Positions 1 to 64,000 of a stretch of 64,000 nt of DNA are shown piece by piece. The stretch is from Streptomyces sp. NBC_00341 (GTDB lineage: Bacteria; Actinomycetota; Actinomycetes; Streptomycetales; Streptomycetaceae). The stretch spans positions 7,502,001 through 7,566,000 of the forward strand of contig NZ_CP108002.1 of assembly GCF_041435055.1 (NCBI RefSeq), written 5' to 3'. Below the pieces are notes generated by a model. That model saw only the letters and a program-made list of their open reading frames with translations. It was not told the DNA's origin and ran no database searches. Numbering within the stretch: position 1 is the first letter of the stretch; every line of letters starts with the position of its first letter. The position numbers and the translations under genes were made by a program.

Positions 1-10
1 GTCATTGAGG

Positions 11-29
11 TTAGGTAAGGCTAACCTAA
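11..29. promoter_or_regulatory. Iron box (DmdR/IdeR-type operator)
   Basis: TTAGGTAAGGCTAACCTAA is a near-perfect 19-bp palindrome. It differs at only two positions from the DmdR1/IdeR/DtxR iron-box consensus TTAGGTTAGGCTCACCTAA. It lies 75 bp upstream of the TTG start I prefer for the first gene and may also serve a divergent gene left of the window. Repression by Fe2+-loaded DmdR is inferred from the motif. Confidence 0.85.
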
Positions 30-104
30 CTCTTAATGGTTCACCGGGGGTACGCGGCGATCCGGCCGCTCCTCGCGCACGGTGGAACCCGAGGAAGGAA
101 CGCC

Positions 105-644
105 TTGATCACGGCCACACCGCGCCCCTCAGTCGCGTCGACGCACACCCCGGACGCACCCCTCCTCCCTGACATCCTCCGGGTGCGCCGGGCTCACTCC
201 GGGGACGCCGCCGCCCTCGTCGCACTCTCCGAGCCGTTCGTCCGCTCGGGGGCGCTGCGCCGCCGGCCCTTCGACGTCTACGCCGCCCGAGCGGCAGACT
301 TCCTGGTGGCGGAGGAGCCCGGCGGCGCCCTGCACGGCTGCCTCGCGCTGCGGGCCCATCCCGACGCGGAACCCGGCACGACGGCCGAGGGTGCGGGCGT
401 CCTCTACAACTTCTGTGTCGCCCGGCAGCGGCAGGGCAGCGGCCTGGGCGCCCGGCTGCTGGGCGCGGCACTCGCCGGGGCGCGGGCCCAGCCGCTGGCG
501 GCCCTGTTCACCGCGACGACCGGCAGCGGGCGGCTCTTCCTCCGGCACGGATTCGCGCCGGTCCCGCCGGGTCTCGCCCCGCGCGCCTGGGCGCGCACGC
601 TGGATCCCCGGCGGGGCGCGCGCGTTCTGGCCCGCGCGCTGTGA
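105..644 (+). CDS. GNAT acetyltransferase, N-acetylglutamate-synthase-like
   Basis: A 179-residue GNAT-fold acetyltransferase using acetyl-CoA. The TTG at 105 is chosen because GAGGAAGGAA sits just upstream; the in-frame ATG at 36 has no ribosome site and almost abuts the iron box. The acetyl-CoA loop is visible as RQRQGSGLGARLL, followed by the late FLRHGF element. The first half (VRRAHSGDAAALVALSEPFV...VYAARAADFLVAE) resembles the short single-domain N-acetylglutamate synthases of actinobacteria, so glutamate acetylation is a plausible but unproven activity. The iron box predicts expression under iron starvation. An argB paralogue, the next enzyme of that pathway, lies immediately downstream in convergent orientation. 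A generic GNAT with another substrate is the main alternative. Confidence 0.7.
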   Translation: MITATPRPSVASTHTPDAPLLPDILRVRRAHSGDAAALVALSEPFVRSGALRRRPFDVYAARAADFLVAEEPGGALHGCLALRAHPDAEPGTTAEGAGVLYNFCVARQRQGSGLGARLLGAALAGARAQPLAALFTATTGSGRLFLRHGFAPVPPGLAPRAWARTLDPRRGARVLARAL

Positions 645-648
645 CGAC

Positions 649-681
649 GGTGGCGTGCCCCGGACTCCGGGGCACGCCACC
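649..681. terminator. Bidirectional hairpin terminator
   Basis: A perfect 15-bp inverted repeat (GGTGGCGTGCCCCGG at 649-663, complement at 667-681) with a 3-nt loop lies between the convergent GNAT and argB-like genes. There is no T tract, as is usual in Streptomyces. Confidence 0.75.
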
Positions 682-683
682 GC

Positions 684-740
684 TCATGCCTCACGCGTCA
701 CACATCACGTCTCAGCGTCATGCCTCATGCCTCACGCGTC
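684..740. repeat. 16-bp direct repeat spanning the argB-like stop codon
   Basis: TCATGCCTCACGCGTC occurs at 684-699 and again at 725-740; the second copy contains the stop codon of the minus-strand argB-like gene. A third partial copy (TCATGCC) starts at 718. This looks like a short duplication of the gene's 3' end. Confidence 0.7.
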
Positions 741-1652
741 CGGGAGGATCGTCGTCCCGGGGCTCCGCTCGTCGAGTACGCCGCGCAGCACGGCGTGCGG
801 GACCCGGCCATCCAGCACCTGCGCCCGCCCCACCCCGGCCCGGACCGCCCGCAGGCAGCCCTCCATCTTCGGGAGCATCCCGCTCGCCAGCCCCGGAAGC
901 AGCCCGGCCAGCTCGGCAGCCGTCAGGCGCTCGATGACCTCCGTGCTGCGCGGCCAGTCCCCGTACAGCCCTTCGACATCGGTCAGCATCACCAGCCGCT
1001 CGGCGCCGAGGGCGACCGCGAGGGCCGAGGCCGCGAGATCGGCGTTGACGTTGTAGACCTCCCCCTCCGTGCCGCGCGCGAGGGGTGACACCACCGGGAT
1101 GCGGCCCAGCTCCAGCAGTGAACGGACGGTGTCCGGGGCCACGTTCACGATGTCGCCGACCAGGCCGATGTCCACGGGCGCCCCGTTCACCCGGCCGGAC
1201 CGGCGCACGGCCGTCATGGTGTGGGCGTCCTCGCCCGACAGCCCCACGGCGAACGGGCCGTGTGCGTTGATCGCGCCGACCAGTTCCCGCTGGACCCGAC
1301 CGGTGAGCACCATCCGCACCACGTCGAGGGTCTCCTCCGTGGTCACCCGCAGACCCGACTCGAAGCGGACCTCCAGGCCGAGGCGGTCGAGCATCGCGCT
1401 GATCTGCGGGCCACCGCCGTGGACCACCACCGGTAGCAGGCCGGAGTGCCACAGCTCCACGACATCGCGCGCGAACATCTCCTGGAGCGATCCGTCGACC
1501 ATGGCGTTGCCGCCGAACTTGACCACCACCACGCGGCCCCGGGTCTCCGTGGGCAGGGCCGGGCCGGACCGGGGCTCCGGCAGTGTCCGTCTCCTGTGCT
1601 GCGGTGACTGCTCATGGCTGCCGGCTCCGGCCGGCGCGACCCGTACGGTCAT
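732..1652 (-). CDS. argB: Acetylglutamate kinase paralogue
   Basis: Predicted N-acetyl-L-glutamate kinase (306 aa), phosphorylating N-acetylglutamate with ATP in the acetylated ornithine/arginine route. Family signatures are present: KFGGNAM (phosphate-binding lysine), [31 protein letters not shown] and SGMLPKMEG. The ATG at 1652 is preceded by GGAAGAAG. The roughly 45-residue N terminus is Pro/Ser/Arg-rich. It lacks a recognisable form of the amphipathic helix that arginine-sensitive ArgB proteins carry just before the KFGG strand, so loss of arginine feedback is inferred. It lies 31 bp downstream of the isochorismatase-like gene and should share its iron-boxed promoter. This is probably a specialised second copy, since arginine-pathway argB normally sits in argCJBD and no other arg gene is seen here. 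Confidence 0.85.
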
Positions 1653-1683
1653 CTTCTTCCGTCTCTCCTGAGGTGGGGCGCCG

Positions 1684-2340
1684 TCACACGTCGTGGTGGA
1701 CCCGGCCGAGCAGCAGATCGCGCAGCAGGCCGTCCGTCGTGCGGACGACCGCGCTGCGAGCCGCCCAGCGCAGCGCCATCGCGTGCTCCTCCGCGGTGAA
1801 GTCGGCCACGGCGTCGGCGACGACAAAGGGCTGGATGTCGTTCATGAAGGCGTCCGCGGCGGTCAGTAGCACTCCCAGGTGGGCGTGCACGCCGCACACG
1901 ATCAGCTGATCGCGCCCCGTCGAGCGCAGCAGCCGGCCGAGGTGGCTGTGCAGAAAGGCGTTGGGGCGCACATTGGGCAGCACGTGCTCGCCCGGCCGGG
2001 GCGTCAGGGCCTCGATGATCGAGGAGTCGCCGGGTCCGTCACCGACGCCCGGACCCCAGACGTCCGCGACGAGCCCCCGCCTGCCCGGCGACTGGGCCGC
2101 GGGTTCGGCGCTGAAGACGACCGGGATGCCGAGCGTTCCGGCGAGTTCCCGCAACGCGGCGATGTTCTCGACCAGTTGGACGACCGGGGACCGGCCCGGC
2201 GGGAACGCCTGGACGAAGTGGTTCTGCATGTCGTGGACGAGCAGTGCGGCGCGGCCGGGGACGATCGTCCAGGAGGGCCAGGAGCGGGGGAGGGCCGTAC
2301 CGTCGGGCATGTCGTAGGACTCGATGACTGGCAGGCCCAT
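1684..2340 (-). CDS. Isochorismatase-family protein, altered active site
   Basis: A 218-residue alpha/beta hydrolase resembling the hydrolase domain of EntB/DhbB/PhzD, which converts isochorismate to 2,3-dihydro-2,3-dihydroxybenzoate. [10 protein letters not shown] supplies the expected aspartate, and the C-terminal segment from [10 protein letters not shown] through VVADAVADF fits the siderophore-type subfamily. In the strand that normally reads TKWRYSAF this protein has PNVRPNAF, so the catalytic lysine position is asparagine. The aryl-carrier domain of EntB is absent. The start at 2340 is preceded by GGGGAGGGG. It heads a two-gene unit with the argB paralogue under the iron box at 2423. 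No entA, entC or entE homologue is in the window. Family membership is secure; isochorismatase activity is doubtful. Confidence 0.8.
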
Positions 2341-2422
2341 GACCGGCCCCTCCCCTGATGATCCGGCGATCCGGCCGTTGACGATCCGGCGATCCGGCCG
2401 TGGCGCGAGGATGCACTGCGAC

Positions 2423-2441
2423 TTAGTGAAGCCTAACCTAA
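2423..2441. promoter_or_regulatory. Iron box upstream of isochorismatase/argB unit
   Basis: On the minus strand this reads TTAGGTTAGGCTTCACTAA, with the left half identical to the DmdR1 consensus and three mismatches on the right. It lies about 80 bp upstream of the isochorismatase-like start at 2340 and just beyond the 3' end of the DUF2470 gene. Confidence 0.85.
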
Positions 2442-2461
2442 GTTTCTTGTGGCGGGAGGGG

Positions 2462-3181
2462 TCAGGGGTGGGAGTGGTGCTGCTGGTGCGCGCAGCTCCG
2501 GGGCGCGGTGAGGAGGCGTCGGATCTGCTCACCGGCATCAGTGGCGTCGCGAGCGAGCGCCGGGAAGAGCAACTGGAGGTCGCAGTGGCCGGATTCGTAC
2601 TCGCAGCGCAGGGTGATGCCGTGCCGGTCCAGTGCGAGGGGGAGTGAGCGGATCATGCCGCGCGGCAGCCCGGAGCCCGCGAGCCCGAGCAGATCGGCCA
2701 TCAACTCCTCGTGCGAGTCGGTCAGATGGGTCAGCATGGCGGCCTCCTCCACCGCCAGCGGGTCGGGTTCGGCGAGTGCGATCTCGTCCAGCCCGACGTC
2801 CGTCGCGCCCGCCGGGGTCCGCAGCGAGACCCGCGCCGAATCGAGCCGGAGCGCCCCGTCGGTCTCCGGTGCCAGCCAGCCGGACACCGTCACCCTCGCG
2901 CGGACCCGGTCGCGCAGCGGGGTGGGGGCGATGTCGGTGAACTGCAGCAGGACGGCGAGGCTGCCCATGGGGGCGTCGGCGGCCTCCCGCGCCAATGGGC
3001 TGTCGGGGCCGGGGTGGAGAGTGACCTGACCGGCGGCGCTGACCGAGTGGAGCCCGATCAGGTCGTACGCCTGCGCGGTCGTGGTGAGGGAGAGCGAGGT
3101 CGCGCGGGACAGCACGGTGCGGACCTGCTCCGCGTCGGTCGGCCCGGCCGGAACGGTGTCTGCGTCGGCATCGGTGTTCAA
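2462..3181 (-). CDS. DUF2470-domain protein, iron-regulated
   Basis: A 239-residue soluble protein. Its second half, from roughly residue 145 (EEAAMLTHLTDSHEELMADLL) onward, matches the DUF2470 domain found at the C terminus of HugZ-like haem-utilisation proteins. The N-terminal half looks like the flavin-reductase/pyridoxamine-oxidase-like barrel that usually precedes it. The start is TTG at 3181 with GGGAG six bases before it. The iron box at 3209-3227 lies directly upstream, consistent with a role in haem or iron handling. The exact reaction is unknown, and I do not see enough to call it a haem oxygenase. Confidence 0.75.
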   Translation of the reverse strand: MNTDADADTVPAGPTDAEQVRTVLSRATSLSLTTTAQAYDLIGLHSVSAAGQVTLHPGPDSPLAREAADAPMGSLAVLLQFTDIAPTPLRDRVRARVTVSGWLAPETDGALRLDSARVSLRTPAGATDVGLDEIALAEPDPLAVEEAAMLTHLTDSHEELMADLLGLAGSGLPRGMIRSLPLALDRHGITLRCEYESGHCDLQLLFPALARDATDAGEQIRRLLTAPRSCAHQQHHSHP

Positions 3182-3208
3182 GGGGACTCCCGGTGAGACG
3201 GATTCAAG

Positions 3209-3227
3209 TTAGGTAAGCCTAACCTTA
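3209..3227. promoter_or_regulatory. Iron box between DUF2470 gene and GNAT
   Basis: The minus strand reads TAAGGTTAGGCTTACCTAA, two mismatches from the iron-box consensus. It lies 27 bp from the DUF2470 start and about 100 bp from the divergent GNAT start, so DUF2470 is the likelier target although either or both could be controlled. Confidence 0.85.
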
Positions 3228-3325
3228 TTTTGTGGGTCGTGCGGACGGGTGCTGCCTCCGCACCCCTCCGCACTACCGTTCGCCGGATGAGGGACGATCG
3301 GGTGAACCGTCCAGGGAGGGTCTCG

Positions 3326-3892
3326 ATGAACATCACCTTGCGGGTGGACGCCACGCCGTCCGCCCCCGCGCTCCTGCTGCGCCCCTGGGGTGAGGCGGAC
3401 ATCGGGCCGCTGGGCAAGGCGTTCCGGGACCCCGCGTTGCGCCGAGGGGCGAGCGGCCCCATGGAGAGCGCCGAGGACCTACGGGCGTGGCTGGAGCTCC
3501 AGGGGCGCGGCTGGGTCACCGGGGAGCGGCTCGCCTTCGCCGTGATTGAGGATCACCCGGGCTCCCGCGAGGGCCGGTTGGCGGGCAGCGTGGTCATCAA
3601 GAGGGGCATTTCCGGCCAGGGGCCCGCGGAGGCCGGCTACTGGACGGCGGCGCACGCCCGAGGCCGCGGGGTGGCCCCCCGCGCTCTGGAGGCCGTCACC
3701 CGCTGGACCTTCGAGACCTTCGCGGCCGACGGCCTGGAGAGCATCAACCTGCTCCATCAGGTGGACAATCCGGCCTCGTGCCGGGTCGCGGAGAAGGCCC
3801 GCTACGAGTTCCGCCAGATCCTTCCGGCCCAGCCGCCGTCCTTCCCCCGGCCCGGCCATCTGCATGTGCGGCAGGCCGGCTCCCCGGCCTGA
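3326..3892 (+). CDS. GNAT acetyltransferase, RimJ/RimL type
   Basis: A 188-residue GNAT protein of the RimJ/RimL-like group, with an N-terminal LLLRPWGEADIGPL strand-helix and the acetyl-CoA motif ARGRGVAPRALEAVTRW. The later INLLHQVDNPASCRVAEKARYEF segment is typical of this subfamily. The ATG at 3326 follows AGGGAGGG; an upstream in-frame start at 3230 lacks a ribosome site. It is divergent from the DUF2470 gene across an iron box, so iron regulation is possible. The substrate cannot be inferred. Confidence 0.8.
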   Translation: MNITLRVDATPSAPALLLRPWGEADIGPLGKAFRDPALRRGASGPMESAEDLRAWLELQGRGWVTGERLAFAVIEDHPGSREGRLAGSVVIKRGISGQGPAEAGYWTAAHARGRGVAPRALEAVTRWTFETFAADGLESINLLHQVDNPASCRVAEKARYEFRQILPAQPPSFPRPGHLHVRQAGSPA

Positions 3893-4104
3893 TCCAGGCT
3901 GCGAGGCGCCTGGGGTGCGACGGTTGCGGGGTACCTGGGGCGCTACGGTTCCGGCGTCATGAGGCCGACGCTCGCGGCCCCGGATCGGGCCTGCCGCCTT
4001 TGACTCTTGTTCGCGCGGCACCATGCGCCGCATCGCCGTGAGTGACGGCATGGACACCTGAGTCATGTCCGCCCAAGCCGGACGGGGTGGGCGCGCGGAC
4101 GTGC
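3893..4104. other. Intergenic stretch without a recognisable gene
   Basis: Between the GNAT and the GH16 promoter I see no ORF with a ribosome site and codon bias. The remaining intergenic DNA to 4391 holds the regulatory elements listed next and a leader of about 230 nt. Confidence 0.6.
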
Positions 4105-4120
4105 ACTGGTACAGACCAGG
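4105..4120 (+). promoter_or_regulatory. DasR-like (dre / chitinase-promoter) box
   Basis: ACTGGTACAGACCAGG matches 13 of 16 positions of the DasR-responsive element and keeps its TGGT...ACCA core. The same type of 12-bp element overlaps -35 regions of Streptomyces chitinase promoters. Here it ends three bases upstream of a TTGACA -35 box. Control by the GlcNAc-responsive GntR regulator DasR is inferred. Confidence 0.6.
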
Positions 4121-4123
4121 GTC

Positions 4124-4152
4124 TTGACAGTCCATTGGTTCACTTCTTAAAT
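4124..4152 (+). promoter_or_regulatory. Sigma70-type promoter for the GH16-GH18 unit
   Basis: TTGACA at 4124-4129 and TTAAAT at 4147-4152 are separated by 17 bp, a near-consensus housekeeping promoter. It predicts a 5' leader of about 230 nt before the GH16 start at 4392. Confidence 0.65.
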
Positions 4153-4168
4153 CACGTAGTGAATTAAG
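4146..4168. promoter_or_regulatory. 23-bp palindromic operator over the -10 region
   Basis: CTTAAATCAC, spacer GTA, then GTGAATTAAG forms an inverted repeat with 9 of 10 positions paired. It is unusually AT-rich for this genome and covers the -10 box. Its right end, extended to AATTAAGTAGC (4162-4172), recurs exactly upstream of the GH87 gene. This is a strong candidate operator for a sugar-responsive repressor of unknown identity. Confidence 0.6.
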
Positions 4169-4332
4169 TAGCGTGCACAGCAGCCCCACAGTGCCCCCGC
4201 ATCAGTTCCACAGCACGTGCCTGCCATCCCCACCTGCACCCCACCCGCACCCGCAATTTCGCCCCACCTCCTGAACGGCACCCCGCCCCGGTCGGCGCAG
4301 CTTCGGCATGCCCCAACGCGCCCTGCGCCTGT

Positions 4333-4357
4333 CCTGTCATATACATGACATGACAGG
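4333..4357. promoter_or_regulatory. Nested palindromes in the GH16 leader
   Basis: TGTCAT-ATAC-ATGACA (4335-4350) is a perfect inverted repeat. A second ATGACA-containing arm extends it to CCTGTCAT/ATGACAGG (4333-4340/4350-4357). It lies 35 bp before the GH16 start and could be an operator or an RNA hairpin. Confidence 0.4.
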
Positions 4358-4391
4358 CCCCCTTCCCCCTCATGCACCGGAAGGGAGAGTC

Positions 4392-5666
4392 ATGGACTCC
4401 CCACGCCTGTCGCGGCGTCTGCTGCGCTCCGCACTCTCGGCCCTGACCCTTGCCCTGGTCACGACCGCCCTCGTGGGCGGTGGCGCCCACGAGCGGTCAC
4501 CCGCCCTCTCCGATACGGCGGCCTCGGCCGCCATGACGTTCGACGAGGAGTTCGACGGTTCTGCCGGCTCGGCGGTCAACGGCTCCAGATGGCAGATCGA
4601 GACCGGTGACAACGTCGACAACCACGAGCGGCAGTACTACACCGCCGGGAACAGCAACGCCGCGCTGGACGGCCAGGGACATCTCGTCATCACCGCGCGC
4701 AAGGAGAACCCGAACAACTACCAGTGCTGGTACGGCACCTGTCAGTACACGTCGGCGCGGCTGAACACCTCGGGCAAGTTCACCCAGGCCTACGGTCATG
4801 TCGAGGCCCGGATGAAGATCCCGCGCGGCCAGGGCATGTGGCCCGCCTTCTGGATGCTCGGCGACGACATCGGGCAGGTCGGCTGGCCCAACTCCGGCGA
4901 GATCGACATCATGGAGAACGTCGGCTTCGAACCCGGCACCGTCCACGGCACCCTGCACGGACCCGGCTACTCCGGCTCCGCCGGCATCGGCGCCGGATAC
5001 ACCCTCCCCGGCGGCCGGGCCTTCGCCGACGACTTCCACACCTTCGCCATCGACTGGGCCCCCGACTCCATCACCTGGTCCGTCGACGGCAACGTCTACC
5101 AGCACCGCACCCCCGCCGACACCAACGGCAACACCTGGGCCTTCAACAAACCCTTCTTCCTCATCCTCAACCTCGCCGTCGGCGGCTACTGGCCCGGCGA
5201 CCCCGACGGCAACACCACCTTCCCCCAGCAACTCGTCGTCGACCACGTCCGCGTCACCACCAACGACAACCAACCCCCGGCGGGTTCGGGCACCATCACC
5301 GGCCTGGCCGGAAAGTGCGTCGACGTGGCCGCGGCGAACAGCGCCAACGGCACTCCCGTCCAGCTCTACGACTGCAACGGCTCCGCCGCTCAGCGCTGGA
5401 GCGTCGGCGCGGACGGCACGATCAGGGCCCTGGGCAAGTGCCTTGACGTCGCGTCAGGTGGTACGGCGAACGGTTCCGTCGTCCAGTTGTGGGACTGCAA
5501 CGGCTCCGCTGCCCAGCGCTGGGCCGTCAGCGGTGCGCACGACATCGTGAATCCGCAGGCGGACAAGTGCCTGGACGTCACGGGGAACAGCTCGGCCAAC
5601 GGCACCCGGCTCCAGATCTGGACCTGCACCGGAGCAACCAACCAGAAGTGGACGGTGAACAGCTGA
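4392..5666 (+). CDS. Secreted GH16 endo-beta-1,3-glucanase with CBM13
   Basis: A 424-residue exported laminarinase-type enzyme cleaving beta-1,3-glucans. Domains in order: signal peptide (1 to ~45, twin arginines then a hydrophobic Ala/Leu core), GH16 catalytic domain (~48-292) and a ricin-type CBM13 with three QxW-like repeats (~298-424). The GH16 signature GEIDIMENVG gives E170 as nucleophile, D172 as helper and E175 as acid/base; the W-P-A-F-W-M segment is typical. The ATG at 4392 follows GGAAGGGAGAG. The stop overlaps the next start (TGATG), so translation is coupled to the GH18 chitinase. The lectin module is almost identical in DNA to the one in the next gene. Confidence 0.9.
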   Translation: MDSPRLSRRLLRSALSALTLALVTTALVGGGAHERSPALSDTAASAAMTFDEEFDGSAGSAVNGSRWQIETGDNVDNHERQYYTAGNSNAALDGQGHLVITARKENPNNYQCWYGTCQYTSARLNTSGKFTQAYGHVEARMKIPRGQGMWPAFWMLGDDIGQVGWPNSGEIDIMENVGFEPGTVHGTLHGPGYSGSAGIGAGYTLPGGRAFADDFHTFAIDWAPDSITWSVDGNVYQHRTPADTNGNTWAFNKPFFLILNLAVGGYWPGDPDGNTTFPQQLVVDHVRVTTNDNQPPAGSGTITGLAGKCVDVAAANSANGTPVQLYDCNGSAAQRWSVGADGTIRALGKCLDVASGGTANGSVVQLWDCNGSAAQRWAVSGAHDIVNPQADKCLDVTGNSSANGTRLQIWTCTGATNQKWTVNS

Positions 5667-6152
5667 TGCGCCGAGACCTGCTGCGCGGGCACGCCCCCGC
5701 CGTACGGAGCGCGCTGGGAGTCGTGGCCGCCGCCGCACTCCTCGCCGGACTGACCGGCTCGCCCGCCCTGGGCGCGGCCGCGGCCACCGGGCAGATCACC
5801 GGTACCGGCGGAAAGTGCGTCGACGTCGCGGCGGGAGCCACCGCCAACGGCACCCCCGTACAGCTCTACGACTGCAACGGCTCTGCCGCCCAGCAGTGGA
5901 GCGTGGGCAGTGACGGGTCGGTCAAGGCGCTGGGGAAGTGTCTTGACGTAGCGTCAGGTGGTACGGCGAACGGGGCGGTCGTCCAGTTGTGGGACTGCAA
6001 CGGCTCCGCTGCCCAGCGCTGGAGCGTCAGCGGTGCGCACGACATCGTGAATCCGCAGGCGGACAAGTGCCTGGACGCGACGGGGAACAGCTCGGCCAAC
6101 GGCACCCGGCTCCAGATCTGGACCTGCACCGGCGCGACGAATCAGAAGTGGA
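5294..6152. repeat. Duplicated CBM13-coding module (two copies 500 bp apart)
   Basis: The CBM13 module at 5294-5652 and its copy at 5794-6152 align with a constant offset of exactly 500 bp and no indels. Over 5442-5652 against 5942-6152 I count about a dozen differences in some 210 nt, with long identical stretches including silent positions. The 5' part of the module is more diverged. Confidence 0.85.
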
Positions 6153-7066
6153 CCGCGCCCGCGGCCGGCGGAGGCGGCGAGGACCCGGCGTCCCCCGGGG
6201 CGATGGCGGTCGCACCGTACCTCTACAACGGCTGGGGCAGCCCGCCCAGTCCGGCCACCGTCATGAACGCCACCGGCGTCAAGTGGTTCACCCTCGCCTT
6301 CGTCCTCAGCAACGGCTACTGCAACCCGCAGTGGGACGGCGGGAGGCCGCTGACCGGCGGCGTCGACCAGCAGACGGTGAACACCGTCCGGGCGGCGGGC
6401 GGCGACGTCATCCCGTCCTTCGGCGGCTGGAGCGGCAACAAGCTGGAGAGCTCCTGCTCCAGCGCCGGTGAGCTGGCGGCCGCGTACCAGAAGGTGATCA
6501 ACGCCTACGGTCTCAAGGCCATCGACATCGACATCGAGGCCGACGCGTACGCCAGCGCCACGGTGCAGCAGCGCACGGTCGACGCGCTGAAGACCGTCAA
6601 GGCCAACAATCCGGGCATCAAGGTGTACGTCACCTTCGGCACCGGCCAGAGCGGGCCCGACGACAGCATGATCCGCAAGGCGTCGGCCTCCGGGCTGACC
6701 GTGGACAGCTGGACGATCATGCCGTTCGACTTCGGCGGGGCGGGCCAGAACATGGGCAACCTCACCGTCAGCGCCGCAGAGGGGCTGAAGAACGTGGTCA
6801 AGGGCGCCTACGGGTACACGGACGACCAGGCGTACCGGCACACCGGGATCTCCTCGATGAACGGCATCACCGACGACAACGAGACCGTGACGGTCGCGGA
6901 CTTCCGCACCATCCTGGCCTACGCCCAGCAGCGCCACCTGGCCCGGCTCACCTTCTGGTCGGTCAACCGGGACCGCCCGTGCACCGGAGGCGGCGCCGAC
7001 ACCTGCTCGGGCGTCTCCCAGCAGCCCTGGGACTTCACGAAGGTGTTCGCCCAGTACGCGGGCTGA
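5666..7066 (+). CDS. Secreted CBM13-GH18 chitinase
   Basis: A 466-residue exported chitinase-like protein. Order: signal peptide (1 to ~35), CBM13 lectin module (~40-165), Gly-rich linker around GGGGEDPASPG, GH18 barrel (~183-466). The catalytic strand reads KAIDIDIEAD, giving D287, D289 and E291 (the proton donor); the first aspartate of the usual DxxDxDxE is lysine. PSFGGWSG and the terminal FWSVNRDRPC element fit bacterial ChiD-like GH18 enzymes. The ATG overlaps the GH16 stop and has no good ribosome site of its own. Chitin or chito-oligosaccharide hydrolysis is inferred; the DasR-like box upstream of the operon supports it. Confidence 0.85.
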   Translation: MRRDLLRGHAPAVRSALGVVAAAALLAGLTGSPALGAAAATGQITGTGGKCVDVAAGATANGTPVQLYDCNGSAAQQWSVGSDGSVKALGKCLDVASGGTANGAVVQLWDCNGSAAQRWSVSGAHDIVNPQADKCLDATGNSSANGTRLQIWTCTGATNQKWTAPAAGGGGEDPASPGAMAVAPYLYNGWGSPPSPATVMNATGVKWFTLAFVLSNGYCNPQWDGGRPLTGGVDQQTVNTVRAAGGDVIPSFGGWSGNKLESSCSSAGELAAAYQKVINAYGLKAIDIDIEADAYASATVQQRTVDALKTVKANNPGIKVYVTFGTGQSGPDDSMIRKASASGLTVDSWTIMPFDFGGAGQNMGNLTVSAAEGLKNVVKGAYGYTDDQAYRHTGISSMNGITDDNETVTVADFRTILAYAQQRHLARLTFWSVNRDRPCTGGGADTCSGVSQQPWDFTKVFAQYAG

Positions 7067-7116
7067 CCGTCAGGACCGTCCCCTCACCGCGCCGTCTCAC
7101 CCGCACAGGAGAACCC

Positions 7117-9408
7117 GTGCTCAGATCCGTCCGAAGAAGACCCGCCACCCCCGGAAGACCCACGACTTCCGCAAGCCCCGCCGGCAACCGGTCCGGACCC
7201 GCGCCGGCCCGTCGGCGGCGGGCGCTGACCTCGGTGCTGGTGGCCGGTGCGCTGGCCGGCTCCGTCCTGGCCGCAACCCCGGCCCCGGCCGCGGTCCGGG
7301 CCGCCACCGCCCCGGCCGCCGCCGCGCTGCCGACCGGCTGGGCCACCGTCGTCAACAGCGGCAGCGGCAAGTGCCTGGACGCCCGAGCCGCCGCGACCGT
7401 CAACGGCACCGCCGTCCAGCAGTACACCTGCAACAGCTCCACCGCCCAGCAGTGGAGCCTGACCGCGACCAGCGGCGGCTATGTGCGCATCAACAACCGC
7501 AACGACGCCGGCCAGGCGGTGGACGTCACCGACGTCTCCACCGCCGACAGCGCCGCCGTCCAGCTCTGGACGTACAGCAACGGCGCCAACCAGCAGTGGC
7601 AGCCGGTCGACGAGGGCGGCGGCGCCTACCACTTCGTCAACCGCAACAGCGGCAAGTGCCTGGACGTGCCCGCCGCCTCGACGGCCGACAGCGTCCAGCT
7701 CGTCCAGTACACCTGCAACAACTCCGCCGCCCAGCGCTTCCAGGTCACCCCGGTGAGCACCGCGCCGGGCGATGTGGACCTGGGCCCCAACGTGGTGGTC
7801 TTCGATCCGTCGATGCCCTCCGCCACCATCCAGAGCCGGCTCGACTCGATCTTCCGGCAGCAGGAGACCAACCAGTTCGGCAACCAGCGCTACGCGGTGA
7901 TGTTCAAGCCGGGTACGTACAGCAACGACGTCAACGTGGGCTTCTACACCCAGGTCCTCGGGCTCGGGCAGTCGCCCGACTCGGTGACGATCAACGGCGC
8001 GGTCCACGCGGAGGCGGACTGGTTCCCGCCGAACAACGCCACCCAGAACTTCTGGCGCGGCGCGGAGAACCTCTCGGTGAACCCGACCGGCGGCACCGAC
8101 CGCTGGGCCGTCTCCCAGGCCGCCCCGTACCGGCGGATGCACGTGCGCGGCAATCTGGCCCTGGACGACGGCGGCTGGGCCAGCGGCGGCTTCATGGCCG
8201 ACACCAAGATCGACGGCCAGGTGCGGTCCGGCACGCAGCAGCAGTGGCTCACCCGCGACTCCACGCTCGGCGGCTGGACCGGCTCCAACTGGAACATGGT
8301 CTTCGTCGGCAGCCAGGGCGTCCCGGCCACCAGCTTCCCCAACCCGCCCTACACCACGGTGAACCAGGCACCCGTGGTCCGCGAGAAGCCCTTTCTGTAC
8401 GTGGACGGCAACGGCGCCTACCAGGTGTTCGTTCCGGCCGTCCGGACCAACGCCTCGGGCACCACCTGGGCGGGCGGCAACGCCGCGGGCACCTCGGTCG
8501 GCATGGACAAGTTCTTCGTCGTGAAGGCCGGAGCCACCGCCGCGCAGATCAACGCCGCGCTGGCCGAGGGGAAGAACCTGCTGGTCACCCCGGGCGTCTA
8601 CCACCTCGACCAGACGCTGAAGGTGACCAGGCCCGACACCGTCGTGCTGGGGCTCGGCCTCGCCACGTTCATCCCGGACAACGGGGTCACCGCGATGACG
8701 GTGGCCGATGTCGACGGGGTCAAGGTCGCCGGCATCCTCCTCGACGCCGGAACCACCAACTCCGCGACCCTGATGGAGGTCGGCCCGGCCGGATCCTCGG
8801 CCTCGCACGCGGCGAACCCGACCTCGCTGCACGACGTCTTCTTCCGGGTCGGCGGCGCCGCCGTGGGCCGGGCGACCACCAGCCTGGTGGTCAACAGCGA
8901 CCACGTCATCGGCGACCACATGTGGATCTGGCGCGGCGACCACGGCAGCGGCATCGGCTGGAACAGCAACAAGGCGGACACCGGCCTCGTCGTCAACGGT
9001 GACGACGTGACGATGTACGGGCTCTTCGTCGAGCACTACCAGAAGCACCAGACGATCTGGAACGGCAACGGCGGGCGCACGTACTTCTACCAGAACGAGA
9101 TGCCCTACGACGTGCCCGACCAGGCGTCCTGGATGAACGGCTCCACCCAGGGCTACGCCGCCTACAAGGTCGCGGACTCCGTCACCAGCCACCAGGCGTA
9201 CGGGCTCGGCAGCTACTGCTTCTTCAGCTCGAACCCGGGCGTGACCGCGGAGCACGCCTTCGAGGTGCCGAACAACCCGAACGTCCGGTTCCAGAGCATG
9301 GTGACCGTCTCGCTCGGCGGCACCGGGACCATCCGGCACATCATCAACGGGCGGGGCGGCCCCTCCAACTCCTCCTCCAACGTGGCGAACCTCGTCAGCC
9401 AGCCCTGA
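7117..9408 (+). CDS. Secreted CBM13 plus right-handed beta-helix protein
   Basis: A 763-residue exported protein starting at GTG 7117 behind AGGAGA. A long basic N region (RRPATPGRP...ARRRR) precedes a hydrophobic export segment. Then comes a ricin-type CBM13 module (~65-215) with three GKCLD/QQW-type repeats, and a large region (~220-763) that looks like a pectate-lyase-type parallel beta helix. Homologues are usually labelled by weak hits (adenylyl cyclase, coagulation-factor domain), labels I do not trust. A GH55-like exo-beta-1,3-glucanase or another glycan-active fold is possible. It follows the GH18 gene by 50 bp and may be cotranscribed; a hairpin follows it. Confidence 0.7.
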   Translation: MLRSVRRRPATPGRPTTSASPAGNRSGPAPARRRRALTSVLVAGALAGSVLAATPAPAAVRAATAPAAAALPTGWATVVNSGSGKCLDARAAATVNGTAVQQYTCNSSTAQQWSLTATSGGYVRINNRNDAGQAVDVTDVSTADSAAVQLWTYSNGANQQWQPVDEGGGAYHFVNRNSGKCLDVPAASTADSVQLVQYTCNNSAAQRFQVTPVSTAPGDVDLGPNVVVFDPSMPSATIQSRLDSIFRQQETNQFGNQRYAVMFKPGTYSNDVNVGFYTQVLGLGQSPDSVTINGAVHAEADWFPPNNATQNFWRGAENLSVNPTGGTDRWAVSQAAPYRRMHVRGNLALDDGGWASGGFMADTKIDGQVRSGTQQQWLTRDSTLGGWTGSNWNMVFVGSQGVPATSFPNPPYTTVNQAPVVREKPFLYVDGNGAYQVFVPAVRTNASGTTWAGGNAAGTSVGMDKFFVVKAGATAAQINAALAEGKNLLVTPGVYHLDQTLKVTRPDTVVLGLGLATFIPDNGVTAMTVADVDGVKVAGILLDAGTTNSATLMEVGPAGSSASHAANPTSLHDVFFRVGGAAVGRATTSLVVNSDHVIGDHMWIWRGDHGSGIGWNSNKADTGLVVNGDDVTMYGLFVEHYQKHQTIWNGNGGRTYFYQNEMPYDVPDQASWMNGSTQGYAAYKVADSVTSHQAYGLGSYCFFSSNPGVTAEHAFEVPNNPNVRFQSMVTVSLGGTGTIRHIINGRGGPSNSSSNVANLVSQP

Positions 9409-9447
9409 CCCGACCCCGACAGTTCCGTGCGACGTCCTCATGACACA

Positions 9448-9483
9448 CCGGGCCGGATCCGGACACCACCGGATCCGGCCCGG
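9448..9483. terminator. Hairpin after the beta-helix gene
   Basis: A perfect 15-bp inverted repeat (CCGGGCCGGATCCGG at 9448-9462, complement at 9469-9483) with a 6-nt loop. It probably ends or attenuates the GH16-GH18-beta-helix transcript before the ThuA-like gene. Confidence 0.7.
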
Positions 9484-9513
9484 CCCCCCACCGGTTCGGA
9501 ACGGACGATTCCA

Positions 9514-10392
9514 ATGAACACCCACACCACCAGGCCGAAAGCCCGGTCCCGCGGCGGCATCGGCCGCCTGCTCCTGCGGCTGCTCCTGCTGCCGGCGCTC
9601 CTGCTCGGACTCACCGCCGCCCCCGCCCACTCGGCGGCGAAGGCGCCCGCCTTCAAAGTGATCGCCTTCTACAACGGCACCTGGGACGCGGCGCACATCA
9701 GCTTCGTCCAGGAGGCCAACCGCTGGTTCCCCACCACCGCGGCGGCCAACAACTTCTCGTACACCTCCACCAACGACTGGTCCCGGCTGGACGGCATCAC
9801 CCGGGACGAGTACCAGGTCGTCCTGTTCCTCGACGACGCCCCGCAGACCGCGTCCCAGCGCTCCGGATTCGAGCGGTACATGCGCTCCGGCGGCGCCTGG
9901 ATGGGCTTCCACGTCTCCGCGTTCACCACGGAGGCCCAGAACTGGCCCTGGTACTACGACCAGTTCCTCGGCAGCGGCGACTTCAGGTCGAACACCTGGG
10001 GCCCGACCACCTCCGTGCTGCGCACCGAGGACCGGACCCACCCCGCCACCACGGGCCTGCCCGCCACCTTCACCTCGTCGGTCAGCGAGTGGTACTCCTG
10101 GTCGAACAACCTGCGGGACAACCCGGACATCAAGGTCCTCGCCTCCGTCGACCCGGTCAGCTTCCCGCTGGGCACGGACCCCAACCAGTCCTGGTACAGC
10201 GGGGACTACCCGATCCTGTGGACCAACACCGGCTACCGGATGCTGTACGCCAACTTCGGCCACAACGCCATGGACTACGGCTCCGGCACCACCCTGTCCT
10301 CGACCTTCGCGAGTGAGACCCAGAACCGGTTCGTCGTGGACGGGCTGAAGTGGCTGGGCGGCGCGTCCGCGAACGGAGGCGCCCGGCCCTGA
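9514..10392 (+). CDS. Secreted ThuA-like domain protein
   Basis: A 292-residue protein with an export signal (basic start, then LLLRLLLLPALLLGLTAAPAHSA) and a single ThuA-like class-I glutamine-amidotransferase-fold domain. Typical elements are VIAFYNGTWDAAH, a mid-domain GGAWMGFH loop and the C-terminal PILWTNTGYRMLYANFGHN segment. ThuA-like domains are associated with sugar utilisation (ThuA oxidises trehalose to 3-keto-trehalose), but extracellular versions have no established reaction. Ribosome binding at ATG 9514 is weak. Its stop abuts the convergent cynR stop with no spacer. Confidence 0.75.
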   Translation: MNTHTTRPKARSRGGIGRLLLRLLLLPALLLGLTAAPAHSAAKAPAFKVIAFYNGTWDAAHISFVQEANRWFPTTAAANNFSYTSTNDWSRLDGITRDEYQVVLFLDDAPQTASQRSGFERYMRSGGAWMGFHVSAFTTEAQNWPWYYDQFLGSGDFRSNTWGPTTSVLRTEDRTHPATTGLPATFTSSVSEWYSWSNNLRDNPDIKVLASVDPVSFPLGTDPNQSWYSGDYPILWTNTGYRMLYANFGHNAMDYGSGTTLSSTFASETQNRFVVDGLKWLGGASANGGARP

Positions 10393-11325
10393 TCACCGCC
10401 CCGGCCCGCCCTCGGGCATCGGGGCGTCGAGGGTGTCGAGGGTCCGGACCCAGTCACGCGTGAGCCGGGTGAACTCCTGCGCCGCGGAGCTCTGATACGC
10501 GGCTTCGCGGCGCAGCAGCGTGACCGTGCGCGAGGGAAGGGCCGGGGTGAGGGGGACGGGGCTGAGGTGGGGGTGGTCGCGGGTGAGCGCGTCGGGCAGG
10601 ACCGTGGCCAGCGGGGTGCGCCGGACGATCTCGGTGAGGGCGCTGATGGAGTTGGCCTGCACCGCGACCGACGGCGTCGTGCGGTGGAGGGTGAAGTAGG
10701 CGTCGATGTGGCCGCGGGTCGCGAAGTCGCCGCTGAGCAGGGCGAGCGGCTGCCCGGTGAGGCTTGTCACCGGCAGGGCGCGGGTGCTCCCCGCGCGGGA
10801 GTGGCGGGGGCCGACGACAAGACTCAGGGTCTCGGTGAACAGCTCTGTGGCGGTGATGCCGGGCAGATGCGGGCCGTGGAAGGCGATGCCGAGATCGAGT
10901 GCGTCGGCCAGCAGCGCCGACTCGATGCGGTCCTGGGGCAGCTCCCTGACATCCAGCGTGATTCCCGGGTGGCGGGTGTGGAGCAGCTCCGCCAGCGGGC
11001 CGATGAGGTACGCCGTGAAAGTCGGTGTCATGGCCAGCCGCAGCGCGCCGCGGGACAGGTCCCGCACGTCGAGCACGGCGCGTTCCGCGGCGGCGAGGTC
11101 CTGGAGGGCGCGGCGGGCGTAGTGCGCGTACGACTCGCCCGCGTCGGTCAGCCGGACCGCGCGGCCGGAGCGGTCGAGCAACTGGACCCCGACCGCCCGC
11201 TCCAGCTGCTTGACCTGCTGGGACAGGGTGGGCTGGGAGATGTGCAGCTCCTCGGCCGCCCGGGTGAAGTTGGCGTGTTCCGCGACGGCGAGCAGATAGC
11301 GGAGATGACGTAGTTCCAGGGCCAT
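10393..11325 (-). CDS. cynR: LysR-family regulator of the cyanate genes
   Basis: A 310-residue LysR-type regulator with an N-terminal winged HTH (LRHLRYLLAVAEHANFTRAAEELHISQPTLSQQVKQLE) and a periplasmic-binding-protein-like effector domain (~90-300). It diverges from a carbonic anhydrase-cyanase pair, the classic CynR arrangement, so cyanate-responsive activation is inferred. A T-N11-A palindrome lies 11 bp upstream of its own start, consistent with autoregulation. Confidence 0.85.
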   Translation of the reverse strand: MALELRHLRYLLAVAEHANFTRAAEELHISQPTLSQQVKQLERAVGVQLLDRSGRAVRLTDAGESYAHYARRALQDLAAAERAVLDVRDLSRGALRLAMTPTFTAYLIGPLAELLHTRHPGITLDVRELPQDRIESALLADALDLGIAFHGPHLPGITATELFTETLSLVVGPRHSRAGSTRALPVTSLTGQPLALLSGDFATRGHIDAYFTLHRTTPSVAVQANSISALTEIVRRTPLATVLPDALTRDHPHLSPVPLTPALPSRTVTLLRREAAYQSSAAQEFTRLTRDWVRTLDTLDAPMPEGGPGR

Positions 11326-11335
11326 ACCTCACACC

Positions 11336-11350
11336 ATAGATCACATCTAT
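11336..11350. promoter_or_regulatory. CynR operator (T-N11-A palindrome)
   Basis: ATAGAT-CAC-ATCTAT is a perfect inverted repeat and contains the LysR-type T-N11-A pattern. It sits between cynR and cynT, about 30 bp upstream of a TATAGAT -10-like box at 11380. It is the obvious binding site for the adjacent LysR protein. Confidence 0.7.
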
Positions 11351-11448
11351 GACAGGTATGGATATTACGTCTTGGACACTATAGATACAGGTCATGCATG
11401 GTGGATCTCGTCAGCCCGACGGGCCGACAGCCACCGAAGGGAGTCACC

Positions 11449-12042
11449 GTGCACGACCTCGCAGCAGGCGTCGCGCGTTTCCGCCGGGATGTCTTCCCGG
11501 CAAAGGCGGAGCTCTTCGCCCGCCTGGCGGGCACGCACACGCCGACGACACTGTTCATCAGCTGCTCCGACGCCCGCGTGGTCCCCGAGCTGATCACCGG
11601 CAGCGAGCCGGGTGAGCTGTTCGTGATCCGGACCGCCGGCAATCTCGTCCCGGCCTACACCCCCGGCGCCGAGGGAGTGGCGGCGAGCATCGAGTACGCG
11701 GTGGCGGTCCTGGGCGTCACGGACATCGTCGTGTGCGGTCACTCCGCCTGCGGCGCCATGACGGCCCTGGCCGAGGGCCACGACCTGAGTGCCCTGCCGA
11801 CCGTCGCCGGCTGGCTGCGTCACGCGGACGCCTCCGTGGCCCGCGCCGCGGAGTCCGGGGTGGACGCGCTGGTCCGGGCCAACGTCCTCGCGCAGCTCGC
11901 CGGCCTGGCCACCCATCCCTCGGTGGCCAGGGCACTGGCGGCGCGGAAGGTGACGCTGCACGGCTGGGTCTACGACATTCCCACCGGCGCCGTCACCCGA
12001 CTCGACGCGTCCGGCGCCCCGGCACCGGCCGGGGTGTCCTGA
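11449..12042 (+). CDS. cynT: Beta-class carbonic anhydrase of the cyanate operon
   Basis: A 197-residue beta-carbonic anhydrase interconverting CO2 and bicarbonate. Zinc ligands C39, H98 and C101 are visible in SCSDARV and CGHSACGAM, with the D41-R43 dyad. The GTG at 11449 is chosen because GAAGGGAG lies seven bases upstream; an ATG at 11398 would add 17 residues without a ribosome site. It supplies the bicarbonate consumed by the cyanase encoded downstream and is probably activated by CynR. Confidence 0.88.
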
Positions 12043-12164
12043 CCCGGGACAACCAAGCCCCTCCCGTTCCCCGGCTACCCCCGTCCCCGGCCCACTGTCC
12101 CGGGACGCCCCACGAGCCGCCGCCCCGGCCCCGGAGCGGCACTCCACGAAAGGACCCCACCGTC

Positions 12165-12635
12165 ATGGTGCACGCCCAGTTCGACAACACCGCCCGCCAG
12201 CAGCTCGCCATCACGGCCGTCGAGGCCAAGACGCGCAAGGACCTGTCCTGGCAGCAGATCGCCGACGCGGCGGGCTTCTCCGTCGCCTTCGTCACCGCCG
12301 CCGTGCTCGGCCAGCACGCGCTGCCCAAGCCCTCCGCCGAAGCGGTCGCGGAACTCCTCGGCCTGGACGAGGACGCGGTGATGCTGCTCCAGACCATCCC
12401 GACCCGCGGCTCCATCCCGGGCGGCATTCCCACCGACCCGACCATCTACCGGTTCCACGAGATGCTCCAGGTCTACGGCACCACCCTGAAGGCCCTGGTC
12501 CACGAGCAGTTCGGGGACGGCATCATCTCGGCGATCAACTTCCGGCTGGACGTGAAGAAGGTCGCGGACCCCGAGGGCGGCGAGCGCGCCGTCATCACCC
12601 TGGACGGCAAGTACCTGCCGACCAAGCCGTTCTGA
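12165..12635 (+). CDS. cynS: Cyanase (cyanate hydratase)
   Basis: Converts cyanate plus bicarbonate to ammonia and CO2. Its 156 residues are the exact family length. The catalytic triad falls at R96, E99 ([11 protein letters not shown]) and S122 (IISAINF), matching E. coli CynS numbering. The N-terminal domain is the expected five-helix region. It follows cynT by 122 bp with GAAAGGA before the ATG. The cluster detoxifies cyanate and yields assimilable nitrogen. Confidence 0.95.
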
Positions 12636-12688
12636 GCAGCCCCGCCTCCGCGTACCCCCACACTCACCGCACCACCCCGAGGACCCCC

Positions 12689-13186
12689 ATGGACTTCGCG
12701 CAGCGCACCATCGACATCGCCCGCCGCAACGTCGCGGAGGGCGGCCGCCCCTTCGCCACCGTCATCGTCAAGGACGGCGAGATCCTGGCCGAGAGCCCGA
12801 ACCGGGTCGCCCAGACCAACGACCCGACCGCCCACGCGGAGATCCTCGCCATCCGCGAGGCCTGCACGAAGCTGGGCACCGAGCACCTGACCGGCACCAC
12901 CATCTACGTACTCGCCCACCCCTGCCCGATGTGCCTGGGCTCCCTGTACTACTGCTCGCCGGACGAGGTCGTCTTCCTCACCACCCGGGACGCCTACGAG
13001 CCGTACTACGTGGACGACCGCAAGTACTTCGAACTCGACTCCTTCTACGGTGAGTTCGCCAAGAACTGGGACGAGCGCCGGCTGCCGATGACACACACGC
13101 CCCACGAAGGGGCGACCGAGGTCTACCGGCTCTGGCAGGAGGGCAACGGCGGCGAGCGCCGGGTGCCGGGCGCTCCCACCGCCTGA
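12689..13186 (+). CDS. Nucleoside/base deaminase, CDA fold
   Basis: A 165-residue zinc deaminase of the cytidine/deoxycytidylate superfamily. H49-A-E51 and C79-P-M-C82 form the zinc and proton-shuttle site. The C-terminal aromatic segment (YEPYYVDDRKYFELDSFYGEF) is longer than in tRNA adenosine deaminases and is nearer to guanine or nucleoside deaminases. It lies 53 bp after cynS with GAGGA before the ATG, so it is likely in the cyanate operon. A link to nitrogen salvage is inferred; the true substrate is unknown. Confidence 0.8.
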   Translation: MDFAQRTIDIARRNVAEGGRPFATVIVKDGEILAESPNRVAQTNDPTAHAEILAIREACTKLGTEHLTGTTIYVLAHPCPMCLGSLYYCSPDEVVFLTTRDAYEPYYVDDRKYFELDSFYGEFAKNWDERRLPMTHTPHEGATEVYRLWQEGNGGERRVPGAPTA

Positions 13187-13221
13187 ACGTCCGGCGGTCG
13201 GGTCCCACCGCCTGACCGTCC
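13174..13221 (+). repeat. 19-bp direct repeat across the deaminase stop codon
   Basis: TCCCACCGCCTGAACGTCC at 13174-13192 includes the stop codon and recurs with one change at 13203-13221. Confidence 0.7.
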
Positions 13222-13284
13222 ACCGGCCCGACGGCACACCGATGGGCGCGTGCGGTGCGGCCCGTTCCGGGGAAGGCGAAGGTC

Positions 13285-13659
13285 ATGACGACATCGCTCG
13301 GTGCATTTGTCCTCGGTACTCCGGACCCGCCCGCCCTCGCCGACTTCTACCGCGCCCTGCTGGGCTGGGAGGAGGTCGAGCGGGGTGCGGAGTGGGTCCG
13401 GCTGCGGTCCCTCGAACAGGAGCGGCCTGGCCTGAGCTTCCAGCTGGAGGCCGACCACACCGCTCCCGTATGGCCGCCACGACCGGGTACCCAGCAGATG
13501 CAGGCACACCTGGACGTGCAGGTCGACGACCTGGACGTGGAGACCGCTCGGGCCTGCGCGCTGGGTGCGACGGTCGAGGAACACCAGCCGGAGGACGACG
13601 TGCGGGTCCTCCGCGACCCGCACGGTCACCTGTTCTGCCTCTTCCTTCCGGGAGCGTGA
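13285..13659 (+). CDS. VOC-family (glyoxalase-like) protein
   Basis: A 124-residue protein with the paired beta-alpha-beta-beta-beta modules of the vicinal oxygen chelate fold. The first strand and helix read LGAFVLGTPDPPALADFYRALLGWEE; the second half carries DVQVDDLDVETARACALGATV and ends DPHGHLFCLFL. A lone metal-binding VOC protein of this size may be a dioxygenase, a resistance protein or a regulator accessory; nothing here decides. The ATG at 13285 follows GGGGAAGGCGAAGG. Confidence 0.75.
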   Translation: MTTSLGAFVLGTPDPPALADFYRALLGWEEVERGAEWVRLRSLEQERPGLSFQLEADHTAPVWPPRPGTQQMQAHLDVQVDDLDVETARACALGATVEEHQPEDDVRVLRDPHGHLFCLFLPGA

Positions 13660-13828
13660 GCGGCGTTCACGACCCGGCCGACCCTCCAGGGCGCCTGAGG
13701 CGCCGACCACCGGTTGGACTTCCCGTACGACCTGTTGGAGGTTCACCGCGAAGCCGTACGAAATCCTTCCCCGCGCCACCCGGCTTGATTAGCTTCCCGG
13801 CTGTACGACAGAACTCGGGAGGCTCAAC

Positions 13829-15949
13829 TTGACCACGGACATTTCACGGCGACGGCTCTTCGCGCTCGGCGGCGGTGCGCTCGGCGCTGCGGCGGCGGGG
13901 TCGCTGCTGCCGCCCTCGCTGCAGGCCGCGATAGCCGCGCAGCCGGCACATGCGGCGGGGTCCGGAGGCCGTGACGGGCTCGGAGCCATCAAGCACGTGG
14001 TGATCCTGATGCAGGAGAACCGTTCCTTCGACCACTACTTCGGGACGCTCCGGGGCGTACGCGGCTTCGGCGACCGCAACGCCGTCGAGCTGCCTTCCGG
14101 CAGGCCCGTCTTCGAGCAGCCGGGCCCGCTGGGCACCAGCGTGCTGCCGTTCCCGGTGCGCGGTGCCGCCGAGACGCAGAAGAAGGACCTCCAGTACATC
14201 GGTGCTCTCGACCACTCCTGGAGCGGCGGCGGCAAGGCGTGGGCCGGCGGGTGGATGAACGGCTGGGTATCCGCCAAGACGGCCGCCACCATGGCCTACT
14301 ACGACCGCCGTGACATCCCGCTGCACTACGAGCTGGCCGACACCTTCACGGTCTGCGACGCCTACCACTCCTCCATCCACTCCTCGACCAGCCCCAACCG
14401 CAACCACCTGTGGAGCGGGAAGACGGGCAACGAGCCGAATGGCAAGCGCGCCGTCGGCAACGACGCGTACGACGAGGGCACCCACCCCGGGTACGACTGG
14501 GGCACCTACACGGAGCGGCTGGAGAAGGCCGGGCGCAGCTGGCGCACGTACACCGAGTGGGAGAACTTCACCGACAACCAGATCGAGTTCTTCGCCACCT
14601 TCAAGGCCGTCGCCCGCAAGGTGCTGGCGAAGACCGGCGGGCACACGTACATGGAGTCGTTCTACTCCGCCGTGCGGGACGCGGACGCGGCCGGGCGGGA
14701 GCGGCTGTTCGGCCTGCTGGAGGAGGGTGTCGCCACCCTGGACAAGGCCGAACGCCGTCTCTTCGAGCGGGCGTTGCGCCGGGTGGAGACCGGAACGCTG
14801 GCCGACGAGTTCGCCAAGGACGTGGCGGCGGGCACGCTGCCGGAGGTCTCCTATCTGGTGCCCTCCGCCGTCGACTCGGAGCACCCGAGCGTCTCCTCGC
14901 CGGTCCACAGCGCGACGATCGTCTACAAGGTCCTGGACGCGCTGGGCAAGCACCCCGACGTGTGGCGGCACACCGCCGTCATCATCAACTACGACGAGAA
15001 CGACGGCTTCTTCGACCACGTGCCGCCACCGGTCGCCTCGCCAGAGGTGACCGAGGAGCAGTGGGAGGGCAAGCCCACCGGTCTCGGCATGCGAGTGCCG
15101 ATGCTCGTCGTGTCGCCATGGACCATCGGCGGCTACGTCTGCTCCGAGGTCTTCGACCACACCTCCGTGATCCGCTTCCTGGAGCGCTGGACCGGGGTGA
15201 AGGAACCGAACATCGGCGACTGGCGCCGCACGGTCACCGGCGACCTGACCTCTGCTTTCGACTTCTCGCGAGCACGTCGCCGACCTGAGACGGAGCGGCC
15301 GGGCGCCATTCCGCCGTTCAGTGGCCGCTGGTCGCCGATCCCGCCGCTCGTGCAGCACATGCCCGTGCAGGAGCCGGGTACGCGTCCGGCCCGTGCACTG
15401 CCCTACCAGCCGGACGCGCAGGCGAAGGCGGTGGATGGCGCGGTGCGGGTGGCCCTCAGCAACACGGGGCGCTCGTCGGCGCACTTCGTGCTGTATCCGT
15501 ACGCGGGCGAGTTCCCCGTACCGCAGCACCGGGACGTGAAGGGCACGACGCAGTGGACGGTGCCCGTCACCGGCCCGGCGTACCGGTTCACGGTGACGGG
15601 GCCGAACGGCTTCCGCCGCGAGTTCGCCGGGTCGGCGAAGGACGGTGCTCCGGCCGAGGTCGCGTCGCGGGTCGACGCCCGTGAGCGCGACCTGCATCTC
15701 ACGCTGCGCAACACGGGGCGGACGGCGCTCACCTTCAGGGTGCGGCCGCGGGGATACGTCGAAGAGGCGGACCTGCGCGACTGGACCAGGACCGTCAAGG
15801 TCAAGCCGGGGCGCAGCCGCACGGTGGTGCACTCGGCGGCCGACGCGCACGGCTGGTACGACCTGGACGTCACCGTCGACGGCGACGATGCCTTCCGGCG
15901 CCGGCTGATGGGGCACATCGAGAACGGCCGGGCGAGCGTCTCGGGCTGA
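13829..15949 (+). CDS. Tat-exported non-haemolytic phospholipase C
   Basis: A 706-residue phosphocholine-type phospholipase C. The N terminus (ISRRRLFALGGGALGAAAAG) is a textbook twin-arginine signal. The catalytic domain begins with KHVVILMQENRSFDHYFG and contains NYDENDGFFDHVPPP and PMLVVSPW. Two DUF756-type beta domains occupy the C-terminal ~200 residues (VALSNTGRSS, LTLRNTGRTA). The start is TTG with GGGAGG six bases upstream. It probably acts outside the cell on phospholipids for phosphate or lipid scavenging. It appears monocistronic. Confidence 0.9.
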   Translation: MTTDISRRRLFALGGGALGAAAAGSLLPPSLQAAIAAQPAHAAGSGGRDGLGAIKHVVILMQENRSFDHYFGTLRGVRGFGDRNAVELPSGRPVFEQPGPLGTSVLPFPVRGAAETQKKDLQYIGALDHSWSGGGKAWAGGWMNGWVSAKTAATMAYYDRRDIPLHYELADTFTVCDAYHSSIHSSTSPNRNHLWSGKTGNEPNGKRAVGNDAYDEGTHPGYDWGTYTERLEKAGRSWRTYTEWENFTDNQIEFFATFKAVARKVLAKTGGHTYMESFYSAVRDADAAGRERLFGLLEEGVATLDKAERRLFERALRRVETGTLADEFAKDVAAGTLPEVSYLVPSAVDSEHPSVSSPVHSATIVYKVLDALGKHPDVWRHTAVIINYDENDGFFDHVPPPVASPEVTEEQWEGKPTGLGMRVPMLVVSPWTIGGYVCSEVFDHTSVIRFLERWTGVKEPNIGDWRRTVTGDLTSAFDFSRARRRPETERPGAIPPFSGRWSPIPPLVQHMPVQEPGTRPARALPYQPDAQAKAVDGAVRVALSNTGRSSAHFVLYPYAGEFPVPQHRDVKGTTQWTVPVTGPAYRFTVTGPNGFRREFAGSAKDGAPAEVASRVDARERDLHLTLRNTGRTALTFRVRPRGYVEEADLRDWTRTVKVKPGRSRTVVHSAADAHGWYDLDVTVDGDDAFRRRLMGHIENGRASVSG

Positions 15950-16100
15950 CCCGGGGCCGGACGCCGTGGCGCCCCTCGCCTCCGGCGGCCCGCCGTTCCG
16001 GCGTCGGGCCGGCGAGCCGGTCGAGGAACAGCGTCACGGGTACCCTCGCTACCTGCAAGGCGACCGTCCGGCGCACGTAAACAGCGAGGTGCGAGTCCGT

Positions 16101-17954
16101 ATGTTCACCACCCGGCCCACCCTCCAGGGCACCTTCGGCATGGTGTCCTCCACCCACTGGCTCGCCTCGCAGTCAGCGATGGCGGTCCTGGAGGACGGCG
16201 GCAACGCCTATGACGCCGCCGTCGCCGCCGGATTCGTCCTGCACGTCGTCGAACCGCACCTGAACGGACCGGCCGGCGAAGTGCCGGTGATCCTGGCGCC
16301 CGCGGACGGCGAGGTCCAGGTGCTGTGCGGCCAGGGCCCGGCCCCCGCCGGGGCCACCGCCGCCCACTACCGCTCGCTCGGCCTCGGCCTGGTCCCCGGC
16401 ACCGGTCCGCTCGCCGCCGCCGTGCCGGGAGCCTTCGACGCCTGGATGCTGCTGCTGCGCGACCACGGCACCAAGACCGTTGCCGAGGTGCTGCGGTACG
16501 CCATCGGTTACGCGGAGGACGGCCACCCGCCCGTGGAGCGGGTCGGCCGGACCGTCGAGAGTGTCCGCGAGCTCTTCGAGACGCAGTGGCCCACCTCCGC
16601 CGCCGTCTACCTGCCCGGCGGCGCCTCCCCGAGGCCGGGCGACCTCTTCCGTAATCCGGCCCTGGCCGCGACCTGGCGCCGACTGATAGCCGAGGCCGAG
16701 GAGACCGGCGGCGCGGACCGCACCGCCCAGATCGAGGCCGCCCGCGCGATCTGGCGCGAGGGCTTCATCGCCGAGGCGCTGGTCCGCCAGGCGGCCGTCC
16801 CCACCATGGACACCAGCGGCGACCGCCATCCCGGCACCCTCACCGCCGCCGACCTGGCCGGCTGGTCCGCGTCCTACGAGGCGCCCGCCACGTACGACTG
16901 GAACGGCTGGACGCTCGCCAAGGCCGGCGGCTGGAGCCAGGGCCCCGCCTTCCTCCAGCAGCTGGCCCTGCTCCCCGCCGAGCTGCCCCGCTACGGCTCC
17001 GAGGAGTACGTCCACCTGCTCATCGAGGGCTGCAAGCTCGCCATGGCCGACCGCGAGGCCTGGTACGGCGACGCGGACGAGGTGCCGCTCGCCACCCTGC
17101 TCTCCGAGCCGTACAACGCCGCCCGCCGCGCCCTGGTCACCGAGCGCGCCTCGCACGAGCTGCGGCCGGGCAGCCCCGACGGGCGGGTTCCCGTCCTGAG
17201 CGAGCACGCCCGCGCCGTGGCCGACGGCTTCGACGTGACGGGTCTCCCCGTCGTCGGTGCCGGAGAGCCGACGGTCGCGAAGGAAGGGGGGGAGCCCACG
17301 GCGACCGCGGACCGTACCGGAGAGCCGTCCGTCGGCGCGGACGGCGCCACCCGCGGGGACACCTGCCACGTGGACATCGTCGACCGCTGGGGCAACATGG
17401 TCTCGGCCACGCCAAGCGGCGGCTGGCTCCAGTCCAACCCGGTCGTCCCCGAGCTCGGCTTCCCACTCGGCACCCGCCTCCAGATGGCCTGGCTGGACGA
17501 GGGCCTGCCGAACTCCCTCACCCCCGGCCGCCGGCCCCGCACCACTCTCACCCCGACCCTCGCCCTGCGCGACGGCGTCCCCGTCATGGCGTTCGGCACC
17601 CCGGGCGGCGACCAGCAGGACCAGTGGCAGCTGCACTTCTTCCTCGCCGTCGCGCTGCGCGCCGAGGTCCGCGGCGGCCTCGACCTCCAGGGCGCCATCG
17701 ACGCCCCGAACTGGCACAACGACAGCTTCCCCGGCTCCTTCTTCCCGCGCGGGATGCTTCCGGGCAGCGTCACCGTCGAGGCGGGCATGGACCCGGAGGT
17801 GGTGGCCGGGCTGCGCCGGCGCGGCCATGACGTCACGGTGGGCGACGCGTGGTCCGAGGGCCGGATGTGCGCGGTCGCCCGCGACCCGCGCACCGGGATC
17901 CTGTCCGCCGCCGCGAACCCGCGCGGAATGCAGGGGTACGCGGTCGGACGCTGA
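16101..17954 (+). CDS. Gamma-glutamyltransferase family protein
   Basis: A 617-residue Ntn-hydrolase of the gamma-glutamyltranspeptidase family. The large-subunit start (MVSSTHWLASQSAMAVLEDGGNAYDAAVAA) and the glycine-rich AVPGAFDAW are conserved. The processing threonine should be T421 in GDTCHVDIVDRWGNMVSATPSGG, preceded by a Glu/Thr-rich linker. No signal peptide is seen, so it may be cytoplasmic, like several actinobacterial paralogues labelled GGT or acylase. Glutathione or mycothiol-related activity cannot be assumed. Confidence 0.85.
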   Translation: MFTTRPTLQGTFGMVSSTHWLASQSAMAVLEDGGNAYDAAVAAGFVLHVVEPHLNGPAGEVPVILAPADGEVQVLCGQGPAPAGATAAHYRSLGLGLVPGTGPLAAAVPGAFDAWMLLLRDHGTKTVAEVLRYAIGYAEDGHPPVERVGRTVESVRELFETQWPTSAAVYLPGGASPRPGDLFRNPALAATWRRLIAEAEETGGADRTAQIEAARAIWREGFIAEALVRQAAVPTMDTSGDRHPGTLTAADLAGWSASYEAPATYDWNGWTLAKAGGWSQGPAFLQQLALLPAELPRYGSEEYVHLLIEGCKLAMADREAWYGDADEVPLATLLSEPYNAARRALVTERASHELRPGSPDGRVPVLSEHARAVADGFDVTGLPVVGAGEPTVAKEGGEPTATADRTGEPSVGADGATRGDTCHVDIVDRWGNMVSATPSGGWLQSNPVVPELGFPLGTRLQMAWLDEGLPNSLTPGRRPRTTLTPTLALRDGVPVMAFGTPGGDQQDQWQLHFFLAVALRAEVRGGLDLQGAIDAPNWHNDSFPGSFFPRGMLPGSVTVEAGMDPEVVAGLRRRGHDVTVGDAWSEGRMCAVARDPRTGILSAAANPRGMQGYAVGR

Positions 17955-18017
17955 CCGGCCACCTTCCCGTCACGACCGGGTCGTCGGCGCTCCGGCCACC
18001 CGTGCTTAGCTGGGGGC

Positions 18018-18845
18018 ATGATCGATGACTTCCTCGCCGGGGACCTGACCGAGGTCGAGGCGGCGGTCCGCGCAGCGGCCGCCGCCGAGATCATGCCGCG
18101 CTTCCGGCAGCTCGCCGCCCACGAGATAGTCGAGAAGAACGGCCCGCACGACCTGGTGACCACCGCGGACCGGCTGGCCGAGGAGCACCTCACCGCCGCC
18201 CTGAGCCGGCTCCTGCCCGGCTCCGTGGTCGTCGGCGAGGAGGCGGTCCACGCCGATCCGGAGGTGTACGGGGCGCTGGGCGGCGACGCACCCGTATGGA
18301 TCGTCGACCCGGTCGACGGCACCCGGCAGTTCGTCCGGGGCGAACCCGGCTTCTGCACCCTGGTCGCGCTCGCGCACCACGGCGAGACCCTGGCCTCCTG
18401 GACGTACGCCGCCGCCCTCGACGAGATGGCCGTGGCGGTACGGGGCCGGGGGGCGACGCTCAACGGTATAAGCCTGAAAGCCGGTTCGCCCGTGCCCGGC
18501 GAAGCCCTGCGGGTCGCGATGTCACACCCCGACTACACCACCGACGCGCAGAAGCGTGCCCTGCTGGGCCTGCGCACCGAAGGCATCGACGCCCGCCCCT
18601 GCGGATCGGCCGGCCTCGAATACCTCGCCGTCGCCCGCGGCACCCTGGAGGCGGTCGCCTTCAACTGGGAGTTCGCCTGGGACCACGCGGCGGGGCTCCT
18701 CCTGGTCACGGAGGCGGGCGGCGCGCAGTCCACGCTGTCCGGTGCGCCGTTCCGGATCGCCGGGGGCAACGACCTGCCCTTCACGGCGGCCCGCGACCGG
18801 GCGACGGCGGACACCGTGCTGACCGCGCTCCGCACCGGGGCCTGA
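18018..18845 (+). CDS. Inositol-monophosphatase-family phosphatase
   Basis: A 275-residue Mg2+/Li+-sensitive phosphatase of the IMPase/FBPase/CysQ superfamily. Metal ligands appear in VVGEEAV, IVDPVDGTRQF and the terminal WDHAAGLLLVTEAGG. Substrates could be inositol-1-phosphate, histidinol phosphate or PAP. The ATG at 18018 follows GGGGGC with a TAGCT -10-like element close by, so the message may have almost no leader. The gene end is followed by a triplicated 15-mer. Confidence 0.85.
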   Translation: MIDDFLAGDLTEVEAAVRAAAAAEIMPRFRQLAAHEIVEKNGPHDLVTTADRLAEEHLTAALSRLLPGSVVVGEEAVHADPEVYGALGGDAPVWIVDPVDGTRQFVRGEPGFCTLVALAHHGETLASWTYAAALDEMAVAVRGRGATLNGISLKAGSPVPGEALRVAMSHPDYTTDAQKRALLGLRTEGIDARPCGSAGLEYLAVARGTLEAVAFNWEFAWDHAAGLLLVTEAGGAQSTLSGAPFRIAGGNDLPFTAARDRATADTVLTALRTGA

Positions 18846-18881
18846 CGGGGCGGGGCCTGACGCACCGGGGCCTGAACGAGC
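18837..18881 (+). repeat. Three tandem 15-bp units, each with TGA in the same frame
   Basis: GGGGCCTGA starts at 18837, 18852 and 18867, exactly 15 bp apart. The first TGA is the stop of the phosphatase gene, so the repeat lines up three in-frame stops. Confidence 0.75.
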
Positions 18882-18912
18882 GGTCCGCGCACCGGCCGCT
18901 CCCGACGGCTGA

Positions 18913-19386
18913 TCAGTCCAGGAGGTCGCGGGTCAGCGCGGCGAGGCGCTCGCGGGCGCGCGGATCGTAGGCCTGCTCGTGGGCGGCCGTGTCGGTGAAG
19001 CGGTCGAAGTAGCGTCCGGTGACCTCGGCCAGCGCCGGATCGGTGATCAGCCGGACCGTGGGGCGTACGCCCTCCTCGACGGAGACCTCCGGGGTCAGGC
19101 CGTACTCCCGGACACCCCGGGTGTCCATCAGATGGGCCGGGTGCAGGGCGTTGAAGGTGACCCCGGTGCCGGACGTCTCCTGAGCGGCAAGATCGAACGT
19201 CGACATGATCATGGCGAGTTTGCTCCGGCAGTAGGCCTCCAGGCCTTCGTAGCCGCGCTCCATCATGACGTCGTCGAAGTCGACGGCCGACTGTCCCACC
19301 GACGCCACCTGGACGACGCGCGCCGGGGCCGACGCCGACAGCAGCGGAAGCAGCTCCCTGATCCGGCCTGATCCAAACGAAAGACC
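18913..19386 (-). pseudogene. 5'-truncated short-chain dehydrogenase
   Basis: The frame encodes the C-terminal half of an SDR: LLPLLSASAPARVVQVASVGQ (strand 5 with its serine region), then the catalytic Y-C-R-S-K and the C-terminal substrate region to the end. The Rossmann N terminus with TGxxxGIG and NNAG, about 100 residues, is missing. Going upstream, homology stops near 19360 and an in-frame TAG occurs at 19387-19389. A GTG at 19308 could start translation but lies inside the fold. It abuts a MarR gene truncated at the same point, so a deletion is inferred. Confidence 0.7.
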
Positions 19387-19395
19387 CTAGCCCTC

Positions 19396-19767
19396 ATGGC
19401 AGCCAAGAGCGCCGCGCTGAAGGGCGCCGACCTCACCGTCGCCCAGTACGCGGCACTGTTCGCCCTCGCCGACCACCCCGGAATGCCGGGTGCCGCGCTG
19501 GCCAGGGTCTGCCTGGTCACCCCGCAGGCCATGGCGGCGGTGCTCAAGCACTTGGAGGAGCGCGGACTGGTCGTCAGGACCGTGCACCCGTGGCACCAGA
19601 AGATGCTGGAGACCCGGCTGACGGAGGCCGGTACCGAAACGCTGCGCCGGGCCGACGAGCAGGCGGTGCGGATCGAACGCCGCATCGCCGACGAGTTCAC
19701 CCCGCAGGAGCGGGACGCCCTGCGGTCTCTGCTCAGCCGCTGCGTCGCGGCCATTCAGCGCGACTGA
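19396..19767 (+). pseudogene. MarR-family regulator, probably 5'-truncated
   Basis: A 123-residue winged-helix protein with LTVAQYAALFALADHPG, the recognition region GAALARVCLVTPQAMAAVLKHLEERGLVVRT and the dimerisation helix at the end. Typical MarR proteins have 20-30 further residues, the first dimerisation helix, before the sequence begins here at MAAKSAALKGADLT. No ribosome site precedes ATG 19396. It faces away from the truncated SDR, an arrangement common for an SDR and its MarR repressor. Loss of both 5' ends and the shared promoter is the simplest reading, but a short functional MarR cannot be excluded. Confidence 0.6.
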
Positions 19768-19772
19768 ACCGC

Positions 19773-19816
19773 GCTCGGGCCTCGCTCAGGCCATGCTCAG
19801 GCCGCGCTCAGGCCGT
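19773..19816 (+). repeat. Four tandem copies of an 11-mer
   Basis: Units of the form GCTCAGGCCNN (first unit GCTCGGGCCTC) are arrayed head to tail directly after the MarR stop codon. Confidence 0.8.
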
Positions 19817-19870
19817 GCTTCACCAGGCAGAACGGGTGCTCTTCGGCCCACCGCGGTTTGACGACACGCC

Positions 19871-20779
19871 CTAGGCGGACATACCGGTCAGCACCGCCCG
19901 TACGTCGTTCACGACCTCCCCGGCCGTCTCCACCGCCGCGGCGTCCAGACCCCGCAGCGCCTCGCCGGCCCGCTCAGCGAAGCCCGCCGGGGTGTCCGGC
20001 AGGGCGGCGGCCGCCGCCAGCGCGCCCTTCTCGTTGAGGCACCAGGTGCGGTGGTGGGCGTGCAGCGACTGGGCGAGGATGCCGAACGCCCGGGACAGGC
20101 AGAGCGACACGTGCAGCCGGTCACCGGAAGGGGCCGACTTGCGGGCCGACACCACCGAGAAGTCCGCCTCCCAGGCCGCGTCGGCAAGGGCCTTGCGCAG
20201 CGGCTCCGGATAGTCGAGCGTCTCGGCCCGAAGCCCCGTCAGTTCGTCCCGGGTGTCGGCGAGTACGTGGCCGAGGGCGACCTCGCCCGGATAGGCGGGG
20301 GACCAGAAGCCGAGCGGGTGGCCGGGCTGGACGCCCACCTCGTAGCGCCCCTGGCGGCAGTCGGACCAGACCGCCTCGACCCGGTCCAGATCGCGCAGGA
20401 TCCAGTCCACCGGCGTGCCGTCCACCCGCAGCCAGGCCCCGCCGTTGACCCACGGCCCCCAGCCGCCCGGCCCGGCCACCTCGACCGGCGAACCCTGTAC
20501 TTCTTGGGCCAGCGCGCTCAGCGCGGCCAGGTCCAACGCGCCCCGGTAGTAGAGGCCCAGGTCCCAGTCGGAGTCCGGGCGGTGGGTGCCCCGGGCCCTG
20601 CTGCCGCCCAGGGCGACGGCGTGGATCCCGGGTACGGCGACGAGCCGTTCGGCCATGGCGTCGATCCGCCGCCGCATCCCGGAATCCTCCGGGGCGGTCC
20701 CGGGGGCGGCGAGCGGGCCGGAGGGCGCTTGCGGGCGGGGGCCGGGGTGCGGCGGCCGCGCGGGGTTCGGAGTGGTCAT
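19871..20779 (-). CDS. Nucleotidyltransferase-domain protein
   Basis: A 302-residue protein with a pol-beta-type nucleotidyltransferase core: GGSRARGTHRPDSDWDLG gives the G-S motif (59-60) and metal-binding D71 and D73. VDGTPVDWIL supplies the third acidic strand. A helical C-terminal half (~175-300) resembles the substrate domain of aminoglycoside or kanamycin nucleotidyltransferases. The first 34 residues are Pro-rich and probably disordered, and an internal ATG at residue 35 is an alternative start. The function could be antibiotic or small-molecule adenylylation; an antitoxin-like or tRNA role is less likely. Confidence 0.75.
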   Translation of the reverse strand: MTTPNPARPPHPGPRPQAPSGPLAAPGTAPEDSGMRRRIDAMAERLVAVPGIHAVALGGSRARGTHRPDSDWDLGLYYRGALDLAALSALAQEVQGSPVEVAGPGGWGPWVNGGAWLRVDGTPVDWILRDLDRVEAVWSDCRQGRYEVGVQPGHPLGFWSPAYPGEVALGHVLADTRDELTGLRAETLDYPEPLRKALADAAWEADFSVVSARKSAPSGDRLHVSLCLSRAFGILAQSLHAHHRTWCLNEKGALAAAAALPDTPAGFAERAGEALRGLDAAAVETAGEVVNDVRAVLTGMSA

Positions 20780-20866
20780 CGAGCGGGAACCCTACCCGCG
20801 CCCGGACCACTCGCGCCTGTGAATATCCTGGGGCCTCCGACCGTCGGCTGACAAAGGAGTCCGAAG

Positions 20867-22285
20867 GTGCCGTCGATGCTTGACGCAGTCGTCGTTGGGG
20901 CCGGCCCCAACGGGCTGACCGCCGCGGCCGAACTGGCCCGCCGCGGTTACGCCGTGGAGGTCTTCGAAGCCGGGCGGACCGTCGGCGGCGGAGCCCGTAC
21001 GGAGGAGCTCACGCTCCCCGGCTTCCGCCACGACCCCTGCTCCGCGGTCCACCCGCTGGGCATCGGCTCGCCCGCCTTCGATGCGATGCCGCTCGCCCGG
21101 CACGGCCTGGAGTGGCTCCAGCCCCGGCTGGCCCTGGCCCACCCGTTCCCGGACGGTTCCGCCGCCGTGCTGGCCGACTCGGTGGGGGAGAGCGCCATGT
21201 CCCTCGGGCCGCGTGACGCGGGGGCGTACCGCAGGCTCGTCGCACCGTTCCTCGGCCACTGGGACAGCCTCGCCCAGGACTTCCTGCGCACCCCGTGGGA
21301 CGGCCTGCCGCACGACCCGTACCGCTGGGTGCGGTTCGGGCTGAACGCCATCCAGCCCGCCACCCTGCTGTCCCGCCGCTTCAGCGGCGAGAAGGCGCGC
21401 GGCCTCTTCGCCGGGCTCGCCGCCCATGCCATAGCCCCCACCAACGGGATCGCGACCGGCGGAATCGCCCTGCTCTTCGCGCTGGCCGCGCACGAGAGGG
21501 GCTGGCCGGTGCCGCGCGGCGGCTCCCAGGCCATCTCCGACGCCCTCGCCTCCTACCTGCGGGAGCAGAGCGGCGTCATCCACACCGGTACGGAGGTCAA
21601 GCGGCTGGACGAGCTCCCGCCGGCCCGCGCCTACATCTTCGACACCTCACCGACCGCGCTGGCCCGGATCGCCGGACTGGGCAACGCCTACAGCGGCTAC
21701 CGCTACGGCGCCTCCTGCTTCAAGATCGACTACGCCCTGTCCGGCCCCGTTCCCTGGACCGCGCAGGAGGCCCGCCGGGCGGGCACGGTGCACATCGGCC
21801 CCACGGCCGGCGAGATCGACTCCGCCCTGCGCGCCGCGGTCACCGGCCGCGACCCGAGCGTGCCGTTCCTGATCACCGCCCAGCCCAGCCTCGTCGACCC
21901 GTCCCGCGCCCCCGAGGGCAAGCAGGTGTTCTGGGTGTACGGGCACGTACCGGCGGGCTGGCAGGGCGACGCCACCGAGGTCATCGAACGCCAGCTGGAG
22001 CGTTTCGCCCCCGGCTTCCGTGATCTGGTGCTCGCCCGCTGCGTGGCGGGACCACCCGGGATCGCCGCGCGCAACGCGAACTACGTGGACGGGGACATCG
22101 CCTGCGGCGCGTTCTCAGGACTGCAGACGGTGATCCGCCCCAAGCTCGCCCGGGTCCCGTACGCGACGGCGCATCCGGCGGTCTTCATCTGCTCCTCCGC
22201 GGCCCCGCCCGGACCCGGTGTGCACGGCATGTCCGGTCACCACGCGGCGAAGGCCGTATGGCGTCGGCTGCGGTCCCGCCCCTGA
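20867..22285 (+). CDS. FAD-dependent oxidoreductase, phytoene-desaturase-like
   Basis: A 472-residue flavoprotein of the CrtI/amine-oxidase clan. The dinucleotide-binding fold is at the N terminus ([29 protein letters not shown]), followed by the [14 protein letters not shown] loop. The C-terminal FAD contact is [22 protein letters not shown]...[14 protein letters not shown]. The GTG at 20867 follows AAAGGAG. There are no carotenoid genes nearby, so it may be one of the widespread orphan actinobacterial members rather than a pigment enzyme. Confidence 0.85.
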
Positions 22286-22333
22286 CGCACCGCCCCCGTC
22301 TCACAGCACCGGGCCGGCGGCTGTGCGGCGAGC

Positions 22334-22372
22334 GTTACCGCCCGTGATCCGCCCGGGTCACACCGGTGTAAT
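22334..22372 (+). promoter_or_regulatory. Possible GlnR box upstream of nitrate reductase
   Basis: GTTAC-N6-TGATC-N7-GTCAC-N6-GTAAT follows the a1-b1-a2-b2 architecture of Streptomyces GlnR sites (gTnAc-n6-GaAAc repeated). Both a-sites are exact, the b-sites are degenerate and there is one extra base in the centre. It ends 51 bp before the start codon. Confidence 0.45.
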
Positions 22373-22423
22373 GGGCCATTCGTACCGTCGGGACCTCGAT
22401 CCGATCCACGGGAAGGTCCCCCG

Positions 22424-25400
22424 GTGCCCCCAGAGAGCTCGTCGGCCGCCGTCACCCAGGTACGGACGGTCTGCTCGTACTGCGGGGTGGGCTGCGGCAT
22501 GGTGCTCGACATCGGCTCGGGCCCCGACGGCCGCCGCAAGGTCCTCAAGGCGTCCGGCGACAAGGCCCACCCCGCCAACCGCGGCCGGCTGTGCACCAAG
22601 GGCGCGACCACCGCCGACATGCTCGCCGCCCCCGGACGGCTGACCACCGCGCTGATCCGGCCCGAGCGCGGCGCCGAGCCCGTACCGGCGGGCGTGGACG
22701 AGGCGATCACCGACACGGCCCGGCGGCTGCGGGCGGTCATCGACGAACACGGACCCGACGCCGTGGCCTTCTACGTGTCCGGGCAGCTGAGCCTGGAGGC
22801 CCAGTACCTCGCCAACAAGCTGGCCAAGGGCTTCGTCCGCACCAACCGCATCGAGTCCAACTCGCGGCTGTGCATGGCCAGTGCGGGCAGCGGCTACAAG
22901 CTCTCCCTGGGCGCCGACGGCCCGCCCGGTTCGTACCAGGACTTCGACCACGCCGACGTCTTCCTCGTCATCGGCTCCAACATGGCCGACTGCCACCCGA
23001 TCCTCTTCCTGCGCATGATGGAACGGGTGAAGGCGGGCGCCAGACTGATCGTCGTCGACCCCCGCCGCACCGCCACCGCGGACAAGGCCGGCCTCTTCCT
23101 CCGGATCAGACCCGGCACCGACCTCGCACTCCTGAACGGACTGCTGTACCTCCTCCACGAGAACGGGCACACGGACACCGCGTTCATCGCGGAGCGCACC
23201 GAGGGCTGGGAGGCCATGCCGGAGTTCCTGACGGACTACCGGCCCGCCGCCGTCGCGGAGATCACCGGCATCCCGGAGGCGGACATCCGGCAGGCGGCGC
23301 AGTGGATCGGCGGCGCGGGGGAGTGGATGAGCTGCTGGACGATGGGGCTGAACCAGTCCACGCACGGCACCTGGAACACCAACGCGCTGATCAACCTGCA
23401 CCTGGCCACCGGGGCGATCTGCCGCCCCGGCAGCGGACCCTTCTCGCTCACCGGCCAGCCCAACGCCATGGGCGGCCGCGAGATGGGCTACATGGGGCCC
23501 GGTCTGCCGGGGCAGCGGTCGGTGCTGGTGGACGAGGACCGCGCCTTCGCCGACGCACTCTGGGGCCTGGAACCCGGCACCGTGCGCGAGGACGGCTCCG
23601 GCGAGGGCACCGTCGACATGTTCCGGCGGATGGCGGCGGGCGAGATCAAGGCCTGCTGGATCATCTGCACCAACCCCGTCGCCTCCGTCGCCAACCGCCG
23701 GACCGTCATCGAGGCCCTGGAGACCGCCGAACTCGTCATCACCCAGGACGTGTTCGCCGAGACCGAGACCAACGCCTACGCCGATGTGGTGCTGCCCGGC
23801 GCGATGTGGAGCGAGAGCGAGGGCGTACTGGTCAACAGCGAGCGCAACCTCACCCTCGCCCGCCGGGCCGTGGACCCGCCCGGTGAGGCGCTGGCCGACT
23901 GGCGGATCATCGCGCGGATCGCCTGCGAGATGGGATACGCCGACGCCTTCGGCTACGGCAGTGCGGAGGAGGTCTTCGCGGAGATCAAGCGCGCCGCGAA
24001 CCCGCGCACCGGCTACGACCTGCGCGGTGTGAGCTACGAGCGGCTGCGCACCACCCCCGTGCAGTGGCCCGCCCCCTCGGCCGACGGCCCCGACCGCAAC
24101 CCGGTCCGCTACCTCGGACCGGACGGCGGCCCGGTGTTCCCGACCGCGAGCGGGCGCGCCGTCTTCTTCGCCCGTCCGCACGTGCCGGCCGCGGAGATGC
24201 CGGACGACGACTACCCGTTCGTCCTCAACACCGGTCGCCTGCAACACCAGTGGCACACCCTCACCAAGACCGGCAAGGTCGCCAAGCTCAACCGGCTCGA
24301 TCCGGCCCCGTTCGTCGAACTCCACCCCGAGGACGCGCGACGCCTCGGGATCGCCGGGGGCGACTCCGTCGAGATCGCGTCCCGGCGCGGCCGGGCCGTG
24401 CTCCCGGCCGTCGTCACGGACCGGGTGCGGCCGGGCTGCTGCTTCGCACCCTTCCACTGGAACGACCTCTTCGGGGAGTACCGCTGCGTCAACGCGGTGA
24501 CCAGCGACGCGGTCGACCCCGTCTCCTTCCAGCCGGAGTTCAAGATGTGCGCGGTGACGCTCGCCAAGGTCGCCCCCGTGCCCGGCGTCTCCGCGGCACC
24601 GGGCGCCGCCCCCGCCGCTCCCGAGGCCCCCGGCAGCGAACCGGCGCAGCCGCTGCCGGTTGCCACCGCGCGGCCGGGTGCCGGGGCCGTGTTCGGGCTG
24701 GAGGACGCACCGCCGCCGGTCCTCGCGGAGCACGAACGGCAGTACCTGGTCGGCTTCCTCGCCGGTCTGCCGTCCGGCACGCCCGGCGTCCCGGTGCTGC
24801 CGGCCGGTGCGCCGTTCACCGGGGAGCACGCGCGATGGGTGAACGGTGTGCTCGCCGGGATGTACTCACGTGCTCCGCAGACCACGGACGAACCCGCCGC
24901 GGCGGACCCCTCCGGCAGCCGCGAGGTGGTGGTGCTGTGGGCGTCGCAGACCGGCAACGCGGAGGAGTTCGCCACGACCGCCGCCGACCGGCTGACCGCC
25001 ACCGGACACCGGGCCCGGCTCGTCGGCATGGCCGACGCGGACCCTCGCGCCCTCCCGCCCGCCGCCGACCTCCTGCTGATCACCAGCACCTTCGGTGACG
25101 GCGACGCCCCCGACAACGGGTCCGGGTTCTGGGAGGCCCTGACCGCCGCCGACACCCCGCCCCTGGACGGCACGCGGTACGCGGTCCTGGCCTTCGGGGA
25201 CTCCTCGTACGACGACTTCTGCGGCCACGGCCGGCGGCTGGACCAGCGCCTCGACGAGCTGGGCGCGGTCCGGCTGGCCCCGCGCACCGACTGCGAACCC
25301 GACTACGAGCCCTCCGCCCTGAGCTGGCTGGACCAGGTGCTCACCGGCCTCACCGGCCAGTCGGCACCCGCCTCCCCGCTGCCAGACGTGGCAGCCGGCA

Positions 25401-26563
25401 GTGGCACCGCAGCGGCGGCCGTGCCCCTTCCCACGCCCGGCGCCAAGCCGGTGCCCGTCACGGCCCGGCTGGCCGGAAACCGGCTCCTCAGCCTCCCCGG
25501 CGCGGGCAAGGAGGTCCGCCGGTTCACCTTCGACACACGTGGCGCAGACGGCCCCCTCACCTACGAGGCCGGAGACGCCCTCGCCGTACACCCCGTCAAC
25601 AGCACCGGCCTGGTGGCCGAATGGCTGGCGGTCACCGGCCTGGATGCCGACGCCCCCGTCGAGATCGCGGGGCTCGACGGAATCCCGCTGGCCGAAGCCC
25701 TGCACCGCCGGCTGGACATCACCGCCCTCACCCCCGCCCTGCTCGGGTTCATCACCGAACGGACCGGCGACCGGGCCCTGAAGAAGATGCTGCGCCCCGA
25801 CAACAAGGGCGAACTGGCCCGCTGGTCCTGGGGACGCCAGGCGGTGGACGTGCTGGCCGAGTACCCGGTCCGCGCCGCACCGCAGGAATGGGCCGGCGTC
25901 CTCAGACGGCTCCAGCCCCGCCTGTACTCGATCTCGTCCAGCCCGCTCACCGACCCCCACCAGGTGTCCCTGACCGTCTCCGTCGTCCGGTACGAGAACC
26001 CGCGGGGCCGCCCCCGCAACGGGGTGTGCTCCGCCTTCCTCGCGGACGCGGCCCCCGACGCCCCGGTGTCGGTCACCGTGCGGCGCGCCCCGCACTTCCG
26101 GCCACCGCCGGGCCCCGACACCCCGCTGGTGATGGTCGGCCCGGGGACCGGCGTCGCCCCGTTCATCGGCTTCCTGGAGGAGCGGCGGGCCCGCCGCCAC
26201 CGGGGACCCAACTGGCTCTTCTTCGGAGAACAGCACCGGGCCACCGACTTCACCTACGAGCAGGAGCTGACGGACTTCCTCGCCGACGGCACCCTCACCC
26301 GCCTGGACACGGCCTTCTCGCGCGACCAGCGCGCCAAGGTCTACGTCCAGGACCGGATGCGTGAACACGGCGCCCGGCTCTGGTCCTGGCTCCGGGACGG
26401 CGCCCACTTCCACGTCTGCGGCGACGCCGCGCGCATGGCCAAGGACGTCGACCGGGCCCTGCGCGACATCGCCGTCGCGCACGGCGGCCTCGACCAGGAC
26501 GCGGCGGCCCTGTACGTCAAGCAGCTCGCCGCCGACAAGCGGTACGTCCGCGACGTCTACTGA
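22424..26563 (+). CDS. Single-chain assimilatory nitrate reductase with NADPH flavoprotein module
   Basis: A 1379-residue cytoplasmic molybdoenzyme fused to a sulfite-reductase-alpha/P450-reductase-like module. Order: [4Fe-4S] site C17, C20, C24, C57; molybdopterin domain with SRLCMASAG (C150, likely Mo ligand) to ~710; linker like the CysJ N terminus (~750-825); flavodoxin/FMN domain (~833-975, starting [11 protein letters not shown]); FAD domain with [14 protein letters not shown] domain ending [16 protein letters not shown]. Electrons can pass NADPH-FAD-FMN-FeS-Mo within one chain to reduce nitrate to nitrite. The GTG start at 22424 follows GGGAAGG. No nitrite reductase or transporter is adjacent. 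The possible GlnR site suggests nitrogen control. Confidence 0.9.
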
Positions 26564-26598
26564 AGCGGCACCGCTGAAGCCGCCCCGACGGTCCGGCC

Positions 26599-26910
26599 TC
26601 AGGCGGCCCGCGCGGGTCCGGCCCCTTCGACGTCGAAGGTCAGCTCGTCCTCGTAACACCACCACCAGGTCTCGCCCGGCTCGTAGGAGCGGATGAGCGG
26701 GTGCCCGGTGGCGGAGTGGTGCGCGGTGGCGTGCTTGTTGCGCGAGGAGTCGCAGCAGCCGACGTGGCCGCAGGTCGGGCACACGCGCAGGTGCACCCAG
26801 GTGTCACCCTTCGCGACACACTCCGTGCAGGAGTCGGCACTGTCCGGGGCGACCCGCCGCACCTGGTCCAGGTGGGAGCAGAGCGGCGGCGTCGCCTGTG
26901 CGTCCGTCAT
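26599..26910 (-). CDS. UBP-type zinc finger protein
   Basis: A 103-residue protein that is essentially one ZnF-UBP domain. Cys/His ligands run through CSHLDQV, SCTECVAKGDTWVHLRVCPTCGHVGCCDSS, KHATAHHSATGHP and terminal WWWCYEDE. In eukaryotes the fold binds the free C terminus of ubiquitin; bacterial single-domain versions are common in actinobacteria with no assigned role. A strong AAGGAGG precedes the ATG. It is convergent with the nitrate reductase gene and divergent from the alkylation-repair pair. Confidence 0.88.
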   Translation of the reverse strand: MTDAQATPPLCSHLDQVRRVAPDSADSCTECVAKGDTWVHLRVCPTCGHVGCCDSSRNKHATAHHSATGHPLIRSYEPGETWWWCYEDELTFDVEGAGPARAA

Positions 26911-27093
26911 CGTCGGCCTCCTTCTCGTCGCTCCCCGCAGCGGCCCCGTTCCATTCTCGTGCGAAGTGCGGAACGGGGCGAGGGGAGAGCTCGAAGCGGG
27001 GCGGGCGGGAGCGGATCACGGCGGTGCAGGCAGCTCAAGGCTGATGTCGGATTCCCGCCAGCCCTGCCCGGCCGGGTGCCCCATGCTTGAACC

Positions 27094-28581
27094 ATGCACA
27101 CCGACACCGAGCGCTGCGTGCGGGCCGTCCGCTCCAAGGACTCCCGCTTCGACGGGTGGTTCTTCACGGCGGTCCTGACCACCAGGATCTACTGCCGGCC
27201 GAGCTGCCCCGTCGTGCCGCCCAAGGTCGAGAACATGACCTTCTACCCGAGCTCCGCCGCCTGCCAGCAGGCCGGATTCCGGGCCTGCAAGCGGTGCCGG
27301 CCCGACACCAGCCCGGGATCGCCCGAGTGGAACGCCCGCGCCGACTCCGTCGCCCGTGCGATGCGGCTCATCCGGGACGGGGTCGTCGACCGCGAAGGGG
27401 TGACCGGTCTGGCCACCCGGCTCGGCTACTCGGCCCGGCAGATCGAGCGGCAGCTGCTCGCGGAACTGGGAGCGGGGCCGCTGGCCCTGGCCAGGGCGCA
27501 GCGGGCACAGACCGCGCGGGTGCTCATCGAGACCACTGGGCTGCCCATGGCCGAGGTGGCGTTCGCGGCCGGGTTCTCCTCGATCCGCACCTTCAACGAC
27601 ACCGTCCGCGAGGTCTTCGCCCTCGCCCCGGGCGAACTGCGCGGCCGGGCCGCCAAGTCGGCGAAACCTCCGGCCACACCCGGTGTGATAGCGCTGCGGC
27701 TGCCCTACCGCGCCCCGCTCAACCCCAGCAACCTCTTCGGGCACCTCGCCGCGACGGCCGTCCCCGGCGTGGAGGAGTGGCGCGACGGCGCCTACCGCCG
27801 CACCCTCGACCTCCCCTACGGGCACGGCATCGTCGCCCTCACCCCGCACCCCGACCACATCGCCTGCCGGCTCTCGCTCACCGACCCGCGCGATCTCACC
27901 CGGGCCATCAGCCGCTGCCGCTGGCTGCTGGACCTCGACGCCGACCCGGTCGCCGTCGACGAACAGCTGCGCACCGATCCGCTGCTCGCCCCGCTGGTCG
28001 ACGAGGCACCGGGGCGGCGGGTGCCGAGGACCGTCGACGGCGCGGAGTTCGCCGTACGGGCCGTCCTCGGCCAGCAGGTGTCGACCGCCGCGGCCCGTAC
28101 CCACGCGGCCCGGCTGGTCACCGCCCACGGCACGCCCGTCGACGACCCGGAGGGCGGTCTCACCCACCTCTTCCCGGCCCCCGGGGCGCTCGCCGGACTC
28201 GACCCCGGTCAACTGGCCCTGCCGCGCAGCCGCCGCCGGACGCTCACCACACTCGTCGCGGCCCTGGCGGACGGTTCGCTGCGGCTCGGCACCGACACCG
28301 ACTGGGAGAAGGCGCGGGCCGAACTGGGCGCGCTGCCCGGCTTCGGGCCGTGGACGGTCGAGGTCATCGCCATGCGGGCGCTCGGTGATCCGGACGCCTT
28401 CCTGCCGACGGACCTCGGCATCCGGCGGTCCGCGCAGCAGCTCGGCCTCCCCTCGACACCGGCCGCGCTCACCGCCCGTGCGGCGGGCTGGCGCCCCTGG
28501 CGGGCGTACGCGGTCCAGTATCTGTGGACCGTCGACGACCACCCCATCAACCACCTTCCGGCACAGGGAAGTTCATCGTGA
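27094..28581 (+). CDS. alkA: Ada-AlkA fusion: alkylation sensor and 3-methyladenine glycosylase
   Basis: A 495-residue protein joining the Ada N-terminal zinc/methyl-phosphotriester domain (C34, C38, C65, C68), an AraC-type HTH (~85-190, LATRLGYSARQIERQL) and an AlkA glycosylase (~205-485). AlkA elements include VRAVLGQQVSTAAARTHAARL, the helix-hairpin-helix LPGFGPWTVEVIAMRA and the catalytic aspartate in FLPTDLG. It should sense methylation damage, activate transcription and excise alkylated bases. No Shine-Dalgarno sequence precedes the ATG; a CATGCT element at 27082 fits a leaderless transcript. A GTGA overlap couples it to ogt. Confidence 0.92.
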   Translation: MHTDTERCVRAVRSKDSRFDGWFFTAVLTTRIYCRPSCPVVPPKVENMTFYPSSAACQQAGFRACKRCRPDTSPGSPEWNARADSVARAMRLIRDGVVDREGVTGLATRLGYSARQIERQLLAELGAGPLALARAQRAQTARVLIETTGLPMAEVAFAAGFSSIRTFNDTVREVFALAPGELRGRAAKSAKPPATPGVIALRLPYRAPLNPSNLFGHLAATAVPGVEEWRDGAYRRTLDLPYGHGIVALTPHPDHIACRLSLTDPRDLTRAISRCRWLLDLDADPVAVDEQLRTDPLLAPLVDEAPGRRVPRTVDGAEFAVRAVLGQQVSTAAARTHAARLVTAHGTPVDDPEGGLTHLFPAPGALAGLDPGQLALPRSRRRTLTTLVAALADGSLRLGTDTDWEKARAELGALPGFGPWTVEVIAMRALGDPDAFLPTDLGIRRSAQQLGLPSTPAALTARAAGWRPWRAYAVQYLWTVDDHPINHLPAQGSSS

Positions 28582-29108
28582 CCTCAGCACGCACCAGCAC
28601 TGTCGCGGCGGCCCGGCGGCACACCGTGACCGACAGCCCCTACGGCCCGCTGACCCTCGTCGCCACCGACGGGGTCCTGGCCGGCCTCTACATGACCGGT
28701 CAGCGTCACCGTCCGCCCGAGGAGACCTTCGGCACGCCCGATCCCGGCCTCTTCGACGGGACGATCCGGCAGCTGGACGCCTACTTCGCCGGTGAACTGC
28801 GCGAGTTCGACCTTCCGCTGGACCTCGACGGGACCCCGTTCCAGCGCACCGTCTGGGCCGAGCTCCAGCGGATTCCCTACGGCGAGACGCGTTCGTACGG
28901 CGAACTGGCGGAGATCCTCGGCAAGCCCGGGGCCTCGCGCGCGGTGGGGCTGGCCAACGGCAAGAACCCGGTCGGCATCATCGTGCCCTGCCACCGGGTG
29001 ATCGGAGCGTCGGGGAGCCTGACCGGCTACGGCGGCGGGCTCGACCGCAAACAGCGGCTGCTGGCCTTCGAGAACGGTACGCGGGACACCACCCCGGCGC
29101 TCTTCTAG
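28578..29108 (+). CDS. ogt: Methylated-DNA-protein cysteine methyltransferase
   Basis: A 176-residue O6-alkylguanine-DNA alkyltransferase. The acceptor cysteine is C138 in VPCHRVIG, preceded by the DNA-binding RAVGLANGKNP helix. The GTG start overlaps the previous stop by GTGA. It supplies the methyltransferase activity that the upstream Ada-AlkA fusion lacks, so the two genes rebuild a complete adaptive response. Confidence 0.93.
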   Translation: MTSARTSTVAAARRHTVTDSPYGPLTLVATDGVLAGLYMTGQRHRPPEETFGTPDPGLFDGTIRQLDAYFAGELREFDLPLDLDGTPFQRTVWAELQRIPYGETRSYGELAEILGKPGASRAVGLANGKNPVGIIVPCHRVIGASGSLTGYGGGLDRKQRLLAFENGTRDTTPALF

Positions 29109-29117
29109 TGCTCTTCC

Positions 29118-29167
29118 AGGTACGGGTGAGGGCTCCGCGCATGCCCGGAGCCCACACCCGTACCTGC
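29118..29167. terminator. Bidirectional terminator between ogt and gdt1
   Basis: A long inverted repeat: CAGGTACGGGTG, one mismatch, GGGCTCCG (29118-29138), mirrored at 29147-29167 with an 8-nt loop. It lies between convergent genes. Confidence 0.8.
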
Positions 29168-29177
29168 CTCGGCCGGG

Positions 29178-29762
29178 TCAGCCGGTGAAGATCTCGATGA
29201 CCGTCCAGATCGCCAGCCCCAGCATGCACAGGCCACCGACCCGCTGGACCGTCTTGAGGGGTACGCGCTTGGCGATGAACCGCCCGGCGAGCAGCGCCAG
29301 CGCCGATACGGACATCAGGGCCGCCGCGGACCCGATCGCGGTGGACCAGGCGCCGTTGCTCGCGGCCAGGTTGGCCGTCGTGATCTGGGTCAGGTCGCCC
29401 CACTCGCTGATGAACACCGCCATGAACGCGGTCGAGTACACCGGCCAGAAACCGGTCACGGTCTTCGGGGCGTCCTCGTCGTCGTCGTCGCCCCCGCCGG
29501 CCCGCAGGAGCATGAACGCCCCGAACGCGAAGAGCAGCGCCGAGACGAGCTTGACGATCCAGTCGGGCAGCAGCCCGAGCAGGCCACCCGCACCGACCGC
29601 GATGGCGACATGGACGATGAACGCGGACGACGTACCGAACCAGACGTAGAGCGGGCGCATGCGGGTGCCCATGGCCAGCGACGCGAACATCGTCTTGTCG
29701 GGGAGCTCCGCGAGGAAGATCAGCCCGAAAGCGGTGAGGATCGCCAGGGGGTCGAGATGCAT
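29178..29762 (-). CDS. GDT1/TMEM165-family (UPF0016) cation exporter
   Basis: A 194-residue membrane protein with six predicted helices in two inverted halves. The family ExGD-(K/R)-T motif appears as E19-L-P-D-K-T and E120-W-G-D-L-T, the cation-binding pair. An acidic cytoplasmic loop (GGGDDDDEDAPK) separates the halves. Relatives export Mn2+ or exchange Ca2+/Mn2+ for protons. The ATG at 29762 is favoured because hydrophobic sequence starts there; an in-frame extension to 29858 is polar and unlike the family. I could not identify a yybP-ykoY manganese riboswitch upstream. Confidence 0.88.
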   Translation of the reverse strand: MHLDPLAILTAFGLIFLAELPDKTMFASLAMGTRMRPLYVWFGTSSAFIVHVAIAVGAGGLLGLLPDWIVKLVSALLFAFGAFMLLRAGGGDDDDEDAPKTVTGFWPVYSTAFMAVFISEWGDLTQITTANLAASNGAWSTAIGSAAALMSVSALALLAGRFIAKRVPLKTVQRVGGLCMLGLAIWTVIEIFTG

Positions 29763-30001
29763 TCCGGGTGGCTTTCTGTAAGAGCCGGGCCCCGGATCTT
29801 CCGCGAAGTGCCACTCGGGCTTTTCGGAGGACCACTCGGCCCGGCATGACGGCACCACCCGCGGGATGCGGGTGTGTCATACCTGACCGAAGGTCTCGCC
29901 CGTCCGTGACCATCCACGGACCCGGCCACCGGGAACCCGGAGGTTCCAGTGTGTCGACGACCGGTTTGCGGGGCTACTCCCCTTCGCAGCCCTCCACATT
30001 A

Positions 30002-30019
30002 CCCCACCCGGCGGTGGGG
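30002..30019. terminator. Short hairpin after the NUDIX gene
   Basis: CCCCACC-cggc-GGTGGGG is a perfect 7-bp stem with a 4-nt loop, starting five bases beyond the NUDIX stop codon. Confidence 0.5.
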
Positions 30020-30023
30020 GAGA

Positions 30024-30524
30024 TCACCTGTTCGAGCCGGCGGGCAGTCCGTCCTCCAGCTCCGCCGCGCCCGCGCCCGAATCCAGCACCTCCAGCGCCG
30101 CCCGCACCCGCAGCCCGAGTCCGGCGGGCAGATGGCTGCCGAGTTCCGCCCGGTCGACCAGCTTCCACGACAGCAGTTCTTCCTCCTGAATGCGCACCGC
30201 CGCCAGCTGCCGCTCGTCGAGCACGCCGCCGTCGTATACGTAGGCGACGATCGGCGGGCGCGCGGTGCCGCGCGCCCAGTCGACCGCGAGCAGCCGGCCC
30301 GGCTCCAGATCGAGGCCGATCTCCTCGGCCGACTCGCGCCGGGCCGCCTGCCGGGGCGTCTCGCCGTCGGCCGACTCGATCGTGCCGCCCGGCAGGGTCC
30401 AGCCGTCCCGGTAGTTCGGCTCGACGAGCAGCAGTCGGCCCTCCGCGTCACGGAAGACGCAGGCGGCGCCCGCGAGCACCTTGGGGAGTCCGTCGATATA
30501 CGTGGCGTAGTCATCGGTGGTCAC
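30024..30524 (-). CDS. NUDIX hydrolase
   Basis: A 166-residue NUDIX-fold pyrophosphohydrolase. The box begins PGGTIES and ends with R63-E64-S-A-E67-E68-I-G70-L, with a small insertion in the first loop. The start is GTG at 30524. The substrate (oxidised nucleotide, ADP-sugar or other) is not evident. It is divergent from glycerate kinase. Confidence 0.88.
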   Translation of the reverse strand: MTTDDYATYIDGLPKVLAGAACVFRDAEGRLLLVEPNYRDGWTLPGGTIESADGETPRQAARRESAEEIGLDLEPGRLLAVDWARGTARPPIVAYVYDGGVLDERQLAAVRIQEEELLSWKLVDRAELGSHLPAGLGLRVRAALEVLDSGAGAAELEDGLPAGSNR

Positions 30525-30645
30525 ACGAGCAGCCTAGGGTCTTTCCGGCGCGGGTCCAGGGCACGGACACCCATGGGCATGGAGCGGGTGATCCGGATAG
30601 GGTCGGGGCGGCGCGACTGCCTGTTCGAAAGCAAAGGGATTCAAG

Positions 30646-31779
30646 GTGACGGACGGAGCAGTGATGGAGACCGCACGCGTACTCGTCGCGGCGGACAAGT
30701 TCAAGGGCTCGCTCACGGCTGTACAGGTCGCGGAGCGGGTGACGGCCGGGCTGCGGCGCATCGCGCCCGAGGTGCCCGTCGAGACCCTGCCCGTGGCCGA
30801 CGGCGGCGACGGCACGGTGGCCGCCGCGGTGGCCGCAGGGTTCGAGCGCCGCGAGGCGCGCGTGACCGGGCCGCTCGGTGACCCGGTGACGGCGGCGTAC
30901 GCCCTGCGCGACACCACGGCTGTGGTGGAGATGGCCGAGGCCTCGGGCCTCCAGCACCTTCCCGAGGGGGTGTTCGCCCCGCTCACCGCGACCACGTACG
31001 GCTCCGGCGAACTGCTGCTCGCCGCGCTCGAAGCGGGCGCGCGGACCATCGTGTTCGGGGTCGGCGGCAGTGCGACCACGGACGGCGGCGCGGGCATGCT
31101 GGCCGCGCTCGGCGCACGGTTCCTGGACGCGGACGGCAAGCCCGTGGGTCCGGGCGGCGGCGGGCTCGCCGGCCTAGCCTCGGCCGATCTCGCCGGGCTC
31201 GACCCACGGCTCACCGGGGTCGACCTGATCCTCGCGAGCGACGTGGACAACCCGCTGACCGGGCCGAAGGGCGCCCCCGAGGTGTACGGGCGCCAGAAGG
31301 GCGCGACCGAGGAGGACATCGCGGTCCTCGACGCGGCGCTCACCCACTACGCGTCCGTGCTGGGACCGGACCACGCCCGGCTGCCCGGCGCGGGTGCGGC
31401 CGGCGGTATCGGGTACGGGGCGCTGGTCGCCCTCGGCGCGCGGTTCCGGCCCGGGATCGAGGTGATGCTCGACGTTCTCGGCTTCGCCCCCGCGCTGGCC
31501 CGTGCCACGCTGGTCATCACGGGTGAGGGCTCGCTCGACGAGCAGACCCTGCACGGCAAGGCCCCGGCGGGGGTCGCCGCGGCGGCCCGCGCGGCGGGTA
31601 TCGAGGTCGTCGCGGTCTGCGGGCGTCTCGCGCTGCCCCCGGAGGCGCTCGGCCGGGCCGGGATCCGGCGCGCGTACGCGCTCACCGAGCTGGAGCCGGA
31701 TCCGGCGGTGTGCATGGCGGAGGCGGGGCCGCTGCTGGAGCGGGCGGCGGAGAACATCGCCCGGGATTTCCTGCGCTGA
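30646..31779 (+). CDS. glxK: Glycerate kinase
   Basis: A 377-residue GlxK/GarK-family kinase phosphorylating glycerate with ATP. Signatures are VLVAADKFKGSLTAVQVAERV at the N terminus, PVADGGDGTV, GVGGSATTDGGAGMLAALGARF and TGEGSLDEQTLHGKAP. The GTG at 30646 has AAAGGGAT upstream; an ATG at 30664 with its own GGAG is an equally good start. It feeds glycerate from glyoxylate, tartronate or glucarate catabolism into glycolysis. It stands alone. Confidence 0.92.
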   Translation: MTDGAVMETARVLVAADKFKGSLTAVQVAERVTAGLRRIAPEVPVETLPVADGGDGTVAAAVAAGFERREARVTGPLGDPVTAAYALRDTTAVVEMAEASGLQHLPEGVFAPLTATTYGSGELLLAALEAGARTIVFGVGGSATTDGGAGMLAALGARFLDADGKPVGPGGGGLAGLASADLAGLDPRLTGVDLILASDVDNPLTGPKGAPEVYGRQKGATEEDIAVLDAALTHYASVLGPDHARLPGAGAAGGIGYGALVALGARFRPGIEVMLDVLGFAPALARATLVITGEGSLDEQTLHGKAPAGVAAAARAAGIEVVAVCGRLALPPEALGRAGIRRAYALTELEPDPAVCMAEAGPLLERAAENIARDFLR

Positions 31780-31829
31780 CCCGCTGGGAGGGCCATGCCG
31801 ACCCTCCCGCAGCATCCTCGCAACGGCGG

Positions 31830-31876
31830 GGCCGGCCGCCGGACGGACGTCTCACGTGTCCGTCCGGCGGCCGGCC
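31830..31876. terminator. Strong bidirectional terminator
   Basis: A perfect 19-bp inverted repeat (31830-31848 and 31858-31876, starting GGCCGGCCGCCGG) with a 9-nt loop sits between the convergent glycerate kinase and GH87 genes. Confidence 0.85.
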
Positions 31877-31885
31877 TGTTACGGG

Positions 31886-34279
31886 TCAGTCGGTGGTGGT
31901 GTAGGCCTCCAGTTCGGAGAGCTGCGCCGCCGGCCACCCGGTGTTGCCGGTGAACGTCAGCCGCAGATACCGGGCCGACGTGCCGGGCAGGGTGACGGTC
32001 GCCTTGTTTCCGCTCGACGGGTCGAAGGTGTAACCCGCAGAGCCCTTCAGCGAGTTGAACGTGTTGTTGTCGGTGCTGCCGGACACGCCCAGGGTCTGCG
32101 TACGGGTGGCCCAGGCCGCTGCCGGCGGCAGCTTCAGGACCAGTCGCTTGACCGCCTTGGCCGCGCCCAGATCGACCGTGATGGTCTGCGGGAAGGCGTT
32201 GTTGGTGCTCTCCCAGTAGGTGTTCGCGTCACCGTCCACGGCCCTGGACGCGCCGTACACATCCGCGTGGCCGGACTCGGTCACGCTGTGGCCCCGGGCG
32301 AGGTTGCCCGTCTCTGCGGGCGGGTCGGTGGGCGGATCGGTCGGGTCGGTGGGGTCGGTCGGGTCGGTCGGCGGGTCCGTGGGATCCGTCGGGCCGGTGC
32401 CGCCCTGCGGCACACCGCCGTTGGTCCACACCGGGGCCGGCCAGTTGCCGGTGCAGGCAGGCGGGTCGGAGTACCAGCCGGAGTTGCCGGCGCCCCGGGT
32501 GATCTGGAAGCCGCTGCCGACGCAGTTGTGGATCGGGTTGGACTGCGCGATGTGGGTGGCCACCACGTTGGTGAAGGTGGCCGTGCCCGGCGACTGGATC
32601 TGGAGCGCGTAGGTACCGGCGCCGTCGATCTTGATGTTGTTGAAGTGCAGCCCGTTGGTCGCGCCCTCGATGAGGTGGATCGCGGCGTAGGAGCTGTCGA
32701 GTATCTCCGTGTCGGAGATGTTGACGGTGGCGTTGATGGGCTCGTTGAGCCCGCTGAACCAGATCGCGCCGACGCCGAACTGCCAGTTGTAGTCGTTGTT
32801 GCCGGTCCGGATCAGGGTGTTGCGGGCCGCTGTGGTGGTGCCTGAGACAGCGGTTCCCTGACCGGAGTTGACCCCTGGATAGCGGTTGGCGATGTGCAGG
32901 CCGCCGCCGTTGGTGATGGTGTCCGACATGACGTTGTCGGAGATCGTGATGTCCTTGCCGCCGTACGTCACGATGTTGTTGGCGAGGATCGGCAGGACCA
33001 CGGTGTTGAACGTGAACTTGTTCTTCACGTTCGGGACGTTCTCCGCCCACATCGCCAGTCCGTCGTCGCCGGAGTTGCGGACGAAGGTGTTGGTGACGGT
33101 GGAGTTGGTGACGCCGTAGTGGAAGTTCACGCCGTCGGCGGTCTGGTCCAGGATGCGGCTGTTCTTGATGGTGAGGTTGTCCATCGGACCGTCCATCCAG
33201 GCGCCGCACTTGGTGTGCTGCATCCAGATGTTGTCGACGGTGGAATTCGACAGGGCACCGCCGATGGCGTTGACCTGGTCGTCGTCCACCCGCTCCTGGA
33301 TGTCACCGATGATGGCGAAGTCCTTGAGCGTGACGTTGCTGCTGCCGCCGTCCCTGGCGTACTTCCCGTAGACGCCGACGGCCTTGCTCCGGTTGACGGG
33401 ATCGCGTCCCGTCAGCACGGAGTACCAGGGACCGGCGCCGCGCAGCGTCACCTTGTCCACGACGATGTGGTCGCGGACCTGGAAGGTGCCCTGCGGGATG
33501 TAGACCTCCTTGCCCTGCGCCTTCCCCGCGTCCACGGCCGCCTGGATCTTGGCGGTCGAGTCCGCCGCCCCGGTCGGGTCGGCGCCGAAGTCGGAGACGA
33601 CGTCGAGTGCGCCGGAGGGCTTGGCGGTCGGTGCGGCCACCTGCTCGAAGTCCGCCAGGTCGATGGTGAACGACGGTGACGCGGAGGTGGAGGAGACCTG
33701 CAGCCGGACCTTCGTACCGGCGGCGAGGGTCGACCCGAACATCGTCCGGGCCTCGTCGTAGAAGTGGTGCGGGTTGGTGTCGCCCGGGTTGTTGTTGAAG
33801 GGATAACCGCCGTAGTACCAGCCGTACTTGGAGGTGACGGGCACCGACTTCGGTGATGCGCCGTTCACCAGCACGTTGATCGAGGCGTCCCGGCCCGATC
33901 CGGCGGCGCTGTCCGGCAGCGAGTAGCGGAAGGACATCGCGTTGGCGGGTGCGGTGAGCGTGAACTCCACGTACTCACCGACCGCGTCCAGCGTCACGGC
34001 CTGCCGGCCGGAGGCCTCTGAGGGCAGCGTGCCGTACAGCCGGTTCGGGCCGATCAGCGTGCCGTTGGTGGCCGCGTACTCGGCTTCCTGCTCCTTGAAC
34101 GGAACGGTCGCGCCGCGACCGGGAACCGCGACGGGGGAGGGGGCGGGGACCCCCGCCGCCTGGGCGGCCGGAGCGCTGGACAGGACCACGGCGGCAGCGG
34201 TGCCGACCGCGGCGAGTGCCAGCGAGAGAGAGGCGGATATGGAGCGTCTGAGCAACTGGCGTCTGGGAGTCGAGGTCAC
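31886..34279 (-). CDS. Secreted GH87 alpha-1,3-glucanase (mycodextranase-like)
   Basis: A 797-residue exported enzyme predicted to cleave alpha-1,3-glucan of fungal walls or nigeran. Order: signal peptide with RRQLLRR and AQA cleavage (~1-41), CBM35/CBM6-like domain (~50-215), right-handed beta-helix catalytic domain (~228-600), a linker of TDPTDPP-type repeats, and an F5/8-type C (CBM32-like) discoidin domain (~655-797). D382 (QTADGVNF) and the D405-D406 pair (SGDDGLAMW) reproduce the 23-residue spacing of the three catalytic aspartates known for GH87. The start is GTG at 34279 with AAGGAC upstream. Its promoter region shares a motif with that of the GH16 operon. Confidence 0.85.
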   Translation of the reverse strand: MTSTPRRQLLRRSISASLSLALAAVGTAAAVVLSSAPAAQAAGVPAPSPVAVPGRGATVPFKEQEAEYAATNGTLIGPNRLYGTLPSEASGRQAVTLDAVGEYVEFTLTAPANAMSFRYSLPDSAAGSGRDASINVLVNGASPKSVPVTSKYGWYYGGYPFNNNPGDTNPHHFYDEARTMFGSTLAAGTKVRLQVSSTSASPSFTIDLADFEQVAAPTAKPSGALDVVSDFGADPTGAADSTAKIQAAVDAGKAQGKEVYIPQGTFQVRDHIVVDKVTLRGAGPWYSVLTGRDPVNRSKAVGVYGKYARDGGSSNVTLKDFAIIGDIQERVDDDQVNAIGGALSNSTVDNIWMQHTKCGAWMDGPMDNLTIKNSRILDQTADGVNFHYGVTNSTVTNTFVRNSGDDGLAMWAENVPNVKNKFTFNTVVLPILANNIVTYGGKDITISDNVMSDTITNGGGLHIANRYPGVNSGQGTAVSGTTTAARNTLIRTGNNDYNWQFGVGAIWFSGLNEPINATVNISDTEILDSSYAAIHLIEGATNGLHFNNIKIDGAGTYALQIQSPGTATFTNVVATHIAQSNPIHNCVGSGFQITRGAGNSGWYSDPPACTGNWPAPVWTNGGVPQGGTGPTDPTDPPTDPTDPTDPTDPPTDPPAETGNLARGHSVTESGHADVYGASRAVDGDANTYWESTNNAFPQTITVDLGAAKAVKRLVLKLPPAAAWATRTQTLGVSGSTDNNTFNSLKGSAGYTFDPSSGNKATVTLPGTSARYLRLTFTGNTGWPAAQLSELEAYTTTD

Positions 34280-34380
34280 TTATCAGTCGTCCTTGCGGCT
34301 CGTGGGGGCACTTCGGACGCCCCACAGGCTAGGAGTGATGCCGCAAGGAAGTCCATGCCGATGCGCAAAATTCTGCTTGT

Positions 34381-34411
34381 GCTACTTAATTTTGTGACTC
34401 AAACCTGTGAA
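34381..34411 (-). promoter_or_regulatory. GH87 promoter region with motif shared with GH16
   Basis: On the minus strand TTCACA (34406-34411) is followed by TTTGAGTCAC and then AATTAAGTAGC (34381-34391). The 11-mer is identical to 4162-4172 upstream of GH16, and TTCAC and TCAC elements occur in the same order there. It probably contains the -10 and an operator. Confidence 0.5.
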
Positions 34412-34506
34412 TAGGGTGCGACATGCGGTACTTGGTCGCCTGCGGTGAGGGAGAACGTGAGGCCCAGGCGTGGGCTGCCCAGGTGGCTCACGGGTCGTGG
34501 CTCCTG

Positions 34507-34521
34507 TGCAAAAGATTTGCA
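34507..34521. promoter_or_regulatory. Palindrome between GH87 and the membrane operon
   Basis: TGCAAA-AGA-TTTGCA is a perfect inverted repeat in the 396-bp AT-richer gap between divergent transcription units. It lies about 155 bp before the start at 34676. The rest of the gap contains no gene that I can support. Confidence 0.45.
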
Positions 34522-34675
34522 TCCATGCGTAAAAAGTGGCAGGCGTGGGTCGCGGCGGACCGGAGACCTTCCGGTAGCGCAATCACCCGAACGAGGGACC
34601 GCGATGTTCCCCGGGTATCACTAGCATCTGAGGCAGGACGCCCATGGGCGTACAGCCGGGCGGGGGAGTCGGTTC

Positions 34676-35098
34676 ATGCGGGTACCGGAGTCCGTGGTGT
34701 ACGGATTGGTGCTGGGCCTTGTGGTCCTGTCACCGCTCATCGGCTTCGGCCGGGCCAAGTGGCTGGCGGTGCTGAGCCTGTTGAACATCGGGGAGTACCG
34801 GGTGCTCGTGGCGAGTGACCCGTTCACGCTGGTGGTGGCGGTCACCGCACTGCTCGGAGCGATGCTGCTGCTCGCGGAGATGACCGCGCCGAGGCGGCTG
34901 TCGGGGACCCTGTGGATGGTCGGCGGGCTGCTGGTCGCGCTGGCCGCCGCCCGGCAGTCGGAGACCGCCGCGCTGATCGTGCACGCGAGACCCTGGGTGG
35001 CGATCTCGACGCTGGTGGCGGTGGCCGTACTGGCGCTCCGCGCGCGGCGGGCGAGACTGATCGCGCACGATCCGTCCGAGGGCCTGCGGGGCATGTGA
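34676..35098 (+). CDS. Small multi-pass membrane protein, unknown function
   Basis: A 140-residue protein with about four hydrophobic helices (roughly 8-25, 30-45, 52-68, 78-92) and a further segment near 105-120, ending in a basic tail (RARRARLIA). I do not recognise the family. It is the first of three overlapping genes; its TGA overlaps the next ATG as TGATG, so the products are probably made together. Confidence 0.7.
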   Translation: MRVPESVVYGLVLGLVVLSPLIGFGRAKWLAVLSLLNIGEYRVLVASDPFTLVVAVTALLGAMLLLAEMTAPRRLSGTLWMVGGLLVALAAARQSETAALIVHARPWVAISTLVAVAVLALRARRARLIAHDPSEGLRGM

Positions 35099-35790
35099 TG
35101 GGGCAGTCCCCGTCCACCCCGCTCCAGATCGCCATGCTGGTGCTCTTCGTCCTGCCGGGCGTCACCTACCAGTTCCTGCGGGAGCGCTGGCGGGGCCCGG
35201 TCCCCGGCGAACGCGACCTGGGGGAGCGGGTGTTGCGCGCCGTGGCGGCGTCCGTCGTGCTCGACACCCTGTATCTGGTCGCGGCAGGGCCCCGGTTGGT
35301 GCGCTTCGCCCGGCACGCCGGAGCGGGCGGCGGAGAGGCCGTCGCGCAGCAGCCCCGGACGGCCGGGCTGCTGGCCCTGGTGCTCTTCATCGTCGTGCCG
35401 GGGGTGGCCGCGGGCGGTGTCACCTGGTGGCAGCGGCGGCGGCGGCCCGCGCGCTACCGCTCGACGCCCACCGCCTGGGACCATCTGTTCCGCAGGTCCG
35501 GCCCCTGCTTCGTCCGCATGCGGCTGCGGGACGGCGCCTGGGTGGGCGGCTGGTACGGGGGCCGGTCGTACGCCACCTCGTATCCGCAGGCCCCCGAGAT
35601 CTACCTGGAGACGGCGTGGCTGATGAAGCCGGACGGCGGCTTCGTCCGGCCCGTCCGGGACAGTGCCGGGATCCACATCAGAGCGGCGGACACCGATGTG
35701 CTGGAACTCCTCGCCCCGCCGTCCACCGCACCCCCGGACCCCCCTGCGGCGACCCTCCCGGCCGCCCGCGTCACCGAGGAGCCAGGATGA
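35098..35790 (+). CDS. DUF6338-like membrane protein
   Basis: A 230-residue protein with two N-terminal membrane segments (~8-25 and ~85-105) separated by a soluble loop, then a cytoplasmic domain. The domain contains TAWDHLFRR, CFVRMRLRDGAWVGGWYGGRSYATSYP and EIYLETAW, which resembles the DUF6338 family; the strand pattern suggests a small beta barrel. Function is unknown. It overlaps both neighbours (TGATG and ATGA). Confidence 0.7.
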   Translation: MGQSPSTPLQIAMLVLFVLPGVTYQFLRERWRGPVPGERDLGERVLRAVAASVVLDTLYLVAAGPRLVRFARHAGAGGGEAVAQQPRTAGLLALVLFIVVPGVAAGGVTWWQRRRRPARYRSTPTAWDHLFRRSGPCFVRMRLRDGAWVGGWYGGRSYATSYPQAPEIYLETAWLMKPDGGFVRPVRDSAGIHIRAADTDVLELLAPPSTAPPDPPAATLPAARVTEEPG

Positions 35791-36053
35791 CCGCACCCCG
35801 GGCAGAAGAGCCCGAACCCACCGCGTTCGAGAAGAAGTTACGGCTGAGGGGCGGAGGGGATTTCCGGGGACACACGCCGGTCCTCTCCATCCCGGAACCG
35901 ACCCGGGGCCCCTCGGACCGGGCGGGGGTCTCCTTCCCGGCGCGGGACGCCGACGCGACCGTGCCGCCGCCGGAGAACCCGGAATCTCCGGAGCGATCCG
36001 GCCTGTCCGGCGATCCGTCCGGGCCGTCCGGTCCACAGCCCGCCGGGTCCTGA
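35787..36053 (+). CDS. Small TTA-containing hypothetical protein
   Basis: An 88-residue Pro/Ser/Glu-rich, probably disordered protein. Its ATG overlaps the previous stop (ATGA) and AGGAGCCAGG precedes it. Codon 18 is TTA (35838-35840), the only in-frame TTA I found in the window, so translation should depend on the bldA tRNA and therefore on development. It ends 20 bp from the convergent CHAT gene. No family is recognised. Confidence 0.65.
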   Translation: MTAPRAEEPEPTAFEKKLRLRGGGDFRGHTPVLSIPEPTRGPSDRAGVSFPARDADATVPPPENPESPERSGLSGDPSGPSGPQPAGS

Positions 36054-36072
36054 GCCGCCGGTCACCGCGCGG

Positions 36073-38964
36073 TCAGCATCCGACGTGCAGATAACTCGCC
36101 CAGAACTGCGGCAGATTGGGACACAGCTCACGGACCGCCAGGGTGGCGCGCCGCACCGCGGCCGCCGCGTCGACCGGCGCGCCGGACCGTACCGCCTGCG
36201 CCAGCGACGCGTAGACGTTCTCGGCGAACACGGAGCTGACCTCGTCCTCCACCCGCCACAGCGTCGCGATGACCTGCCGGTAGCCCGCCAGTTGGAAGGC
36301 CGAGGCGAGGTGGATGGCCTCATCGGCATGGCGGGGCGCGGTGCGGGCGGTGTCGCACGAGGACAGATAGGCGAGCTCCGGGCTGCCCAGCTCCAGCCGC
36401 GACACGTCCTCGACGGTGAGCAACTGCCGCTGGTGATCGTGCAGGAGCAGCCCGCTGCGTGAGGGGACGTCGGGATCGGTCGCCGTGTGGCAGGCGAAGT
36501 GCGCCCAGGCATGGTGGGGGAGCGCGCTCAGGACCCGCTCCCGGGTCGCGTCCGCGTCGGTGAGGCGGACGGTCCCCGGGAACAGCCCCCGCACCATCCG
36601 TGCCTCCGCCTCCGCCCCGGCGAGCGGCCCCGCTCCCGGCGTGCTGGACATGGCGACCGCGAGGGGCACCCGCCGTCGGGCCGGAACGGCTCGGGAGGTC
36701 CGGGCCGTCCGGGCGGTGGCCAGGGAACGCATCGTGGGCGTGTAGGACGAGATCACCCGGTCGAGCAGGGAACGGGTACCGCCCCGGTGCCCCGCCGCGT
36801 GGACGGGCAGCAGCGCGAGCGACCCGGTGGGCACCCACCACACACGCGGCAGCCCCGGCCCGCGATGTGCGCCGTGCAGATCCTTCAGGCCGTTCAGCAC
36901 CGGTTCTGCCAGGGCGTCCCACAGCCAGCCGAGCACCTCGTGCACCGCCGCCGCCCGCTCCGCCTCGCCCCCGTACCCGGCGGCCAGGGCGGCGTCCAGC
37001 GTGCGCTGCCGGTGCTCGGCCTCGTCCGGGGTGACCCGCAGCGGGACGGAACGGATCCCGTCGGGGGCGACGATGACCGCGTCGGAGCGGAACCGGCTCA
37101 CGTTGAGATACACGACGGCGCCCTCGGCCGCCCCGGCGAGCAGGCGCTGCGGGGACGGCGGCCCCGCGAAGTCCGCGAGCCCGTCGAGCGCCCGGATCTC
37201 GCGCAGCAGCACGTCCCAGCGCTCGCCTTCCGCACGCCGCCGGGAGCGCGCGTCCGCGGCATCGCCCGCGGGCCGCTCGGCGCGCCCCTCGGTGAGGGAT
37301 GCCCGCAGCTCCTCGAACTCCCGGGCCAGCGAGGGGTTCCGGTCCCGCAGCTCACCGATGTCGGAGCGCAGGTCCAGCTCACGCGACAGCAGCACCCCGC
37401 GCCCCAGCTCCAGCATCGCCACCGCCCGCTCCGGCGCACCCTCGAACAGGGCACACGCCGCGGCGTCCGCAGCGATACCGCTGTACCGGCCGAGCCGGTC
37501 CTCCTGGTCCGCCCGGCGCAACTCGCGGCCGGCCAGCCGGGGGAGCAGCGCGATGACGGTCTCGAACGCCGTCATCGCGTCCCGGTAGCGGGCTCCGGAG
37601 GCCGCGATGTCGCTCCAGAGCAGCCCGGCCCGCATCCGTGTCGGGACGTCGGCCCTCGGGTGGGTCGCCGCGGCCCGTGCCGCGTCGAGGGCCAGGTCCA
37701 GCCTTCCGGTGCGGTCGTCACCGGCTGCGGAACCCCCGCCGTCACCGGCCGTGGGACCCGCTCTGTCGGCTGTCCCGCCCGGTGCGCGGGCCGTGTCGTA
37801 CTGGCCGCGGTCGCGAAGGGCCAGCGCCGCGACGAACTGGTACACCGCCCGTTCCGGGGCATCGGTCGGCGCCGTGCTCAGGGCTCGCTCGCTCAGGCTG
37901 ATCGCCTCGTCCAGATCGTCCGTGGCCGGCGCGCGCTCCGCGCCCGCCCGCAGCCCGTGCCGGGTGCGCAGAGCCAGGCCGAGGTTGCTCAGGCACGTCC
38001 CGTACAGCGCCTCGCCCGGTGCGATCGTCTCCAGCGCCTCCCGCCCCGTCCGCACGGCCCGGTCGATGTCCACGAGGTCCCCGGTGCGCTTCCCGCGCTG
38101 CACCAGCAGGTAGCAGAGGGTGGCCCGGTCCGCCGCGCGCCGGTAGCCGCGTCCGTCGGACCAGTCCACCGCGGCCGACACCTGGGCGACTGCCTGTTCC
38201 AGGACATCCATGTCATCGGTGCGCAGGAACTCGCTGTGCAGGGCGGCGCCGAGCTGGCCGCAGGTTCCGGGGAAGTGAGGACTGCGGGACGGGACGAGCC
38301 GTACGGCCTCGCGGCCGGTGGCGACGGCCCGCGTCAGATCGTCCGCCGCGCCGAGATGGTCGTAGCGCAGCCGCAACGCGGTGCTGAGCTGGCAGAGCAT
38401 CCGGCCCCGGGCCTGGCCGGCGCCTCGGGCCCGGCTCGCCCGCCCACCGGCTTCGATGGCCTCGTCGAGGTCCTGGAGCCGCCCGAGCCGCTCGTACCGC
38501 ATCCGGGCCGCCCGGATGAGGCCGGTGACGTGGACGAGGTGGTTGGCGTGTCCCACGCTCTGCCGGGTTGCGGTGCGGAAGTCGTCCACGGCCGAGTCCA
38601 GGACCGCCAGATCGTCGGATACGGCGAAGCTCCGCAGTCGGTCCTCGCCGGCGGCCGCGTGCTCGTTCGCTGCCAACGGATTGTTGTCCGGGTTGGCACG
38701 CTGCTCCGCGCTGGTCAGCTGGAGGCGTGCGACGCCCGCGAAACCGGCCACCATCGCGGAGACGTAGGTTGACGGCCCGTACCAGGCGGGGGTGGAGCCG
38801 GGGAAGAGCCAGATCCCTTTCTCCACCATCTGTGAGACGACGAAACCGAGGATGCCCCAGGGGGTGCGGCCGCTCGCTCTGCCGACGAGCCGGTCACCGG
38901 CGCAGAAGAAGAACAGCATCACCAATGTGCCGAGCACACCGATCGCCAGTGGCCAGTCCGACAT
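36073..38964 (-). CDS. Membrane-anchored TPR-CHAT protein
   Basis: A 963-residue protein: N-terminal transmembrane helix (~4-25, LAIGVLGTLVMLFFFCAG) and a second hydrophobic stretch near 55-80, a long TPR-like helical array (~105-520) with recurring LDEAI/GRxA patterns, and a C-terminal CHAT (caspase-HetF-associated-with-TPR) peptidase-like domain (~690-963). The catalytic dyad is intact: H822 in AHFACHTATDPD and C870 in LSSCDTAR. GGGGGAG precedes the ATG. CHAT domains are clan-CD proteases, used for example by CRISPR-associated Craspase; the target here is unknown. It faces the three-gene membrane operon. Confidence 0.85.
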   Translation of the reverse strand: MSDWPLAIGVLGTLVMLFFFCAGDRLVGRASGRTPWGILGFVVSQMVEKGIWLFPGSTPAWYGPSTYVSAMVAGFAGVARLQLTSAEQRANPDNNPLAANEHAAAGEDRLRSFAVSDDLAVLDSAVDDFRTATRQSVGHANHLVHVTGLIRAARMRYERLGRLQDLDEAIEAGGRASRARGAGQARGRMLCQLSTALRLRYDHLGAADDLTRAVATGREAVRLVPSRSPHFPGTCGQLGAALHSEFLRTDDMDVLEQAVAQVSAAVDWSDGRGYRRAADRATLCYLLVQRGKRTGDLVDIDRAVRTGREALETIAPGEALYGTCLSNLGLALRTRHGLRAGAERAPATDDLDEAISLSERALSTAPTDAPERAVYQFVAALALRDRGQYDTARAPGGTADRAGPTAGDGGGSAAGDDRTGRLDLALDAARAAATHPRADVPTRMRAGLLWSDIAASGARYRDAMTAFETVIALLPRLAGRELRRADQEDRLGRYSGIAADAAACALFEGAPERAVAMLELGRGVLLSRELDLRSDIGELRDRNPSLAREFEELRASLTEGRAERPAGDAADARSRRRAEGERWDVLLREIRALDGLADFAGPPSPQRLLAGAAEGAVVYLNVSRFRSDAVIVAPDGIRSVPLRVTPDEAEHRQRTLDAALAAGYGGEAERAAAVHEVLGWLWDALAEPVLNGLKDLHGAHRGPGLPRVWWVPTGSLALLPVHAAGHRGGTRSLLDRVISSYTPTMRSLATARTARTSRAVPARRRVPLAVAMSSTPGAGPLAGAEAEARMVRGLFPGTVRLTDADATRERVLSALPHHAWAHFACHTATDPDVPSRSGLLLHDHQRQLLTVEDVSRLELGSPELAYLSSCDTARTAPRHADEAIHLASAFQLAGYRQVIATLWRVEDEVSSVFAENVYASLAQAVRSGAPVDAAAAVRRATLAVRELCPNLPQFWASYLHVGC

Positions 38965-39265
38965 CCGCTGAACTCCCCCTCTTTCCGTTCACGCCGGGTC
39001 GCGACGGCGCTTCCGCGCTGGCACCGTACCGCCTGGCCCAGCGGGAAATCGGCGGAGTTTCCGTATGGGGGACGGCCGCAATGGGGGTGGTATTCGGCCA
39101 CGTGTACGCAATCGGAATCAGGGGTTTCACATCGGAGATTGAATGCGAAAGTTCATTCGGGCCATTCGCTTTATTCGATTCATTCGTTCCAATCGGAACC
39201 TTTCGTCCCGGCCGGGTATCTGACCAGCAGTACGTTCCGTGCCCCGATCAGAGGAGCTGTTCCGA
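38965..39265. promoter_or_regulatory. AT-rich intergenic region with repeated ATTCG
   Basis: The gap between the divergent CHAT and protease genes contains an unusually AT-rich stretch (about 39120-39210) in which the pentamer ATTCG recurs several times in 40 bp (TTCATTCG, CCATTCG, TTATTCG, TTCATTCG). It probably holds the protease promoter; no gene is seen. Confidence 0.5.
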
Positions 39266-40000
39266 ATGGTTCGTCGTGTTCGTGTACTGCTGATGACCGC
39301 CTTACTGGCGGTGACGGCTTCGGTGATGTCCTCACCGTCCGCCTCCGCCGTGATCGGCGGATCGAAGAGCGCCTACGGTCCGTGGGCGGTGCGCATGTTC
39401 GTCGACGGCGCCCCGGCATGCACCGGCACCGCGATCGCCCGCCGCTGGATCATCACTGCCTCGCACTGCTTCTTCGAGCAGGGGCAGCCCGTCGCGGACA
39501 AGCGGATCTCGTTCCGGGCCGGCAGCCTCGACGTGCGCAAGGGCACCACACTGCACCCGGTGCCGCGCGGCCGGGTGGGAAGCGCGCGGGCCGACATGAT
39601 GCTCGTCGAGGTCCCGCCGATGAAGATCCGCACCGCCCGGCTCGCCACCGCCGGTGTGCACCCCGGCCGGCTCGTGCGGCAGTACGGCTGGGGCGCCACC
39701 TGCACGGGGGACGAGAACAGCTGTCAGTCACCCGTGCTCAAGCAGTCGGTCCTGCGGGTCCTGCGCCCGGCAGACCCGCGTTGCGAGGGCTACACCGTGC
39801 CGGGCGGATCGGACTTCTGCATGGCGAAGGTGTCCGGGATCCCCGCGGGCGGCGACTCCGGCGGCCCGGTGATGAGCATCGGCCCGCGCGGCACCGAGAC
39901 CCTCCTCGGCGTCTTCGACGGCTCCGACCGGGAGCGGACGGCGGGGGCGGGCGAGGTCTCCCAGCAGCTCGACTGGATCCACTCGGTCATCAGGGGATAG
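39266..40000 (+). CDS. Secreted trypsin-like serine protease (S1)
   Basis: A 244-residue chymotrypsin-fold protease with signal peptide (1 to ~29, ending SASA), mature start VIGG, and catalytic H67 (TASHC), D110 (ADMMLVEV) and S198 (GDSGGP). Cysteine pairs typical of secreted S1 proteases are present. The ATG at 39266 follows GAGGAG; an upstream GTG is disfavoured. The N-terminal VIGG suggests activation soon after signal cleavage, with little or no propeptide. Confidence 0.88.
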   Translation: MVRRVRVLLMTALLAVTASVMSSPSASAVIGGSKSAYGPWAVRMFVDGAPACTGTAIARRWIITASHCFFEQGQPVADKRISFRAGSLDVRKGTTLHPVPRGRVGSARADMMLVEVPPMKIRTARLATAGVHPGRLVRQYGWGATCTGDENSCQSPVLKQSVLRVLRPADPRCEGYTVPGGSDFCMAKVSGIPAGGDSGGPVMSIGPRGTETLLGVFDGSDRERTAGAGEVSQQLDWIHSVIRG

Positions 40001-40007
40001 CCCCGGG

Positions 40008-40055
40008 CATGCACGAGGGCCCGGATGCTGGGGAGCATCCGGGCCCTCGTGCATG
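40008..40055. terminator. Perfect 22-bp-stem terminator
   Basis: An inverted repeat with 22-nt arms at 40008-40029 and 40034-40055 and a GGGG loop, between the convergent protease and pssA genes. This is the longest perfect hairpin I found in the window. Confidence 0.9.
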
Positions 40056-40069
40056 ACGTGCGTGAGCCG

Positions 40070-40924
40070 TTACGGCAGCTGCGCCGCCCGTGCCTCGCGC
40101 CGGTTGTCGCGGAACGTGTTCACGCGGCGGGCGGTCGCGAAGAGCGGGATGACCGCGCCCAGGACCACCTGGAGCGCACAGCCGGTCTGGAGCAGCAGCT
40201 GACCGCCGGGGGCATCGAACGCCCATGCGGCCAGGAGGCCCATCGCGGCCACGATCCAGCCGAGCATCGCCACCGCGAGGACACCTCGCGGCTTGGGGTA
40301 CTCGACCCGGCTGACCATCAGCCACGCCACTCCGACGATCGCGAGCAGCGTCGGCACGAAGGGCAGCTCCAGGAGCACGATCGAGATGACCGTGAGCGCT
40401 CCGAAGGGGCTCGGCATGCCCTGGAACATGCCGTCCTTCAAGGTCACGCAGGAGAATCTGGCAAGCCTGAGCACCACCGCCAGCAGCACGACGATCGCCG
40501 CCAGTGCCGAGACCCGCTGGTGTGCGTCGTCCGCGACCATGCCGTACACGAGGACGAAGTACGCCGGGGCGAGCCCGAAGCTGACGAGGTCCGAGAGGTT
40601 GTCCAGCTCGGCACCCATCGGCGAGGAGCGCAGCTTGCGGGCCACGAGTCCGTCGAACAGGTCGAAGATCGCGGCCATGAGCATCAGGATCACGGCGGTG
40701 GCGGCGGAGTGCCGCGCCATGCCGCTCTCGTCGCTGCCCGTGAGGTGCGGGATGAGGATGCCCGTGGTGGTGAAGTACACCGCCATGAAACCGCACGTGG
40801 CGTTACCGAGAGTGAGGGTGTCCGCTATCGACAGCCGCATTGAGAGCGGCATGTCCTCGGTGTCGTCCTCGGCTTCCGCCTCGGGTACCCAGCCCGCCTG
40901 TGTCTCAGGATCAATCACGGTCAA
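40070..40924 (-). CDS. pssA: CDP-diacylglycerol-serine O-phosphatidyltransferase
   Basis: A 284-residue integral membrane CDP-alcohol phosphatidyltransferase making phosphatidylserine. The motif DG-x2-AR-x8-G-x3-D-x3-D is complete from DGLVARKLRSSPMGAELDNL onward, with eight or so predicted helices. The start is TTG 40924 (or GTG 40918), overlapping the psd stop by about 14 bp, so the two enzymes are coupled. Confidence 0.9.
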   Translation of the reverse strand: MTVIDPETQAGWVPEAEAEDDTEDMPLSMRLSIADTLTLGNATCGFMAVYFTTTGILIPHLTGSDESGMARHSAATAVILMLMAAIFDLFDGLVARKLRSSPMGAELDNLSDLVSFGLAPAYFVLVYGMVADDAHQRVSALAAIVVLLAVVLRLARFSCVTLKDGMFQGMPSPFGALTVISIVLLELPFVPTLLAIVGVAWLMVSRVEYPKPRGVLAVAMLGWIVAAMGLLAAWAFDAPGGQLLLQTGCALQVVLGAVIPLFATARRVNTFRDNRREARAAQLP

Positions 40925-41558
40925 TTCGAGTCACCCCCGCGGTGGTGGCCTGGCCGACCTCGACCGCGACATCGATACCTTCCGGAAGGTAGATGTCGAC
41001 CCGGGAGCCGAACCGGATCAGGCCAATCCGCTCGCCCTGATCCACCTTCGTGCCCTGCGGGACGTACGGGACGATGCGGCGGGCGACGGCACCCGCGATC
41101 TGCACCATCTCGATGTCGCCGAGCTCGGTGTCGAAGTGCCAGACAACGCGCTCGTTGTTCTCGCTCTCCTTGTTGAACGCCGGAACGTAACCGCCGGGGA
41201 TGTGCTCGACCGATGTCACCGTGCCGGCCAGTGGCGCGCGGTTGACGTGGACGTTGAGCGGGCTCATGAAGATCGCGACGCGGGTGCGCCCGTCCTTCCA
41301 CGGCATGATGCTCTGCACCACGCCGTCGGCCGGTGAGATGACGCGCCCCTGGGTGATCTCGCGCTCGGGGTCGCGGAAGAACCACAGCATGCCCGCCGCG
41401 AGCGCGGTGGTGGGCACGGCCACGGCCGCCCAGCGCCCGGACCTGCGGGCCCGGGACAGGCTGAGTGCGGCGGTGGCGACGGTCGGGAGGAGCCACGGCG
41501 AAGCTCCGCGTGCAAGGCGGACCCCGCCGCGTGGTGCAGAGGTATGGCTGTCGGGCAT
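40911..41558 (-). CDS. psd: Phosphatidylserine decarboxylase
   Basis: A 215-residue short (type II-like) phosphatidylserine decarboxylase converting PS to phosphatidylethanolamine. N-terminal membrane helices precede FFRDPEREI and SPADGVVQSI; FMSPLNVHVNRAPLAG is the family core. RFGSRVDIYLP carries the serine that becomes the pyruvoyl group after self-cleavage. The ATG at 41558 is preferred over 41594 because homology begins there. Confidence 0.9.
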   Translation of the reverse strand: MPDSHTSAPRGGVRLARGASPWLLPTVATAALSLSRARRSGRWAAVAVPTTALAAGMLWFFRDPEREITQGRVISPADGVVQSIMPWKDGRTRVAIFMSPLNVHVNRAPLAGTVTSVEHIPGGYVPAFNKESENNERVVWHFDTELGDIEMVQIAGAVARRIVPYVPQGTKVDQGERIGLIRFGSRVDIYLPEGIDVAVEVGQATTAGVTRIDRD

Positions 41559-41739
41559 GGATGACCTTCGTAGCGGATGATGCCGCGCTGGCAACGGGGG
41601 ACGGCGGCTTTTCCGGCGATGTTATCGGTTGCGGACCGCAACTGGGCAAGCCAGCAGCCGAGTCGGACGTCTGGAAGGCACCGCAAGAGGATGACAGGGT
41701 GTGATCTTCTTCGCGGTTAAATCACCGCGAATGGGGCAA

Positions 41740-42945
41740 TCAACCCTGGAACCGGTACTCCTCAAGGAGTCGGCGCCCGATGATCATTTTCTGGATCTCG
41801 GCGGTACCTTCACCGATCAGCAGCATCGGGGCCTCCCGGTAGAGGCGCTCGATCTCGTACTCCTTGGAGAAGCCGTAACCGCCATGGATCCGGAAGGCGT
41901 CCTCGACGACTTCCTTGCAGTACTCGGAGGCGAGGTACTTCGCCATCCCTGCCTCCAGGTCGTTTCGTTCCCCGGAGTCCTTTTTGCGCGCTGCATTTAC
42001 CATCATCGCATGCGCGGCCTCGACCTTGGTGGCCATTTCGGCCAGCTTGAACTGGATCGCCTGATGCTGGGCGATCGGTTTTCCGAAGGTGTGGCGCTGC
42101 TGTGCGTAGGAAACGCCCAGCTCGAATGCACGCTGTGCGACGCCACAGCCACGTGCGGCGACATTTACCCGGCCCACCTCCACTCCGTCCATCATTTGGT
42201 AAAACCCTCGGCCGGTGGCGCCACCGAGTACACGATTGGCTGGAATGTGTAGCCCGTCCATGATGAGTTCGGTCGTGTCGACGCCCTTGTAACCCATCTT
42301 GTCGATCTTCCCGGGGATGGTGAGGCCGGGCCGGACCTCGCCGAACCCGGGCTCCTTCTCCACCAGGAACGTGGTCATCGACTTGTGCGGCGGGGTGCCC
42401 TCGGGGTGGCCTTCGTCACTCCGGCACAGCACGGCGACGAGATTGGACGTGCCGCCGTTCGTCAGCCACATCTTCTGGCCGTTCAGGACGTACTCGTCGC
42501 CCTCCCGTACGCCCTTGGAGGTGATCGCCGCGACGTCGGAGCCCAGGCCCGGCTCGGACATCGAGAACGCGCCGCGCACCTCGCCCAGCGCCATCCGGGG
42601 CAGGAAGGTGTCCTTCTGCTCCTGCGTGCCGTGCTGCTTGAGCATGTACGCGACGATGAAGTGCGTGTTGATGATCCCGGACACGCTCATCCAGCCGCGG
42701 GCGATCTCCTCCACGCACAGCGCGTACGTGAGGAGGGACTCACCCAGCCCGCCGTATTCCTCGGGGATCATCAGCCCGAAGAGTCCGAGTTCCTTGAGGC
42801 CCTCGACGATCTCGGCCGGGTACTCGTCGCGGTGCTCCAGCTGGGTAGCGACCGGAATGATCTCTTTGTCGACGAAATCACGGACCGTGGAGAGAATTTC
42901 CTGCTGGACATCGGTGAGGCCGGCAGTCCGGGCGAGTCGGGCCAT
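41740..42945 (-). CDS. Acyl-CoA dehydrogenase, probable methylsuccinyl-CoA dehydrogenase
   Basis: A 401-residue FAD acyl-CoA dehydrogenase. Signatures are FSMSEPGLGSDVAAITSKG, QKMWLTNGG, RHTFGKPIAQHQAIQFKLA and the C-terminal RIHGGYGFSKEYEIERLYREAP. As the last gene of the ccr-ecm-mcl-mch operon it most likely oxidises (2S)-methylsuccinyl-CoA to mesaconyl-CoA. It is shorter than the ~550-aa Mcd of Rhodobacter, so substrate assignment is by context. The start is 3 bp from the mch stop. Confidence 0.82.
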   Translation of the reverse strand: MARLARTAGLTDVQQEILSTVRDFVDKEIIPVATQLEHRDEYPAEIVEGLKELGLFGLMIPEEYGGLGESLLTYALCVEEIARGWMSVSGIINTHFIVAYMLKQHGTQEQKDTFLPRMALGEVRGAFSMSEPGLGSDVAAITSKGVREGDEYVLNGQKMWLTNGGTSNLVAVLCRSDEGHPEGTPPHKSMTTFLVEKEPGFGEVRPGLTIPGKIDKMGYKGVDTTELIMDGLHIPANRVLGGATGRGFYQMMDGVEVGRVNVAARGCGVAQRAFELGVSYAQQRHTFGKPIAQHQAIQFKLAEMATKVEAAHAMMVNAARKKDSGERNDLEAGMAKYLASEYCKEVVEDAFRIHGGYGFSKEYEIERLYREAPMLLIGEGTAEIQKMIIGRRLLEEYRFQG

Positions 42946-42947
42946 GG

Positions 42948-43475
42948 CTACTTCTCCACGTTCTTCTGCGAAGGCTGCTTGGGCTCCGGGCGGCCGGGCT
43001 GTTCCCCGCCCCGCTCCTTGATGTACGTCTCCGTGGGGACCATCACCTTGCGACGGAAGACACAGACCAGCGTGCCGTCCTGCTTGTGGCCCCTGGTCTC
43101 CACGTAAACGATTCCCCGGTCGGTCTTGGACTTCGACGGAGTCTTGTCCAGGACCGTCGTCTCGCCGTAGATCGTGTCGCCGTGGAAGGTCGGCGCGACA
43201 TGCTTCAGCGATTCGACCTCCAGGTTGGCGATCGCCTTTCCGGAGACGTCCGGCACCGACATGCCGAGCAGCAACGAGTAGATGTAGTTGCCGACGACAA
43301 CGTTCTTACCGAAATCCGTGGTGCTCTCCGCGTAGTTGCTGTCCATGTGCAGCGGGTGGTGATTCATGGTCAGCAGGCAGAAGAGGTGGTCGTCGTATTC
43401 GGTGACGGTCTTTCCGGGCCAGTGCTTGTAGACGGCACCGATCTCGAATTCCTCATATGTGCGCCCGAACTGCAT
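42948..43475 (-). CDS. MaoC-like dehydratase, probable mesaconyl-CoA hydratase
   Basis: A 175-residue hotdog-fold hydratase. The catalytic region lies in LLTMNHHPLHMDSNYAE; the FHGDTIYGETTVLDKTPSKS strand is typical of ethylmalonyl-CoA-pathway members. It would hydrate mesaconyl-C1-CoA to beta-methylmalyl-CoA. It is one half the size of two-domain Mch proteins. It is separated from mcl by a single base. Confidence 0.82.
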   Translation of the reverse strand: MQFGRTYEEFEIGAVYKHWPGKTVTEYDDHLFCLLTMNHHPLHMDSNYAESTTDFGKNVVVGNYIYSLLLGMSVPDVSGKAIANLEVESLKHVAPTFHGDTIYGETTVLDKTPSKSKTDRGIVYVETRGHKQDGTLVCVFRRKVMVPTETYIKERGGEQPGRPEPKQPSQKNVEK

Positions 43476-43476
43476 A

Positions 43477-44496
43477 TCAGGCCTCCGGGGCTTCGAACTT
43501 GGAGGTGCGCTCCATGCCGGCCGCGCGGCCCTTGCCGGCGATGACCAGGGCCATCTTGCGGCTGGCCTCGTCGATCATCTCGTCGCCGAGCATCGCAGAG
43601 CCCTTCTTGCCGCCCTCCTCCGAGGTGCACCAGTCGTAGGCGTCGAGGATCAGCTCGGCGTGGTCGTAGTCCTCCTGCGAGGGCGAGAACACCTCGTTCG
43701 CGGCGTCGACCTGACCGGGGTGCAGCACCCACTTGCCGTCGAAGCCCAGCGCCGCCGCACGGCCCGCGACCTCGCGGTAGGCGTCCACGTCGCGGATCTG
43801 GAGGAACGGGCCGTCGATCGCCTGGAGATCGTGCGTGCGGGCCGCCATCAGGATGCGCATCAGGATGTAGTGGTACGCGTCCGCGCCGTACCCGGGCGGC
43901 TGCTGGCCGACGACCAGGGTCTTCATGTTGATCGACGCCATGAAGTCGGCCGGGCCGAAGATCAGGGTCTCCAGGCGGGGCGAGGCGGCGGCGATGTCGT
44001 CGATGTTGACGAGGCCCTTGGCGTTCTCGATCTGCGCCTCGATGCCGATCCTCCCGACCTCGAAGCCCATCGTCTTCTCGATCTGGGTGAGCAGCAGGTC
44101 CAGGGCGACGACCTGCTGGGCGTCCTGCACCTTCGGCAGCATGATGCAGTCGAGGTTGGGGCCCGCGCCCTCGACGACCGTGATGACGTCGCGGTACGTC
44201 CAGTGCGTCGTCCAGTCGTTGACCCGCACGACCCGGGTCTTGCCCGTCCAGTCGCCGTTGTTCAGCGCGTCGACGATGTGGTGCCGGGCGCCCTCCTTGG
44301 CGAGCGGCGCGCAGGCGTCCTCCAGGTCCAGGAAGACCTGGTCGGCCGGGAGGCCCTGGGCCTTCTCCAGGAACCGGGGGTTGCTTCCCGGTACCGCGAG
44401 ACAGGAGCGGCGGGGGCGCAGGCGGGAGGTGCCGTCCCGCAGGGACGTCTCTTGAGGGTGGTGGTGGGAGACGGGCGGGCGGTTGACGGCAGTCAT
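43477..44496 (-). CDS. mcl: CoA ester lyase, malyl/beta-methylmalyl-CoA lyase
   Basis: A 339-residue HpcH/HpaI (CitE-like) lyase. Active-site elements are RSCLAVPGSNPRFLEKA, FLDLEDACAPLAKEGAR, IGIEAQIENAKGL and KWVLHPGQVDAAN. It is predicted to split beta-methylmalyl-CoA into glyoxylate and propionyl-CoA. Its ATG overlaps the ecm stop (ATGA). A related CoA-ester hydrolase role cannot be excluded. Confidence 0.87.
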   Translation of the reverse strand: MTAVNRPPVSHHHPQETSLRDGTSRLRPRRSCLAVPGSNPRFLEKAQGLPADQVFLDLEDACAPLAKEGARHHIVDALNNGDWTGKTRVVRVNDWTTHWTYRDVITVVEGAGPNLDCIMLPKVQDAQQVVALDLLLTQIEKTMGFEVGRIGIEAQIENAKGLVNIDDIAAASPRLETLIFGPADFMASINMKTLVVGQQPPGYGADAYHYILMRILMAARTHDLQAIDGPFLQIRDVDAYREVAGRAAALGFDGKWVLHPGQVDAANEVFSPSQEDYDHAELILDAYDWCTSEEGGKKGSAMLGDEMIDEASRKMALVIAGKGRAAGMERTSKFEAPEA

Positions 44497-46505
44497 GCGG
44501 GGACCTCCAGAGGGTCGAGCTTGTTCGCTTTCCGGATCTCGTCGACGATACGGCCGATGATCTCCGTGATGCCGAAGTCCTTCGGGGTGAATACGGCGGC
44601 CACACCGGCCTTGATCAGGGCCGCGGCGTCGGCGGGCGGGATGATCCCGCCGGCGATGACCGGGATGTCGCCGGCGCCGGTGCGGCGGAGCCGGGTCAGT
44701 ACGTCGGGTACCAGTTCGGCGTGCGAGCCGGACAGGATCGAGAGGCCGACGCAGTGCACGTCCTCGGCGACGGCGGCCGAGACGATCTGTTCGGGCGTCA
44801 GGCGGATGCCCTGGTAGACGACCTCGAATCCGGCGTCGCGGGCGCGTACCGCGATCTGCTCGGCGCCGTTGGAGTGCCCGTCCAGTCCGGGCTTGCCGAC
44901 GAGCAGACGCAGCCGGCCCGCGCCCAGGTCGGCGGCGGTACGGGCGACCTTCTCGCGCACCAGGGCCAGCGGAGTGCCTTCCTCGGCGGTCACCGCGACG
45001 GGGGCGGACGACACTCCGGTCGGGGCGCGGAACTCACCGAAGACGTCGCGCAGCGCCCAGGACCACTCGCCCGTGGTGACGCCCGCGCGGGCGCACTCGA
45101 CGGTGGCCTCCATCATGTTCTCGGTGCCCGCGGCGGCCTTCTTCAGGACGGCCAGTGCCTCGGTGGCGCGGGCCTCGTCGCGGTTGTCGCGCCACTCGTG
45201 GAGCGCGGCGACGACCTTGGCCTCGTTGGCCGGGTCGACCGTCATGATCGCGGCGTCGAGGTCGGCGGTGAGCGGACTGGGCTCGGTGCCCTGGTGGATG
45301 TTGACGCCGACGATCTTCTCGTCGCCGCCCTCGATCCGGGCCCGCCGGGCGGCGTGCGAGGAGACCAGCTCGGACTTGAGGTAGCCGGACTCGACGGCCG
45401 CCATGGCGCCGCCCATCCGCTGGATCCGGTCGATCTCCGCGAGCGATTCGGTGACCAGCTCGTCCACCTTGGCCTCGATGACGTGGGACCCGGCGAAGAT
45501 GTCCTCGTACTCCAGCAGATCGCTCTCGTGGGCGAGCACCTGCTGGATGCGGAGCGACCACTGCTGGTCCCAGGGGCGCGGCAGCCCCAGCGCCTCGTTC
45601 CAGGCGGGCAGTTGCACCGCGCGGGCGCGGGCGTCCTTGGAGAGGGTGACGGCCAGCATCTCCAGCACGATGCGCTGGACGTTGTTCTCCGGCTGGGCCT
45701 CGGTCAGGCCGAGCGAGTTGACCTGGACGCCGTAGCGGAAGCGGCGCTGCTTTGCGTCGGTGATGCCGTAGCGCTCCTGGGTGATCCGGTCCCAGATGCG
45801 GCCGAAGGCGCGCATCTTGCACATCTCCTCGATGAACCGGACGCCCGCGTTCACGAAGAAGCTGATCCGTGCGACGACGGCGCCGAACTTCTCCGGCGGC
45901 ACCTGGCCGGAGTCGCGCACGGCGTCGAGGACCGCGATGGCCGTCGACATGGCGTACGCGATCTCCTGGACCGGGGTGGCCCCGGCCTCCTGGAGGTGGT
46001 AGCTGCAGATGTTGATCGGGTTCCACTTGGGGATGCGGTTGACCGTGTACGTGATCATGTCGGTGGTCAGCCGCAGTGAGGGGCCCGGCGGGAAGACGTG
46101 CGTCCCGCGCGAGAGGTACTCCTTCACGATGTCGTTCTGCGTGGTGCCCTGGAGCTTGTCCGCGTCGGCGCCCTGTTCCTCCGCGACCACCTGGTAGAGC
46201 GCCAGCAGCCACATCGCGGTGGCGTTGATCGTCATCGAGGTGTTCATCTGCTCCAGCGGGATGTCCTGGAACAGCCGGCGCATGTCACCGAGGTGGGAGA
46301 CGGGCACGCCGACCCGGCCCACCTCGCCGCGGGCGAGGATGTGGTCGGGGTCGTACCCGGTCTGGGTGGGCAGGTCGAAGGCGACCGACAGCCCTGTCTG
46401 GCCCTTGGCGAGGTTGCGCCGGTAGAGCTCGTTGGACGCCTCTGCGGTCGAGTGACCGGCGTACGTCCGCATGAGCCAGGGGCGGTCCTTCTGGCGGCCG
46501 GCCAT
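44493..46505 (-). CDS. ecm: Ethylmalonyl-CoA mutase (MeaA-type, B12-dependent)
   Basis: A 670-residue adenosylcobalamin mutase that rearranges ethylmalonyl-CoA to methylsuccinyl-CoA. The catalytic barrel (YAGHSTAEASNELYRRNLAKGQTGLSVAFDLPTQTGYD at the start) is followed by a C-terminal B12 domain with the base-off motif LDGHSNG and GLSILSGSH. It is longer at the C terminus than a methylmalonyl-CoA mutase small subunit and lies directly after ccr, which supports Ecm. The start at 46505 is one base from the ccr stop. I find no cobalamin riboswitch in the operon leader. Confidence 0.9.
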   Translation of the reverse strand: MAGRQKDRPWLMRTYAGHSTAEASNELYRRNLAKGQTGLSVAFDLPTQTGYDPDHILARGEVGRVGVPVSHLGDMRRLFQDIPLEQMNTSMTINATAMWLLALYQVVAEEQGADADKLQGTTQNDIVKEYLSRGTHVFPPGPSLRLTTDMITYTVNRIPKWNPINICSYHLQEAGATPVQEIAYAMSTAIAVLDAVRDSGQVPPEKFGAVVARISFFVNAGVRFIEEMCKMRAFGRIWDRITQERYGITDAKQRRFRYGVQVNSLGLTEAQPENNVQRIVLEMLAVTLSKDARARAVQLPAWNEALGLPRPWDQQWSLRIQQVLAHESDLLEYEDIFAGSHVIEAKVDELVTESLAEIDRIQRMGGAMAAVESGYLKSELVSSHAARRARIEGGDEKIVGVNIHQGTEPSPLTADLDAAIMTVDPANEAKVVAALHEWRDNRDEARATEALAVLKKAAAGTENMMEATVECARAGVTTGEWSWALRDVFGEFRAPTGVSSAPVAVTAEEGTPLALVREKVARTAADLGAGRLRLLVGKPGLDGHSNGAEQIAVRARDAGFEVVYQGIRLTPEQIVSAAVAEDVHCVGLSILSGSHAELVPDVLTRLRRTGAGDIPVIAGGIIPPADAAALIKAGVAAVFTPKDFGITEIIGRIVDEIRKANKLDPLEVPA

Positions 46506-46506
46506 G

Positions 46507-47880
46507 TCAGACGTTCCGGATCTGCTTGTCGGTCCGCTCCGCCGACGCGTCACGGAACAGGTTGATGGCGTCGATGTGCTGCTCGCGCATCGCGTGGTCG
46601 CGCACGCCCAGGCCCTCGCGCGGCGCCAGCGCCAGAACGCCGACCTTGCCCTGGTGGAGGTTGCGGTGCACGTCGTACGCGGCCTGGCCGGTGTCCTCCA
46701 GCGAGTAGACCTTCGAGAGCGTCGGGTGGATCTTCCCCTTGGCGATCAGGCGGTTGGCCTCCCACGCCTCGCGGTAGTTGGCGAAGTGCGAGCCCACGAT
46801 CTTCTTCAGCGACATCCACAGGTAGCGGTTGTCGTACTCGTGGGTGTAGCCGGAGGTCGAGGCGCAGGTGACGATCGTGCCGCCCTTGCGGGTCACGTAC
46901 ACGCTCGCGCCGAAGGTCTCGCGGCCCGGGTGCTCGAAGACGATGTCGACGTCCTCGCCGCCGGTCAGTTCGCGGATGCGCTTGCCGAACCGCTTCCACT
47001 CGCGCGGGTCCTGGTTGTGCTCGTCCTTCCAGAACTTGTAGCCCTCCGCGTTGCGGTCGATGATCGCCTCGGCGCCCATCTTCCGGCAGATCTCCGCCTT
47101 CTGGTCGCTGGAGACGACGCAGATCGGGTTGGCGCCGCCGGCCAGCGCGAACTGGGTCGCGTACGAGCCGAGTCCGCCGCTCGCGCCCCAGATCAGCACG
47201 TTGTCGCCCTGCTTCATCCCCGCGCCGTTGCGCGAGACGAGCTGGCGGTACGCGGTGGAGTTGACCAGTCCGGGAGACGCGGCCTCCTCCCAGCTGAGGT
47301 GGTCCGGCTTCGGCATCAGCTGGTTCGACTTCACCAGGGCGACCTCGGCCAGGCCGCCGAAGTTGGTCTCGAAGCCCCAGATGCGCTGCTCGGGGTCGAG
47401 CATCGTGTCGTTGTGCCCGTCGGAGGACTCCAGTTCGACCGAGAGGCAGTGCGCGACGACCTCGTCGCCGGGATGCCAGGCGTTCACGCCGGGACCGGTG
47501 CGCAGGACGACACCCGCCAGGTCCGAGCCGATGACGTGGTACGGAAGGTCGTGGCGCTTGCTGAGCTCGCTGAGCTTTCCGTACCGCTCCAGGAAGCCGA
47601 AGGTCGAGACGGGCTCGAAGATCGACGTCCACACGGAGTTGTAGTTGACCGAGCTGGCCATGACCGCCACCAGCGCCTCGCCCGGCCCCAGCTCGGGCAC
47701 CGGCACGTCCTCGATGTGGAGGGACTTGCGGGGGTCCTTGTCGCGACTGTCGACGCCGGAGAACATCTCGGCCTCGTCCTTGTGCACGGTCACCGCGCGG
47801 TACGACTCGGGGACGGTCAGCGCCGCGAAGTCCGCGGCCGTGCTGTCCTGCGATTGGATCGCGTCCAGGATTTCCTTCAC
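46507..47880 (-). CDS. ccr: Crotonyl-CoA carboxylase/reductase
   Basis: A 457-residue NADPH-dependent medium-chain reductase that reduces and carboxylates crotonyl-CoA to ethylmalonyl-CoA. CO2-pocket residues are visible in NYNSVWTS (Asn), WGFETNFGG (Phe-Glu) and GSHFANY (His); the NADPH fold is LIWGASGGLGSYATQFALAGG. The GTG at 47880 follows CATCGGAGG. It is the first gene of the five-gene operon and the pathway-defining enzyme. It also supplies ethylmalonyl-CoA for polyketides. Confidence 0.95.
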   Translation of the reverse strand: MKEILDAIQSQDSTAADFAALTVPESYRAVTVHKDEAEMFSGVDSRDKDPRKSLHIEDVPVPELGPGEALVAVMASSVNYNSVWTSIFEPVSTFGFLERYGKLSELSKRHDLPYHVIGSDLAGVVLRTGPGVNAWHPGDEVVAHCLSVELESSDGHNDTMLDPEQRIWGFETNFGGLAEVALVKSNQLMPKPDHLSWEEAASPGLVNSTAYRQLVSRNGAGMKQGDNVLIWGASGGLGSYATQFALAGGANPICVVSSDQKAEICRKMGAEAIIDRNAEGYKFWKDEHNQDPREWKRFGKRIRELTGGEDVDIVFEHPGRETFGASVYVTRKGGTIVTCASTSGYTHEYDNRYLWMSLKKIVGSHFANYREAWEANRLIAKGKIHPTLSKVYSLEDTGQAAYDVHRNLHQGKVGVLALAPREGLGVRDHAMREQHIDAINLFRDASAERTDKQIRNV

Positions 47881-48112
47881 GGTGTGCCTCCGATGGAGCT
47901 GCGTTTGAGGGAACGCTTGAGGGTCCTGCGGAGCAGGGGGAGCGGTGTTGCGTGGAGGTGTGCCGTCGGTTCGGCTGGTGGTGCTTCGGCTGTTTGCTCT
48001 GTGGAGCAGAAGGGTTTGCCTGTGACGCAGGCGTCCGGGCACGCAGGCACCTGGCTTGCGGGGACAGCCGGCGTACGTGAGGTCTCAGCACGCCGGCCGC
48101 CCGGACGACTTC

Positions 48113-48157
48113 AACGTATGGCACTCCGTGACAGCTGGCAAGGCACTGGGTGCCAGC
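48113..48157 (-). promoter_or_regulatory. ccr promoter with overlapping inverted repeat
   Basis: On the minus strand TTGCCA (48136-48141) and TACGTT (48113-48118) are spaced 17 bp. GCTGGCA-N10-TGCCAGC (48134-48140/48151-48157) overlaps and extends upstream of the -35, suggesting an operator. The implied 5' leader is about 225 nt (47881-48105). It contains no ORF I can support and no riboswitch I recognise. Confidence 0.5.
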
Positions 48158-48238
48158 AATTTCCCTCAATTGTCATCCGGGTGCCACGCATGAGCAACAG
48201 GAGGGGCGTTTTGGTGCGTTGTGCCCCGTCGTGGAAGG

Positions 48239-49048
48239 TCAGGAGGCGGGGCGGTAGATGTACGGGGTCGTCGTGGTCAGGGCCGTGAACCCGAGGCGCT
48301 GGAGGATCGGGCGGCTGTCCTCGGTCGCGTCGACCTGGAGGTAGCGATAGCCGCGCTCCGCGGCGATCCGGGTCCGGAAGGCGATCAGCGCCCGGTAGAC
48401 GCCCCGGCCGCGCCACGCCTCCACCGTGCCGCCGCCCCACAGCCCGGCGAAGCCGGTGCCGGGGTACAGCTCCATCCGGGCCGAGCTGACCGGCTCGTCG
48501 CCCGCCATGGCGAGCACCCCCACGAAGTGGTCCGGGTCCTCCTTGAGCTGAGCCAGCACCTGCTGCCGCAGCCGGGCCGAGTCCGAGCCGAACGCCTGCT
48601 CGTGGGCGCGGGCCATCAGCTCCACATCGGCCTCGTCACGTACGGTGCGCAGCCGGACGCCGTCGGGGAGCACGACCTCCGTGGGCAGCTCCGCGACCGG
48701 CGCGACCAGCAGGGTCTCCGGCTCCTCCGCCTCGAAACCGGCCGCCAGCAGCCGGTCCCCCAGATCGGCCGGGCGGTCGTGGCCGTACAGCTTCCACTCG
48801 AACTCGTCGTACCCGTGCTCCACGCAGTGGGCCACCTGTGCGGCGATCGCCGCGTCGGCCCGCGCGGCGTCCAGGTCCGGGGACGACCACACGACCCCGT
48901 TCCAGTCGTGGGCGGCGCCGGTCCGGCGTACCACGTCGCCGGTGCGCTCGACGCGGACGCCGGGGCCGTCGGGGTGGGCGAGCTCGCGCATCTCCCGGTC
49001 GAAGACGGCCAGCAGTCCTTCACGGTGTGCGGTTGGTTGATCGCTCAT
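48239..49048 (-). CDS. GNAT acetyltransferase (two-part)
   Basis: A 269-residue protein. The C-terminal half (~120-265) is a GNAT domain with TVEAWRGRGVYRALIAFRTRIA and DATEDSRPILQRLGFTAL. The N-terminal half looks like a degenerate GNAT-related domain ending in VEHGYDEFEWKLYGHDRP. The substrate is unknown. The ATG at 49048 is divergent from the Mrr-like gene. Confidence 0.8.
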   Translation of the reverse strand: MSDQPTAHREGLLAVFDREMRELAHPDGPGVRVERTGDVVRRTGAAHDWNGVVWSSPDLDAARADAAIAAQVAHCVEHGYDEFEWKLYGHDRPADLGDRLLAAGFEAEEPETLLVAPVAELPTEVVLPDGVRLRTVRDEADVELMARAHEQAFGSDSARLRQQVLAQLKEDPDHFVGVLAMAGDEPVSSARMELYPGTGFAGLWGGGTVEAWRGRGVYRALIAFRTRIAAERGYRYLQVDATEDSRPILQRLGFTALTTTTPYIYRPAS

Positions 49049-49168
49049 CCGCACACCACAGCACCGGGCCGGTTCGCCGGCAACCGGATTTGCCGCCGTT
49101 GGATCGGTCCGGGCGGGGCAGACGGCAGACATGGATGATCTTGGAAGAGGCATATCGGGGCGGAGCGC

Positions 49169-49990
49169 ATGACGGTACCGGTGCGAGGGCGGGGCTCCGG
49201 CGGCTCCCCGAAGGCTTTCAGCGTGCGCACGACCGCCGGCGGATTCGGGGCCGTGGCCCTGCTGATCTGCGGTGGAGGACTGATGGTGCGCATCGCCTGG
49301 GAGGGGATGCTCAGGCATCCGGCCGCTGTCGTGCCGGCCGCCGCGCTCGCCGCTGCGGGCGCCCTTCTCCTGTACCTCCGCCGGACGCGTCGCCGCCCGC
49401 GCGGCGGCCCCGGCCCGCTCTCCGAGGCCGTGCAGGAGCTCTTCGAGCCGCCCCAGGAGCCCGGTGGCTCCCCGGGCCCGGAGTTCCGGCCCCTCCACGA
49501 CGACGGCATGGAGCGCACGGCCGTCCTGCCGGAACCGGAACCGGTGCTGGAGCCGCTGCCGGAACCGGTGCTGGAACAGTGGGAGCCGGCCGAGCCCGAG
49601 GAGGAGGCGCAGGACCACGAGGCCCTGGACGCCGACGGGTTCGAGGACGCGATCGCCGCGCTCTGCGAGCGGGACGGCTGCTCCGACGTGCAGGTCGTAG
49701 GCGGAGCGGGCGACCTGGGGGCCGACGTGATCGCGACCGCCCCCGACGGACGGCGACTGGTCGTCCAGTGCAAGTACTACGGGCCGGACAACAAGGTCGG
49801 CTCACAGGACCTCCAGCGATTCGGCGGAACCTGCTACGCCGTGCACGAGGCCGAGATCGCCGTCTGCGTCACCACCAGCGCCTACACCACTCCGGCCCTG
49901 GAGTACGCGGAGCAGCGCGCGATCCTCTGTGTGGACGGCGAGGCGCTCGCGGACTGGAACGACGGGACCGCGCCGCCGCCGTGGTGCTGA
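49169..49990 (+). CDS. Membrane-anchored Mrr-type restriction endonuclease-like protein
   Basis: A 273-residue protein with two N-terminal membrane helices (~23-42 and ~52-68), a Pro/Glu-rich spacer (~95-150) and a C-terminal PD-(D/E)xK nuclease domain of the Mrr_cat type. The domain starts DADGFEDAIAALCERDG, with catalytic elements in GDLGADVIA and LVVQCKYYG. The ATG follows GGGCGGAGC. No methylase is adjacent. Membrane Mrr-like nucleases are common in actinobacteria, possibly acting on incoming or modified DNA; the role is unproven. Confidence 0.82.
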   Translation: MTVPVRGRGSGGSPKAFSVRTTAGGFGAVALLICGGGLMVRIAWEGMLRHPAAVVPAAALAAAGALLLYLRRTRRRPRGGPGPLSEAVQELFEPPQEPGGSPGPEFRPLHDDGMERTAVLPEPEPVLEPLPEPVLEQWEPAEPEEEAQDHEALDADGFEDAIAALCERDGCSDVQVVGGAGDLGADVIATAPDGRRLVVQCKYYGPDNKVGSQDLQRFGGTCYAVHEAEIAVCVTTSAYTTPALEYAEQRAILCVDGEALADWNDGTAPPPWC

Positions 49991-50039
49991 GTGGCGCCGT
50001 CGCCGTGGCTCTGAGGCCGCCGGGAGCCGTGCGCCCCGC

Positions 50040-50855
50040 TCAACGCTCCTTGAGTGCCTGCTGGATCGTGCGCATGACCTCGTCCAGCGGCGCGTCCGTG
50101 CGGGCCACGGCGACCAGCACCTCTCCCTCGCCGCTCACCGAGGCGGCGGGCGGCTTCGCCGGCTCGCTGCCCGCCGTGCGGCCCGCGCCGATCCCGGTGC
50201 CGAAGGTGTCGCGGACGATGGCGAACGCGTGGTCCAGCTGCGCCTCCACATCGCCCTGGCCGTCCACCCGCAGCCAGCGGCGCAGCACGTGGTTGTGCGC
50301 GGTGACCACGGCGGACGCCGCGACCTCCGCCAGCAGCGGGTCGTCGTTGCCGACATGGTGGTCGCGCTCGTCGAAGTGGCCCAGCAGATAGCGCGTGAAC
50401 AGCCGCTCGTAGCGGGCCACCGAGGCGATCTCGGCCTCCCGCAGGGTGGGCACCTCACGGGTCAGCTTGTAGCGGGCCACCGAGACCGCGGGCTTCGCCG
50501 CGTACATCTTCATGACTTCCTTGATGCCCCGGCAGACCGTGTCGAGCGGGTGCTCGTGCGCCGGAGCGGCGTTCAGGACCGCCTCCGCGCGTACGAGGGT
50601 GTCGTCGTGGTCCGGGAAGATGGCCTCTTCCTTGGAGCGGAAGTGCCGGAAGAAGGTGCGCCTGGCGACGCCCGCGGCGCCCGCGATCTCGTCGACCGTC
50701 GTCGCCTCGTACCCCTTCGTGGCGAAGAGCTCCATCGCCGCCGCGGCCAGTTCGCGGCGCATTTTGAGCCGTTGGGCGGCGGCACGCGTGCCCGCGGCAC
50801 TTTCCGGGGCGTCGGGCGCGGCGGACACACGGGGGGACCTGGCGGGCTGGGGCAT
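50040..50855 (-). CDS. TetR-family regulator
   Basis: A 271-residue TetR protein with HTH at ~40-85 (AAAAMELFATKGYEATTVDEIAGAAGVARRTFFRHFRSKEEA) and an unusually long C-terminal tail after the ligand-binding helices. No start has a good ribosome site: 50855 is preferred, and 50873 is an alternative six residues longer. It lies 91 bp after the 3-hydroxybutyryl-CoA dehydrogenase gene on the same strand and is a candidate regulator of it and of the ccr operon. Confidence 0.82.
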   Translation of the reverse strand: MPQPARSPRVSAAPDAPESAAGTRAAAQRLKMRRELAAAAMELFATKGYEATTVDEIAGAAGVARRTFFRHFRSKEEAIFPDHDDTLVRAEAVLNAAPAHEHPLDTVCRGIKEVMKMYAAKPAVSVARYKLTREVPTLREAEIASVARYERLFTRYLLGHFDERDHHVGNDDPLLAEVAASAVVTAHNHVLRRWLRVDGQGDVEAQLDHAFAIVRDTFGTGIGAGRTAGSEPAKPPAASVSGEGEVLVAVARTDAPLDEVMRTIQQALKER

Positions 50856-50946
50856 GGTGTGAACGTACTGCATCGGTGCGCGGGAGTGCGCCTGTGGGGG
50901 CGGGCCGCCCGTAGGGCCGAGCAGCCCGCCCCAGCCGCCGTCCTCG

Positions 50947-52728
50947 TCAGCGACGGGCATATTCGCGGAAGCCGCGCCCCGTCTTGCGGCCGAGGCAGCC
51001 GGCGGCCACCAGATGCTCCAGCAGCGGCGCCGGGGCGAGTCCCGGGTCGCGGAACTCGCTGTGCAGCACCTTCTCGATGGCGAGCGAGACATCGAGGCCC
51101 ACGACGTCCAGGAGCTCGAACGGGCCCATCGGATAGCCGCCGCCCAGCTTCATCGCGGCGTCGATGTCGTCCAGCGTCGCGTAGTGCTCCTCGACCATCT
51201 TGATCGCGTTGTTCAGGTACGGGAACAGCAGCGCGTTCACGATGAACCCGGCCCGGTCCCCGCAGTCCACCGGGTGCTTGCGCACCTTCACGCAGACCTC
51301 CCGGACCGTGGCGTGCACGTCGTCGGCCGTCAGCACCGTGCGGACCACCTCGACCAGCTTCATCGCGGGAGCCGGGTTGAAGAAGTGCATCCCGACGACG
51401 TCCTGGGGCCGCGAGGTGGCCCGCGCGACCGAGACCACCGGCAGCGAGGACGTGGTGGTGGCGAGCACCGCGCCGGGCCTGCACACCTTGTCCAGGGTGG
51501 CGAACAGCTGCTGCTTCACCAGCAGGTCCTCGGCCACGGCCTCGACGGCGAGATCGACCTCCGCGAAGGCGTCCAGCGACCCGGCCGCGGTGATCCGGGC
51601 CAGCGTCTCGTCCCGTTCCCCGGCCGTCAGCCGCCCCTTGGTGACCGACCGTTCAAGTGACTTCGCGATCCGTCCCTTCGCGGTCTCCGCCTTCTCCTGG
51701 CCGCGTGCGGCGAGCACCACGTCGTAACCGGCCTTCGCGAAGACCTCCGCGATCCCCGAGGCCATCGTCCCGGAGCCGGCGACGCCCACCGAGCGCACGG
51801 TCCGCCCGGCGCCCGCACCGCTCTCCGGCGACGGCGTCAGCGCGTCCGGAACCACGTCCTGGCTGCCCGGCTCCGTGTACGTGTAGAAACCGCGGCCCGC
51901 CTTGCGGCCGGTCAGCCCGGCCTCGCTGAGCTGGCCGAGGACCGGTGCGGGGGCGTGCAGCCGGTCGTGCGAGGCGCTGTACATCGCCTCCAGGACGGTA
52001 CGGGCGGTGTCGACGCCGATCAGGTCCAGCAGGGCGAGCGGGCCCATCGGCAGTCCGCAGCCCAGCTTCATCGCCGCGTCGATGTCCTCACGCGACGCGT
52101 AGTTCGCCTCGTACATCGCCGCGGCCTGGTTGAGGTAGCCGAACAGCAGCCCGTCGGCCACGAACCCCGGGCGGTCGCCGACCGCGACCGGCTCCTTGCC
52201 CAGCTGCCGGGCGAGCGCGGTGACGGCCTCCACGGCCGGCGGCGCGGTCAGCACCGACGAGACCACCTCGACCAGCTTCATCGCGGGCGCCGGGTTGAAG
52301 AAGTGCAGGCCGAGCACGCGCTCCGGATGCTGCGACTCCGCGGCGAGCCGGGTCACGGACAGCGCGTTGGTACCCGTCGCGAGGATCGCGGTGGGCGACA
52401 CGACCGCGTCGAGCTCCCGGAACACCTGCTGCTTGATCTCGTACGACTCGGGCACGACCTCGATGACCAGCTCCGCCTCCGCGGCGGCCCGGACGTCGGA
52501 GAAGGTACGGAACCGGGCGAGGACGTGGCGCCGCTCCTCCTCGGTGATCCGCTCGCGCCGCACGGCCCGTGCGGTGGAGGCCTCCAGGGCGGCGACGGCC
52601 TGGCGGGCGGCCACGTCACTGATGTCGATACCGATGACCTCGCGGCCGGAGCGGGCGAGGACCTCGGCGATGCCGGTGCCCATCGTGCCGAGGCCGACGA
52701 CGGCGATGGTGCTGAGCGGGGTGTCCAT
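50947..52728 (-). CDS. Duplicated 3-hydroxybutyryl-CoA dehydrogenase
   Basis: A 593-residue protein made of two full 3-hydroxyacyl-CoA dehydrogenase units. Each has a Rossmann start (VVGLGTMGTGIAEVLARSG; GVAGSGTMASGIAEVFAKAG), the HFFNPAPAMKLVEVV signature and a C-terminal domain with AMKLGxGxPMGP. Both NAD sites and both catalytic His-containing motifs look intact, so this is an internal tandem duplication. It probably interconverts acetoacetyl-CoA and 3-hydroxybutyryl-CoA upstream of crotonyl-CoA, feeding Ccr. The ATG at 52728 follows GGAGT. Confidence 0.88.
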   Translation of the reverse strand: MDTPLSTIAVVGLGTMGTGIAEVLARSGREVIGIDISDVAARQAVAALEASTARAVRRERITEEERRHVLARFRTFSDVRAAAEAELVIEVVPESYEIKQQVFRELDAVVSPTAILATGTNALSVTRLAAESQHPERVLGLHFFNPAPAMKLVEVVSSVLTAPPAVEAVTALARQLGKEPVAVGDRPGFVADGLLFGYLNQAAAMYEANYASREDIDAAMKLGCGLPMGPLALLDLIGVDTARTVLEAMYSASHDRLHAPAPVLGQLSEAGLTGRKAGRGFYTYTEPGSQDVVPDALTPSPESGAGAGRTVRSVGVAGSGTMASGIAEVFAKAGYDVVLAARGQEKAETAKGRIAKSLERSVTKGRLTAGERDETLARITAAGSLDAFAEVDLAVEAVAEDLLVKQQLFATLDKVCRPGAVLATTTSSLPVVSVARATSRPQDVVGMHFFNPAPAMKLVEVVRTVLTADDVHATVREVCVKVRKHPVDCGDRAGFIVNALLFPYLNNAIKMVEEHYATLDDIDAAMKLGGGYPMGPFELLDVVGLDVSLAIEKVLHSEFRDPGLAPAPLLEHLVAAGCLGRKTGRGFREYARR

Positions 52729-52995
52729 CACGGGACTCCAGGGATGAGTGACGACTGAGGGACGCACGGCGCGCGCGGTCGATGAGAGGGGCCGACGGCC
52801 CGGACCGCCGCACGGCGTGCGGGAGTTGCCTGTCGTGGTGCTCACGTCCGGGTGCTGAGGGCACGCCCGGACCGGGAAGGGGCGGCGGACTCTGTCCCGG
52901 AGTCACGCCTCGCGAAGCTGCCGAACCGACATCCACTCCGGGTGGCTGCGTCACCAGGCCACCGGAGCCGGCGGGGGAGTGTCCCGCTCACATGA

Positions 52996-53013
52996 GGTTA
53001 ACCGGCGAGTAAC
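52996..53013. promoter_or_regulatory. GTTA...TAAC motif in a 372-bp divergent gap
   Basis: GGTTAACC (52996-53003) is a perfect palindrome and GTTA-N9-TAAC spans 52997-53013, like some TetR-family operators. It lies in the gap between the dehydrogenase and HEAT genes. Nothing else in the gap looks like a gene. Confidence 0.35.
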
Positions 53014-53100
53014 GAGCGCGCCAGCCCTGGGATGTTGTGGGCCCCCTCACATTCGACACGCCCTCCGGAACGCTGTGTGCTCACCGATAAGCTGACGGTC

Positions 53101-53673
53101 ATGGATGAGGAGCTGCGGTCACTGACGCACCGGCTGGCCGATGAAGCTGGAGGGTCTGCCGCTTACCACCGGCTGGTCGCCACCGAGGACGACGAGGAGC
53201 TGGCACGGGTCCTCATCGAGCGCGAACGCCCGCTGTGGGCACGCGAGATCGCGGCGTTCCGGCTGGGCTGCGGCGGTGACCGCCGGGCCTTCGAGACCCT
53301 GGTGCTGCTGCTCAACCACCGCGACCCCGAGCGCTGCGCCGGGGCCGCGCACGCGCTGGCCCGCCTCGGTGACCCGCGCACCCCGCGCGCCGCCGCCGCG
53401 CTCGCCACCAACTCCCTGCGCACCGCCTACGCGTTGTACCCGGTCCGGCTGCTCGGTGAGTTGCGCGCCCCGGAGTCCGTGCCGGCCCTGATGACCACCC
53501 TGCGCGGGCTCCTCGGGCCGGACGAACCGTACTGGCGGGTGGCGCTCGCCTGTGTCGAGGAGCTGGGCACGCTCGGTGACGTACGGGCCCGCCCGCTGCT
53601 GGAGGCGGCCCTGCCGCACCCCCGGCTGGGCGACGCGGCGGGGGAGGCGCTCAGCCGGCTGCCGGCGCCCTGA
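53101..53673 (+). CDS. HEAT-repeat protein
   Basis: A 190-residue soluble protein of HEAT/PBS-lyase-like helical pairs (AREIAAFRLGCGGDRRAFETLVLLLNHRDPERCAGAAHALARLGDPR and similar units). The ATG at 53101 has no Shine-Dalgarno sequence, but TAAGCT ends seven bases upstream, fitting a leaderless transcript. A scaffold role is likely; the function is unknown. Confidence 0.75.
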   Translation: MDEELRSLTHRLADEAGGSAAYHRLVATEDDEELARVLIERERPLWAREIAAFRLGCGGDRRAFETLVLLLNHRDPERCAGAAHALARLGDPRTPRAAAALATNSLRTAYALYPVRLLGELRAPESVPALMTTLRGLLGPDEPYWRVALACVEELGTLGDVRARPLLEAALPHPRLGDAAGEALSRLPAP

Positions 53674-53702
53674 GGTGGTGTAGCCCGCGCGCCTCAGGGC
53701 GC
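53665..53702. terminator. Hairpin containing both convergent stop codons
   Basis: GCGCCCTGAGG at 53665-53675 pairs with its complement at 53692-53702. The HEAT stop lies in the left arm and the GNAT stop in the right arm, an unusually compact convergent terminator. Confidence 0.7.
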
Positions 53703-54248
53703 GCCGAGCGGGCGTACGTAACGCACCTCGGGCACCGGTACGCCGTCCACCTCGAAGGATTCCTCGGCGCCGTCCGGCCGGAAGCCCGCGCGGGCGTAGA
53801 AACGGCGGGCCGGCGCGTTCTCCCTGAGCACCCAGAGCGCGAGATCCGGATGACCCGCCGCGCCGGCGCGCGCCAGCACCTCGGACATCAGGGCCCGGCC
53901 CACCCCCGTCCCCGTCAGCTCCGGCAGTACGTAGATCGCGTACAGCTCGCCGCGCGCGAGCCGTGCGCCGTTCTCGCGGTACGGCCCGTACGCCGCCCAG
54001 CCGATGACGCCGAGGCCCGCCCGCTCGGCCACCACGTTGACGACCTCGTTGCCCTCGGTGAAGAACCCTCTGCGTCGCTCCGCGTCCTCGGCGACGCTCA
54101 TCGCGTCCAGATACGCCTGCGGCATCAGCCCGGCGTACGCGCTCCGCCAGCCGCGCACCCGGACCGCCGACACCGCCTCGCAGTCATCGATGGTCATGTC
54201 CCGGACCAGCGGTTCGGGAGCGTGCGCCGGAGTGGGGCGGGTGGTCAT
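53694..54248 (-). CDS. GNAT acetyltransferase
   Basis: A 184-residue GNAT with the N-terminal RDMTIDDCEAVSAVRVRGWRSAYAGL segment, acetyl-CoA loop LPELTGTGVGRALMSEVL and C-terminal WVLRENAPARRFYARAGFRPDG. The start at 54248 follows GAGAGGA. It resembles the many general GNATs with PlyS/HAT-type annotations; the substrate is unknown. Confidence 0.85.
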   Translation of the reverse strand: MTTRPTPAHAPEPLVRDMTIDDCEAVSAVRVRGWRSAYAGLMPQAYLDAMSVAEDAERRRGFFTEGNEVVNVVAERAGLGVIGWAAYGPYRENGARLARGELYAIYVLPELTGTGVGRALMSEVLARAGAAGHPDLALWVLRENAPARRFYARAGFRPDGAEESFEVDGVPVPEVRYVRPLGAP

Positions 54249-54298
54249 CCGCCCATCCTCTCGCGCACGCCCCCGATGGGGAACGCGGTTTCGGCCCG

Positions 54299-55900
54299 TC
54301 AGCCCCGGAAGCCGAGCATCCCGTGCAGTGCGCTGCCCCGGTCCCCGGTGCCTGCGCGGGGTGCCGCCTTCGCGGTCTTCGCCGTCTTGCCGGTCGCGGG
54401 CTTCGGGTCCGGCGACTTGGCGCAGACCGCGTCCACGTCGCCGCCCTTACCGCGCGGCACGGTGCCCTTGGCGAGATAGTCCGCCAGATACGTGTCGAGG
54501 CAGTCGTTGCCGCTCAGGGTGACGCCGTGGTTGCCGCCGCCCTGCTCGACGACCAGGCTGGAGCCGCGGAGCTTGCGGTGCAGGGTGACCCCGCCCTCGT
54601 ACGGTGTGGCCGCGTCGTCCGTTGCCTGGAAGAGCAGCGCGGGCGGCAGGCCGTGGTTGGAGACCCGGACCGGGTTCAGCGGCTCCACCGGCCAGTCGGC
54701 GCACGGCGCGTTGTACCAGGTGTTGCTCCAGGCCATGAAGGGCGCCTTGCTGTGCACGCGCCAGGCGTCGTTGCGCCAGACGTTCCAGTCGCGCGGCCAC
54801 TGGGCGTCACGGCACTGCACGGCCGTGTAGACCGAGTACCCGTTGTCGCCCTCCGCGTCGACCGCGCCGAACCGCTCGTACGCCTTGACCAGCGTCTTCT
54901 CGTCCTTGTGGTGCACGTAACCGGCGAACGCCTCGGCCAGCGCGGGCCAGTAGCCGTTGTAGTAGCCGCCCGGCAGGAACGTGTCGTCCAGCTCGCTCGC
55001 GCCGACCTTCCCGCCCGCGGGATGCTTCTTGACGGCGTTCCGCATCCGGTACCAGACGGCCTCGACCTTCGCGGGGTCGCTGCCCAGCTTGTACGTGCTG
55101 TCGTACTTCGCCACCCAGGCCATGAACGCCTTGTGCCGAGTGTCGAACGCGTAGTCCTGGCTCAGGTTGTCGTCGTACCAGATGCCGGTCGGGTCGACGT
55201 TCGAGTCGAGCACCAGGCGCCGCACCCGGTCCGGGAACAGCTTGGCGTACACCGAACCCAGGTAGGTGCCGTAGGAGTACCCGAGGTAGTTGAGCTTGGC
55301 CGCCCCGGCTGCCCGGCGGATCACATCGAGGTCCTTGGCCGCGCTGACCGTGTCCATGTACGGCAGCAGGTCCGGGTACTTCCTGCCGCAGGCGGCCGCG
55401 AAGGACCGGGCGCGGTCCCGGTTGACCCGCTCGCCCCCCAGCGAGTTCGGCACCGAGTCCGGCCGCACCGGATCGGAGTACTTCGGCACGCAGTCCAGGG
55501 CCGGCCGGCTCTTGCCCACGCCGCGTGGATCGAAGCCGATCACGTCGTACTGGGCGGCCACCGCCTTCGGCAGCGAGGCGGCGACGAAACCGGCCATCGA
55601 CAGTCCGCTGCCGCCGGGACCGCCGGGGTTGACCAGCAACGGGCCCTGGAAGGTCTTCGAGGTGTGCGGCACCCGGGTCAGGGCGAGGGTGACCTTCCGG
55701 CCCGACGGGTCGTCATGGTCGAGCGGGGCGCTCACCGACGCGCACTGGAGCGTCGGGGACGCCTTGGTGGCGCAGTCGGTCCACTTGAGCGCCGCGACGC
55801 GCTGCGTGCCCGTGTCGGCGGTCGCCGGGGACGGGGCGACGGTCACCAGACCGGCGACCGTCGCCCCGACGGCGAACAGAATTCCTGAACGTTTCGTCAT
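54299..55900 (-). CDS. Secreted tripeptidyl-aminopeptidase-like hydrolase (S33)
   Basis: A 533-residue exported alpha/beta hydrolase of the SlpD/SlpE/Tap family. A signal peptide (1-28, ending ATA) is followed by the oxyanion-region NPGGPGGSG, the nucleophile S209 in GYSYGT, an aspartate in ATDDAATPYEGG and a histidine in GNHGVTL. It removes tripeptides from secreted proteins or releases small esters; proline preference is possible. GGGAGG precedes the ATG. The Lys/Thr/Pro-rich tail is probably disordered. Confidence 0.87.
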   Translation of the reverse strand: MTKRSGILFAVGATVAGLVTVAPSPATADTGTQRVAALKWTDCATKASPTLQCASVSAPLDHDDPSGRKVTLALTRVPHTSKTFQGPLLVNPGGPGGSGLSMAGFVAASLPKAVAAQYDVIGFDPRGVGKSRPALDCVPKYSDPVRPDSVPNSLGGERVNRDRARSFAAACGRKYPDLLPYMDTVSAAKDLDVIRRAAGAAKLNYLGYSYGTYLGSVYAKLFPDRVRRLVLDSNVDPTGIWYDDNLSQDYAFDTRHKAFMAWVAKYDSTYKLGSDPAKVEAVWYRMRNAVKKHPAGGKVGASELDDTFLPGGYYNGYWPALAEAFAGYVHHKDEKTLVKAYERFGAVDAEGDNGYSVYTAVQCRDAQWPRDWNVWRNDAWRVHSKAPFMAWSNTWYNAPCADWPVEPLNPVRVSNHGLPPALLFQATDDAATPYEGGVTLHRKLRGSSLVVEQGGGNHGVTLSGNDCLDTYLADYLAKGTVPRGKGGDVDAVCAKSPDPKPATGKTAKTAKAAPRAGTGDRGSALHGMLGFRG

Positions 55901-56059
55901 ATGGCCTCCCGTGATGGGGGGAACACGGCTGCGCGTGGCGGCAGCCCCCGCGGGATGCTCCCCGTATTCGGGACCGGAAGGACCTGTTGTGATGAGAGAT
56001 GACCCGTTTGCCGTGCGGGCTCCCGGCGCGCCGCAGCCGTCGCGGCCGCGACGGCCCGG

Positions 56060-57109
56060 TCAGAGCAGGGTCAGCTGGGTCGGCTCGGAGCCTTCCGGCG
56101 GGGGCTGCGGCTCGTCCCGCGCGGGGAGCGCGCGGGAGGTGCCCCGGCGCGAGGGCCCGATGCCGTACTCGGTCGCCAGCTCGTGCACATGACGCGTGAT
56201 CCGGCGCTGGTACCAGGTGGGCGCGTACGCCCCGTCCGCGTACAGGCGCTCGTAACGGCCCACCAGCTGCGGGTGGTGCCGGCCGAGCCACTCCATGAAC
56301 CACTCCCGGGCGCCGGGGCGCAGATGCAGGACGAGCGGGGTCACCGAGGTCGCACCGGCGGCGGCGATCGCGCGGACGGTCGCCCGCAGCTGTTCCGGCC
56401 GGTCCCCGAGGAACGGGATGACGGGCGCCATCAGGACCCCGCAGCCGATGCCGTGCCCGCTGAGGGCGCGTACGACGTCGAGGCGGCGCTCGGGGGAGGG
56501 GGTGCCGGGCTCCACGGTGCGCCACAGCTCGGGGTCGACGAAGCCTACGGAGACCGAGACGCCCACCTCGGTGACCTCGGCGGCCTGCCGAAGCAGTTCC
56601 AGATCGCGCAGGATCAGCGTGCCCTTGGTCAGGATCGAGAAGGGGTTCGCGTGGTCGCGCAGAGCCGTGAGGATGCCGGGCATCAGCCGGTAGCGGCCCT
56701 CGGCCCGCTGGTAGCAGTCGACATTGGTCCCCATCGCTATGTGCGCGCCGTGCCAGCGCGGGGAGGCGAGTTCGCGGCGTACCAGCTCCGGGGCGTTGAC
56801 CTTGACGACGATCTGGGAGTCGAAGCCGAGCCCGGTGTCGAGGTCCAGATAGCTGTGGGTCTTGCGGGCGAAGCAGTAGACACAGGCGTGCGAACAGCCG
56901 CGGTAGGGGTTCACGGTCCACTCGAAGGGCATCCGGGACGCGCCGGGCACCCGGTTCACGATCGAGCGGGCCCGGACCTCGTGGAAGGTGATGCCGCGGA
57001 ACTCCGGAGTGTCGAAGGTGCGCGTCGTCACCGCGTCCGCGGCGAAGAGCGCGGCTTCCCCGCTCTTGGTGGTCTTGGCGGGGTTATCTGCCAGATTGTC
57101 CCAGCGCAT
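56060..57109 (-). CDS. Rv2578c-family radical SAM protein with SOS box
   Basis: A 349-residue radical SAM enzyme with the [4Fe-4S] motif C72-x3-C76-x2-C79 in GCSHACVYCFAR. The preceding VNPYRGC and following TKGTLILRD, VSVSVG and MAPVIPFL segments match the Rv2578c/SplB-related group, whose spore-photoproduct-lyase relatives repair UV lesions. AGGAGG precedes the ATG. A consensus SOS box lies 34 bp upstream, so DNA-damage induction is predicted. The DNA-repair substrate is inferred. Confidence 0.87.
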   Translation of the reverse strand: MRWDNLADNPAKTTKSGEAALFAADAVTTRTFDTPEFRGITFHEVRARSIVNRVPGASRMPFEWTVNPYRGCSHACVYCFARKTHSYLDLDTGLGFDSQIVVKVNAPELVRRELASPRWHGAHIAMGTNVDCYQRAEGRYRLMPGILTALRDHANPFSILTKGTLILRDLELLRQAAEVTEVGVSVSVGFVDPELWRTVEPGTPSPERRLDVVRALSGHGIGCGVLMAPVIPFLGDRPEQLRATVRAIAAAGATSVTPLVLHLRPGAREWFMEWLGRHHPQLVGRYERLYADGAYAPTWYQRRITRHVHELATEYGIGPSRRGTSRALPARDEPQPPPEGSEPTQLTLL

Positions 57110-57142
57110 GGACGCCTCCTAGGTAGCACTGACCAGAGAATA

Positions 57143-57154
57143 GAACACTTGTTC
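57143..57154. promoter_or_regulatory. LexA (SOS) box
   Basis: GAACACTTGTTC fits the actinobacterial/Bacillus SOS consensus GAAC-N4-GTTC exactly. It lies 34 bp upstream of the radical SAM gene and 103 bp upstream of the divergent SRPBCC gene. Confidence 0.7.
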
Positions 57155-57257
57155 CCTTGATCGTTTCCTCCCCTTCGTCCCCGGCCGGATTTTGAGCCGG
57201 GTGCCGGAGGTGGTTGGCTCAGCACACCCCGAACAACCGAGTGCTGGAGGAACAGCC

Positions 57258-57701
57258 ATGGCGCAGGTCGAGGCCACGACAGAGCGGATCATCGCGGCGG
57301 ACCCGGAAGCGGTGTTCGACGCGCTGGCCGACTACAAGGACGTCCGCGGCAAGGTGCTGCCCGGCCAGTTCAGCGAGTACGAGGTGCGTGAGGGCGGCGA
57401 CGGGGAGGGCACCCTCGTCCACTGGAAGCTCCAGGCCACCAGCAAGCGGGTGCGCGACTGCCTGCTGGAGGTCGGCGAGCCCACGGACGGACAGCTCGTG
57501 GAGAAGGACCGCAACTCCTCGATGGTCACGACCTGGACCGTCACCCCGGCCGGCGAGGGCAGGTCCAAGGCCGTCGTCTCGACCGTGTGGGACGGCGCCG
57601 GCGGCATCGGCGGATTCTTCGAGCGGACCTTCGCGCCCAAGGGACTCGGCCGCATCTACGACGAACTGCTGCAGAATCTCGCCACAGAGGTGGAGAAGTA
57701 A
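57258..57701 (+). CDS. SRPBCC (START-like) family protein
   Basis: A 147-residue helix-grip protein: QVEATTERIIAADPEAVFDALADYKDVRGKVLPGQFSEYEVREGG at the start, central WKLQATSKRVRDCLLEV strands and a long C-terminal helix (FAPKGLGRIYDELLQNLATEVEK). It binds a hydrophobic ligand in this fold, identity unknown. The ATG at 57258 follows TGGAGGAA. It is divergent from the SOS-boxed gene. Confidence 0.82.
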   Translation: MAQVEATTERIIAADPEAVFDALADYKDVRGKVLPGQFSEYEVREGGDGEGTLVHWKLQATSKRVRDCLLEVGEPTDGQLVEKDRNSSMVTTWTVTPAGEGRSKAVVSTVWDGAGGIGGFFERTFAPKGLGRIYDELLQNLATEVEK

Positions 57702-57888
57702 CCCCCGGTCCCGCTTTCCCGCCTCACCGGTTCGGGTGGTCTTTTCATCCGCCCGGTTGTGCGCCGTAGTGGCTCTCACCGGGGGATAAGCCCTCCGTAT
57801 GCGCCGCCAGCGCCCCCCGCCGCGTTTGCCCTCCCTTGTATCGCGATGCGAGAAATGGGCGGCGCAGACGCGACGAGGGGAGCGGCAC

Positions 57889-60339
57889 GTGGTGGGTGGG
57901 ATCACTCTGGTGAAGGACGAGCCCGACGGTCCGGGCGACACCGCGACGGTGCGGACGTCCGAACCGCCCCCGCCGCCGCCCGTTCCACCCGCGACGGCAC
58001 CGGCCGCGGTCATGCCGCCCGGCTTCGAGACGGACCCGCGCCGCATCCGGCTCATCTTCATCGGGCTGATGCTCACGCTGCTGCTCGCGGCGCTCGACCA
58101 GATGATCGTCGCCACCGCGCTCCCGAAGATCGTCGGTGAGCTGCACGGCCTGGAGAAGATGTCCTGGGCGGTCACCGCCTATCTGCTCGCCTCCACCATC
58201 GGGCTCCCGGTCTACGGAAAGCTCGGCGACCTCTTCGGGCGCAAGGGCGTCTTCCAGTTCGCGATCGTCGTGTTCGTCATCGGCTCCGCGCTGGCCGGCT
58301 GGTCGCGCACCATGGACGAACTGATCGCCTTCCGCGCCCTCCAGGGCGTCGGCGGCGGCGGGCTGATGATCGGCGTCCAGGCGATCATCGCGGACGTCGT
58401 GCCGCCCCGGGAGCGCGGCCGGTTCATGGGGCTCATCGGCGCGGCCTTCGGACTCGCCTCCGTGGCGGGCCCGTTGCTCGGCGGCTTCTTCACCGACCAC
58501 GCCTCCTGGCGCTGGTGCTTCTACATCAACATCCCGTTCGGCCTGGTCACCTTCGCCGTCATCACCGTCGTGCTGAAGCTGCCGAAGCCGGCCGTCCGGC
58601 CCCGGCTCGACATCCTCGGCGCCGTGCTGCTGGCCGCCGCCTCCACCTGCGTGGTGCTGGTGACCAGTTGGGGCGGTACGGAGTACGCCTGGGGCTCCGG
58701 CACCATCCTGGGACTGGCCGCCGGAGCCGTCGTAACGACCCTGCTCTTCATCGTCGTCGAGCACCGCGCGCCCGAACCGATCATTCCGCTGCGGCTGTTC
58801 CGCGACTCGATCTTCAACGTCAGCGCACTCGTCGGCGCGGTGGTCGGGGTCGCCCTGTTCGGCGCGGCCAGCTACCTGCCGACCTTCCTGCAGATGGTCG
58901 ACGGGGCCACCGCCACCGAGTCCGGCCTGCTGATGCTTCCGATGATGGGCGGCATCGTCGCCGCTTCGGTCATCTCCGGCCAGCTGATCTCCCGCACCGG
59001 CAGATACCGCGTCTACCCGATCGCCGGCAGCGCGCTGGCGGCGATCGGCATGTGGCTGCTGTCCCGGCTCGAAACGGACACCCCGCGGCTGGAGTACAGC
59101 ATCTCGCAGGCGGTGCTCGGGCTCGGGATCGGACTGATCATGCCGGTGCTGGTGCTCGCCGTGCAGAACTCCGTACGGCCCGCCGACCTCGGCACCGCCA
59201 CCAGCGCCAACAACTACTTCCGGCAGATCGGCGGCAGCGTCGGCGCGGCCGTGTTCGGCACGCTCTTCGCCGGGCGCCTCGCCGACGCGCTCGCGGTGCG
59301 CCTGCCGGCCGGAGCCGGTCTGCCCGACCCCGAGTCGATCACCCCGCAGCTGGTCCACGCCATGGAGCCGGCGCTGCGCGACAGCTATATCCAGGCGTAC
59401 GCGGACGCGATGCCCCGGATCTTCCTCTACCTTGTGCCGGTCCTCGTGCTCGGCCTGTTCTTCGCCTTCTTCCTCAAGGAGAAACCGCTGGTGTCCCACC
59501 ACAACCCGGAAACCGCAGCAGAGCCCGCGACGATCCCCTCCGCCCGCGTGGACCTCGGCACCCAGCCCGCCGGGCACCTCGCGGGGGTGCCCGTCAGCGG
59601 CAGCGTCCAGCACCCCGACGGCACCAGGGTCCCGCGCGCCGCCCTCACCCTCATCGACGTCCAGGGGCAGCAGGTCGGCAGGGGCGCCAGCGGTGAGGAG
59701 GGACGGTACGCGCTGAGCGTCCCCGGCGCCGGTTCGTACGTCCTCATCGCCGCCGCGGGGGGCCACCAGCCGCAGGCGGTCAGCGTCACCGTGGGCGAGC
59801 GGCCGGTGGAGCTCGACGTGGTGCTCGGCGGGGCGGGCCGGCTGGCGGGGACCGTCCTGACGGCCGACGGTGTTCCGGTGCGGGACGCCGCCGTCACGCT
59901 CACCGACGTACGCGGCGAGGTCGTCTCCTCCACCCGCAGCGGCCGGGAGGGCGGCTATGTGATCGCGGAACTGGTGGCGGGGGAGTACACCCTCGCGGCC
60001 AGCGCTCCCGCGTTCCGGCCCGCCGCGCTGCCGGTCAGCGTGCAGGCGGCCCGGGAGACCCGGCAGGACATCGAGCTGGCCGGCGGCGCCGTGCTGCGCG
60101 GCGTCGTGCGCGCCAGTGGCGGGCGGCTCGTCGAGGACGCCCGGGTCACGCTCCTGGACGCGGCGGGCAATGTGGTCGACACCCTGACCACCGGGCCCGA
60201 CGGCGCCTTCCGGTTCGTCGACCTGTCCACCGGCGAGTACACCGTGATCGCCGCCGGTTACCCGCCGGTGGCCACGGTCCTCCAGGTCGCGGGCGGCGGG
60301 CGCACCGAGCGGGACCTTCAGCTGGGCCACGAGGACTGA
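57889..60339 (+). CDS. MFS drug exporter (DHA2) fused to carboxypeptidase-regulatory-like repeats
   Basis: An 816-residue protein. Residues ~35-510 form a 14-helix EmrB/QacA-type proton antiporter ([44 protein letters not shown]). The C-terminal ~250 residues hold three beta-sandwich repeats of the CarboxypepD_reg type, each with a VxGxVxxxDGxPVxxAxVTLxDxxG start and a GxYxxxxLxxGxYTL end (about 535-625, 625-705, 705-790). The GTG at 57889 follows GAGGGGAG. The repeats may bind protein or glycan partners; topology must be established. The following gene is a phosphatase on the same strand. Confidence 0.87.
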
Positions 60340-60498
60340 CTCCGCGGCAGCGGTGGCGAGGGTGATGCGCCCCCCGGGTGCGCGGGGCGCACCACCTTCG
60401 CGGGTGATTCTGTCGATGACCGGCGGGCGTCGGTCACGGCCCCGTACGGTGGAGCCACGTACCGCAGAACCTTGCGGTGGGGAAGGAGCCTTCCACCC

Positions 60499-62955
60499 AT
60501 GGACCTCGATGTGCCGGAGCACAGGACACCTCAACCGCGAGACGCCGCGGCGGGCCGTGTGCCGCTCGCCGTGGTCGTCGTCGACGCGGACGGACGGGTG
60601 TCGCACTGGTCGTCCGGTGCCAGAAAACTCTTCGGTGTCGCCCGGGAGGAAGCGGTCGGCTGCCCGGCCGGTGAACTGCTCCCGGTCGCGGGGGCGTTGC
60701 AGGACCGCGGCGAACCGACGCAGGACGCGATGTACGCCGAGTTCGGTCCGGAACTGGACAGCTCCCTCAGCGGCACCGCCGCCTACCCGACGGCGGGCCG
60801 GGCCCGGGTGGACGGACCGGACCGGGGCCGGATCGAGGTCCTGTGGTGGGCCTATCCGCTCGTCGGGCCCGGCCCGGAGCGGCTGCTCGTGCTCGCCGCG
60901 GACTCCGCGCAGGTACGCGGCGGCGGGGCGGGAGAGGGGCGGGGCGCCGAGACGGTCGCACCCGGATTCGCCCTGCACACCGATTTCCCCGGCTACCGGG
61001 AACTGTCCGGTCGGCTGCCCGAAATCCTGCCCAGCATGAGCGTCCAAGAAGCCACCAGGATCGTCTCCCAGGTACTCGAACTCGGCTACCCCGTACTGGA
61101 TTTCAGCCGCCACGACCGGATCCCGGTGACCCCCGACTGGGGAGTGCCGCAGCGCGTCGGACACCGCGGCCCAGAGGCCTCGCAGCGCATCGACGTCGGG
61201 CAGCTCGCACCCCGCGCGGTGCCCCGCCCCGAGCTGGACCTCGAATACGCGGCGGTCCGTGAGCGGCTGGAATTCCTCAACGAGGTCAGCGGCCGAATCG
61301 GTTCCTCCCTCGACCTGGAACGCACCATCCGCGAGGTCACCAGCGCCGCCGTGCCCCGCTTCACCGACTTCGCGGGTACGCATCTGCGCGCCGCCGTCCT
61401 CGCCGGTGAGGGCTTCCCGGACGGCCCGCCCGACGTCACGACGGTCTGGCACCGGGTCTGGGTCGAGCACAACGACGAACCCGGCCGCTGGGACGACACC
61501 GTGCCGGTGGGCGAGTCCATCGCCTTCCCGGAACACACCCCCTTCTTCCAGTGCATGGTCACCGGCGAGCCGGTCATCATCCCGTACGTCAGCGAGGAGT
61601 TGAGCAACCGGATCTCCGGCGAGTTCGAGAAGCGCGACCTGCGTCCGCTGATCACCCACCGGTCCCTGCTCATCGTGCCCCTCAAGGCCCGCGACGTAGT
61701 GCTCGGCTTCATGGTCCTGATGCGGCGCCCCGGGCGGGAGCCCTTCGACGACATGGACCGCACCACCGGCGCGGAACTCGCCGCCAGGGCTGGGCTCGTC
61801 CTCGACAACGCCCGCATGTACACCTACCAGGAGAACGTCGCCGAGACCCTCCAGGACAGCATGCTGCCCCAGGTCGAGCCACGCATGGCCGGCTGCGACA
61901 TCGCCACCCGCTACCTGCCGGGCGCCCGGCTCGGCAGGGTCGGCGGCGACTGGTTCGACTCGGTGAAACTTCCCGGCTCCCGGACCGCCCTCGTCGTGGG
62001 CGACGTGATGGGGCACGGTCTCAACTCGGCCGCGATGATGGGCCAGTTGCGGACCGCAGTGCTGACCATGGCCACCATGGAGATGCCGCCCGCGCAGCTG
62101 CTGCGCAATCTGGACGACCTGGCCCAGCGCCTCGGCGAGCAGTACCTCGCCACCTGCCTCTACGCGGTGTACGACCCGATCCGTTCCGAGCTCCAGATCG
62201 CCAACGCCGGGCACATCCCGCCGGTACTGGTCCATGCCGAGGACGGCCGGGCCGAGCTGCTCGATCTGCCGACCGGCGCCCCGATCGGGGTCGGCGGGGT
62301 GGCCTTCGCGACTGCGACCGTACGGGTCCTGCCGGGCGACCGCCTGGTGCTCTGCACCGACGGGCTGGTCGAGGTGCGCGGCCAGGACATCGGTGCCGGT
62401 CTCGCCGCGCTCTGCGCCTCCGCCGCGCATCCCGCCGCGTCCATGGACGACGCCTGCGACACGATCATCCGGGCACTCAACCCCCGCGACGGCCGCAAGG
62501 ACGATGTCGCCCTGCTGATGGCCCGGCTCAACGGCATCCCGGAGGACGACGTCGCGGAGTGGCAACTCGCCCTGGACCCGCGCGAGGTGGCGCGTGCCCG
62601 CCGGATGGTCCGGGGCAAGCTGCTCGACTGGGAGCTGCCCGACGCCGTGGAGTCGGCCGAGCTGATGGTCAGCGAACTCGTCACCAACGCCGTGAAGCAC
62701 GGACGCACCCATCACATCGGTCTCCGCCTGGTGCGTACCGGCGCCCTGCTCTGCGAGGTCAGCGACGACGAGCCCGCCCCCGCCGCACTCCTCGACGCCA
62801 CCGCGGAGGACGAGTTCGGCCGCGGCCTCGTCCTGGTGACCGGCCTCGCCCGGGAGTGGGGCAGCAGCACGACGGCCCGCGGCAAGACCGTCTGGTTCGA
62901 GCTGGCGCTCTCCCGGCTGCCCGGCCGCCGGCGGAACGGCGGTAACCGCAGGTAA
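60499..62955 (+). CDS. PAS-GAF-SpoIIE phosphatase with HATPase domain
   Basis: An 818-residue multidomain signalling protein. Order: PAS (~20-130, VVVVDADGRVSHWSSGARKLFG), a less conserved segment, GAF (~265-440), PP2C-type SpoIIE phosphatase (~450-665, LPGARLGRVGGDWFDSVKLP, VGDVMGHGLNSAAMM) and a C-terminal anti-sigma-type HATPase_c (~690-815, VSELVTNAVKHG). It would dephosphorylate an anti-sigma-factor antagonist (SpoIIAA-like) and may also bind or phosphorylate one. GGAAGGAG precedes the ATG. No partner is encoded nearby. Confidence 0.9.
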   Translation: MDLDVPEHRTPQPRDAAAGRVPLAVVVVDADGRVSHWSSGARKLFGVAREEAVGCPAGELLPVAGALQDRGEPTQDAMYAEFGPELDSSLSGTAAYPTAGRARVDGPDRGRIEVLWWAYPLVGPGPERLLVLAADSAQVRGGGAGEGRGAETVAPGFALHTDFPGYRELSGRLPEILPSMSVQEATRIVSQVLELGYPVLDFSRHDRIPVTPDWGVPQRVGHRGPEASQRIDVGQLAPRAVPRPELDLEYAAVRERLEFLNEVSGRIGSSLDLERTIREVTSAAVPRFTDFAGTHLRAAVLAGEGFPDGPPDVTTVWHRVWVEHNDEPGRWDDTVPVGESIAFPEHTPFFQCMVTGEPVIIPYVSEELSNRISGEFEKRDLRPLITHRSLLIVPLKARDVVLGFMVLMRRPGREPFDDMDRTTGAELAARAGLVLDNARMYTYQENVAETLQDSMLPQVEPRMAGCDIATRYLPGARLGRVGGDWFDSVKLPGSRTALVVGDVMGHGLNSAAMMGQLRTAVLTMATMEMPPAQLLRNLDDLAQRLGEQYLATCLYAVYDPIRSELQIANAGHIPPVLVHAEDGRAELLDLPTGAPIGVGGVAFATATVRVLPGDRLVLCTDGLVEVRGQDIGAGLAALCASAAHPAASMDDACDTIIRALNPRDGRKDDVALLMARLNGIPEDDVAEWQLALDPREVARARRMVRGKLLDWELPDAVESAELMVSELVTNAVKHGRTHHIGLRLVRTGALLCEVSDDEPAPAALLDATAEDEFGRGLVLVTGLAREWGSSTTARGKTVWFELALSRLPGRRRNGGNRR

Positions 62956-63068
62956 GGGAGAGGCCGCCACCGGCTGCCGATTACGTGCGCGCACTTGCCC
63001 CGACCCGCCGGGGAAGGTAGTCCCTTGTCGTACAAGGTGCCTCTTCGTGACCGGACTTGGGAGTGCGC

Positions 63069-63788
63069 ATGAACGATCCACAGCGGTACCGCGAGGCGTG
63101 GGAAGGCTTCTGGGAAGCGACATCGGACGCGCCGGGCGAGGCGATCTGGGACTCCGATCCCTCACTGAGCGCCGTACCGCACAGCGAACTGCTCCTGCCG
63201 TACGCCGACGCCTCGCTGCCCGTCGTCGACCTCGGCTGCGGCAACGGCACCCAGACCCGCTACCTCGCCACCCGGTTCGCCCACGCCATCGGAGTGGACC
63301 TCTCGCACGCCGCGATCGGCCATGCCCGCCGGGCGGACACCGAGGGCGTCGCCGAGTTCGCCCAGCTCGACCTGACCGACGGCGACGCGGTCCGCGCCCT
63401 GCACGAGCGGATAGGGGACGCCAACGTCTATATGCGGGCGGTGATCCACCAGAGCGAGGCCGAGTCCAGGCCCGCGGTGGCCGCAGCAGTGGCGACGCTG
63501 CTAGGCGCGCGCGGCCGGGCCTTCGTGGCGGAGCTGACCCCGGCCTCCAAGGACGTACTCCGGCTGGCGGCACAGGGGCCGGACGGTCCGCCCAAGAAGC
63601 TGCGCCGGGTCTACGACCACGGGCTCAAACCGGCGGATGCCGCCGAGGAGGAGGTGCCCGGCCTCCTGAGCGCTGCTGGGCTGACCACGCTGGACAGCGG
63701 TCGCACGGCCCTGCCGCAGACCGAGCAGCTGCCCGACGGGACCCGGATCGACCTGCCGGCCAGGTGGTTCGTGCTGGCCGTCGGCTGA
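63069..63788 (+). CDS. Class I SAM-dependent methyltransferase
   Basis: A 239-residue Rossmann methyltransferase with SAM motif VVDLGCGNGTQTRYLA, acidic GVDLSHAAIGHARR and FAQLDLTDGD. The ATG at 63069 has GGGAG five bases upstream; the TTG at 63057 is less likely. The substrate is unknown; the closest resemblance is to small-molecule (thiopurine/ubiquinone-type) methyltransferases. Confidence 0.82.
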   Translation: MNDPQRYREAWEGFWEATSDAPGEAIWDSDPSLSAVPHSELLLPYADASLPVVDLGCGNGTQTRYLATRFAHAIGVDLSHAAIGHARRADTEGVAEFAQLDLTDGDAVRALHERIGDANVYMRAVIHQSEAESRPAVAAAVATLLGARGRAFVAELTPASKDVLRLAAQGPDGPPKKLRRVYDHGLKPADAAEEEVPGLLSAAGLTTLDSGRTALPQTEQLPDGTRIDLPARWFVLAVG

Positions 63789-63831
63789 ACGGGGTCCGCG
63801 AGCGCGCCGGGGTCCCGGGCCGGGAGAGACC

Positions 63832-64000
63832 TCAGCGCGCGTCCTGCCCCCGCACCAGGGTCATGAGCGCCCGCGCCCCGGGGCTCATGACCCGCGCGTC
63901 CGGAAGCACCACGACGCTCTCGTAGTACGGCTGGACGGGCCCGTCCAGCCGTACCGTCGCCAGGCCCCGCGCCTCGGGCTTGCGGGTGAAGTGGTGCGGC
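63832..64000 (-). CDS. Partial LysR-type regulator (C-terminal end)
   Basis: The last 55 residues of a protein running off the right edge: TRKPEARGLATVRLDGPVQPYY, then ESVVVLPDARVMSPGARALM, ending at TGA 63832-63834. The final strand-helix pattern looks like the C terminus of a LysR effector domain. Its N terminus is outside the window. Confidence 0.5.
   Translation of the reverse strand, partial: PHHFTRKPEARGLATVRLDGPVQPYYESVVVLPDARVMSPGARALMTLVRGQDAR

Follow-up and report, generated by a model that had tools for sequence, protein, structure and literature searches.

Ornithine genes in siderophore clusters and the left end of the window

The qinichelin (qch) cluster of Streptomyces sp. MBT76, attributed to work by Gubbens in 2017, reportedly carries ornithine genes inside a siderophore cluster. 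Glutamate-to-ornithine genes have been recorded in this cluster (PMC9866976), and qinichelin's 2,3-dihydroxybenzoate (DHB) comes from another one (PMC10127220). An argC-J-B-D ornithine module is also described for stenothricin, lunaemycin and other clusters (PMC6395733, with 77 BGCs; PMC9866976). Dedicated ornithine genes in clusters, qinichelin's included, are thus already known (PMC9866976, PMC6395733), and a preliminary description of the present locus, which had raised the possibility of a new pathway, went too far on this point.

Here we analyzed a 64-kb stretch (the window; G000:C1:7502001-7566000) of a 9.06-Mb genome that looks Streptomyces-like from the names of homologues. Judged by published descriptions of qch, the likeness to qinichelin lies in genes for making ornithine within an NRPS siderophore cluster of catecholate-hydroxamate type and in DHB that is supplied from another cluster, but the window holds only a NAGS-like GNAT and a kinase without an arginine site. 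With the stenothricin and lunaemycin modules it shares ornithine-gene paralogues set aside for a secondary metabolite; those are described as four-gene sets, whereas the window locus is reduced, iron-boxed and joined to the GNAT and to isoC, an isochorismatase-like gene. Coelichelin (cch) is similar in its formyltransferase, ornithine monooxygenase, NRPS, FecCD uptake and iron control by DmdR (PMC9854754; predicted here), but CchH has three modules against four adenylation domains in our NRPS, and the available text mentions no ornithine genes for cch. In the literature searched, where subscription papers were mostly beyond reach, a siderophore-cluster NAGK without an arginine site, an argC scar and repeated reduction to committed steps under iron boxes are undescribed.

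Table 1. Features at the left end of the window (positions within the window).
Feature	Position	Strand	Basis and remarks
Iron box (DmdR/IdeR-type palindrome)	11..29	+	Pattern match, 0 mismatches; GNAT start (105) 76 bp further on
NAGS-like GNAT, 179 aa from TTG 105 (longer alternative ATG 36); proposed N-acetylglutamate synthase	105..644	+	Pfam/NCBIfam, homologue lengths, structure model
argB2, acetylglutamate kinase paralogue without arginine-site elements	732..1652	-	TIGR00761, alignment
Deletion scar: argB2 start made up of the ribosome site and opening codons left from a deleted argC	1617..1670	-	Comparison with relatives' argC starts
isoC, isochorismatase-like, divergent subfamily; heads the isoC-argB2 unit	1684..2340	-	PF00857, residue comparison
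Iron box	2423..2441	-	Pattern match, 1 mismatch; isoC 82 bp further on
DUF2470-like gene by a weak match; same strand as isoC and upstream of it	2462..3181	-	Pfam PF10615
Third iron box, flanked by a second, divergent GNAT gene and the DUF2470-like gene	3209..3227	-	Pattern match, 1 mismatch

An NRPS cluster for a hydroxamate siderophore has its outer edge at the left end of the window. We read the adjoining region (7466001-7502000) and scanned four of its proteins for families, finding a formyltransferase, an ornithine/lysine monooxygenase and a 4770-aa NRPS with four adenylation domains (7478898-7493210), which starts with a condensation domain. Further members are FecCD permeases, an ATPase, a PAF-acetylhydrolase-like esterase and two ORFs resembling ABC exporters. 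ORF reading gave the names of these two, of the substrate-binding protein and of the second permease, as well as those of the catechol-locus genes mentioned below. By eye, two of the four adenylation-domain pockets could be assigned, A2 and A3 presumably fitting the codes for serine and N5-hydroxyornithine.

The preliminary description had named the first two iron boxes, the NAGS-like GNAT and an argB paralogue behind an isochorismatase-family gene. Both boxes reappeared in our pattern scan, and the family assignments agree (PF00857, 120 bits against a cut-off of 27 for isoC; the others below), with 31 nt between the isoC stop and the argB2 start. It had also suggested partner genes to the left. 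The hydroxamate cluster is indeed there; argC, argJ and argD are not, having been deleted with an argC scar left behind, and the 43.5 kb read at this locus showed no entACE genes, the DHB genes of the genome lying in another cluster. The third box and the DUF2470-like gene (20.3 bits against PF10615, under the cut-off of 22) had gone unmentioned; beside this box lies the divergent second GNAT gene (3287-3892; Acetyltransf_3).

Iron boxes were sought with the pattern TTAGGTNAGGCTNNCCTAA, a DmdR/IdeR-type consensus, allowing up to 3 mismatches and using 100 dinucleotide shuffles as control. The 64-kb window gave 6 strand-matches at three places (Table 1), while shuffled windows averaged 0.05 matches and never exceeded 1. 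At no more than 1 mismatch the whole genome holds 10 places, 5 of which are packed into 6.7 kb at and around the left end of the window. On these two counts we ruled out a chance origin of the boxes. Among relatives, all 62 argB2 loci that we tabulated contain at least one box (≤2 mismatches). At the same threshold boxes occur at the starts of 27/29 isoC genes and 29/46 GNAT genes (17/46 have none), compared with 51/1240 random windows in those loci, and isoC in orthologous loci nearly always sits behind a strong box. Boxes of the DmdR/IdeR type precede the genes of the window locus by pattern match, and the genome has one match to the regulator family PF02742; the genes of this locus are probably under iron control.

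The arginine site of ArgB2 and the NAGS-like GNAT

ArgB2 belongs to the ArgB family by score (233.3 bits against TIGR00761, cut-off 151.3). The genome has one further full ArgB, the canonical one, which is 61% identical to ArgB2 and sits in argJ-argB-argD order. ArgB2 retains VVKFGG, HGGGPQ, GLRVT, YNVNAD and GMLPKM in alignment, which we take to be the kinase and substrate motifs of ArgB, and the kinase motifs are kept throughout the argB2 alignment. A structure prediction run without an alignment gave an unusable model (mean pLDDT 32.3).

ArgB2 shares the ArgB fold and kinase motifs with the arginine-sensitive hexameric NAGKs (M. tuberculosis, T. maritima, cyanobacteria), but differs from them at the arginine site. 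The N-terminal helix with the Glu of EALPW is missing, and the C-lobe Glu of the LEIFTD-type motif, where canonical ArgB has HSILLEIFTDEGIGT, is replaced. Both elements are present in canonical ArgB and in 10/62 argB2 proteins and missing in 50/62; in the remaining 2 the helix motif is missing and the C-terminal motif was unread. Some of the 52 proteins without the helix motif hold a trace of it, such as DLPWLE, with the Glu replaced. In a quick argB2/ArgB tree built without the C-terminal signature, argB2 as a whole split from canonical ArgB (support 100) and these 52 grouped as a single clade (SH-aLRT 93, not starred); the tree puts the disappearance of the arginine-site elements on one branch. 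Arginine-sensitive NAGKs bear an N-terminal extension of 19-38 residues (PMC3329491), the arginine-insensitive E. coli enzyme is without it (PMC7027753), and mutation of Glu19 deregulates the NAGK of C. crenatum (PMC10464499). With both elements gone, these precedents argue strongly that ArgB2 is arginine-insensitive.

The GNAT falls in PF13508/PF00583, and its best NCBIfam matches are to the C-terminal half of ArgA (E 1.4e-13 and 3e-13); its scores of 50.5 and 49.5 bits lie below the cut-offs of 344 and 202.85, which belong to two-domain NAGS models. Its ten best homologues measure 176-182 aa, making TTG 105 a likelier start than ATG 36. A family profile matched four PDB sequences, all of them NAGS. 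For the structure model (pLDDT 87.8) the five best entries and the first six Foldseek rows were likewise NAGS, and the modelled NAT fold is nearest to that enzyme. With the numbering offset that we infer, an Arg shared by all 66 sequences aligns with Arg425 of N. gonorrhoeae NAGS, and the proposed base of that enzyme, Glu353, lines up with an invariant Val; the roles of both residues are taken from PMC4490483, according to which a short NAGS may have a very poor Km for glutamate. We propose that the GNAT is an N-acetylglutamate synthase. As it has no amino-acid-kinase domain, it would carry no known arginine site of that type. A single scan of genome contigs with the GNAT gave just 2 loci. The second GNAT match within the genome itself (L009) looks unrelated.

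We consider it probable that the locus encodes an iron-starvation-induced, arginine-insensitive feeder, which channels glutamate toward hydroxamates by way of the cell's own ornithine pathway. At low iron, the metal-bound repressor would leave the iron boxes and the GNAT and argB2 would be made. The GNAT would catalyze step 1, from glutamate and acetyl-CoA to N-acetylglutamate, and ArgB2 would phosphorylate the product in step 2. Since ArgB2 would not be switched off by arginine, we propose that these two committed steps run despite enough arginine. Housekeeping ArgC, ArgD and ArgJ would complete ornithine, which the monooxygenase and formyltransferase of the cluster would convert to hydroxamate units; that this ornithine ends up in the siderophore is predicted from gene content. 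A dedicated ornithine branch, predicted to be induced by iron starvation, had been put forward in the preliminary description, and this part has gained ground from the hydroxamate cluster to the left and from relatives whose argC, argJ and argD occupy the same place with argB2.

argC remnants and operon reduction among relatives

Orthologues of isoC (≥60% identity) occur in at least 27 of 295 Streptomyces genomes, and argB2-type genes are not rare, with proteins of ≥68% identity in 58 of the 295; identity counts based on the best matches listed are lower bounds. A second, cluster-type ArgB was found in 25/26 genomes searched, and the other, G032, has canonical ArgB only. The locus of that genome (L058) has isoC with a box, near a contig end. 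At 26 of the 62 argB2 loci, argC and/or argJ lie beside argB2, with argD in 22; NCBIfam named all three in the loci tested, the argD in question being a 253-aa part that scored under the model cut-off. The other 36 loci lack argC and argJ, which we call the minimal state. At least one of NRPS, monooxygenase, formyltransferase, FecCD permease and exporter was present in the stretch examined at 58/62 loci, and none of these siderophore genes in the stretch examined at the remaining four (L046, L048, L141, L166), three of which are short stretches.

In the window locus, a family scan found no match to ArgC, ArgJ or ArgD, leaving argB2 alone of the argCJBD set. Up to 47 of the 54 bases around its start match relatives' argC starts, ribosome site included. 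Among 285 control alignments at ATGs of other genes the maximum was 29/54; these ATGs lie within 90 nt of aligned starts, hence not all are true starts. In L047 and L049, 48 and 41 argC residues are left, fused to or adjoining the 5' side of argB2. Remnants of argC occur in 4/36 minimal loci (the window, L137, L047 and L049) and were not found in the other 32. Erosion also reaches isoC, which is shortened to residues 126-202 in G166 and gone in G204, where argB2 lies 33 nt from a DUF2470-like match. The scar and the eroded isoC indicate that the window locus descends by deletion from a full isoC-argC-argJ-argB-argD operon, of which argB2, accompanied by the GNAT, was kept.

A locus so visibly shrinking, with an argC start remnant, a decaying isoC in relatives and argC, argJ and argD missing from more than half of the loci, could be a relic, its argB2-GNAT pair a chance leftover of a decaying ornithine operon that no longer matters. 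We regard this as unlikely. The minimal state arose repeatedly (the tree requires 8 changes, of which starred branches force at least 4), and argB2 and the GNAT were mostly kept together (30/36 minimal loci); moreover, the kinase motifs are retained and the iron boxes persist. The GNAT, present in 46/62 loci overall, accompanies 16/26 loci with argC and/or argJ; as a stand-in for ArgJ we set it aside, the counts not being significant (Fisher p = 0.078 for the ArgJ split). Three minimal loci (L064-L066) still hold the arginine-site elements, so reduction does not require desensitization.

The isoC subfamily and the remaining alternatives

The closest solved relatives of the isoC protein are PhzD and EntB-type isochorismatases, and it keeps Asp38, Arg87, Trp94 and Gly155. 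Gln78 and Lys122, which we take to be active-site residues of PhzD, are altered: across isoC homologues the former is Glu in 120/120 and the latter Asn in 115/120, and the window protein also has Pro for Tyr125 and His for Tyr151. That the altered residues are conserved points to a changed function rather than decay, and argues for isoC as a conserved divergent subfamily. It is this pattern that makes it improbable that isoC provides DHB for a catechol part of the siderophore, a role which its relatives and the initial condensation domain of the NRPS, as in one taking an aryl starter, could otherwise suggest. The genome's own DhbB-like protein (G000:C1:762580) retains both Gln78 and Lys122, and the DHB genes of the genome are in the other cluster; we therefore rejected isoC as a DHB-making isochorismatase. 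That cluster, a separate DHB catecholate locus with iron boxes (G000:C1:757000-763200; L070), includes the normal-looking DhbB-like protein.

Very improbable, in our estimate, is that the siderophore receives from the GNAT and ArgB2 not ornithine but a block of acylated glutamate or glutamyl-phosphate. The window does hold steps 1 and 2 only, and the GNAT differs from NAGS in the residue proposed as base, but relatives carry argC, argJ and argD in the same unit as argB2, on which ground we rejected this reading, and the cluster has an ornithine/lysine monooxygenase. Least credible of all is backup arginine biosynthesis, in which argB2, a good ArgB by family score, would support growth under limiting ArgB and iron control would be incidental, as boxes accompany argB2 at every locus and siderophore-type genes at all but four.

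Extending the arginine-insensitive feeder to Streptomyces hydroxamate clusters at large gives a broader reading, for and against which we see about equal chances. Such clusters would own an ornithine 'pump': an iron-boxed arg operon was captured, its kinase lost the arginine site once, and all but the desensitized committed steps (the NAGK and the NAGS-like GNAT without a regulatory domain) were then deleted repeatedly. Low iron alone would override arginine feedback on the cell's own pathway, and the isochorismatase-fold protein at the head of the operon, with its Glu78/Asn122 site, would act in hydroxamate synthesis as a new enzyme or as a partner. As an arginine-insensitive feeder, the locus would be a natural case of a secondary pathway escaping primary-metabolism feedback, in which a paralogue gains an iron switch and loses an arginine switch, after which steps needing no control are removed. 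It names enzymes whose arginine response is directly measurable, offers a ready candidate for a feedback-resistant actinobacterial NAGK, and marks the isochorismatase-like subfamily as a target for finding its true reaction.

Several minor observations concern neighboring genes. A DUF2470-like relative adjoins isoC in L060, and others occur in L137, L138 and L146. From the ORF list, 4308-7066 of the window encodes secreted glucanase-like and chitinase-like proteins with repeated carbohydrate-binding tails. Lastly, a very divergent argB2 (branch 1.04) lies at the far end of other NRPS clusters in L133, L134 and L135, 26-29 kb from isoC.
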